A DNA stretch of 35,272 bases from Deltaproteobacteria bacterium (GTDB taxonomy: Bacteria; Acidobacteriota; Holophagae; Holophagales; Holophagaceae): positions 1 to 35,272 of the forward strand of contig JAIFMW010000218.1 in NCBI GenBank assembly GCA_020048105.1. The letters run 5' to 3'. The position numbers and the translations under genes were made by a program. Below the pieces are notes generated by a model. The model was not told the origin of the DNA and made no database searches. It saw nothing but the letters and a program-made list of their open reading frames with translations. Below are positions 1-35,272 of this stretch, piece after piece; within the stretch, counting starts at the first letter, position 1, and the number at the start of each line of letters is the position of its first letter.

Positions 1-1
1 G

Positions 2-55
2 CTCGATGCCTTCGATATCCCCACCAGCAGCCATAGCAAGGACAACGGGGACTGA
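2..55 (+). CDS. C-terminal end of an unidentified protein (partial at window edge)
   Basis: Frame 2 is open from the window edge to a TGA at 53-55 and ends in the peptide LDAFDIPTSSHSKDNGD. It would be the 3' end of a plus-strand gene convergent with the YihY gene, whose stop is at 83. Only 17 residues are visible, so no function can be assigned and the call rests on plausible composition and gene spacing. Frame 1 is stopped at 34-36. Confidence 0.35.
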   Translation, partial: LDAFDIPTSSHSKDNGD

Positions 56-82
56 TTTTCCAAAGCCAACCAGGGTGCCACT

Positions 83-1024
83 TCAGGGCTTGGGTTCCCG
101 CAGATAATCTGGAACCCGCAGTCTAGCGGTGGTTCCCGATTCATGCCGGTAGAAGGCGGCCGTGATCTCGGCACCCAGCAGGAAAATGGCGCTCGAATAA
201 TAGAGAAACGTGAGTCCTGCCACCATGCTCAGCATGGAGCCGTACATGATGCCCCAGGTGAAGGTGTGCTTCAGGTAAACGGCAAAACCCCATTTGGCCA
301 GCCACCAGAGCGTGGTGGAAATAAGGGCGCCAAGGAAGGCGTGGCGCCACTTTACATGCAAGCGAGGCAGGTGCTGCAACAGTACCGTGAGGAGGAACAA
401 GCAAAGGATTGGCGGCAGATAGGGCAAAAAATCCATTTGGCGGAAGGGCAGATGCCGACTGATCGCGCCGCCCACTAGCAGGGCGATGAACAGCACCAGG
501 ATGATCATTCCACCCACAAGAAACGTGATTTGGCGAAACAGCGGGTTCTTGCGGGTCTGTCGGTGTTTCTTGATGCGGAGCCCGAAGACATGGGCAAGGC
601 TGGTGTCGAGCTGGCCGATGCCCCAATAGCTACCAAAGAGGAGCACGGGAAGGGACAACCCAAGACCACCCACCTGCTGACTGTTGCGGATGGAATCCTC
701 GACAAAGCCTGGGGGCAGGAAGGGCACGATGGTTTCCAGCACGCCCTGGGTGGGCACTGTGTAGGCACCCGTGCCAAGGATCAGGCCCAGCATCTTGAAG
801 AGCAGGGTGCTCATGGGCACGAGGCTGATGATGAGCCAGAAGCTGAGCCCCGCCGCATAGCTGAAGCAATCATCCTTGTAATACTTCTTGAGCACTTCCC
901 AAGAAAAGTCGACGGCACGGCCAAGGCGCGGAAAGGCCACGGCGAAGCGGCGCCATCCTAGGAGCGTGACGTGGCGGAAGGCTCGTTGGGCCCGGGTGAT
1001 GCGGGCTCGAGCTTCCTGGAACAC
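83..1024 (-). CDS. YihY/BrkB family inner-membrane protein
   Basis: A polytopic membrane protein of the YihY/BrkB (formerly 'ribonuclease BN') family; its biochemical role is unsettled and it is no longer regarded as RNase BN. The family signature is the stretch WEVLKKYYKDDCFSYAAGLS followed by hydrophobic segments, and further helices run to about residue 295. The reading frame is open upstream to 1294, but that part overlaps the small membrane gene at 1027-1227 and looks non-coding. I therefore choose the GTG at 1024-1022, two bases after that gene's stop. It gives 313 residues, close to the usual 280-320. The tail is short and basic. It is the last gene of a minus-strand run (rel, nudix, small protein, yihY), which suggests co-transcription. 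No strong ribosome binding site is seen before the GTG, so the start could differ. Confidence 0.85.
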   Translation of the reverse strand: MFQEARARITRAQRAFRHVTLLGWRRFAVAFPRLGRAVDFSWEVLKKYYKDDCFSYAAGLSFWLIISLVPMSTLLFKMLGLILGTGAYTVPTQGVLETIVPFLPPGFVEDSIRNSQQVGGLGLSLPVLLFGSYWGIGQLDTSLAHVFGLRIKKHRQTRKNPLFRQITFLVGGMIILVLFIALLVGGAISRHLPFRQMDFLPYLPPILCLFLLTVLLQHLPRLHVKWRHAFLGALISTTLWWLAKWGFAVYLKHTFTWGIMYGSMLSMVAGLTFLYYSSAIFLLGAEITAAFYRHESGTTARLRVPDYLREPKP

Positions 1025-1026
1025 GG

Positions 1027-1227
1027 CTAGAACCTGACAGGCTTGAGAGGCAGCAAATACATAACCCAGGCGAGTGCCAAGCCGATGCCGAGAAGGCCCG
1101 CGGCATGCTTGAGGATGCTTGCCTTGGTGCGCTCGGGACGCAGTGTCGGAGTAAGTAACCCCAGCACCGCGGAAATTCCGAGGCCCATCAAAAAGAAATG
1201 GATAACGTGACTGCCGAGAAAGCGCAT
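1027..1227 (-). CDS. small two-helix membrane protein, function unknown
   Basis: A 66-residue protein with two predicted transmembrane helices (about residues 7-25 and 40-60) joined by a short basic loop (TLRPERTKAS), and a basic C-terminus. It starts 12 bases after the stop of the Nudix gene and ends two bases before the likely GTG of the YihY gene, so it sits exactly where an operon gene should. No family is recognised. The hydrophobic/charged pattern and the tight fit argue that it is real rather than a shadow of the YihY frame. The ribosome binding site is weak. Confidence 0.6.
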   Translation of the reverse strand: MRFLGSHVIHFFLMGLGISAVLGLLTPTLRPERTKASILKHAAGLLGIGLALAWVMYLLPLKPVRF

Positions 1228-1239
1228 GAACTGAGGGTA

Positions 1240-1857
1240 TCAGACCTTCAGCAGGTCGAGCCATGCCTTCAGCACAAAGGCTGTCGCACCCCAAAGTGGT
1301 GCCTGCGTTAATTCCAAGCGATGACTATCAAGGGCCAAGCCCTGGTGTTCAAGGGTTTCTTTCTCCCATGGGGCGCTGAGTAAAGGCCTCAATGGCAGCA
1401 GAAGGGCCTGATGAATTTCATAGCCCAATTCAAAATTCGGTTCGGGGGTATCCCAGCGGAAAAAGACCGGCGTGAAGCGAGTTCTAGCCTTGGCCACGCC
1501 ATCGGGGAAGCAACCCAATTCCCAGAGGTGCTCGGTGATGCCTAATTCTTCGGCCAATTCGCGCCGGGCCGTCGCCGGCAAGTCGCGATCGGTGGGCTCG
1601 ACCATCCCGCCTGGAAAGGCCAATTCTCCCGCGTGGTGGGGCGCCGAGTGACCGCGCTGTACCAGCAAGATGCGCCGGGCTCCGGCATCATCACCCCAGA
1701 GCAAAACAGCCACGGCGGCCCGGCGGGGGGATTCGGGCACCCAGGAGCTCAGCTTGTGAGGCGAGGGTCGACGATTCGCCGCTTGAAGGCTTGTCGTTAC
1801 GGCAGCCCAGGGAATGGGAAGCGCCTCAGTTGGAGGAATCCAGGGCGAATCCTTCAA
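1240..1857 (-). CDS. Nudix hydrolase, NudL-type (probable CoA pyrophosphatase)
   Basis: A Nudix hydrolase probably cleaving CoA or CoA derivatives to 3',5'-ADP and phosphopantetheine. The segment ILLVQRGHSAPHHAGELAFP resembles the NudL-specific motif preceding the Nudix box, and the box itself (GGMVEPTDRD...ARRELAEELGI) has the same spacing as NudL, with the metal-binding REL-EE core. The length, 205 residues, matches the family. The start is a TTG at 1857-1855 that overlaps the rel stop as TTGA, which implies translational coupling. The first ~40 residues precede the conserved fold, so a later start is possible. Substrate is inferred from motif similarity only. Confidence 0.85.
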   Translation of the reverse strand: MKDSPWIPPTEALPIPWAAVTTSLQAANRRPSPHKLSSWVPESPRRAAVAVLLWGDDAGARRILLVQRGHSAPHHAGELAFPGGMVEPTDRDLPATARRELAEELGITEHLWELGCFPDGVAKARTRFTPVFFRWDTPEPNFELGYEIHQALLLPLRPLLSAPWEKETLEHQGLALDSHRLELTQAPLWGATAFVLKAWLDLLKV

Positions 1858-4079
1858 CGGGTGGACCCGAAGATGGACCCCCGCACCCGTTCAACCGTGA
1901 AGACGCCCTTCAGCCGTCGCACAGCGCTCATGAGTTCCACGATGTGGTTGCGGTCTTTGACGCGCAGGGCGATGTGGAAAAGGCCCGCGCCGCCTTCCGT
2001 GGTGGAGGCGTTGAAGCGTTGCATGCTGAAGCCCGCATGCTGAATGGCATCGGAAACCGCCGCCACCATGCCGGGGCGATCTTCCGTGGTGACCACCACC
2101 TCGGTATCGAATACACCTTTGCTTTGCTTGCCCCAAGCCACACTCACGCAGCGCTCGGGATTCATGGCGGCGGAAAGCAGATGGGGGCACACGGAGCGAT
2201 GGATGCTGATGCCCCGACCACGGGTGGTGTAGCCCACGATTTCATCGCCGAGAATTGGTTTGCAACATTGGGCCAGCACGTAAAGCACACCGACGTTGTC
2301 ATCGACCAGCACCGTATCGTTGCCCAGGGTCGGGGCCTTGTCTTCATTTTTACGATGGGTTTCTGGCAGCAGGGGTTCGAGCAGCCGATGGACGGTAATA
2401 CGGTTGAAACCCACCGCTGCGTAAAACGCTTCCCAGCTGTTGATGCGCAATTCCTTGAGCCGGGCCTCGAGGCTGGCGTGCACCAGCGGATCTTCGATAT
2501 GAATATTGTGGGTGCGGGAATCTCGCTCGAGGCGTTCCTTGCCCATGACGATGGCATGGGCCCGTTCCTCTTCCCGGATGAAGGCCTGAATGCGGCTGCG
2601 GGCGCTGGCACTCTTGACGATGGTGAGCCAATCACGGCTGGGCTTATGGTCGGCCCGGGTGAGAATCTCCACACGGTCGCCATTTTCCAGGAGATGGCGC
2701 AGGGCCACCATGCGTCCGTTGACCTTGGCGCCCACGCAGTGATGGCCAACCTGCGTATGAATGGCGTAGGCGAAATCGATGGGCGTGGAACCTTCGGGAA
2801 GGCTGCGCAGATCACCCTTGGGCGTAAAGACCTGAATGCGGCTGAAGGACAGTTCGCCCTTGAGATTCGCCAAGAGATCCCGGCTATCCCTGGCGTCCTG
2901 GTGCAGTTCCACCATGCGGCGTAGGAACGAAGCCTGATTGATTTCCTGACGGTTGGCGATGCGACCTTCTTTGTAGGTCCAGTGCGAGGCGATGCCGGCT
3001 TCCCCGTGCTCGTGCATTTCGTGGGTGCGGAATTGCACCTCGAAGCTATCGCCGCTGGGCATGAAGACGGTGGTATGGATGCTCTGGTAGCCGTTTTCCT
3101 TGGGTAGGCTGATGTAGTCCTTGAAGCGGCCCGGAATGGGTTTGTAGAGGGCATGCACCAGCCCCATGGCGGTGTAGCACGCGGCGCGATCGGGGCAGAT
3201 GATGCGATAGGCCAGCCAATCATGAATTTCTTCCAGACCCTTCTCTTGAACGCCCATCTTGCGCCAGATGCCGTAGAGGTGTTTCACGCGCCCGTAGACT
3301 TCAGCCATGATCCCTTGCGCTTTTAGAGCCGTTTCCAGAGTGTTTTGAATCTCCTTCATCAGCACCTGGTTCTTGATTCGTTTGTCTTCAACAGCCTTTT
3401 GCAGTTCCTGATAGCGCATGGGCTCCAGGGTGGCAAACGACAGATCTTCTAATTCCCCACGGACGACGCCCATGCCAAGCCGATTGGCCAGCGGGGCGAA
3501 TAGCTCCAGGGTTTCGCGGGCGATGCGGCGACGCTTTTCCTCGCGCATGGAGCCAAGGGTCCGCATGTTGTGCAAGCGATCCGCGAGTTTCACCAACAAC
3601 ACGCGTACATCTTTACCCATGGCCACCAGCAGCTTGCGAACGTTTTCAGCGTTCATCAGCGTGCGGTCCGTGAAATCCAGTTTGGACATTTTGGTGAGAC
3701 CATCCACGATCTCGGATACTTCTTCGCCAAAGGCTTTGCGGACATCCTCCTGGGTCATCAGGGTGTCTTCCACGGTGTCGTGTAGCATCCCGCAGGCCAC
3801 GGTCACGGCGTCCAGCCGCCATTCCGCAAGGCTCTGAGCTACGGCCAAGGGATGGAAGAAATAAGGCTCGCCGCTCTTGCGACGCTGACTTTCGTGAGCA
3901 ATTTTTCCTACTTTGAAAGCCTTGTCCAGCAGCGCCACGTCACCATCGGGGTGATGTTGGAGAAAGGCCTGGCGAACATTTTGGTAGGCACCCTCTTGGG
4001 TGGGGCAGACTTCGGGACCCGAAGCTATATCCTCCCCCTCGCGGAGGACGACTTCGCGGATACTCTCGCCGTCGGTCAT
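1854..4079 (-). CDS. bifunctional (p)ppGpp synthetase/hydrolase (Rel/SpoT family)
   Basis: A full-length 741-residue RSH enzyme that makes and degrades the alarmone (p)ppGpp. The N-terminal HD hydrolase domain is intact: YFFHP with H76, and H100-D101 followed by E104-D105. The synthetase domain carries R318-F-K-D321, the basic RxKD form typical of bifunctional enzymes rather than the acidic form of synthetase-only RelA, then ENGYQSIHTTV and the FEVQFRTHEMHEHGEAG block. A TGS domain lies at about 416-475, a zinc-finger/helical region with C605-C606 and C631 follows, and an ACT domain occupies about 660-735. The ATG at 4079-4077 has only a weak Shine-Dalgarno sequence. Its stop is overlapped by the TTG start of the Nudix gene. 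The nitronate monooxygenase gene ends 46 bases upstream. Confidence 0.96.
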   Translation of the reverse strand: MTDGESIREVVLREGEDIASGPEVCPTQEGAYQNVRQAFLQHHPDGDVALLDKAFKVGKIAHESQRRKSGEPYFFHPLAVAQSLAEWRLDAVTVACGMLHDTVEDTLMTQEDVRKAFGEEVSEIVDGLTKMSKLDFTDRTLMNAENVRKLLVAMGKDVRVLLVKLADRLHNMRTLGSMREEKRRRIARETLELFAPLANRLGMGVVRGELEDLSFATLEPMRYQELQKAVEDKRIKNQVLMKEIQNTLETALKAQGIMAEVYGRVKHLYGIWRKMGVQEKGLEEIHDWLAYRIICPDRAACYTAMGLVHALYKPIPGRFKDYISLPKENGYQSIHTTVFMPSGDSFEVQFRTHEMHEHGEAGIASHWTYKEGRIANRQEINQASFLRRMVELHQDARDSRDLLANLKGELSFSRIQVFTPKGDLRSLPEGSTPIDFAYAIHTQVGHHCVGAKVNGRMVALRHLLENGDRVEILTRADHKPSRDWLTIVKSASARSRIQAFIREEERAHAIVMGKERLERDSRTHNIHIEDPLVHASLEARLKELRINSWEAFYAAVGFNRITVHRLLEPLLPETHRKNEDKAPTLGNDTVLVDDNVGVLYVLAQCCKPILGDEIVGYTTRGRGISIHRSVCPHLLSAAMNPERCVSVAWGKQSKGVFDTEVVVTTEDRPGMVAAVSDAIQHAGFSMQRFNASTTEGGAGLFHIALRVKDRNHIVELMSAVRRLKGVFTVERVRGSIFGSTR

Positions 4080-4125
4080 ACCCTGAGTTTGCGCCAGGGA
4101 GCCCCGGCGTTCCAGGGTTTGTCGA

Positions 4126-5421
4126 TTAGAAATCCTGGGTCAGTTCCGCGACCAGTTCTCGCACGCTGACCAGCTCCTTGAGCTTCCAGCCATTGCTGCC
4201 GGTGAAAAATAGCCCCGTGGCCTTTTTGCCGCTGCGCGCATCTTCCAGGCGATCCGCAATACAGTAGCCCACTTCCCGCGCACCCACGCCATGTTCGCAG
4301 GGGGAAACGCAGTCACTGATGCAACGAATTTTGGGGGCGGTGCCATCCAGCATGGAGGCCTGGAGGCCAGCCACCACCGCTCGGCCTGGCATGCCCACGG
4401 GGGACTTGACGAGCTGAATATCTTTCTTTTCCGCCTTCAGGATCACTTCCTTGAAGTTGGCATCCGCGTCGCATTCCAGGGTGCCGATGAAACGGGTGGC
4501 AATCTGCACGCCCCCCGCACCTAGAGCCAGGAATCGGTCGATATCGGCCCGATCCCAAACGCCTCCGGCAACGATCACGGGGAAATCCCCCCACTTATTG
4601 CGTTCTTCGACGACAGGACCCAGAAGGGCTTCCAGGGAGAAGGCAGGGTCTGCGATCTGCTCGGCGCTGAAACCTTGGTGGCCGCCTGATTCGGGGCCTT
4701 CAAGTACGACGGCATCCGGAAGGCGGTTAAATTTCCGCTGCCAAGTCTTGCAGATCAGCCCCAAGGCTCTGGCCGAGGATACGATGGGCAGCAAGGCGAC
4801 ATCGGCATCTCCTACATAACCCGGAAGGTTCAAGGGCAGGCCCGCCCCCGAAATAATCAACTGGGCTCCGGCGTCCACCGAGGCGCGCACCACGCGCTCG
4901 TACCCTTGGATGGCGCAAAGAATGTTGACGCCCACGGCACCCTTGCCCTCGGAGCGCCGAATGGCTTCCTTGACGATACGAGCCAAGGCTTCGCTGTTGT
5001 TGAGATTCTCAGGCCCGAGTGGCCTGCCCTGGCGCAGTTCGACCATATCGGGGAAGTGATTGCCGGTGCCAATGGCCGAAACAATGCCAACGCACCCCGT
5101 GCGGGCCACAGCGCCAGCCAGACCCTCCCAGGAAACGCCCACCCCCATGCCGCCCTGAATGATGGGATAGGGGAGGTCGAGGTTGCGAATCTTTAGCCTC
5201 GGAAGGGGTTTCACGCCTTCCCCAAGCACCACGGAAGGAATGCTGGCGAGTTTCGAAAAACCGGGTAGCTCCACGGCAGCCGCCGCGTGAAGCAACAGAG
5301 GGGAACGTAGCTGAAGTCCCTTTACGCCTTCGATTTGAAGCAATTCCTTGGCTCGGGCCAGATCTTTTTCGGCTTCGGCCAATAGGGGCAAGCCGGTGCG
5401 ACGGTGAATTTCGGCGGGCAT
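4126..5421 (-). CDS. nitronate monooxygenase-like flavoprotein (TIM barrel), main frame
   Basis: The nitronate monooxygenase/2-nitropropane dioxygenase fold begins around residue 75 with LDLPYPIIQGGMGVGVSWEG. It continues with the barrel segments GVNILCAI, IISGAGLPLNLP, a GPESGGHQGF phosphate-binding/catalytic-region motif, FPVIVAGGVWDRADI, and GAGGVQIATRFIGTLECDA. Such enzymes bind FMN and oxidise nitronates; some relatives have other roles, so the substrate is uncertain. An ATG at 5421-5419 preceded by GGAAGG could start a 431-residue protein. However, the preceding codons in another frame (5404-5803) also look coding, and the first ~75 residues here read as a continuation of that frame. 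The gene is probably frameshifted; see the separate entry. The frame is open to 5535, but upstream of 5421 it looks non-coding. Confidence 0.8.
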   Translation of the reverse strand: MPAEIHRRTGLPLLAEAEKDLARAKELLQIEGVKGLQLRSPLLLHAAAAVELPGFSKLASIPSVVLGEGVKPLPRLKIRNLDLPYPIIQGGMGVGVSWEGLAGAVARTGCVGIVSAIGTGNHFPDMVELRQGRPLGPENLNNSEALARIVKEAIRRSEGKGAVGVNILCAIQGYERVVRASVDAGAQLIISGAGLPLNLPGYVGDADVALLPIVSSARALGLICKTWQRKFNRLPDAVVLEGPESGGHQGFSAEQIADPAFSLEALLGPVVEERNKWGDFPVIVAGGVWDRADIDRFLALGAGGVQIATRFIGTLECDADANFKEVILKAEKKDIQLVKSPVGMPGRAVVAGLQASMLDGTAPKIRCISDCVSPCEHGVGAREVGYCIADRLEDARSGKKATGLFFTGSNGWKLKELVSVRELVAELTQDF

Positions 5422-5803
5422 CGGCACCTTCCCGGGCCGTGCGTTCGGCCTCTTCGGGGTCTTGCACAAAGGCCAAACGGGGAATGCCGCAGCCTCGCAG
5501 GTATTCCAGAAGGCGCTGGGAGGGCTCGGGCCCATGGGCTAGGAAGGGCACGCTGCGCTGCTTGGCCTGTTCGATCACTTCTCTGAAACGATCCCGGAGT
5601 CCCTTTAGATCCAGACCGGCGCCCTTGGCTTTTTCGATCCAGGCTTCCAGTTCGCCTTCACCCGGGAAGGCAGGGACCCTTAATACGCCAAGGCCACCAC
5701 CCTGGGCAAAGGCGCCTGCAAGTTCGAGACTCTGTCCAGGGAACCAACCTTGCAATAGCCAAGGCTCGCTCTTGGTCTGGCTGAGTCTGGCGAAAAGATC
5801 CAT
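5404..5803 (-). pseudogene. N-terminal part of the nitronate monooxygenase-like gene, in a different frame
   Basis: The ATG at 5803-5801 has a strong ribosome binding site (GGAGG, six bases before the ATG) and opens a frame reading MDLFARLSQTKSEPWLLQGW and then LELAGAFAQGGGLGVL and PFLAHGPEPSQRLLEYLRGC, which looks like the first half of a nitronate monooxygenase barrel. Coding quality collapses after EEAERTAREGADA near 5415, where the peptide becomes Arg/Ser-rich although the frame stays open to 5009. The downstream frame picks up with EIHRRTGLPLLAEAEKDLAR. A single extra base near 5410-5440, a GC-rich stretch, would join them into a protein of about 560 residues. Alternatives are a sequencing or assembly error, programmed +1 frameshifting, or a genuine split gene. 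Confidence 0.55.
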
Positions 5804-5854
5804 CCGATGCCTCCGCGGTGGGCCGGTCAAATCTTGCATTCGAGAGCCCCGGCC

Positions 5855-5866
5855 GGTTCGCGAACC
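5855..5866. promoter_or_regulatory. perfect 12-bp palindrome, candidate operator
   Basis: GGTTCGCGAACC is a perfect 12-base palindrome in the 121-bp space between the divergent nitronate monooxygenase-like gene and moeA. Such sites often bind dimeric regulators and could serve both genes. No matching family consensus is recognised, and a chance occurrence in GC-rich DNA is possible. Confidence 0.3.
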
Positions 5867-5924
5867 TTACCAGTCTACCTGAGCCGGGCTTTCGTCCTGT
5901 CACATTCCTGTTTAGATGGAAGAC

Positions 5925-7034
5925 ATGATCGACCTGAAGGAAGCCCTAACTCTTTTAGAAACCTCGGTGCCGGCGCTTTATCGGACCGCCATTTATGCCG
6001 ACCGGGATGATCCGGCCCTCGATCGCAGCGCCATGGATGGCATTGTGCTTCGGTCCGAAGAGGGGCTTCATCCACGCCGGGTTGTGGGTACGATCTACGC
6101 TGGCGATGATCCCTCGGCCTTTCGTGTGGAGCCTGGTACCTGCCTGAGGATCATGACGGGTGCTTGCCTGCCTCAAGGCGGCGATGCCGTGGTGCCGGTG
6201 GAAAACCTCCAGGAACTAGATGGCTTCCTGGTGCCGAGTATTGAGCCCCGCGTGGGCGACCATATTCGCCGCCAGGGTGATCAGGCCAGGACCGGCGCTC
6301 TTCTGGTGCCGGAAGGACGCCCCTTCAGTGCCGTGCGATGTGGGCTCCTGGCTCAGGTTGGCTTGCCAAGGCCGACCTTGGGTCGGATCGGGGTCGGTAT
6401 TGCCTCGACCGGCGACGAACTCCGAGGGAACCCATCTCCTTGGCAGATTCGAGATTCCAATGGGCCCATGCTGGTGGCTCTGGCCCATGCCCTTGGGGCC
6501 GATGCCACAGCATTGCCCTCGGTCCTCGATGACCCTGAAGCCGTGGCACGTTTTTTTGGCGACCATCCGAAATGCCGCGTGGTGATGACCGCCGGTGGCG
6601 TGTCCATGGGCGAAAAGGATCATTTGCCTGCGGTGCTGAAATCGATGGGTGCCCAAATCCTGTTCCATAAAATCCGCCTCAAGCCGGGCAAGCCAACCCT
6701 GGCAGCAATTTTGGGGGATCGCGTGATCCTTTGCCTGCCGGGGAACCCCGTTTCGGCCTACCTCAATGCCCTCCTCTTCTTGCCCGTGATCCTGGCCCGC
6801 CTGGAGGGAAGGGCGGCTCCAGATCCCTGGCGCCAGGGTGAGTTGGTGGACTGGGTTCCTAATCCTGGCGATCGTCCACTCTTGCATCCTTGCATTCGAG
6901 AAGGAGCCCAGTTGAAGCCTCTCCCGAGCAAAGGATCCGCCGATCTTGTGCGCTTGGCCCAGGCCGATGTCTGCGCCTGGATTCCCGAAGGCGGAGCCGA
7001 GCCTGGCCCCGTGAAATACCTGGTGCTTGTATAG
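5925..7034 (+). CDS. moeA: molybdopterin molybdenumtransferase MoeA
   Basis: The enzyme inserts molybdate into adenylylated molybdopterin in the last step of molybdenum cofactor synthesis. Family motifs appear in order: ALDRSAMDGIVL, MTGACLPQGGDAVV, an IASTGDEL stretch, DSNGPML, MTAGGVSMGEKD, RLKPGKPTLAA and CLPGNPVSA; GSADLVRL marks the C-terminal domain IV. About 369 residues is slightly short for the family (near 400). An upstream ATG at 5916 is in frame, but the ATG at 5925 is preferred because GGAAG precedes it and it aligns with the usual MIxxxEAL start. No other cofactor genes lie in the window, so it stands alone between a divergent neighbour and tRNA-Ser. Confidence 0.93.
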   Translation: MIDLKEALTLLETSVPALYRTAIYADRDDPALDRSAMDGIVLRSEEGLHPRRVVGTIYAGDDPSAFRVEPGTCLRIMTGACLPQGGDAVVPVENLQELDGFLVPSIEPRVGDHIRRQGDQARTGALLVPEGRPFSAVRCGLLAQVGLPRPTLGRIGVGIASTGDELRGNPSPWQIRDSNGPMLVALAHALGADATALPSVLDDPEAVARFFGDHPKCRVVMTAGGVSMGEKDHLPAVLKSMGAQILFHKIRLKPGKPTLAAILGDRVILCLPGNPVSAYLNALLFLPVILARLEGRAAPDPWRQGELVDWVPNPGDRPLLHPCIREGAQLKPLPSKGSADLVRLAQADVCAWIPEGGAEPGPVKYLVLV

Positions 7035-7105
7035 TCACTGCCAGCCATTCCCAGGCGCTGATTCGCTGAATCCCTAGCGCTTCGTGGATTCATTGGCCAA
7101 GCTCC

Positions 7106-7134
7106 TTGCGGGATGGCCTGGATCCAGGTACCAT
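7106..7134 (+). promoter_or_regulatory. sigma-70-type promoter for tRNA-Ser
   Basis: TTGCGG (7106-7111), a 17-base spacer, and TACCAT (7129-7134) resemble -35/-10 elements. Transcription would start near 7141, about five bases before the mature tRNA. The position and spacer length are good and the hexamers moderate. Confidence 0.5.
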
Positions 7135-7145
7135 CAAGGGTTCCG

Positions 7146-7238
7146 GGAGAGATGCCGGAGTGGCCGATCGGGCTCGCCTGCTAAGCGAGTGTGTTGGGTA
7201 AACCAGCACCCAGGGTTCGAATCCCTGTCTCTCCGCCA
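7146..7238 (+). tRNA. tRNA-Ser (anticodon GCT)
   Basis: A 93-base gene with encoded CCA. The 7-bp acceptor stem pairs GGAGAGA with TCTCTCC, followed by discriminator G and CCA at 7236-7238. The anticodon stem pairs CTCGC with GCGAG around the loop CTGCTAA, with anticodon GCT at 7180-7182, reading AGC and AGU serine codons. A long variable arm (GTGTTGGGTAAACCAGCAC) is typical of serine tRNAs, and the T-arm has GGTTCGAATCC. A promoter and a terminator flank it closely, so it is a single-gene unit. Confidence 0.97.
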
Positions 7239-7242
7239 GACT

Positions 7243-7266
7243 GAGCCGCCTTCGGGCGGCTCTTTC
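7243..7266 (+). terminator. rho-independent terminator after tRNA-Ser
   Basis: GAGCCGCC pairs with GGCGGCTC across a TTCG tetraloop (7251-7254), followed by TTTC. It starts four bases after the tRNA CCA. The U tract is short but the stem is strong. Confidence 0.8.
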
Positions 7267-7292
7267 GCATTCAGAGGGGCAGGTATTCAGAA

Positions 7293-8147
7293 CTACAAAA
7301 TGGCTGGCTTTCGTTCTGGGCCCAGGGGTTTTCCGCTTCGGCACCATTCACTATATGAGCCCATGTAGATCGAGGCGCCCGGGAGCCCGGCGATTTCCAA
7401 GGCCAGAAGGGTATGGCAAGCGGTGACGCCACTGCCGCAGTGGACGGCCAGATGATCGGCGGGGGTTCCGTCGAGAAGGGCTAAGTAGAGTTCCCTCAAT
7501 GCCTCGGGCTTTTTGAATCGCCCATTGGCAGCGAGGTTTTCGCCCCAGGGCTGGTTTAGGCTGCCGGGGATGCGGCCGGGCACGGGATCGAAGGGTTCGG
7601 TCTCGCCTCGCCAACGTTCGGGGGAGCGCACATCCAAGAGTTTCCAGGTGGCGTCGTTTTTTAAGCTATCCACGGCGGCAAGATCGACCTGGGGTAGGGT
7701 CCAACTCTTGAAGAAATCGGGCGGGGCAACCGTGGGTGTTGAAAGAGCCTGGGTCAGAAGCAGTCCGATTTCCTGGGCTGCCTTAATGCCTCCATCCAGA
7801 ACGGCGACCCTGCTGTGTCCCGAGGCGCGCAGCATCCACCAGAGTCGGGCGGCGCCATTGCCTCCTGATGCGGCGTCGTAGGCAATCACCAAGGTTTCGG
7901 GCGTGATTCCCCATGCTCCCAGTTGTCTTGACCACTGGGAGGGCTCGGGCAAGGGATGACGGCCGCCTAGGGCGGGATTGAATCCTGGATCACTCGCCGT
8001 GCTGAGGGCGCGGTCCAGATCGGCATGAATCGCACCCGGCAGATGGCCCGTGGCGAAGGTTTCGGCTTCGGGTCGGCAATCCAAGAGCACCCAGGGCGTG
8101 GAAAGTTGGGCAAGCGATTCGGGAGAAATCAGGGAGTTGGTTGACAT
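7293..8147 (-). CDS. thiosulfate/3-mercaptopyruvate sulfurtransferase (two rhodanese domains)
   Basis: A 284-residue tandem rhodanese. The C-terminal domain carries the active-site loop HCGSGVTAC with the catalytic Cys at residue 237; the CG(S/T)GV(T/A) form is associated with 3-mercaptopyruvate sulfurtransferases (SseA type) rather than thiosulfate-preferring rhodaneses. The N-terminal domain has LLDCRPEAETFATGHLPGAI and an inactive loop (AYDAASGGNGAAR) where the catalytic Cys would be, as usual. It would move sulfur from mercaptopyruvate to cyanide or thiols. The ATG at 8147 is preceded by AGGA. It is divergent from the TlpA-like lipoprotein with 29 bases between start codons. Confidence 0.92.
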   Translation of the reverse strand: MSTNSLISPESLAQLSTPWVLLDCRPEAETFATGHLPGAIHADLDRALSTASDPGFNPALGGRHPLPEPSQWSRQLGAWGITPETLVIAYDAASGGNGAARLWWMLRASGHSRVAVLDGGIKAAQEIGLLLTQALSTPTVAPPDFFKSWTLPQVDLAAVDSLKNDATWKLLDVRSPERWRGETEPFDPVPGRIPGSLNQPWGENLAANGRFKKPEALRELYLALLDGTPADHLAVHCGSGVTACHTLLALEIAGLPGASIYMGSYSEWCRSGKPLGPERKPAIL

Positions 8148-8176
8148 TCCAGTATCCTGGCACGGGGAGGCCCATC

Positions 8177-8698
8177 ATGCACCGAGCCCAAAAAATCCTT
8201 TTTCCAATCCTTGCGGGGGCCTTGCTGGTTGGCTGCAGCTTTGGTGGTGGCGACAAAGGCCCTGGCGCCGCATCTAGCCGAAAGCTGGTGAGCCAAGTGA
8301 GCTTTGTCGATGCCGCAGGAACGCAGCACCAACTGGCAGAATTTAATGGCCGGGTGGTGGTTGTGGATGTGTGGGCCACGTGGTGTGGGCCCTGCCGAGC
8401 CAGCCTGCCGGAGGTGGCCGCCTTGCAAAAACGGGGTGGCGAAAAATACGTGGTGTTGGCCATCTCGACGGACAAAGGTGGATGGGGTGATGTAAAGCCA
8501 TTCCTGAATACCAATGCCCAGATGGGTCTGGAGGCTGTTCTTCCGGCTGGTCCTGGGGCTCTGAATGCCTTTGGACCCATTAACGGTATTCCCACCACGC
8601 TCATCATCGATCGCCACGGGCGCTTGCGAGAACGTTGGAGTGGCTACTACCCCGGCCGAGCGGAGAAGGCTCTGGCGGAAGCGCTCAAGGAAAGTTGA
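8177..8698 (+). CDS. TlpA-like thioredoxin-fold lipoprotein
   Basis: An exported thiol-disulfide oxidoreductase, 173 residues. It has a lipoprotein signal peptide with lipobox LLVGC (Cys20), then a TlpA/ResA/AhpC-TSA-like thioredoxin fold with WATWCGPC (Cys70 and Cys73), and the cis-Pro loop GIPTTLIIDRHGRL. It probably reduces or isomerises thiols in periplasmic proteins, for example in cytochrome c maturation, for which a system II gene pair lies at 27.4-30.2 kb. The frame is open to 8141, but the ATG at 8177 has GGGGAGG before it and gives a proper signal peptide. Confidence 0.9.
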   Translation: MHRAQKILFPILAGALLVGCSFGGGDKGPGAASSRKLVSQVSFVDAAGTQHQLAEFNGRVVVVDVWATWCGPCRASLPEVAALQKRGGEKYVVLAISTDKGGWGDVKPFLNTNAQMGLEAVLPAGPGALNAFGPINGIPTTLIIDRHGRLRERWSGYYPGRAEKALAEALKES

Positions 8699-8774
8699 AC
8701 GGAAATAGGGGTGGCAGCCACGAGCATCCTGCACTAGATTCAGCTCACCTTTACCCTAGTCTCGGAGTCCCCAG

Positions 8775-10544
8775 ATGACTGAATCAAAGCTCCGATGGCT
8801 ATCCTGGTCCAATTTGATTCTGGGCTTTTTTGTTGCGAATTTCCTGGTGGTGGCTTGGCTGCTGTTTACCGCCAAGGAGCCTCCCCACGCCCTCCTTGTG
8901 GTTTCAGCCGTTCTCATGGGTGCCCTGGGATTGGTGCTTTTTAATCGAATGTCGCGGCAAAGCCGAGTCGCCGACCAAGCCTTGGAGCATGGTGAGGAAT
9001 ACATTGAGCGGGTGGCTGAGCTCTCCCAGGACATTCACGCAATCATCAAGGTGGATACTCAATCCTATTTGTATGTGAATCAGGCGGTGGAAATCCTATT
9101 GGGATACACCAAGGGTGAATTCCTCCAGGGCGGCATTTCCTTCTTCAAGGAACTGGTCCATCCCGATGATGTTCGCAGCGTGGTCCATTGCTGGGAGAAG
9201 CTCCTGGAGCCGCAGGGGAGATTTGGAAGAGGGCGGGAGGTTCCCCAAGAGGAGGTCTATCGCATTCGCAACAAGTGGGGCGAGTACCGTTGGCTGCGCA
9301 GTCGCCGGATAATTTTTGCCCGTAATGCCGATGGCAGCGCTGCGGAAATTTTGGCGGTGGCCCACGATATCACCGAGCAGCGTTCCTATGAGGCGGCCCT
9401 GGTGCAGGCTCATGAGATCGAGAGCCTGGGCGTGTTGGCCCGGCGATTGGCGCATGATCTGAACAATATTCTGATGGGAATTCGTGGCTATGTTGATTTG
9501 GGGCTGGAATCTCACGACCCCGTAAACCTTCAGGATAAGCTCGCCAAGATTGGAGAAGGCACCGACCGTGCTTCTACTCTCTGCCGCCAAATGCTCGCCT
9601 ATGCAGGGCGGGGCCGCGTTCAGATTGCTCGTCATCAACTCAATGACAGCATTCGTGAAGGGCTGCCGCTGGTTGAGAGTCTGGTCCCTGAAAATGTGAA
9701 TTTGATTCTTGAACTCGAAAACGATCTTCCCAAGGTGAATGGCGACCCCAATCAGGTCCGTTTTGCCATGCTGAACTTGGTGGTCAACGCCATGGAAGCC
9801 ATTGGCAACCAGCCTGGAGAGATCACCCTTTCCACCGCCATGAAATATATGGATGGCACTGAATCGGCCGAGGCTTCGGCCCTGCTCGGTGAGTACGTTT
9901 ACCTCGAGGTACGCGATACGGGTCACGGCATGTCCGAGGAAACGTTGAATGGAATCTTCGATCCCTTTTTCAGCGTCAAACACCCTGGGCGCGGTGTGGG
10001 AATGCTTACGGTGCAAAGCATCGCCCGGGAACATAAGGGAGCGCTGATTGCCGAAAGCGTGCCCGGCCAGGGCTCGATTTTTCGAGTGTTTTTCCCGGTC
10101 GCAGAAAAGGAACCTGAGATTGCCGATGATTACGACGAAGGCACGCCGATTCTAGGCGGGCCTAGCTTGATCCTGCTGGTGGATGACGAGCCGACCATTC
10201 GATCGATCCTCTGCCAGGGCCTGGAAAATGCCGGGTACAAGGTCATTGAGGCTTCGGATGGCGTAGATGGTTTTGGGGCCTTCGTGAGGCATCGATCTTC
10301 CATAAGCATGGTCTTGTTGGATCTCACCATGCCTCGTATGGGTGGCGACGAGGTCTTCTCCGAAATTCATCGGCTAGCACCGGAAGTGCCGGTGGTGCTC
10401 ATGAGCGGGTACAGTCAGCAGGAAGCCACCGAGGCCATGAACGTGGTGGGTCTGGCGGGGTTCCTTGCCAAACCCTTCAGCGTTCGGGAGGCGTTGGCTG
10501 TGGTAAACCGGGTTCTTGGGCATGCCGTCGAGGCCCCCAAGTGA
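8775..10544 (+). CDS. membrane-anchored PAS sensor histidine kinase with C-terminal receiver domain
   Basis: A 589-residue hybrid kinase. Two N-terminal transmembrane helices (about 14-32 and 38-57) have almost no external loop. A PAS domain follows at about 80-203, ending in the PAC-like LAVAHDITEQ. The dimerisation/phosphoacceptor region has LARRLAHDLNNILMGIRGYV with His227. The ATPase domain shows an N box (LNLVVNAMEAI), DTGHGM and FDPFFSVKHPGRGVGM. The receiver begins LILLVDDEPTIR, with phosphoacceptor Asp516 in VLLDLTMP and the conserved Lys in FLAKPF. There is no DNA-binding output, so it should pass phosphate on or regulate itself. The sensor may be internal (PAS), since the periplasmic part is minimal. 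The ATG at 8775 has a GGAG upstream. It is followed 21 bases later by the Sel1 gene. Confidence 0.95.
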   Translation: MTESKLRWLSWSNLILGFFVANFLVVAWLLFTAKEPPHALLVVSAVLMGALGLVLFNRMSRQSRVADQALEHGEEYIERVAELSQDIHAIIKVDTQSYLYVNQAVEILLGYTKGEFLQGGISFFKELVHPDDVRSVVHCWEKLLEPQGRFGRGREVPQEEVYRIRNKWGEYRWLRSRRIIFARNADGSAAEILAVAHDITEQRSYEAALVQAHEIESLGVLARRLAHDLNNILMGIRGYVDLGLESHDPVNLQDKLAKIGEGTDRASTLCRQMLAYAGRGRVQIARHQLNDSIREGLPLVESLVPENVNLILELENDLPKVNGDPNQVRFAMLNLVVNAMEAIGNQPGEITLSTAMKYMDGTESAEASALLGEYVYLEVRDTGHGMSEETLNGIFDPFFSVKHPGRGVGMLTVQSIAREHKGALIAESVPGQGSIFRVFFPVAEKEPEIADDYDEGTPILGGPSLILLVDDEPTIRSILCQGLENAGYKVIEASDGVDGFGAFVRHRSSISMVLLDLTMPRMGGDEVFSEIHRLAPEVPVVLMSGYSQQEATEAMNVVGLAGFLAKPFSVREALAVVNRVLGHAVEAPK

Positions 10545-10565
10545 GAAATCCTGGGGTCTGAGGCA

Positions 10566-11882
10566 ATGGAAGAATCCGTATTTTGGCGCTGGCGCGGTGG
10601 GCTCTTGGTGGCCGGGTTGGCGCTGCTGATTTGGGTGGCTCAGGTCGTGGTTCTGTGGGTCATTGCCAGCAATGGCCTTGTCCTGGTGCCGCTGGCGTTG
10701 ATATGTGCCGTTATTTTTGGATGCATCTACGGCGTCTGGGCCGTGCGGTCCTCCGGCGCCAGTGATCCTTCGCTGGGCAGTTTTTCCATGGGCCTCGAAA
10801 TGTCAATTCGACGTTTCTTGGCACGTCGGTGCCCGCGTCCGGGTGAAGCCTGGTACCGCTGGGCGATGGCTTCGAATTACCCGAACCAGACCCTTGGCTT
10901 TCTTCAGGAGGCCACCAGGCTCAATCATGCGGAGGCTCTCTTCGAGCTTGGCCTGTACCTGGCCGAAGGGGGGCTTGGCCTGGGCGGCCGGGTGAGTGCC
11001 CGGGATTATTTTCGCCGTGCGGCCGAGCAGGGACATTCCGAAGGCGCTTTTTGCTATGCCGAAATGATTCGATGGGGCGAAGGAGCACTGCGCGATTCCA
11101 AGGAGGCTCACCACTGGTATCTCCATAGCGCCAAGCGGGGTTTTGCCCCAGCCATGGCATGGCTGGCCAAGGCCTTTGAAAATGGCGAGGGTACGGAGCG
11201 CAACCCGAAGGAAGCCGCCGCATGGCAGGCCCGATTGGCCGAGCTTGAAGTGGTCCCGAGCCTGCGTAGCAGCGCCTTGCAGCGGATACGGACCGCAGAA
11301 AAAAACTCCGCTCAGCGCTGGAAGCACGCGCTGGTTTCGGCCTGGGAGGATTTCTTCGTGGGGCTGGCCACTTCCAAGGCCTTTCCCTGGCTGCTATTGG
11401 TTTGGGGAATCCTGCTGCTGACGTTGTTCGGCCTCTTCGCTTACGTCTGGGGCATCACGCTTTTGGCGACTCCCTTCTGGCTGCCCATCTTCGCAACGTT
11501 GGGCATTAGCCTAATTGGCATCGGAATTTTGGCCATTCAACTCCGAAGACGCATGCGTTACGGGTGGCGGACTCGGCGCAGGGATGCCGCGGCCGAACAT
11601 GGCGACACAGAGTCCTGTTTCCGGGTTGGGATGGAGTATCTGCGCGGTACCCATGAAAAGCCAAGGGACCCTGTGACGGCCAAGCAGTGGTTTCGGAAAG
11701 CGGCGGAAGCGGGCCACCCTGAGGCCATGTTTCAACTGGGTGATCTGCTGACCTGGACCATTGCCGGGCCCAGAGATTCCGCTTCCGCGGAAGCCTGGTT
11801 TCAAAAGGCGAGTGAGGCAGGCCATGCTGGGGCAAGGGCGAGACTTGAGCAAAAGAACCCTGCAACCGATTCAGAAGTCTGA
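10566..11882 (+). CDS. membrane protein with Sel1-like repeats on both sides of a central transmembrane region
   Basis: A 438-residue protein with two N-terminal transmembrane helices (about 10-34 and 36-58), then several Sel1-like (TPR-related) repeats at about 95-225 (for example ARDYFRRAAEQGHSEGAFCY and EAHHWYLHSAKRGFAPAMAW). A second hydrophobic pair lies at about 275-325, and two further repeats at the C-terminus include AKQWFRKAAEAGHPEAMFQL. Sel1 repeats are protein-interaction scaffolds. Its position 21 bases after the hybrid kinase and 10 bases before a lipoprotein suggests an operon and a possible scaffold role in that signalling unit, which is inference. The split of repeats by a membrane hairpin is unusual. 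Confidence 0.85.
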   Translation: MEESVFWRWRGGLLVAGLALLIWVAQVVVLWVIASNGLVLVPLALICAVIFGCIYGVWAVRSSGASDPSLGSFSMGLEMSIRRFLARRCPRPGEAWYRWAMASNYPNQTLGFLQEATRLNHAEALFELGLYLAEGGLGLGGRVSARDYFRRAAEQGHSEGAFCYAEMIRWGEGALRDSKEAHHWYLHSAKRGFAPAMAWLAKAFENGEGTERNPKEAAAWQARLAELEVVPSLRSSALQRIRTAEKNSAQRWKHALVSAWEDFFVGLATSKAFPWLLLVWGILLLTLFGLFAYVWGITLLATPFWLPIFATLGISLIGIGILAIQLRRRMRYGWRTRRRDAAAEHGDTESCFRVGMEYLRGTHEKPRDPVTAKQWFRKAAEAGHPEAMFQLGDLLTWTIAGPRDSASAEAWFQKASEAGHAGARARLEQKNPATDSEV

Positions 11883-11892
11883 AGGGGTGGTT

Positions 11893-12405
11893 ATGAATCC
11901 AAGGCATAGCTGGTTGGTCGTGGGAATCCTCCTGATGGTCGTTGGTTGCACCAAGGATCGGCCCACGCCATTTCGGGATGAGCAACTTGGCATCGCCGTG
12001 GTCTTTCCCGGAGAACCCATCAGCAGCCGGTTTTCGGAGCCGACTCCGTTTGGAGCCATCGAGTGGTATAGCCGTTCCTATCGGCCTGCCATTCGGATGG
12101 ATCAGAATTTTCAGGTGGATGTTGGGAATCTTCCCGCAGGAACTCGGGGCGGGAGCACGCCTGGCGAAGTTGTAGTGACCTACGACAAATGGCTGCGCCA
12201 GCGACTTGGCAAGGTGGATCGGGAAGAACTGCCCGCGGAAAAAGGGCCGGGCTTCAGCTACCATGCCGTGAGCCCCGCAGGCACCCACCTTTTCGGTCGA
12301 GTCTTGGTTCGCCGGGGTCGATTGCATCGCGCCGAGGTGGAAGTTCCCAAGCCGCAAGATCCCCGCGCGAAGGCCTTCCTAGATAGCTTTGAGGTTTTAC
12401 CGTAG
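11893..12405 (+). CDS. small lipoprotein of unknown function
   Basis: A 170-residue exported lipoprotein. The ATG at 11893 follows GAAGGGGTGG and the signal peptide ends in MVVGC (Cys19). The mature part starts TKDRPTPFRDEQLGIAVVFP, resembling the beginning of small lipoproteins with a 'compact FPGEP' type segment, and ends in a helix with AFLDSFEVLP. A similar ending (FLRLMESLRL) occurs in the lipoprotein at 30230-30847, so both may share a general fold. No enzyme motif is seen. It is the third gene of the kinase-Sel1 unit, with a 10-base spacing. Confidence 0.8.
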   Translation: MNPRHSWLVVGILLMVVGCTKDRPTPFRDEQLGIAVVFPGEPISSRFSEPTPFGAIEWYSRSYRPAIRMDQNFQVDVGNLPAGTRGGSTPGEVVVTYDKWLRQRLGKVDREELPAEKGPGFSYHAVSPAGTHLFGRVLVRRGRLHRAEVEVPKPQDPRAKAFLDSFEVLP

Positions 12406-12423
12406 TGAACCCCGCTTGAACCA

Positions 12424-13059
12424 TTAGCCTCGGATTCTCGCAATTGCTTCCAGCAAATGGTCTGCCTCGGCCTCGGGGCTGAGAATGGGGTGCGGTCCGG
12501 GCACGGCTTCGCCAACTCCCAGGAAGGGTACCCCGGCTTGGGCGGCGGCGTCCCGATCATGGGGGCGGTCCCCAACATAGAGATGAGGTCCGGCGCAGCC
12601 TTCCAGGGCTCGGCGAATGAGCCCGACCCGATCCAAGTTGGGAAGGCTGCCGAGACGGGCAATGCGGGGATCTACACCCAGCACGTGGGCTTTGAAATCC
12701 AGCACCTTTGGCGTATTGCCCGATACCAACCAGACGCGGTGTCCCGCCTCCACCAAGCGCGTCATGCCGGCGACCAGACCTTGGTGAACCACTGCTTGAC
12801 GGCCTTCAGGATGGAAAGTCGCCTCGAAGCGAGCGAGGCAGGCCAAGTCGTAGGCTTCATAGCCGGACAGACTCAAGGGGGTTCCAAAGCGACGGCGATG
12901 CAGTTCATCGACAATTTCCCAATCGGTGGAGCCGCTGCAGGACTGCAGTTCTTCGACACTGGGCTCCTGGCCCCAAATTTCTCCAAGAGCCTGGCGCAGC
13001 AGCACATAACCACCGCCAAAGCTGCCAAGGGTACCGTCGAGATCAAAGCAAAGAGGCAT
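12424..13059 (-). CDS. HAD-superfamily hydrolase (phosphoglycolate phosphatase-like)
   Basis: A 211-residue haloacid dehalogenase-type phosphatase. Motif I is FDLDGTL with nucleophile Asp6 and Asp8, motif II is WLVSGNTP, and motif IV is LYVGDRPHDRDAA. A helical cap lies between residues about 15 and 90. It resembles Gph-like phosphatases, but the substrate cannot be read from the sequence. Its stop lies 18 bases from the stop of the convergent lipoprotein gene, with no visible terminator between them. The start is ATG 13059, with the start of the exported protein at 13164 divergent to it. Confidence 0.88.
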   Translation of the reverse strand: MPLCFDLDGTLGSFGGGYVLLRQALGEIWGQEPSVEELQSCSGSTDWEIVDELHRRRFGTPLSLSGYEAYDLACLARFEATFHPEGRQAVVHQGLVAGMTRLVEAGHRVWLVSGNTPKVLDFKAHVLGVDPRIARLGSLPNLDRVGLIRRALEGCAGPHLYVGDRPHDRDAAAQAGVPFLGVGEAVPGPHPILSPEAEADHLLEAIARIRG

Positions 13060-13163
13060 GTCGTGATCTTAGCCCAGAACCGAGGCGATAGACTTGATCA
13101 GAGATTGGTGCGGGACCGCGTGACGTTTTGCCCCGGCTACGCAGAATCCAGAGAGTGTTTGAT

Positions 13164-13793
13164 ATGTCCATCTTGCGATCAGTCGGTTTGTGGAGCGTTT
13201 CCTTCGCGCTTTGTGCTGCGGCCTCTGAGCGGAGCATGGGCAGCCTGGATTACCGCGTAAAAATTCGCTTTCAAGGCGAGTCGAATGTTGTCGAAACGCA
13301 TTTCACTCTGATCCCGACCCCTGTGGCAACCACGGCGAATCGCGTAAAAAAAGCCCGCATGGGAGCTTGGCGTCTCGAGGCGCAGCAGCCCAAGAATGCG
13401 GCCTTTTCTCAGGCAATGGTCTTGGCCCGGGTCGAGCGAATGCTGTATTTTTCGGGACCTACGGAACAGACCCTACGGCAAAACTTGGTCGTGCGCCTGG
13501 GCGAAAAGGCCTGTCGCATTTGGATGGCACCGGCCCCCAAGGGCGTCGCAGCCCATGCCTATCTGGCCGAGGTGGCCCCTGGGCTGCTTGCCCTGAACTA
13601 CTTCAGCGGTGCCTTTACCCAGGGCGATGTCGCCAGCCTCGAAATTCAACTGGAAGGCTTCCGCCTCGATCCTGGTGTGGCCCCTTCGGAAGATGGCACC
13701 CGGCTCTTGCGAACACTTAAGCGCCTAGGCGCCACGCCAGCTGAGGATTCGGAGACGAAAGACTCGGAGAATGCCGAGCAGATCGTTCAGTAG
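13164..13793 (+). CDS. exported protein of unknown function
   Basis: A 209-residue protein with a signal peptide (MSILRSVGLWSVSFALCAAA, cleavage near residue 20-22). The mature region is beta-rich and contains YRVKIRFQG and ARVERMLYFSG. The C-terminal ~25 residues are acidic (AEDSETKDSENAEQ). The ATG at 13164 follows GAGAG; an upstream TTG at 13128 would bury the signal peptide. No family is recognised. The 3' end overlaps the 3' end of the convergent gene by seven bases. Confidence 0.7.
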   Translation: MSILRSVGLWSVSFALCAAASERSMGSLDYRVKIRFQGESNVVETHFTLIPTPVATTANRVKKARMGAWRLEAQQPKNAAFSQAMVLARVERMLYFSGPTEQTLRQNLVVRLGEKACRIWMAPAPKGVAAHAYLAEVAPGLLALNYFSGAFTQGDVASLEIQLEGFRLDPGVAPSEDGTRLLRTLKRLGATPAEDSETKDSENAEQIVQ

Positions 13794-14530
13794 CTCACGT
13801 TGAGCGCCATGACCGTTTTGGATTGCCCATGCTCACCACCGCCGGAGCCGCTGCTCTCTTGAACGTGATGGATGACAACCAAGCGGTTGCCCGCGCGGGT
13901 GAACCGGAAGGTATCTTTTTGCTGCTGTTCGAAACTGATGACAAGCAGGGCGCGACCCTTCATTCGGGTTTCGGTCTCTGCGGCCAGAGGCAGGCCATCG
14001 GCACCAATCCAGACCTTGGCGGAAGCCTCTAGATTCTTGATGTATTTCTGATTCCGCTTGGACAGTTTTGGGGTGAACTTGAACTGCAGCAGCTTGGCTG
14101 GCTTGCCTTGCCACGTCTCGTTTTTCTCTTCAAGCAACTGGCTCTGATCGAGCGTCCTCAGCAGTTCTTCGGCCCCGTTGAAATAGTCATTCACCTCGAT
14201 GGCCTTGAGGTCTTCGATGGCGCGTCGGGTGGTCGTCTCTTTGTCGGGATCCATGGCCTTGGATTTGGCTTCTTGGGCCGCTTTCTGGATGAGCGAACGA
14301 CTCCAGGACATCTTCAAACCCTGAGGCCCATCCTCCACAAAGGTGGTCGCCTTGCCTTCCGTGATCACGGGCTTCTTCTCATCGCCCTGCTTGTTCCAGA
14401 ACTGGTAATCGATGCTGGCCTTGATGGGTTCCTGACCGTTCAGGCGCGCAAGGGCACCTTTGAGATCGGACAACGTGTCAGCCTGGAGAAGGCTGCTCGC
14501 GAGGAGAAGGGAGAGTAGGCGCAATTTCAT
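13787..14530 (-). CDS. exported protein of unknown function, possibly lipoprotein-carrier-like
   Basis: A 247-residue protein with signal peptide MKLRLLSLLLASSLLQA. The ATG at 14530 has CCGGAG before it; the longer frame to 14587 lacks this. The mature part has a long charged helical segment and ends in alternating beta-type strands (KGRALLVISFEQ, TFRFTRAGNRLVVIHHV), with a Gly/Ser-rich linker (SSGSGGG) near the end. The pattern recalls outer-membrane lipoprotein-sorting or LolA-like beta proteins, but I see no decisive motif. It is divergent from purF (122-bp gap) and convergent with the preceding exported protein. Confidence 0.7.
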   Translation of the reverse strand: MKLRLLSLLLASSLLQADTLSDLKGALARLNGQEPIKASIDYQFWNKQGDEKKPVITEGKATTFVEDGPQGLKMSWSRSLIQKAAQEAKSKAMDPDKETTTRRAIEDLKAIEVNDYFNGAEELLRTLDQSQLLEEKNETWQGKPAKLLQFKFTPKLSKRNQKYIKNLEASAKVWIGADGLPLAAETETRMKGRALLVISFEQQQKDTFRFTRAGNRLVVIHHVQESSGSGGGEHGQSKTVMALNVSY

Positions 14531-14652
14531 TGAGACTCCGGTTGTATTCATGGGTGCGCCACGCAGGCGATAGGTTCGAAGCCGCACTTGGTGCAGAGAT
14601 CAAGACTACGGCTTGTTCCGATGGCAGTTTATGATGGCTCTTTGGGGGTCCC

Positions 14653-16023
14653 ATGCCTTTCAAGGACGAATGCGGAGTTTTCGGGATCTTTCAGCAACCC
14701 GAGGCCGCTCGCCAGACCTATCTCGGCCTGTATGCCTTGCAGCATCGGGGACAGGAAGCCGCGGGAATATGCACCCGCGATGGACGCACGTTGATCCTTC
14801 ACAAGGGCTTGGGCTACGTAGCAGATGTCTTCTCCGAATCGGTGCTGGATCGACTCAAGGGGGATTCGGCCATCGGTCATACGCGGTATTCCACCACCGG
14901 CGGCAACGTCGCCAGTGCGGCCCATCCCTTCCTGGTGCAAGGGCGCTTCGGCCAAGTGGCGCTTTGTCATAACGGCAACCTCACCAACACCGAGCAGATC
15001 CGGGCCAAGCTAATTGCCGAAGGCCAGGTGTTCACAAGCCCATCGGATTCCGAGGTGATCCTCGCCCTTATCAATCGGGCTAAGGCCGACACGCTGGAAG
15101 ATGCCGTCGTCGAAGCACTGAAACAGGCGGAGGGAGCCTTTTCCCTGCTGATCCTCGCGGAAGACCTTTTCATCGCCGCGCGAGATTCTCGCGGCTTCCG
15201 ACCCTTGGCCCTTGGGAAGCTCGACGATTCGTGGATGTTCTCCAGTGAAACCACGGCCTTTGATCTGGTGAACGCGGAATACCAGCGCGAGGTCATGCCG
15301 GGTGAAATGATCGTGATTGATGCCAAGGGGCTGCGCTCTCGCTACATGCTGCCCAAGGAAGACCCTCGCCCCTGCGTTTTTGAACATGTGTACTTTGCGC
15401 GACCGGATTCCTTCGTCTTCAGCCGCAGCGTCATGGCCACGCGGCGCGAGATGGGAAGGTGCCTGGCTCGGCGCCATCCGGTGGAAGCCGATTTGGTCGT
15501 GCCGGTGCCCGATAGCGGTGTGCACGCAGCGCTGGGCTATGCCGAAGCCAGCGGGATTCCCTTCGATTTCGGATTGGTGCGCAATCACTATGTGGGCCGC
15601 ACCTTCATTGAACCCAAGCAAAGCATCCGTTCCTTCGGTGTGAAGGTGAAGCTCAATCCTTGCCGAGAATTGCTGCGTGGTAAGCGGGTGGTGCTGGTGG
15701 ATGACAGCATCGTGCGGGGCACGACTTCGCGCAAGATCGTGCAGATGGTGCGCCAAGCCGGTGCGGCGGAAATCCATCTCCGCATCTCCAGCCCACCCAC
15801 CACGCACTCTTGCTTCTATGGCATCGATACCCCCACGCGGGATCAGCTCATCGCAGCCCAGAAAAGCATTCAAGAAATTTGCGAATTCGTGGGGGCCGAT
15901 AGCCTGGGATATTTGACGATTGGAGATCTGGAAAACTCCATGCAGGATTCGGGCGGGCAGGGTTTCTGCTACGCGTGTTTTACCGGGGAGTATTCCGTGC
16001 CACCCACGGAAGGCAAGGGTTGA
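14653..16023 (+). CDS. purF: amidophosphoribosyltransferase PurF
   Basis: The first committed step of purine synthesis: PRPP + glutamine to 5-phosphoribosylamine. Residues 2-6 form a short propeptide before the catalytic Cys7 (MPFKDECGVFGIF), followed by the glutaminase motifs LQHRGQEAAGI, GHTRYSTTG and CHNGNLTN. The phosphoribosyltransferase domain has VVLVDDSIVRGTTS for PRPP binding. Cysteines in PRPCVFEHVYF, HSCFYGID and FCYACFTGEY fit the oxygen-sensitive [4Fe-4S] form known from Bacillus, which suggests a Fe-S regulated enzyme. The length of 456 is normal. A GGGGG stretch precedes the ATG. Its TGA overlaps the ATG of the next gene (TGATG). Confidence 0.96.
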   Translation: MPFKDECGVFGIFQQPEAARQTYLGLYALQHRGQEAAGICTRDGRTLILHKGLGYVADVFSESVLDRLKGDSAIGHTRYSTTGGNVASAAHPFLVQGRFGQVALCHNGNLTNTEQIRAKLIAEGQVFTSPSDSEVILALINRAKADTLEDAVVEALKQAEGAFSLLILAEDLFIAARDSRGFRPLALGKLDDSWMFSSETTAFDLVNAEYQREVMPGEMIVIDAKGLRSRYMLPKEDPRPCVFEHVYFARPDSFVFSRSVMATRREMGRCLARRHPVEADLVVPVPDSGVHAALGYAEASGIPFDFGLVRNHYVGRTFIEPKQSIRSFGVKVKLNPCRELLRGKRVVLVDDSIVRGTTSRKIVQMVRQAGAAEIHLRISSPPTTHSCFYGIDTPTRDQLIAAQKSIQEICEFVGADSLGYLTIGDLENSMQDSGGQGFCYACFTGEYSVPPTEGKG

Positions 16024-16364
16024 TGGAGTCTCGCGGCAGCGCAGGGCCCGGGGGCGAGGCCTTTGGGCGGTTTGAAGATGGGCTACGGTTTCTCGCCACG
16101 GCCCTGGCGCTTCAAGCCGATCATCGCAGCCCAGCCCCGGCCGTCAGCGCGGCCTGTGACGCTGTGCAATGTTTTTTGAAGGTGTTCGAGATGGCGGCTC
16201 AGCGCCACCTGGAGGATCCGCACGGTGAATTCATTCGTCTGCGCGATCAATGCGTGGCGCTTCTCACTTCCCAGCAGGATGCGGAGAGTGCCGTGGGCCA
16301 CGCCATCGAAGCGGCTAAGTTGGCCCGGGATCAGGCCGCGCGCCTGTTGCCGCGGATGATCTAG
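16023..16364 (+). CDS. small helical protein of unknown function, coupled to purF
   Basis: A 113-residue, mostly alpha-helical soluble protein with Ala-rich helices and many His/Asp residues (for example FLATALALQADHRSP and HAIEAAKLARDQAARLLP). The ATG at 16023 overlaps the purF stop as TGATG, so translation should be coupled. No family is recognised; a helical-bundle fold of the HEPN or four-helix type is conceivable but unsupported by a motif. The stop shares bases with the stop of the convergent gene: CTAG at 16361-16364 serves both. Confidence 0.65.
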   Translation: MESRGSAGPGGEAFGRFEDGLRFLATALALQADHRSPAPAVSAACDAVQCFLKVFEMAAQRHLEDPHGEFIRLRDQCVALLTSQQDAESAVGHAIEAAKLARDQAARLLPRMI

Positions 16365-16732
16365 AAGCTTCCCCCGCCCAGGTTGTAGACCTTGTGGACG
16401 ATGTTGCCGCCAGACGTCGTGATATTTGGATTCATCCAAACAGGCATGGACGGCGTGGCAGCAAAAATAGGATCCTCGCGGCCCGAGAAAATTCGGAGAT
16501 TGAGAAGGGATAGGCGCAGGCTTGGGGGCAGCTGATTCAGGAGGGAGAGTGGGGCATCATCTTCCACCACAACAACGGCACCGGGGATATCCCGCAAGGC
16601 TTGTTTGGTTACCCGCGATAGGGAGAAGGCCGAGGATTCGGGCCGAGCGCCCTTGATGGCTCGAGTCGTCGGGCCACAGAGCTTCATGGAAATCGCAGGG
16701 GCTTGGGGGGGCATTTCAAAGGCGATGAGCAT
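16361..16732 (-). CDS. hypothetical protein downstream of motB
   Basis: A 123-residue protein with no recognised family. It contains a hydrophobic strand followed by acidic residues (GAVVVVEDDAPLSLL) and a Gly/Asn-rich C-terminus (NPNITTSGGNIVHKVYNLGG). It lies 39 bases after motB on the same strand, so it is likely co-transcribed with motA-motB, which hints at a motility or envelope role by position only. A weak AGG precedes the ATG. Its TAG shares CTAG with the stop of the gene on the other strand. Confidence 0.55.
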   Translation of the reverse strand: MLIAFEMPPQAPAISMKLCGPTTRAIKGARPESSAFSLSRVTKQALRDIPGAVVVVEDDAPLSLLNQLPPSLRLSLLNLRIFSGREDPIFAATPSMPVWMNPNITTSGGNIVHKVYNLGGGSF

Positions 16733-16771
16733 AACTACCTAGGTGGTCTTTTGCCTGCCGAGGTTCCTCGA

Positions 16772-17653
16772 CTACTCCTGGGAGGGCTTTGGCTTTGGCT
16801 CCCGAATTCCCTTGGATTTCTGACGACTGACTTCAGCCTGCTCCGTGGCGCTGGAAAGTACGACGATCGAAATGCGGCGATTCTGGGAGTCCTTGGGATC
16901 GTGGCCTTCCAGGGGAATGGTGTCTGAATAGCCGGTGGTGCGGCGAACTTGGTCGACTCTTAGTCCTGATGATTCGAGCACGCGCCTGGCCGCATTGGCC
17001 CGTTCCGAACTCAGCTCCCAGTTGGTGTAGGCCTGACTGGCGTACCGCTGGGAATCCGTATGGCCGCCGATGACCACATGGTTGGGTAGCTTGCCCAGTT
17101 CCTGGGCGATCTCCTTGAGAATGGAGAGGGTGTAGGGTTTTACCTTGGAGCTTCCAGAATCGAAGAGTACTTGGGCAGCTTTGTCCTGCACTTGGATGCG
17201 AAGGCCCTCGTCGGTGAAATCCATGGATATCTGGTCTTGGAAGGCCTGCAGGAGCTTGTCTTCCTTGAATGACTTCTCGATGGCGGCGGCGGTTTCCTCC
17301 ATGGCGGCGCGCTCTTTTTCAATGGCGTTGGGATCGGGGCCACCACCATCCCCATCGCCAGGGTTGGGCGACATCCCACGGCCACCGGGCAGGATGCCCT
17401 TGTTGTAGGTTTCGATCATCTCCTTGCCTGACTTGGAATCCCAAAAATCAGGGCCTTCCGAGAAATGCTTGGAGATGGATGCCTTGGTCGCAGGACTGGC
17501 GCTGGCGAGCAGCCACATCAACAAGAAAAAAGCCATCATGGCGGTTACGAGATCGGCATAAGCGACCTTCCAGGCGCCGCCGCTATGACCTGCGGCATGC
17601 CCGCCTTTTTTCTTCTTGATGACGATTTTTACTTCGGGATGCTGTTCGGCCAT
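16772..17653 (-). CDS. motB: flagellar motor stator protein MotB
   Basis: The stator subunit that anchors MotA to peptidoglycan and carries the proton path. A basic cytoplasmic tail (IKKKKGG) precedes one transmembrane helix, WKVAYADLVTAMMAFFLLMW, with the essential Asp34. A plug/linker region follows, including a Gly/Asp/Pro-rich stretch (GDGDGGGPDP), and then an OmpA/MotB peptidoglycan-binding domain with VLFDSGSSKVKP, VIGGHTDSQ, NWELSSERANAARRVLE and DSQNRRISIVV. The length is 293. The ATG at 17653 stands 9 bases after the stop of the mini-ORF described at 17663, with only AGG just before it, so translation may depend on upstream ribosomes. Confidence 0.95.
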   Translation of the reverse strand: MAEQHPEVKIVIKKKKGGHAAGHSGGAWKVAYADLVTAMMAFFLLMWLLASASPATKASISKHFSEGPDFWDSKSGKEMIETYNKGILPGGRGMSPNPGDGDGGGPDPNAIEKERAAMEETAAAIEKSFKEDKLLQAFQDQISMDFTDEGLRIQVQDKAAQVLFDSGSSKVKPYTLSILKEIAQELGKLPNHVVIGGHTDSQRYASQAYTNWELSSERANAARRVLESSGLRVDQVRRTTGYSDTIPLEGHDPKDSQNRRISIVVLSSATEQAEVSRQKSKGIREPKPKPSQE

Positions 17654-17662
17654 GCCTGCTCG

Positions 17663-17693
17663 CTATCTCGGCTTGATCTGGCGAACGACTTCC
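17663..17693. repeat. 31-bp perfect direct repeat, copy in the motA-motB spacer
   Basis: Identical over 31 bases to 17768-17798, with start points 105 bases apart (35 codons, in frame). It repeats the last ten codons and the TAG of motA. Identity at all third positions shows copying of DNA rather than similarity of peptide. Confidence 0.97.
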
Positions 17694-17764
17694 ACTCGAC
17701 AACCGCCTGCGGCGGTTTCGAGGGGCTCCGGGGTGATCATGCAGGAAGAGGCTTCGGTGGTCAT
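17663..17764 (-). CDS. 33-codon mini-ORF between motA and motB with the MotA C-terminal peptide
   Basis: ATG at 17764-17762 stands three bases after the motA stop and in its frame. It opens a 33-codon reading frame starting MTTEASSCMITPEP and ending VEVVRQIKPR, then TAG nine bases before motB. The last nine residues equal the last nine of MotA because the DNA is a perfect copy (see the repeat entry). The geometry would allow termination-reinitiation from motA through to motB. There is no Shine-Dalgarno sequence of its own, so it may be only a by-product of the duplication. Confidence 0.3.
   Translation of the reverse strand: MTTEASSCMITPEPLETAAGGCRVEVVRQIKPR
17695..17722 (-). promoter_or_regulatory. 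12-bp hairpin with one bulged base in the motA-motB spacer
   Basis: CTCGA and AACCGCC pair with GGCGGTT and TCGAG across a three-base loop, with a single unpaired base at 17700. There is no T run after it in the motA-motB direction, so it is not a normal terminator. It could affect mRNA stability or motA:motB stoichiometry. Confidence 0.55.
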
Positions 17765-17767
17765 GGT

Positions 17768-17798
17768 CTATCTCGGCTTGATCTGGCGAACGACTTCC
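17768..17798. repeat. 31-bp perfect direct repeat, copy at the 3' end of motA
   Basis: This copy contains the final codons and stop of motA. Its partner lies at 17663-17693. Flanking bases differ on both sides, so the duplicated unit is just this segment. Confidence 0.97.
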
Positions 17799-18634
17799 TC
17801 TAACTCCTGGGATCCGGGGCGTTCGGCGGAGGGGATGTTGCGCCGGGCGAATTCCACGGCGGTCACGGGTGCGGCACCATTGCCGAAGGATACGAGGCCC
17901 GCGCGCATGGCGTTGAAAAAATGGGATTCGGTGGCGTTCACCTGGTCGATGTTTTTGGCAAGGGGGGCGATGAAACCATACCCGAGGAGAATGCCCAGAA
18001 AGGTGCCCACAAGGGCCGCACCGACCTTGGCACCGATGACGTTGGGTGGCTGATCCAGGAAACCCATCGTGATCACCACGCCCATCACGCAAGCCACGAT
18101 GCCGAAGGCTGGCATGGAATCGGCCAGGGTGTTTACAGCGGTGCCTGGAGAGGCGCTTTCTGCGTGGTGCACGTCCAGATCCATTTCCATGACCTGATCG
18201 ATTTCGTCGATCTTGGCACTGCCGTTGATAAGCAACTTCATGGAATCACAAAAGAAATCCAAGGCGTGATGGTCGTGGACCATTGAGTTGTATTTCTTAA
18301 ATATGTTGGAGCTATGAGGGTCGTTAACGTCCTGCTCCAAGGCCAGAAGACCGCCCTTCTTAATGTTTACGTAGACCTCGTACTGCATCATCAGGGATTC
18401 CATATACACCGCCTTGGTGTATTTGCTGCCCTTCAGAGGCTTTGCGATATTGGCGACCACAGCCTTGATGACGGAGGGTGGGTTGCTGGCCAGGAAGGCT
18501 CCGAGGCCGGCTCCGAAGATGATGGTGCCTTCGGCGGGTAGTGGGTGCAGCAGCACCCCAATGCTGCCGCCTTCCATCAGGTAGCCACCGATCACGGCGG
18601 CAAACACAACGATAAATCCGATGATTACAAACAT
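17768..18634 (-). CDS. motA: flagellar motor stator protein MotA
   Basis: The proton-channel stator subunit, 288 residues. Four transmembrane segments are visible: FVIIGFIVVFAAVIGGYLME at the start, a second near 33-50, and the pair SMPAFGIVACVMGVVITMGF and ALVGTFLGILLGYGFIAPLA. The cytoplasmic loop between them is large and charged (EMDLDVHHAESAS). The conserved Pro in DSMPAFG corresponds to the functional proline of proton-type MotA. The ATG at 18634 follows AAGGAAGGGG at a slightly long distance. A sigma-28-like promoter lies at 18655-18681. motB follows after 114 bp holding a repeat, a mini-ORF and a hairpin. Confidence 0.95.
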   Translation of the reverse strand: MFVIIGFIVVFAAVIGGYLMEGGSIGVLLHPLPAEGTIIFGAGLGAFLASNPPSVIKAVVANIAKPLKGSKYTKAVYMESLMMQYEVYVNIKKGGLLALEQDVNDPHSSNIFKKYNSMVHDHHALDFFCDSMKLLINGSAKIDEIDQVMEMDLDVHHAESASPGTAVNTLADSMPAFGIVACVMGVVITMGFLDQPPNVIGAKVGAALVGTFLGILLGYGFIAPLAKNIDQVNATESHFFNAMRAGLVSFGNGAAPVTAVEFARRNIPSAERPGSQELEEVVRQIKPR

Positions 18635-18654
18635 GAAGAGGGCCCCTTCCTTAA

Positions 18655-18681
18655 CATTCGGCAGATCCCTGGAATGCTTAA
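18655..18681 (-). promoter_or_regulatory. sigma-28 (FliA)-like promoter of motA
   Basis: On the minus strand: TTAAGCAT, 11 bases beginning TCC, then GCCGAATG, against the sigma-28 consensus TAAAGTTT-N11-GCCGATAA. The predicted start is near 18648, just ahead of motA. The element sits entirely between the methyltransferase stop (18684) and the motA start. Motility genes are the expected target. Confidence 0.65.
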
Positions 18682-18683
18682 CT

Positions 18684-19463
18684 CTAGGGTATTTTTGGGA
18701 TCCGGTAGAGCAGAAGGCATGCCCCCGGCCGGCCTGGCAAGGGGATTCGGCGGTCGGGTTTAACCCCAGGAATCTGAAAACTGTGGCTGACCAGAAGGGT
18801 TCCCGGCCTCATTTCGGCACAAGCCTTCTCCCAAAGTGCCCCCATCGGAGCCGGGGAAAGAAAGGCAAAGGCTAGGTCGATTTCCTGAAGGGGAAAATTC
18901 CAAAGGCTACCGGGTTGAATTTTGCAATTTCGCTTCCAAGGCAGACACCGGACCCAGGCAATAAACCAGACCAGAGGTGAGGCTTCGACGCCGATGAAGC
19001 TGGCTTCGGGGCGGCGGCAAGCCAGGGCGGCCAGGGGGCCACCCAGCCCCGCGCCCAGATCCGCAATGCGCCAGGGTTCACCCACGGGGATCAGGGTCAG
19101 GAGTTCATTCCAGGCGGGTGATCCCGAGTTGTACAGCGGTACGCGGGTTAGGATGCCACCGCCGAAAACGAGAAGAAGGACCGCCAGTAGGGAAGGGTAG
19201 ACCCAAACCGAGATCGGATTTCCGAGTTGCCAAGCCAAGGCCATGGGCACCAGGATTTGAAAACCTCGCCACCAAGCTCCCAGGCCCCACCCGGCTGCCA
19301 GGGCGGCGGCTAACAGACCTTGTAGGGCGACCCAAACCCACAAGGGGAGCCGTATGGAGATGATTTGAGCCACGCCGAGGAGCAGCAGGAAACTCAGAAC
19401 TTGAGCCGCCAGCGCTTTTAGCACAGGCGGCCCGGAACCCCAGATGGAACTGATTCTCGACAT
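18684..19463 (-). CDS. membrane-anchored SAM-dependent methyltransferase-like protein
   Basis: A 259-residue protein with four hydrophobic helices (about 18-35, 41-60, 65-82, 88-103) followed by a class I methyltransferase domain. Motif I is IADLGAGLGG (133-142), the acidic end of strand 2 is IGVEASPLV (Glu160), and later strands are DLAFAFLSP and GTLLVSHSF. The substrate is unknown; membrane anchoring suggests lipid, quinone or a membrane protein. It precedes motA on the same strand, but motA has its own promoter. It starts 39 bases after the M28 peptidase gene ends, so those two may be co-transcribed. Confidence 0.8.
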   Translation of the reverse strand: MSRISSIWGSGPPVLKALAAQVLSFLLLLGVAQIISIRLPLWVWVALQGLLAAALAAGWGLGAWWRGFQILVPMALAWQLGNPISVWVYPSLLAVLLLVFGGGILTRVPLYNSGSPAWNELLTLIPVGEPWRIADLGAGLGGPLAALACRRPEASFIGVEASPLVWFIAWVRCLPWKRNCKIQPGSLWNFPLQEIDLAFAFLSPAPMGALWEKACAEMRPGTLLVSHSFQIPGVKPDRRIPLPGRPGACLLLYRIPKIP

Positions 19464-19502
19464 GGAACCTCGGAGACATTGTGACTCGGCTGGCGAGGCG
19501 CC

Positions 19503-20537
19503 TCAGTTTAGCTTTCGTTGCCAGAGATCGGGGCTCCAGCGCACAGAAAAGGGCGCGATCTCTCGGATGGGGGCCAGACTTATCGAGAGGCTCGTTTGGG
19601 CATCCAGGCGCAGAAAGGTCTCCAGGATGGCTTCCACGGTGGCCCAATAAAAGACTTTTGGGATCCGGTCGTAAGTGTCATTCACCGTGTGGTAATAGGG
19701 ATCATCATCACCCACACAGAAGAAGAGAAAGGGAACACCACGATCCAAGAAGGGCCCCTGGTCCGATTGGGCATCGTATTTCTCAAAATCGGGCACCACC
19801 AGCACCTTGGAGGTGGCAAAGCCGCTTAAAAGATGGGGTTTCAAGGATGCCGTAAAGGATGTTCCGCCCACGAAAATCCGACCCTGGGTACCCTGGGCGA
19901 TCATATCCAAATTGAGCACGACCTTGATCTTGGCCAGGGTGATAGGGGCCGGTGGCGCGGAGGCAAAGGCCTCGGAGCCCAATAAACCGGCCTCTTCGCC
20001 ATCGAAGAGGCAGAACACAACGGTGCGGGCGGGGGGATGGTTCTTGAGGTATTCGGCCAGATGAAGGACCGCTGCCGTACCCGAGGCGTTATCGTCTGCG
20101 CCGCACATCACTTGGTTATTTCGAATTCCTATGTGGTCGAAGTGGGCCGTGAGGAGGATGTATTCCGTTGGGAATTGGGCGCCTGGCAAGTAGCCCACTA
20201 CATTGATACCGTTGCCCCGGAGCGAGGTAAAGGCTTGGCGGAAACTTGTTCCAAATTGGGATAGGCCCAAGGTTGTAAACCGCTGTTCGAGCATCGTACG
20301 GGCGGTTTCATTCCCCGCACTGCCAAGCTTTCGGCCTCCCAGTTCCGGGGCGGATAAAGCCTTCAGGTCATCGAGCAGGGGCTGCTGACCCAGGCGGGCG
20401 AGGGTCGGTGTGAAGTCCACTGGGACAGGAGAAATGATTGCCGTGACTGCAGCCGGGCTGCTGCCACCACCGCAAGCGCAGAGCAGAAGGGCTGGCAGCA
20501 AAAGAATTGCAAGGCGTTGCTGAAGTGGGGCGGACAT
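19503..20537 (-). CDS. M28-family zinc aminopeptidase lipoprotein
   Basis: An exported metallopeptidase, 344 residues. The lipoprotein signal ends LLLCAC (Cys22). The M28 zinc ligands are all present in order: AHFDH, GADDNASG, FDGEEAGLLGSEAF (catalytic Glu plus ligand Glu), LNLDMIAQ and YYHTVND. These enzymes release N-terminal amino acids from peptides, and here would act at the outer surface or periplasm. The start is ATG 20537. It is divergent from gluQ with a 76-bp gap. Confidence 0.93.
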   Translation of the reverse strand: MSAPLQQRLAILLLPALLLCACGGGSSPAAVTAIISPVPVDFTPTLARLGQQPLLDDLKALSAPELGGRKLGSAGNETARTMLEQRFTTLGLSQFGTSFRQAFTSLRGNGINVVGYLPGAQFPTEYILLTAHFDHIGIRNNQVMCGADDNASGTAAVLHLAEYLKNHPPARTVVFCLFDGEEAGLLGSEAFASAPPAPITLAKIKVVLNLDMIAQGTQGRIFVGGTSFTASLKPHLLSGFATSKVLVVPDFEKYDAQSDQGPFLDRGVPFLFFCVGDDDPYYHTVNDTYDRIPKVFYWATVEAILETFLRLDAQTSLSISLAPIREIAPFSVRWSPDLWQRKLN

Positions 20538-20613
20538 GGTTCCTTTTTATCAGAGCCAGGTTCGAGTCCAAATGAATCTGTGAAACTGATCCTGAAAGAA
20601 CCCTTGGGGCCCC

Positions 20614-21570
20614 ATGATCAACCCAATCAACCAGGACTCTGTACTACCGCCGCCCGTGGGTCGCTTCGCCCCTTCACCTACGGGCATTCTGCACCTTGGC
20701 AACTTGCGCACGGCATTGGCCTCTTGGCTTTCAGTGAAGGCCAAAGGGGGCGCCTGGGTTCTTCGAATCGAAGATGTGGATCGCAACCGCTGTCGTTGGG
20801 AGCTCGCCGAGCGGCAGATTCGAGATCTTGCCGCCCTGGGCTTGGAGAGTGATGGTCCGATTCTTCGGCAAATGGACCGGGGTGAAACCTATCGCGCCGC
20901 CCTATCCAAACTGCACGCAGATGGGCTCCTTTATGCCTGCGACTGCACGCGGAAGGATCTGGCCCTGATGGCCGCCGCGCCCCATGCTGAAGATGGGCTG
21001 CGGCCCTACCCAGGCACCTGTCGAGATCGCACCCTTACGGAATTGAAACCCGAAGCCATCCGATTTCGGCTCCCCAAAGGTGAAGTCGCTTGGCGGGATG
21101 GGGTGCACGGAGCCCAGGTCGATGATCCCAATCGCCTCACGGGCGATCCTCTGTTGCATCGGCGTGATGGCTGTTTCGCCTACCATCTGGCGGTGGTGGT
21201 TGATGATGGTGCCCAGGGCATCACCGAAATTGTGCGCGGCGTTGATCTGCGCAGCGTAACCGCCACCCAGATCCGTCTTCAGGAAGCGCTCGGAATCCCT
21301 CGGCCCGCCTACGCCCATGTGGCCCTGGTTGCCTCGCCGGACGGCGCGCGCCTGGGTAAGCGCGGTGGAGCTATGGGAATCGAGGAACTGCAAGCCAGCG
21401 GCCTCGCGATTCCTCAGATCCTGGGCTGGCTGGGGCATTCCCTCGGCTGCCTGGATCGGCCCGAACCTTGTATTGCCGAGGATTTACTTCGGGCCTTCGC
21501 CTGGGATCAGGTGCCTGATCAAGGCGTTGAGTTCATTTGCCGCAGGGCGGAAAAGGACTTGGACGCTTGA
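20614..21570 (+). CDS. gluQ: glutamyl-Q tRNA(Asp) synthetase
   Basis: A truncated GluRS paralogue that attaches glutamate to queuosine at position 34 of tRNA-Asp. It has the class I features GRFAPSPTGILHLGN (HIGH-like, 27-30) and RLGKRGGA (KMSKS-like), and zinc ligands Cys109, Cys111, Tyr132 and Cys136 (YACDCTRKD, PYPGTC). It lacks the GluRS anticodon-binding domain, as expected at 318 residues. The start at ATG 20614 follows TTGGGG. The last 52 bases overlap the 3' end of the lipoprotein gene on the other strand. Confidence 0.93.
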   Translation: MINPINQDSVLPPPVGRFAPSPTGILHLGNLRTALASWLSVKAKGGAWVLRIEDVDRNRCRWELAERQIRDLAALGLESDGPILRQMDRGETYRAALSKLHADGLLYACDCTRKDLALMAAAPHAEDGLRPYPGTCRDRTLTELKPEAIRFRLPKGEVAWRDGVHGAQVDDPNRLTGDPLLHRRDGCFAYHLAVVVDDGAQGITEIVRGVDLRSVTATQIRLQEALGIPRPAYAHVALVASPDGARLGKRGGAMGIEELQASGLAIPQILGWLGHSLGCLDRPEPCIAEDLLRAFAWDQVPDQGVEFICRRAEKDLDA

Positions 21571-23228
21571 GAGGATTGAGCGGAGGGCAAGCCCGCCACG
21601 CGGAAGCCACCTTGCGGCGTTCCTGGGGAAGAAAGCATCAGCTGACCCCGCTCTGGAACTGGTTGAGTGAACAACATTTTGGAAGCCCTTTCGAGCGCGA
21701 TGGAGGTCGAGGTGTCACCTCCCATGGAGCCGAATTGACCATGATCGATCTGCACGGAGTTGCCCGAGCGAAAGGCCCAGCGAGCATCCCATCCCGCCAA
21801 ATCCGTAAAATTTGGGATCTGCACATCGTGAGCGCTTCCCCTCAGCCAGCCTTGGCTGAATAGCAGGTACCAATAAACCTGTTCTTGGTGGCTGTTTTGA
21901 CTCAGGGAGAACTGTTGCAACCTGGGTAGTGGGCTCACCGAGGACCAGCGGAGTCGTGGCCGTGGGTAGGGTGCCATCAACCAGTCCACCTGAAGCGGCG
22001 GAACAGGTGTGGGGAAGGTGATCGTTAAAGGCCCTGGCAGGTCTGTGCCACCGCCGTAGATCATCTCGGAATGCTCATTTTCGAAGGCGGCAAAGCCATA
22101 GCCATAGCTGTCGCCAACTTCCCCGTGCGTCGCGGGAAAGGCGGCATAAGAGGTCAACGCCGTGCCCTCTCCCAAGTCGAAATATTGCCCACCAGATGTG
22201 AAATAGCGGACGATGCCCTGAAGGGTGGTACCGCCCCCAATGGGGCCGTAGGTGATGGCCTGGGCGGGTCCTGGATCAAAACCCTCGGTGGTGAAATCCA
22301 CATGGCGCACCGCATCGCCCTTGGCCTCTCGGGCACGCTCCAGAAAAAATCGCGTAGGTGCGTGACTCACAGGATCGCTGAAGGTCCACCCCGCGAAATC
22401 GCCTCGGCCTTGCACTACCCGCGTTTGATAGGCGCTGCTGCTGCCTTCAAAGGGCAGCGTGGCGCCGCTGGTTACGAGGTACCCCGATGCCGAAGCATGC
22501 CCGCGCAGGGCTCCTTCCAGCGCGAAAAAGGTTGGGCTGGGTCCTGGCGGTGGATTGCAAATGAAGTCAACACCCAGCGATCCCGATTCCGCCAAGGTCT
22601 GAAAGAGGTAGTTCATCTGGAAGGATTGAAAGGTGTCGATGGTGCAAACGTAGCCATAGGCGAGGCCGTAGCGACCCGCGGGGTCGGTCACCGCCGCGCG
22701 ATAGGTGCCCCGATTACCTTCCAGAACCCTCCATGGCGCGTCGCCGTCCTTAAAGACCATGAAGGGGAGGTTGGCCGGAGTCGAATTGGTAAAGGTGGAA
22801 ATGGGCAGGAGCCGGGCCACGGGCACGGTCACGGTCAACGGCAGGGCCTTCTCGACGAAATTTCCACGGGCATGAAGGATCAGATTTCGCACGCCTGGGG
22901 CGGCCGAGAGGGGAACCTTCACCGAAACCAGAGCGTTTACCGGCTCAGCCCCGAAAACGAGAGGGGTTGGCGACACGGAGCCTGTTAGATCCGTGCCCTG
23001 CGTATCGAGAAAGAGTTCCGCAGTGCCGGCGTAGCCGTTTAGCGAGTGAACCTTCACCCGGAAGATGCCCGTCGTATCGGGCGCTACGGAGAGCGCCACC
23101 GACTCTCCGCTTAGCTCCACATCGGGCTCTGGAGGCGGAATGATCGGGTCCTGCAGGGCGCACCCAAGGGCCATCACCAAGGCCACACTGCTAACCCATT
23201 TTTGGAGGTTGCTCCGGATGACCTTCAT
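21519..23228 (-). CDS. large lipoprotein of unknown function
   Basis: A 569-residue exported lipoprotein: signal peptide with MALGC (Cys23), then a Pro-rich linker (PIIPPPEPDVELSG). About residues 30-140 look like one or two Ig-like beta domains (SVALSVAPDTTGIFRVKVHS, VSVKVPLSAAPGVRNLILHA), followed by a beta-rich remainder with many Gly/Tyr/Trp. The Ig-like part may be a stalk and the rest a surface domain; no enzyme motif is seen. The ATG at 23228 with GGAG upstream gives the lipoprotein signal; the longer frame to 23357 does not. The C-terminus overlaps the end of gluQ antisense by 52 bases. Confidence 0.8.
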   Translation of the reverse strand: MKVIRSNLQKWVSSVALVMALGCALQDPIIPPPEPDVELSGESVALSVAPDTTGIFRVKVHSLNGYAGTAELFLDTQGTDLTGSVSPTPLVFGAEPVNALVSVKVPLSAAPGVRNLILHARGNFVEKALPLTVTVPVARLLPISTFTNSTPANLPFMVFKDGDAPWRVLEGNRGTYRAAVTDPAGRYGLAYGYVCTIDTFQSFQMNYLFQTLAESGSLGVDFICNPPPGPSPTFFALEGALRGHASASGYLVTSGATLPFEGSSSAYQTRVVQGRGDFAGWTFSDPVSHAPTRFFLERAREAKGDAVRHVDFTTEGFDPGPAQAITYGPIGGGTTLQGIVRYFTSGGQYFDLGEGTALTSYAAFPATHGEVGDSYGYGFAAFENEHSEMIYGGGTDLPGPLTITFPTPVPPLQVDWLMAPYPRPRLRWSSVSPLPRLQQFSLSQNSHQEQVYWYLLFSQGWLRGSAHDVQIPNFTDLAGWDARWAFRSGNSVQIDHGQFGSMGGDTSTSIALERASKMLFTQPVPERGQLMLSSPGTPQGGFRVAGLPSAQSSQASKSFSALRQMNSTP

Positions 23229-23361
23229 CGACGCTGCTCCGGCAGATTGTTCTTTTTGAGCGCTGGTGTCACTACCGTACCACCGCAGCTGTCGGCTGAA
23301 GGAGCCAATCTGGCCATGCTCTTTTCCTTCGCCGTCGGGGTTGGCGATGGGGCGCACTAGG

Positions 23362-23388
23362 TTTAGCTTTCCGGGAAGAGGCCGATGC
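23362..23388 (+). promoter_or_regulatory. sigma-28-like promoter of the 590-residue exported protein
   Basis: TTTAGCTT, 11 bases beginning TCC, then GCCGATGC, against TAAAGTTT-N11-GCCGATAA. The predicted start is near 23395, about 25 bases before the ATG. The form matches the motA promoter closely, including the TCC that follows the first box. Confidence 0.55.
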
Positions 23389-23419
23389 CGTCAAACTGGA
23401 TAAAACCTTAGGAGCTGAT

Positions 23420-25192
23420 ATGACTTCCTTGAAGTATTTCCTTGCGGCTGCAGGCTTCACGCTCGCGGCCCAAGCCAATCCTGATGTGTTGATGCACCTT
23501 TCGGCCCAGGCCAAGAGCTACACCTATTACCCAAATCCTGCCGCCTCGAGGAGTGCGTTCTTGGCCACAACCCGGCTCTTTACCAAGGCAGGCAAGGACG
23601 AGAGCCTCATGGGCAAGAGCTTCACCACGAATTGGGGGATTTCTTTAGATGCCTTTGATGGCGGGGTGCTGCTGGCTGAGTTCGCGAGTGAGCCCGGCAA
23701 TCCCAAGCGCGTACTGGCCCTTGGCACCATCAAGCCCTTGGAAATCCTGAAGCGCCTGAAGGCCCGCAAAGACGGGGCCGGTTGGTCCTATCGCCTGCTG
23801 CCGTCGGCCGGGGGCGAGGAACGGTTCGTGGTACTGCGCCAAGGCGTTTTGCTCCTTTCGGACCATCGTGAATTGTTAGAAGTGCCCGCTACCTTGGAAG
23901 ACTTGGGTTCCCTGCGGTCCTGGATGTCGGGGCTGGATATGGTGCTGGGCACCACCCGCAGCCAACTGACCGCGGGTTTGATGCAAGCCAAACAGGGCAT
24001 GGCCATGCTTCAGGCCATGCCGGATCAACCGAAGAAGGAGGGCGAGGAGAACCCCAAGGCTGATTCGGCCAATCTGGCGATTTTGAAACCGGTTTTCCAG
24101 TTCTTAGAACCCTTCGTGAGCAACCTTCAGGCCTCTGCCGATACCGCGGCTCTGGGTGTGGGTTTCCGGCCGGAAGGCGTGCACATGAAGGCGCAGGTCT
24201 TCTTCAAACCGGGCAGTCCTTTGGGGGCCGATACCAGCTCGCTTTCAGCGGGCACCCGGTTGCAGGGTTTGACGGGCATGGACCATATCACCGCGGGCGG
24301 TTTTTCGGGCCCAGCCATGGCGCCACTGGCGGGCTTAGGTACCGTAATGATTCGTGGCATGGTGGGGAAAACGGCCGATCCAGACCTCTTGAAGCGCTGG
24401 GAGGCCAGCCAGGAAATCACCACGAAAGGACTGCAGAACATTGCCTGGTCCCTGGCGATGCCGACCAAGCCGGGCGCTCCTTGGCTGACGGGAATCCACG
24501 CGGCCATGAAGGTGGCGGATGCTCGTGCCCACCTTGCGGCCATGGCCGATGGTCAGGAACTCTCGACCCAGTTGCTGAAGGCTCTGCCGAAGGAAGCCCG
24601 CCTCTCGCTCCCCATGACTTTCCAGCGCGGCATTCTGCCGGATGTTCCGAGCCTGGGCGTTTCCATGGATCTTTCGGGTCTCATGGGTGAGAAGGGAATG
24701 CCGCCCCAGGCCGGTGCGGCCATGACCATGATGCTAGGTGGCCCTAATTTTCAGATGTCCTATGGCCTGTTGAACGACACCACGATCGTAATGACCGTGG
24801 GGGATGCCAATGTTTTGAAGGATGCCTTGGCTCGGATGAAATCAGGCCAGCTTCTCGAACAGCAGCCTGCCGTGCAGAAAGCCTTGGGCATGCTGCCCGC
24901 AGGGGCGATTTACCAGATGCTTTTCAGTCCGGCCGGTTTCACTCAGGCCGCCAAGACCTTGATGGCCACCCTGGGGGGCGGCCAGAAGGTGGCTTTGCCG
25001 ATTTGTTCGGATAGCCAGATTGCCGTGGGTGTCTACTGGACCCCCGCCGGATTGGGCTTCAATGGCGTAGCCCCAGTGGCGGCGATGAATGACCTGAGTG
25101 CCTTGGTCAAGGCCTTTGATTCCTTGAGCGGGGACAAGAAGGGCACTCCCGCCAAGGCCAGCAAGACCCCTGCCCGAAAGGCGAAGAAGTAA
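23420..25192 (+). CDS. exported protein of unknown function, possible FliA-regulated
   Basis: A 590-residue protein with a signal peptide (MTSLKYFLAAAGFTLAAQA) and no Cys at the cleavage site, so secreted or periplasmic. The body alternates beta strands and Ala/Leu/Met-rich helices; a hydrophobic region (FSGPAMAPLAGLGTVMIRGM) looks like a buried strand-helix unit. The C-terminus is a Lys/Ala/Pro-rich tail (GDKKGTPAKASKTPARKAKK). It recalls DUF3352-like large periplasmic proteins, but I cannot confirm a family. The ATG follows TAGGAGCTGAT, a good ribosome binding site. A sigma-28-like promoter precedes it and an 18-bp inverted repeat follows, so it is probably a single-gene unit. Confidence 0.85.
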   Translation: MTSLKYFLAAAGFTLAAQANPDVLMHLSAQAKSYTYYPNPAASRSAFLATTRLFTKAGKDESLMGKSFTTNWGISLDAFDGGVLLAEFASEPGNPKRVLALGTIKPLEILKRLKARKDGAGWSYRLLPSAGGEERFVVLRQGVLLLSDHRELLEVPATLEDLGSLRSWMSGLDMVLGTTRSQLTAGLMQAKQGMAMLQAMPDQPKKEGEENPKADSANLAILKPVFQFLEPFVSNLQASADTAALGVGFRPEGVHMKAQVFFKPGSPLGADTSSLSAGTRLQGLTGMDHITAGGFSGPAMAPLAGLGTVMIRGMVGKTADPDLLKRWEASQEITTKGLQNIAWSLAMPTKPGAPWLTGIHAAMKVADARAHLAAMADGQELSTQLLKALPKEARLSLPMTFQRGILPDVPSLGVSMDLSGLMGEKGMPPQAGAAMTMMLGGPNFQMSYGLLNDTTIVMTVGDANVLKDALARMKSGQLLEQQPAVQKALGMLPAGAIYQMLFSPAGFTQAAKTLMATLGGGQKVALPICSDSQIAVGVYWTPAGLGFNGVAPVAAMNDLSALVKAFDSLSGDKKGTPAKASKTPARKAKK

Positions 25193-25235
25193 GCCACGTT
25201 GGGGGCGCAACCCTAATTTGGTCGTGAGGCATCAC

Positions 25236-25282
25236 GGGCCGCGCAAAACAACCTGAACGGCATGGGTTGTTTTGTGCGGCCC
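25236..25282. repeat. 18-bp inverted repeat with 11-base loop
   Basis: Arms 25236-25253 and 25265-25282 pair fully, allowing one G-U pair. The sequence after the right arm is AAAAAT, and no T run follows the stem on either strand, so it is not a standard intrinsic terminator. It lies 44 bases after the stop of the exported protein gene and may still end or stabilise that transcript. Confidence 0.85.
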
Positions 25283-25292
25283 AAAAATATTG

Positions 25293-25338
25293 CGACCTTG
25301 TGGTGTGAAAAAAGAGTCGTATTTTTTGTCTCAGGTCG
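25293..25338. promoter_or_regulatory. nested dyad just upstream of the sigma-28-like promoter
   Basis: CGACCT (25293-25298) and AGGTCG (25333-25338) enclose an A6 (25308-25313) and T6 (25322-25327) pair. The right arm ends five bases before the candidate promoter at 25343. It could be a regulator site or an AT-rich upstream element. Unproven. Confidence 0.35.
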
Positions 25339-25342
25339 AAAT

Positions 25343-25369
25343 TTAAGCTTTCCGTGGGCTTGCCGAGAA
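25343..25369 (+). promoter_or_regulatory. sigma-28-like promoter of the response regulator/V4R operon
   Basis: TTAAGCTT, 11 bases beginning TCC, then GCCGAGAA: seven of eight matches in the -10-like box (GCCGATAA) and six of eight in the -35-like box. The predicted start is near 25376, giving a leader of about 100 bases. Confidence 0.6.
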
Positions 25370-25376
25370 AGACACT

Positions 25377-25411
25377 GGCGCGGGTCTGTATCCCGGCAAA
25401 GTCGGGACGCC
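25377..25411 (+). promoter_or_regulatory. structured leader with two mutually exclusive hairpins
   Basis: GGCG (25377-25380) can pair with CGCC (25408-25411). Inside, the CCCG at 25392-25395 can pair either with CGGG at 25381-25384 or, as TCCCG, with CGGGA at 25403-25407. Each hairpin has a seven-base loop. No known riboswitch consensus is matched. Confidence 0.35.
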
Positions 25412-25478
25412 CTCGTGCCACCGCAATTCACTGGTTTTCACGAGTGTTTCCCGTCAGGTCCCTTCTGGGGGTATCGAC

Positions 25479-26705
25479 ATGTCGCAGGGGTTGAATTGGG
25501 TTCTGGGCGAATCCCCCTCCGCGCATTCCCGAATGGGGCTGGAGCCTGGGCCCGATTCGCCACTTCCCGTGACATTGACCCGTGTATTGGTCGTGGACGA
25601 CGAACCCGAAATTCTGACCCTCGTCGCAGAGTGCCTAGCTGGGAAGTTCCAGGTGATGACCGCCTCGACGGGGGAAAAGGCCCTGGAGCAGTTGTTCGTC
25701 TTTGATCCCGAGATCCTGCTAACAGATATTCACCTGCCCGATATCGATGGCATCGAGTTGATTCGCCAAGTTCTCCTGGTGAAACCGAACCTGCGAATCC
25801 TGGTGATGACCGGGTTTGGCACGCCCCAGATCCAAGACCAGGCTCTTCGGCAGGGTGCGCTGCGGTTCCTGGAAAAGCCCCTTGATCTGATGACACTTGC
25901 CGATCATCTCTTGGAAATTTCGCATCGTTCCTTTGGTTTGACTGGCGATGGGATCGATGTGATCGACCTCACCCAGGTCATGCTGCTCTGCCGCAAAAAT
26001 GGCATTGTCGAATTCAAGGCGGCGGGTCGAACGGGGTTGCTGGTCTTCGAGGATGGGCAGGTGATCCACGCCTCCACCATCGAGGTTCGGGGAGATCCCG
26101 CCTACTTCGCCATGGTGCTTTGGAGGGTCGGTCAGTTCCAAACTCTTTCGATCGAACCGATCGATCCCGAGCGAACGATCCATATCTCCACGGAGATGCT
26201 GCTCATGGAGGGCGCTCGAATCCTGGATGAGCATGAACAGGCAGCACGCCAAACGGCACCCTTAGATGAAGTTCTTCCACCGATTCTCATCCCCCTGGCG
26301 GCCGAGAAGGCTGACGTCAGAACTCAATTTCAACCGGAGGTCGCAATGCTTCAAATCAAAGATCTTCTCAATGTTTTCATGAAGGAAGAAAGCGCTCGGG
26401 CCGCTCTGGTGGTGGACTGGGACGGCTTCGTGATTGAAGGGGTGGTCAAGGATCTCTCCCTGGGGATTGAAGCCATCGGTGCGGTCATTTCCACCAGTCT
26501 GGGCTCCACGCAGGTCATTGGGCGCGAACTCCAGGTGGGCAATATCAATCTCGCCATGTTCGAGTTTGAACACGGAACGGTCTTGGTGCGGGTGCTTGGG
26601 AAAAGTGGAATCCTGGCCGTACTGGTGGACCCCACGGCCAATCTCGGCCTGCCCAGGTTGCAGATTCGCAAATTGGCGCCACAACTCGAAGCAGCCCTCG
26701 GCTAA
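25479..26705 (+). CDS. response regulator: REC - PATAN (DUF4388) - roadblock/LC7
   Basis: A 408-residue protein without a DNA-binding domain. After a Pro/Ser-rich N-terminus, the receiver (about 34-150) has VLVVDDEPEIL, phosphoacceptor Asp83 in LLTDIHLPDIDG, and the conserved Lys133 in FLEKPLD. A DUF4388/PATAN domain follows (about 160-250: DVIDLTQVMLLCRKNGIVEF, GLLVFEDGQVIHA). The C-terminal part (about 285-400) matches the roadblock/LC7 fold (AALVVDWDGFVIEG, MFEFEHGTVLVRVLG). PATAN response regulators control pilus motors in cyanobacterial phototaxis, and roadblock proteins act on small Ras-like GTPases in polarity. Both point to motility or polarity control, here under a sigma-28-like promoter. 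The start has GGGGG upstream. The V4R gene follows after 11 bases. Confidence 0.9.
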   Translation: MSQGLNWVLGESPSAHSRMGLEPGPDSPLPVTLTRVLVVDDEPEILTLVAECLAGKFQVMTASTGEKALEQLFVFDPEILLTDIHLPDIDGIELIRQVLLVKPNLRILVMTGFGTPQIQDQALRQGALRFLEKPLDLMTLADHLLEISHRSFGLTGDGIDVIDLTQVMLLCRKNGIVEFKAAGRTGLLVFEDGQVIHASTIEVRGDPAYFAMVLWRVGQFQTLSIEPIDPERTIHISTEMLLMEGARILDEHEQAARQTAPLDEVLPPILIPLAAEKADVRTQFQPEVAMLQIKDLLNVFMKEESARAALVVDWDGFVIEGVVKDLSLGIEAIGAVISTSLGSTQVIGRELQVGNINLAMFEFEHGTVLVRVLGKSGILAVLVDPTANLGLPRLQIRKLAPQLEAALG

Positions 26706-26716
26706 GGGGGTGGGCG

Positions 26717-27373
26717 ATGACCAAATACGTCGACTGCCCTGATTCCTTTGTGCCCCTCTTCGAGGAGGCCGAGCGGCTGATTGAACCTACGTTTCTTGAT
26801 CAGCGTTGGGACCCGACCCACGGGGCGATGCTGGTGGGCGGTGAACGCTATGTCATGTACCGTTCCCGTTCCATGGCCATTCATCTGCGAGAAGAACTCG
26901 AACGGGTGGTTGGCCCCGCCGCCGACAGCGTTATCTATCGCTTCGGCAAGGCCTGCGGAAGCGCGGATGCCGACTACTATTTTTCGCTGCATCCCGAGTT
27001 GCCTGCTCCCTTGCGGCTCGCCATGGGACCGGTGGTCTTTGCTCTGGGTGGGTATGCCATCGTCAAGGTGCTTCCCGAGAGTGCGCCTTCTCCCGACGAG
27101 AACTATCTTTTGGTCTTCGAGCACCCAAATTCTTATGAAGCTGATGCCTATGGCACGCAGGGACTCACTAGCGAGAAGCCCGTCTGCTATCTGAATTCAG
27201 GATATTCCGCTGGATGGTGCGGGAAGGCCTTTGGCCTGACCCTTGAGGTCAAAGAAGTCGCCTGCACCGCCAAGGGGGATCCCTTCTGTCGTTTTGTCAT
27301 GGCCCCTCCCGCACAGCTCCGCAAACGCGTGGCGGAACTGTGCGAAACCTGGGGAATTGTGCCACCTAGGTGA
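26717..27373 (+). CDS. stand-alone V4R-domain protein
   Basis: A 218-residue protein whose C-terminal half is a V4R domain (4-vinyl reductase/XylR_N type): YLNSGYSAGWCGKAFGLTLE then EVACTAKGDPFCRFVMAPP, with the family Cys pattern and Gly-rich turns. V4R domains bind small hydrophobic ligands or metal-linked cofactors and usually sit on transcription factors or kinases; here no output domain is attached. The N-terminal half is less conserved. The ATG follows GGGGGTGGGCG and stands 11 bases after the response regulator. The natural reading is a ligand-binding partner for it. The 3' end overlaps the ccsA stop by eight bases, convergently. Confidence 0.85.
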   Translation: MTKYVDCPDSFVPLFEEAERLIEPTFLDQRWDPTHGAMLVGGERYVMYRSRSMAIHLREELERVVGPAADSVIYRFGKACGSADADYYFSLHPELPAPLRLAMGPVVFALGGYAIVKVLPESAPSPDENYLLVFEHPNSYEADAYGTQGLTSEKPVCYLNSGYSAGWCGKAFGLTLEVKEVACTAKGDPFCRFVMAPPAQLRKRVAELCETWGIVPPR

Positions 27374-29120
27374 CTTTGCGCTTCCAGAACATCTGTGGTG
27401 CCCAGCACAGCAGCATGAACACTAGCTGACTGGCAATGAAGCCACTCAGGGCCCAGAAGGCCTTGTCCATAAAGCCATAGGAATGTAAGCCCACGCCGAG
27501 CATGTTCACGCCGAACCAGGACAGGCTCGTGATGATGTTGCCGAAGATGGCCATGACCATGATGCCGCGATCCCGCACGTAGCCCACCAACCGGGCGTGC
27601 AGGATGATGGCATTCCACAAGACAATCAGCAGCGCGCCATTCTCCTTGGGATCCCAGCCCCAGAACCGGCCCCAGGATTGGTCGGCCCAAATCCCGCCCA
27701 GCACCGTGCCCACGAAACTAAAGAGTAGGGAAAAGCAGATCACGCCATAGACCATGCCCGAGAGAGCCTTGGAGGTCTCGACATCGGATTCGCCCACGAT
27801 GTGCTTGCGCAGGGTGTAGCCAATCGCAATGGCGCCCGCCAAAAATGTTCCGCTATACCCGATGGTGATGGTCACCACGTGAGTGGCCAGCCAGAAGTTG
27901 GAATCCAGCACGGCGCGCATCATCTCCATGGTGTCGCCATCCGAAGCCAGGTGATGGGCCACAATGAGCGACCCGAAACCCGCCGCCGCAGCCACTGCGG
28001 TGCCAAAGCCCTTGCGGTAGATGCGCTCCAGGATGATGCCCAGGATCACCGCGCCCCAGCCCACAAAGACGGCGGAGGAGTACAGATTGGTCACCGGTGG
28101 GCGGCCCTGCAGAATGACTCGAGAAACCAGCCCGGCTGTGTGAATCAAGGCGCCAGCCATCAGAATTGCGAGGGCGGTGGGCTGGAGCAATTCGCGCTTC
28201 CAGACCCAGGAGGCGAAGAGCACCAACAGGGCTAGCACGTAAATCACCATGCCCGCGTAAAAGGGCTGAGCTCGGTTGAACAGCAATTCGCTATCGGCTT
28301 GCTTTTGCGCTTCGGGTTGGTTGATCCGATTTTGAGTGCGCAGCTCAGCCGCTGCCCGATTGAAGGACTGGGGATCAGCATTGGCATAGGCGGCGCCGAG
28401 GCGGCCGAGCAATTCCAGCCCGGGATGCAGGGTGCCTTGGCTTGCGGCCCGAAGGGCTTCGCCTGTGTTTTTCCAGGCATCTGGATTCTGGCCGGGCAAG
28501 GGTGGCAACGGCCGGAAGAAGGCGATTTGAGCCATGGCCTCGTAGCGGTTGGTGGCCGCCGGCTGACCCGATACGCCTAGCTCGAAGGCGAGGCCGGGGC
28601 TATCCGCGAGTTGAATGGAATTCCGAAGCCGATGGTATAGGAGCAGGCGTGAATAGAGATTGGCAATGGCGTTCTGAAAGCGATCCCGCTTGGGAGCTTC
28701 GATGGCGTGAGCGGCTTGAGCCTGGCGCTCGATCGTTTCGATGTGCGGCAGGATGGTTTGAAAACTGAAATAGCGATTGGTGGTTTGAGGAACACCCAAG
28801 ATGCCCAGCACATCGGGGTCATTGATGACGAAGACCGGCTGAGTGTCGGCAACCGAAGTGCGGAACATGAGATCCGCCAGCCATTCCTCCGCTTGGATGG
28901 TGCGCCCTTCGAAACGGAAGCTCTGCTGACTGCGGATGACCAGCAGGGAGTTGCGGGCCATGGCGTCCAAAGGCTTGACCCGGCCGCCTTCCAAGACCGG
29001 CAAGCTACCAAAGGTATTCAGATCGAAGCCGCGCACCTTGGACGGGGGTAAGGCCAGGATCGCGGTCACCACCAGAACCAGTAGACCCGCCAGCCAGGGG
29101 ATGTATTTGGTGATTTTCAT
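27366..29120 (-). CDS. ccsA: cytochrome c biogenesis protein CcsA/ResC type (system II)
   Basis: A heme handling protein of the system II cytochrome c maturation machinery. It has 584 residues: an N-terminal transmembrane helix, a long soluble region (about 30-280), then about eight helices with the WWD heme motif SWGRFWGWDPKENGALLIVL (tryptophan-rich, about 482-494) and conserved histidines in HHLASDGDT, LATHVVTI and LHSYGF. It acts with ResB to deliver heme to apocytochrome in the periplasm. The ATG at 29120 overlaps the TGA of resB's proper frame (ATGA at 29120-29117). Confidence 0.93.
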   Translation of the reverse strand: MKITKYIPWLAGLLVLVVTAILALPPSKVRGFDLNTFGSLPVLEGGRVKPLDAMARNSLLVIRSQQSFRFEGRTIQAEEWLADLMFRTSVADTQPVFVINDPDVLGILGVPQTTNRYFSFQTILPHIETIERQAQAAHAIEAPKRDRFQNAIANLYSRLLLYHRLRNSIQLADSPGLAFELGVSGQPAATNRYEAMAQIAFFRPLPPLPGQNPDAWKNTGEALRAASQGTLHPGLELLGRLGAAYANADPQSFNRAAAELRTQNRINQPEAQKQADSELLFNRAQPFYAGMVIYVLALLVLFASWVWKRELLQPTALAILMAGALIHTAGLVSRVILQGRPPVTNLYSSAVFVGWGAVILGIILERIYRKGFGTAVAAAAGFGSLIVAHHLASDGDTMEMMRAVLDSNFWLATHVVTITIGYSGTFLAGAIAIGYTLRKHIVGESDVETSKALSGMVYGVICFSLLFSFVGTVLGGIWADQSWGRFWGWDPKENGALLIVLWNAIILHARLVGYVRDRGIMVMAIFGNIITSLSWFGVNMLGVGLHSYGFMDKAFWALSGFIASQLVFMLLCWAPQMFWKRKVT

Positions 29121-30246
29121 GATGCGGACCTCCGCCCCATCGACTTGCGCAGGGAAATGCCAAAGTGGAAGAGCAGGCCGAGCGTAATGACCAAACCACC
29201 TGCAAAATGGTGATGGTGTCGCCCTCGTATCCCGATTGATAGAAGGTCCGGCCCTGATACCGCAGGGGCTGGTTCATGTAGATGAGCACTTCCCGGTTAT
29301 CCCCTTGGTTGGTGTTCTGCAATTGCACAAGGCTGGAAAAATTCTTGGGGATTTCGGTGCCTGGGTAGACATCGTGGCGAAATTTCTTGAGGGTGAGCGA
29401 GTAGGGCAGATACTGGCGCTGAATGCGCATGGACATTACGTAGGTGCGGCCTTCATGGACGAAGGATTGAGGCGCGCCCAATTGCGTGGAGATCAGCCAG
29501 ACGCCGTAGCTTTGATTACCCGCCACGGGTTCAATGATGGCGCCGGGAAGGTTCATCTTGTTTTCGGCGGTTTCGCCAGGGAGCTCCGTCACCTTGACTG
29601 AGGCACCGACACCCCGATTGGCCAAGGGCGCATGATCCTCGGGGCGAAGTGCCGAGAGTTCCGCGTTTTTATAGAAACGCACAACCTTGATCGCCAGGGG
29701 GCTGCCGGGGAGGGGCAGGGCGCCACCCTTGGCCAACCGGGACGAAGGAATGGTAAAGACATTTTCAAAGGCAGGGTCCGACACATCGCGGATAACCAGT
29801 TCCGTGTCCCGGTAGCTTTCCAGGAAATTTACGGTCTCGCCTTCTCGAATAATCATGCGGTTGTCGACCTGCAGCGCACCGGCGACGAATTCACCGGCCA
29901 CCAGCAAGATGAGGCCCATGTGGATTACCCACAGCCCGGCCTTGTTCCAGGAAAAGGTAAACCGCTTGATCATGGCGGCCGTGAGATTGGCAATCAGCAC
30001 CAAGCCCACTAGGGCGCCACCAGGGAAGACCGGGATCTGGAACGTCGATCCTCTGGGACTCCACCATGCGAACCAACTGCGCATGTAGGTATTCACAGCG
30101 CCCAGGGTGCCCATCTCGACCTGGGCGAGGGTGCACAGAAACACCAGAGCCATCAGCAGTGTCAGACACGTAATGGTCAATTGCAGGGATGTCAGAGCGG
30201 CCCAAATGCGAGCGCCGATTTGTTGGATTTTAGTTGGCTGAGTCAA
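29005..30246 (-). CDS. resB: ResB-family cytochrome c biogenesis protein, C-terminus frameshifted
   Basis: ResB, partner of CcsA in system II heme delivery. An N-terminal transmembrane helix (TITCLTLLMALVFLCTLAQ), two further helices (ALVGLVLIANLTAAMI, LWVIHMGLILLVAGEFVAG) and a large periplasmic domain ending NQPLRYQGRTFYQSGYEGDT are normal. After ILQVV near 29195 the frame becomes non-coding-like and runs 116 bases into ccsA. Another frame reads GGLVITLGLLFHFGISLRKS, the expected last transmembrane helix, and ends at a TGA (29119-29117) overlapping the ccsA ATG. The RNP-W-PY segment that normally follows QVV is missing. As it stands, the protein lacks a true C-terminal helix, so it may be inactive or the assembly may be wrong. 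Confidence 0.85.
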   Translation of the reverse strand: MTQPTKIQQIGARIWAALTSLQLTITCLTLLMALVFLCTLAQVEMGTLGAVNTYMRSWFAWWSPRGSTFQIPVFPGGALVGLVLIANLTAAMIKRFTFSWNKAGLWVIHMGLILLVAGEFVAGALQVDNRMIIREGETVNFLESYRDTELVIRDVSDPAFENVFTIPSSRLAKGGALPLPGSPLAIKVVRFYKNAELSALRPEDHAPLANRGVGASVKVTELPGETAENKMNLPGAIIEPVAGNQSYGVWLISTQLGAPQSFVHEGRTYVMSMRIQRQYLPYSLTLKKFRHDVYPGTEIPKNFSSLVQLQNTNQGDNREVLIYMNQPLRYQGRTFYQSGYEGDTITILQVVWSLRSACSSTLAFPCASRWGGGPHHENHQIHPLAGGSTGSGGDRDPGLTPVQGARLRSEYLW

Positions 30247-30847
30247 GGCGCAGGCTCTCCATCAATCGCAGGAATTCAGGTTTGGCTTGAGCAACGGGGC
30301 CCGCCTCGCCGACCATTTTTAGGAACCAAGTGTTGCCATCCGCTGTGGAGAGTTGACCCGTAACCATGCGGGTTTTTACTTGGCCATCACTGGAAAAATC
30401 GAACACGGCGATGGCACCGGCCTTGGCCTTCACCGTCTGCCGGGTGGCTGCCAAGGTCTTTTCATCCGTGGGAGCAAGCCCGATCTGACCGCGCCAGCGG
30501 TTCACGTTCGCCAATTCGCCGCCGGCGGATCCCGCCAAAACCACAACGGAGATATCCAATTTTCCGGCACTGGGTGCCTTGAGCGTGGCGAAGCGCATGC
30601 CGCCGCCCTTTTCCTCGGACCAACCCTTGGGCAGGGTCCACTTCAAGCCACCACCTGCCGGCGGAGGCGGCACTTCGCCAGTGCCCATTCCCATCCCCAT
30701 GCCCTGTGGCATTCCCGTCGAAGGTGCGGCGGGGGTATTTTCCTTGGGCAGGCGATAGGTTTGAACCTCATCGCGGGAACAGCCCACCGTGAAAAAAAGC
30801 AAGGAGAGGCAAGGGGTCATCCACGTTAGGCGCAGCGGATTGGTCAT
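30230..30847 (-). CDS. lipoprotein of unknown function
   Basis: A 205-residue lipoprotein: signal peptide ending FFTVGC (Cys23), a Met/Gly/Pro-rich low-complexity linker (GMPQGMGMGMGTGEVPPPPA), then a domain with LPKGWSEEKGGGMRFATLKA, DISVVVLAGSAGGELANVNR and the end FLRLMESLRL. This resembles periplasmic proteins of unknown function found beside cytochrome biogenesis genes. GAGGAG precedes the ATG. It overlaps the resB start by 17 bases and starts 21 bases after phhB ends, so it links the two gene groups in one transcript. Confidence 0.82.
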   Translation of the reverse strand: MTNPLRLTWMTPCLSLLFFTVGCSRDEVQTYRLPKENTPAAPSTGMPQGMGMGMGTGEVPPPPAGGGLKWTLPKGWSEEKGGGMRFATLKAPSAGKLDISVVVLAGSAGGELANVNRWRGQIGLAPTDEKTLAATRQTVKAKAGAIAVFDFSSDGQVKTRMVTGQLSTADGNTWFLKMVGEAGPVAQAKPEFLRLMESLRLDSAN

Positions 30848-30868
30848 GATTGGGATCTCCTCGAAAGC

Positions 30869-31114
30869 TCAGGGCAGGAAAGGGGCAAGGGTTTGGTCGA
30901 TGACCTGGGCCAAGGCGCGGTCTTTTTCTGTGATGCCACCCGCATCGTGGGTGGTTAGGGTGAAACGAACATAGCCCCATCCAAAGGCAATATCCGGATG
31001 GTGGTTTAACCGCTCGGCAGGCTCTACCACAGCCTTGACCATGGAAAAGGCCGATAAAAAATCCGGAGTTTTGATCTCAAGTTGCAATGAATGAGGGCTT
31101 TCGATCCAAGTCAT
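30869..31114 (-). CDS. phhB: pterin-4a-carbinolamine dehydratase
   Basis: An 81-residue enzyme that regenerates the tetrahydrobiopterin cofactor used by phenylalanine hydroxylase. The core motif is present: LNHHPDIAFGWGYVRFTLTT followed by HDAGGITEKDRALA, with the catalytic histidines. The length is slightly short but typical. Its ATG overlaps the phhA stop as ATGA, so the two are translationally coupled and functionally linked. Confidence 0.93.
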   Translation of the reverse strand: MTWIESPHSLQLEIKTPDFLSAFSMVKAVVEPAERLNHHPDIAFGWGYVRFTLTTHDAGGITEKDRALAQVIDQTLAPFLP

Positions 31115-32784
31115 GACGATTCCTTATCTGAGTCCGCAGGGCCCCTGGAATCGCCCAGGGCGTTGAGTTCGGCCAATTCTTCCCGCAAAAGCCATTCGTC
31201 GGGGCAATGGGCAACCCTTTCTTCCAGTGCCTTACGGTTCGGGTGATTCTCGAGTCCGGTCTCACGGAGTTTCCGGATTTCCGTGTACAGGGCCGCCAGC
31301 TCCGGAGTCAGGGCCTCGGCTTTTCGAAGCCGGGCTTGCTGCTCGGCTTGACCGGCCGCAAAGCTGTTTCGTTCGCCGAACCATTGATCCCAGGTACCGG
31401 GGTCGGCGGGGCCACCGGCGACGCTTGGTAGATCCTGACTAAAGAAAAGCAGTCCGCGAGTGGGTAAGGCCAAGGGCTTCCCCTCGATTTCCCCGTGCAA
31501 ATGCAGGACTTCATGACCACCGGCTCCAAAGCCCGACAGGCGCAGTCCACTGGGTAAATCTAGACTGAAGGCGCCTTGTGGAAGTGGCATCTCCTGGCCA
31601 AAAGCCACGAAAGCCTCGCCATGCCAGGGCAGGGGCGTGAGTGTTTTGCCCCCGCGCGAAGTCATGATCGGGCCATCCAACCGGACCAAGGCCGTGGCGA
31701 GATCCTGAGACAGGGCCATTCCGGGCACCCGCTGGACCACGCAACCACTCAACTCCAGCCCATCCGAGAGCACCAAATGATTAAGGGATTGCGAGCGCAG
31801 AGCCTCCTCGATCCCAAAATCGCCTCCGCGTTTCCAAGCCAGGGTGGCTTCAAAGGCATCCAGAACCTCGAACAACTGATCGAAATCCCGGGCGACGAAG
31901 AGCTGGGGTTGCATGGTGGTGATGTCGTATTCGGTGTCGGTGCAAACCAGGGACAAGGGCCATTTGGCCACCGCTGAGGTTAAGCAGTGCTCGGCCTCAC
32001 CGATGGAGCTAAGCAAGCCGGCCCCGTAGATTCGAGGGTCTTCCAGGTCGCCCACCAGTCCGTATTCCGCTGTCCACCAGTACAACCGACTGGCGCGGGT
32101 GCTTTCGCTAACATAGCGACGGCTGGCACTGGCCCCTTGAAGGCGTTCCTTGGCACTCCTTACATCCCCAAGGGTGGAGCAAGGATCCTCTTTGACCACA
32201 CTGAGGTTGCGGATGGCCTCGTACAGGGCCTGATCTTCTAAGGAGGCAATGGCCTTGAAGCCCACCACACCGCAGCGCTGCACATATTCGGCGTAGCGCG
32301 GGTCTAGCAGAATGGGGGCGTGGCCAGCGCTTTCGTGGATGATATCCGGAGCGGGTGTGTAGGCGATGTGCTCGTGGGTGCGAATATCGGCGGCAATAGC
32401 CAGCACCCGCAGCGATTGGAGTTCGGTAAAGACCGCCGGAGGCACAAAGCCCCGCACCGCCACAGCGCTCCACCCAATGCGCTCGAGCCGCTGATTCATT
32501 TCATCCAAGCTAGGGATTCGCTCCACCCCGATGCCTGCCGCTTCCAGCCCCTTCAAATAGCTGGCATGGGCCCTATCCCGCAGATGGGAAGTCAGCCGCC
32601 GCAGCACGTGTCGCCACACCGCGTGGTCCCGAGGCGTGTATGCCTCGTAATCTTGGGTAACGACATACCTCCGCAAATGGGAGGGCAAATGAGCGATGGC
32701 ATATTCCGTGGACGTCATGGGGGGCACCGGCATCCTAGTGGGCGAAGGGTCAAGTGCCGAGCGATGAATCGAACTTGAAACCAT
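31111..32784 (-). CDS. phhA: aromatic amino acid hydroxylase (phenylalanine 4-monooxygenase, long form)
   Basis: A pterin- and iron-dependent hydroxylase, most likely converting phenylalanine to tyrosine. The iron ligands are His150 and His155 (IIHESAGHAP) and Glu240 (WWTAEYGLVG). At up to 557 residues it is about twice the length of proteobacterial PhhA; the C-terminal ~240 residues hold a beta-rich region (GKPLALPTRGLLFFSQDL) and a charged helical tail, as in long forms seen in some other phyla. The annotated start is ATG 32784, but ATGs at 32733 and 32718 are equally possible because no clear ribosome binding site is seen. Coupled with phhB and divergent from the fumarylacetoacetase gene. 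Confidence 0.88.
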   Translation of the reverse strand: MVSSSIHRSALDPSPTRMPVPPMTSTEYAIAHLPSHLRRYVVTQDYEAYTPRDHAVWRHVLRRLTSHLRDRAHASYLKGLEAAGIGVERIPSLDEMNQRLERIGWSAVAVRGFVPPAVFTELQSLRVLAIAADIRTHEHIAYTPAPDIIHESAGHAPILLDPRYAEYVQRCGVVGFKAIASLEDQALYEAIRNLSVVKEDPCSTLGDVRSAKERLQGASASRRYVSESTRASRLYWWTAEYGLVGDLEDPRIYGAGLLSSIGEAEHCLTSAVAKWPLSLVCTDTEYDITTMQPQLFVARDFDQLFEVLDAFEATLAWKRGGDFGIEEALRSQSLNHLVLSDGLELSGCVVQRVPGMALSQDLATALVRLDGPIMTSRGGKTLTPLPWHGEAFVAFGQEMPLPQGAFSLDLPSGLRLSGFGAGGHEVLHLHGEIEGKPLALPTRGLLFFSQDLPSVAGGPADPGTWDQWFGERNSFAAGQAEQQARLRKAEALTPELAALYTEIRKLRETGLENHPNRKALEERVAHCPDEWLLREELAELNALGDSRGPADSDKESS

Positions 32785-32815
32785 CCCTTAGACTCACTAA
32801 ACCGCCGGAGATTCC

Positions 32816-33835
32816 ATGAAACTTGTCACTTTTTTGAAAAATGGCACCGAAGCCATTGGGGCCGTGGTTTTAGGCGACCGGGTTCTGGACTTCCACGCGG
32901 CGGATTCCCGGTTGGCCGTGGATATGCTGACCCTCATCCGCCGCCAAGATGAATTGGTGCCCATCGCCCGGAGCTTGGTGGCAAACCCTCCGGCGGCGGC
33001 GCTGGTCGATCTTGGCGCGATCACGCTGCTAGCCCCGGTGCCTCGCCCCGTTTCCATGCGGGATGGCTACGCCTTCCGTCAGCATGTGGCCACCGCCCGG
33101 CGCAACCGTGGGCTGGAGATGATTCCGGAATTCGATCTTTTCCCCGTTACCTATTTCACCAACCATCTGGCCGTGACGGGGCCTGGGCCGGTACAGGTAC
33201 AAGATCACCATCTAGCGCGCCTGGACTTTGAGCTGGAACTCGCCATTGTTACGGGCCGTGCCCTCAAGAACGCCACACTCGAAGAAGCCGACGCCGCCAT
33301 CTTTGGATTTATGGTGATGAATGACTGGAGCGCACGGTATTTGCAGATGGAAGAGATGAAGCTCTCGCTTGGCCCCTGCAAGGGCAAGGATTTCGCGACC
33401 TCTCTTGGGCCTTGGCTCGTCACGGCCGATGAACTGCCATTTGAATCGACCGCGCGGGGTGGCGTGCTGAAGGCCCGCATGACCTGCTCGGTGAACGGGC
33501 AGCGCCTTTCGGATGCCAATGCCGATTCCATGAATTGGACCTTTGCCCAGATCCTGCAGCGCACCTCGTACGGCATTCAAATGCAACCCGGCGAAGTAAT
33601 CGGCAGTGGCACCGCGGGCACGGGTTGCCTCCTCGAACTCAACGGCTCCAAGATCACCGACAATCTCTGGCTCAAGGGCGGCGATACGGTCGTGATGGAA
33701 ATCGAAGGCCTGGGTCGTTTGGAAAACCTTGTCCAGCATGTTCCCGAGCGCCTGGAGGCCGTGCCGGAAACCTTGGTCGGTGGCACGTTGCCCGATCTCT
33801 ATGCCGATAGTGCCGCCGGGGAAACGGGGGACTGA
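32816..33835 (+). CDS. fumarylacetoacetate hydrolase family protein
   Basis: A 339-residue FAH-family enzyme, probably the fumarylacetoacetase of the homogentisate pathway given its neighbours. Family residues include DFELELAIVTGR (metal ligand Glu), GFMVMNDWSAR, GPCKGKDFATSLGPWLVTAD and QPGEVIGSGTAGTGCLLEL. Together with phhA/phhB it fits phenylalanine/tyrosine breakdown, although no homogentisate dioxygenase or HPPD gene is in view. The start ATG at 32816 follows CCGGAG. Its TGA overlaps the ATG of the flavin reductase gene (TGATG). Confidence 0.9.
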   Translation: MKLVTFLKNGTEAIGAVVLGDRVLDFHAADSRLAVDMLTLIRRQDELVPIARSLVANPPAAALVDLGAITLLAPVPRPVSMRDGYAFRQHVATARRNRGLEMIPEFDLFPVTYFTNHLAVTGPGPVQVQDHHLARLDFELELAIVTGRALKNATLEEADAAIFGFMVMNDWSARYLQMEEMKLSLGPCKGKDFATSLGPWLVTADELPFESTARGGVLKARMTCSVNGQRLSDANADSMNWTFAQILQRTSYGIQMQPGEVIGSGTAGTGCLLELNGSKITDNLWLKGGDTVVMEIEGLGRLENLVQHVPERLEAVPETLVGGTLPDLYADSAAGETGD

Positions 33836-34692
33836 TGAGCCTTCGCACGCTGCTCGCCGCTGAGCTGAATCCCATCGAGACCAACGCCCTGCTCTGTGGC
33901 GGTATTGGCCCGCGCCCCATCGCCTTCGCCAGCACCGTTTCTCCAGAGGGACTGCGCAATCTGGCGCCCTTCAGTTTCTTCAATGCCTTTGGTTCCAACC
34001 CGCCCATGGTGGCCTTTGCGCCCAACCGCCGGGGTCGCGATGGCACGGTGAAACACTCCTACCTAAACGCCGTGGCCACCGAAGAGTTTGTGATTGCCGC
34101 CGTCAGCCATGCCATGGTGCAGCAGATGAATGTGGCCAGCGCCGAGTACCCCGATGGTGTGGATGAATTCGTGAAGTCTGGTTTTACTCCGCTACCGGCT
34201 CAATTTGTGAAGCCTGCGTTGGTGGCTGAAAGTCCCTTTCAGATGGAATGCAAGTTGCACCAAATGGTTGAACTGGGCACTGGGCCTGGCTCGGGGCTCA
34301 TGCTCATCGGCGAAGTTGTCGCCTTCCATGCGCGGGAAGACTGCTTTCAGGAGGGGATTCTCCACCCGGATCGCCTGGATCTGGTGGGCCGCAATGGCGG
34401 TGCCTTTTACACCCGAGCCAGCGGCCCTTCCTTGTTTCAAATCGCCAAGCCCGTGGGCCGACCCATTGGCTACGATGCCTTGCCGGAAGTCTTAAGGCAG
34501 AGTCGAATCCTGACCGGCAATGACCTCGGGCGGTTGGCCAATAGCGCCGAATTGCCAGCGCAGATGTCCGCAGAACGCAGACCAGGAGATGCCACAACCT
34601 CTAATGAATTAGAACAGGCCATCCAGACCGCGCTGCAACGCGAAGACCTCGCCGAAGCATGGCGGCTTGTGGCATTGCGGGTAGTTCTTTGA
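33835..34692 (+). CDS. flavin reductase-like FMN-binding protein
   Basis: A 285-residue protein of the flavin reductase-like (FMN-binding split barrel) family: GGIGPRPIAFASTVSPEGLR, NLAPFSFFNAFGSNPPMVAF and FVIAAVSHAMVQQMN. Members bind FMN and often occur beside aromatic-degradation genes, but the partner enzyme is unclear. It starts within the stop of the FAH-family gene, so it is coupled to it. A long C-terminal helical tail (ELEQAIQTALQREDLAEAWR) is extra to the core. A terminator follows directly. Confidence 0.88.
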   Translation: MSLRTLLAAELNPIETNALLCGGIGPRPIAFASTVSPEGLRNLAPFSFFNAFGSNPPMVAFAPNRRGRDGTVKHSYLNAVATEEFVIAAVSHAMVQQMNVASAEYPDGVDEFVKSGFTPLPAQFVKPALVAESPFQMECKLHQMVELGTGPGSGLMLIGEVVAFHAREDCFQEGILHPDRLDLVGRNGGAFYTRASGPSLFQIAKPVGRPIGYDALPEVLRQSRILTGNDLGRLANSAELPAQMSAERRPGDATTSNELEQAIQTALQREDLAEAWRLVALRVVL

Positions 34693-34738
34693 AATCAGGA
34701 ATGGTCTGATGCTGCACCCCCATTTCTGATTTTTCTTT
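34692..34738 (+). terminator. rho-independent terminator after the flavin reductase gene
   Basis: A 13-bp stem (arms 34692-34704 and 34720-34732, one G-U pair) with a 15-base loop is followed by TTCTTT. It begins at the last base of the stop codon. Good placement and U-rich tail. Confidence 0.75.
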
Positions 34739-34818
34739 CGGTGGCCCATCTACAGCCTTCCCCTTTCGCCCTTCTTGAGCAGAATGAGACACGCCTTCCC
34801 GCTTCACAGGAGTTCGAT

Positions 34819-35272
34819 ATGTCCGGTGCCACTGCTGGTTTCACTCACTTCACCGACTACATGGGCATGGAGGGCCTGCTCACGGACGAAGAACGCATGG
34901 TGCGGGAGGCGGCCCGAGACTTTGTGAATGCGGAAGTGCTGCCCATCATCGAAGGCCATGCCCAGGGTCAGACCTTTCCCTCGGCGCTGATTTCCAAGAT
35001 GGGTGAGTTGGGTTTCTACGGACCGACCCTGCCCGAGAAATACGGCTGCGCGGGTCTCTCCAGCGTTGCCTACGGTCTGTTGATGTATGAACTGGAACGG
35101 GGTGATAGTGGCCTGCGTTCCTTTGCTTCCGTGCAGGGAGCCTTGGTGATGTACCCCATCTTTACCTACGGCAGCGAGGCCCAAAAGGATCACTGGCTGC
35201 CCAAATTGGCCAGCGGTGAAGCTATTGGTTGCTTCGGTTTGACCGAGCCCGATTTCGGCAGTAACCCCGGTG
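34819..35272 (+). CDS. glutaryl-CoA dehydrogenase-like acyl-CoA dehydrogenase (5' part)
   Basis: The first 151 residues of an acyl-CoA dehydrogenase, cut by the window edge. Reading begins MSGATAGFTHFTDYMGMEGL and continues through LTDEERMVREAARDFV, LPEKYGCAGLSSVAYGLLMY and RGDSGLRSFASVQGALVMYP to GCFGLTEPDFGSNPG. The RSxxSVQ and GLTEPDxGSNPG patterns are characteristic of glutaryl-CoA dehydrogenases, which make crotonyl-CoA in lysine/tryptophan breakdown. The ATG at 34819 follows AGGAG. It lies after a terminator, so it has its own promoter. Confidence 0.88.
   Translation, partial: MSGATAGFTHFTDYMGMEGLLTDEERMVREAARDFVNAEVLPIIEGHAQGQTFPSALISKMGELGFYGPTLPEKYGCAGLSSVAYGLLMYELERGDSGLRSFASVQGALVMYPIFTYGSEAQKDHWLPKLASGEAIGCFGLTEPDFGSNPG

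Follow-up and report, generated by a model that had tools for sequence, protein, structure and literature searches.

The window analysed here, a stretch of 35,272 nt, is a contig (C52) of a 2.95 Mb assembly (246 contigs, 82% complete) from a Holophaga-like member of the Acidobacteriota. It carries a motAB pair on the minus strand and, on the plus strand, the gene of an apparently exported protein followed by a two-gene signalling operon. The features considered are the following.

16772..17653, minus strand: motB (Pfam MotB_plug and OmpA)
17768..18634, minus strand: motA, flagellar motor stator (NCBIfam TIGR03818 MotA1 above cut-off; Pfam MotA_N and MotA_ExbB)
18655..18681, minus strand: putative FliA (sigma-28)-type promoter of motA, TTAAGCAT-TCCAGGGATCT-GCCGAATG (8+11+8)
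23362..23388, plus strand: weak candidate FliA-like site, TTTAGCTT-TCCGGGAAGAG-GCCGATGC (8+11+8)
23420..25192, plus strand: protein of 590 aa; judged from its sequence, the N-terminus looks like a signal peptide; no family match
25343..25369, plus strand: putative FliA-type promoter of the REC-PATAN operon, TTAAGCTT-TCCGTGGGCTT-GCCGAGAA (8+11+8)
25376..25420, plus strand: predicted 5'-leader stem-loop of 18 pairs, with the same predicted fold in this genome and in its closest relative
25479..26705, plus strand: response regulator of 408 aa, REC - PATAN (DUF4388) - roadblock-like (Pfam)
26717..27373, plus strand: XylR_N-V4R protein of 218 aa, second gene of the operon after an 11-nt gap (Pfam V4R and XylR_N)

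FliA (sigma-28, also sigma-F or sigma-D) recognises flagellar promoters with the consensus TAAAGTTT-N11-GCCGATAA. The initial annotation described three elements of this kind, placed them before motA, the exported-protein gene and the REC-PATAN operon, and assigned all three units to the motility regulon. We found the elements at the positions given above, and the spacing of 8+11+8 is indeed identical in all three. The exact degenerate pattern, TTWAGCWT-N11-GCCGA, matches these three places and no others in the 2.95 Mb assembly. Since it was derived from the three sites themselves, this uniqueness is little proof.

Scans with controls gave no clean genome-wide excess of the motif, whether the pattern was exact, allowed one mismatch or was looser. 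With one mismatch, 12 matches were found in the genome, compared with 21 for the reversed control, and the looser pattern TYWAG-N14-GCCGA gave 36 matches against 52 for controls; across four genomes, looser scanning yielded 46 matches at a spacing of 15-16 and 20 at a spacing of 20-21. At the genome scale most of the strong matches examined lie inside open reading frames, and such matches are commoner within genes than before them, a distribution that the initial annotation had named as evidence against its proposal. In E. coli, ChIP-seq places 30 of 52 FliA sites within genes, and computed predictions of such sites perform poorly (PMC4183435). Because more than half of the FliA sites are intragenic there too, intragenic matches do not decide the status of individual sites; the evidence must come from position and conservation instead of from the motif, and counting alone cannot define a regulon.

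For this we compared three genomes of the same genus and about 20 of the same family, the closest being a Holophaga sp. metagenome-assembled genome (G001), and built a matrix of two boxes separated by a spacer of 14-16 from 30 FliA-type sites upstream of motA, flagellin and methyl-accepting chemotaxis protein (MCP) genes in Holophagaceae. None of these sites comes from the window, and since they were picked with a simple consensus score the set is biased towards the classical consensus. When the matrix was trained on motA and flagellin sites only, scores of at least 12 were found before 10 of 37 MCP genes and in 17 of the 504 stretches used as controls (Fisher p 2.4e-6), which indicates that the matrix generalises beyond motA and flagellin. 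In the genome studied here, MCP genes on two other contigs (C143 and C186) have FliA-type sites 43-78 nt ahead of their start. Not every MCP gene carries one, and none was found at the MCP genes examined in one relative (G008).

The form that emerges for Holophagaceae is T(T/C/A)AA-N15/16-GCCGA(A/T)A. It shares with known FliA/sigma-28 promoters the same two boxes and spacing, the location before motA, flagellin and MCP genes and a FliA family member encoded in a flagellar cluster. It differs from the consensus in the second base of the -35 box, which is mostly C or T (TCAA/TTAA) instead of A, and in the -10 box, where GCCG is often followed by AAA, ATA or TGA instead of TAA.

Upstream regions were scored for 28 genes of the window, which are long open reading frames selected by hand. 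The best scores are those of motA and of the REC gene (15.7 each), followed by the exported-protein gene (9.7) and then by values of 8.5 and 8.4. When the approximately 70,480 positions of the window are ordered by score, the sites of motA and REC come 3rd and 4th, and that of the exported protein comes 37th. The first two ranks are unchanged when the whole genus or the MCP sites are dropped from training, while the third falls to 56 and 50, respectively. In simulated 150-nt regions a score of 15.66 was reached in 0.13% (probability 0.0013) and a score of 9.68 in 4.8%. Two positions outrank the motA site: one at 4454 (minus strand) lies inside a nitronate monooxygenase gene, and one at 13271 (plus strand), apparently within a coding frame as judged by eye, was set aside.

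The motA site occupies the 49-bp gap between motA and the preceding open reading frame (18684-19463) and can be read as TTAA-N15-GCCGAATG, with a TAAA-like -35 box, a GCCGATAA-like -10 box and 15 bases between the boxes, within the FliA range of 14-16. In most of 15 relatives, TYAA-N15/16 and then a CCGA core stand in the corresponding position ahead of the start codon; no such site was seen in two of them (G004 and G014), and some others deviate. G003, a genome of the same genus, retains the -35 box, has GTCGAATA as its -10 box where the window has GCCGAATG, and differs in the spacer.

The REC site, read as TTAA-N15-GCCGAGAA, likewise has both boxes at FliA-type spacing. Response_reg (5.9e-21) and DUF4388 (1.8e-14) are both above cut-off in the downstream regulator, and the roadblock-like domain Robl_LC7 (1.4e-4) falls just below it, with 21.9 bits against a cut-off of 23. 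A close orthologue, 88% identical, was found only in G001 among the 24 relatives searched, and the V4R gene adjoins it there as it does here. The orthologous site in G001, TTAAGGAT-N11-GCCGAAAA (TTAAGGATTCTTTTAGGGTGCCGAAAA), scores 21.3 compared with 15.7 in the window; all 10 box bases (TTAAG and GCCGA) are identical and the spacing is kept, and 6 of 14 spacer bases are identical, a conservation read from this one orthologue, the sole high-identity carrier. We also scanned distant REC-PATAN homologues (25-33% identity) for FliA sites, and one reached 13 and none was convincing; as these homologues are paralogues, their scan says little.

The third site is of a different quality. It has TTTA for TNAA, that is, a T at the near-invariant A of the -35 box, and its score of 9.7 is near background, with a chance of 0.048 per region (about 5% of random 150-nt regions). 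The 590-aa protein itself has no match in Pfam or NCBIfam, a profile search against the PDB gave nothing meaningful and an AlphaFold2 model was unusable at a pLDDT of 31.6. Five of the 92 other genomes from the class encode a homologue, and a FliA-type site is absent before all five (G001, G011, G019, G052 and G080). In G001, where the orthologue is 86% identical, the best upstream score is 1.9 and the region ahead of the ribosome-binding site aligns poorly, despite the divergent neighbour still being present as a minus-strand open reading frame of 572 aa (612 aa in the window). The comparison of orthologous upstream regions that the initial annotation had proposed divides its three sites: that of motA is kept in most relatives and that of REC in G001, and that of the exported protein is not kept.

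These observations bear on the original view that all three sites are FliA promoters, that the TCC shared after the first box is a lineage-specific extension of the consensus and that the motility regulon includes the exported protein. The view draws on the three sites being the sole exact matches in the genome, on the position of the exported-protein site 31 nt before the start codon, as with other FliA promoters, and on the G011 homologue (L202, G011:C1:1528617-1531736), which lies directly downstream of an MCP gene and is the one independent sign that this protein could be linked to chemotaxis. Against it stand the missing counterparts described above and the TCC itself, which is present at that offset in only 3 of the 30 independent training sites and is replaced within the genus by TCT at the G001 REC site and by TGC at the G003 motA site. 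We consider this view improbable as a whole. Going by the aligned sites, TCC is no extension of the consensus, and the exported-protein site appears at best weak and recently arisen and is more likely a chance resemblance. The membership of the exported protein in the motility regulon is unsupported, and neither claim is carried forward.

Chance might equally be invoked for the REC site, leaving motA as the only gene with a real FliA promoter. Equally good matches do occur inside genes (two others in the window, and most of the exact matches examined elsewhere), and in this single genome the probability of the REC score is about 0.035 after correction for 28 upstream regions. However, the G001 site keeps the ten box bases and the spacing over a spacer identical at only 6 of 14 positions, and is closer to the consensus, and we consider a chance origin of the REC site improbable.

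The corresponding sigma factor gene is present in the genome. At C206:7198-7866 we found fliA, the sole member above the FliA_WhiG cut-off and also above the cut-off of the FliA subfamily (TIGR02479), located between flhG and fliM in a flhA-flhF-flhG-fliA-fliM-fliN cluster. A flagellin gene was not found in this 82% complete assembly. In G003, two FliA-family sigma factors are above cut-off (G003:C246:9147-9812 and G003:C29:15915-16583), the first of which adjoins fliM and flhF on a contig that also carries motA. Recognition of the sites by a FliA-clade paralogue of the WhiG type instead of the flagellar FliA would fit the two G003 proteins, the FliA promoter specificity of WhiG and its predicted promoters in a pilus cluster of Rubrobacter (PMC8325347), but it is the least probable of these alternatives, as the single above-cut-off member here sits in the flagellar cluster and the second G003 copy likewise neighbours fliM and flhF.

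Taken together, the rank under an independent matrix, the conservation in relatives and the presence of fliA bear out the proposed promoter before motA, and rank, the boxes kept in G001 and fliA do the same for the REC-PATAN-roadblock/V4R operon. We thus predict, with a probability of about 0.8, that motA and the REC-PATAN operon are each preceded by an ordinary FliA (sigma-28) promoter in its Holophagaceae form. The REC-PATAN-roadblock/V4R operon would then be a new candidate member of the FliA regulon outside the known flagellar genes. From sequence we infer FliA binding, the transcription starts and the target of the regulator.

Under the prediction of two ordinary FliA promoters, motAB and the signalling operon would be late flagellar genes transcribed by RNA polymerase bearing FliA, and production of the response regulator would coincide with the onset of motility. 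To judge from its PATAN and roadblock domains, the regulator may act by protein contact on a motility machine or a polarity factor and not on DNA. Signalling genes under FliA control are known from proteobacteria, including ycgR, yhjH and aer of E. coli (PMC4183435) and bifA of Pseudomonas putida (PMC5300878). In these cases, as proposed here, expression of a signalling protein that adjusts motility depends on a late flagellar sigma factor; what differs is the nature of the product, here a REC-PATAN-roadblock regulator accompanied by a V4R protein. In the literature searched for FliA together with PATAN, we found no report of the two being connected.

The cyanobacterial response regulators PixG, PilG and TaxP2 also combine PATAN and REC, and their PATAN domain binds the pilus motor PilB (PMC10519157). 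The protein of the window has these domains in the opposite order, carries an additional roadblock-like domain and is expressed from a putatively flagellar promoter. Furthermore, predicted targets of a FliA-clade sigma factor of Rubrobacter lie in a type IV pilus cluster (PMC8325347). By analogy with both cases, the REC-PATAN protein might plausibly act where swimming and surface motility meet. The more specific scenario, in which the late sigma factor makes a PATAN-roadblock regulator and a ligand-binding V4R partner with an additional structured-RNA leader and thereby couples swimming to type IV pili or polarity as a switch between two motility machines, is speculative and we regard it as unlikely.

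Our search of the literature found no description of a FliA regulon in Holophagaceae (Acidobacteriota). The present analysis provides a usable matrix for FliA promoters of this family and, with the REC-PATAN candidate and its conserved promoter, a testable link between the timing of flagellar gene expression and a PATAN regulator whose relatives steer pili.

The leader of the REC-PATAN operon has a structure of its own. The predicted stem-loop begins about 7 nt past the promoter, and its start coincides with the expected start of the transcript, a further point in favour of the REC promoter. Compared with G001, one pair is changed on both sides in a compensatory manner and three are kept through one-sided changes; the first 69 nt of the leader have a z of -2.67. 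An Rfam search of the leader for a riboswitch gave no match, and the two sequences that share the fold are too few for a claim of a regulatory RNA. A 19-pair inverted repeat with one G-U pair and no T-run after it lies at 25236-25282, downstream of the exported-protein gene and ahead of the REC promoter, and is possibly a terminator or a repeat element.

Finally, in flagellin leaders of Holophagaceae relatives, an AAGGAGGATG ribosome site is closely preceded by a GGA-loop hairpin (for example GGCAGCACGGATGCTGCC). Such leaders were observed at L101, L105, L109, L111, L122, L126, L127 and other loci, upstream of flagellin genes, and the hairpin is similar to the CsrA site in the leader of Bacillus hag.
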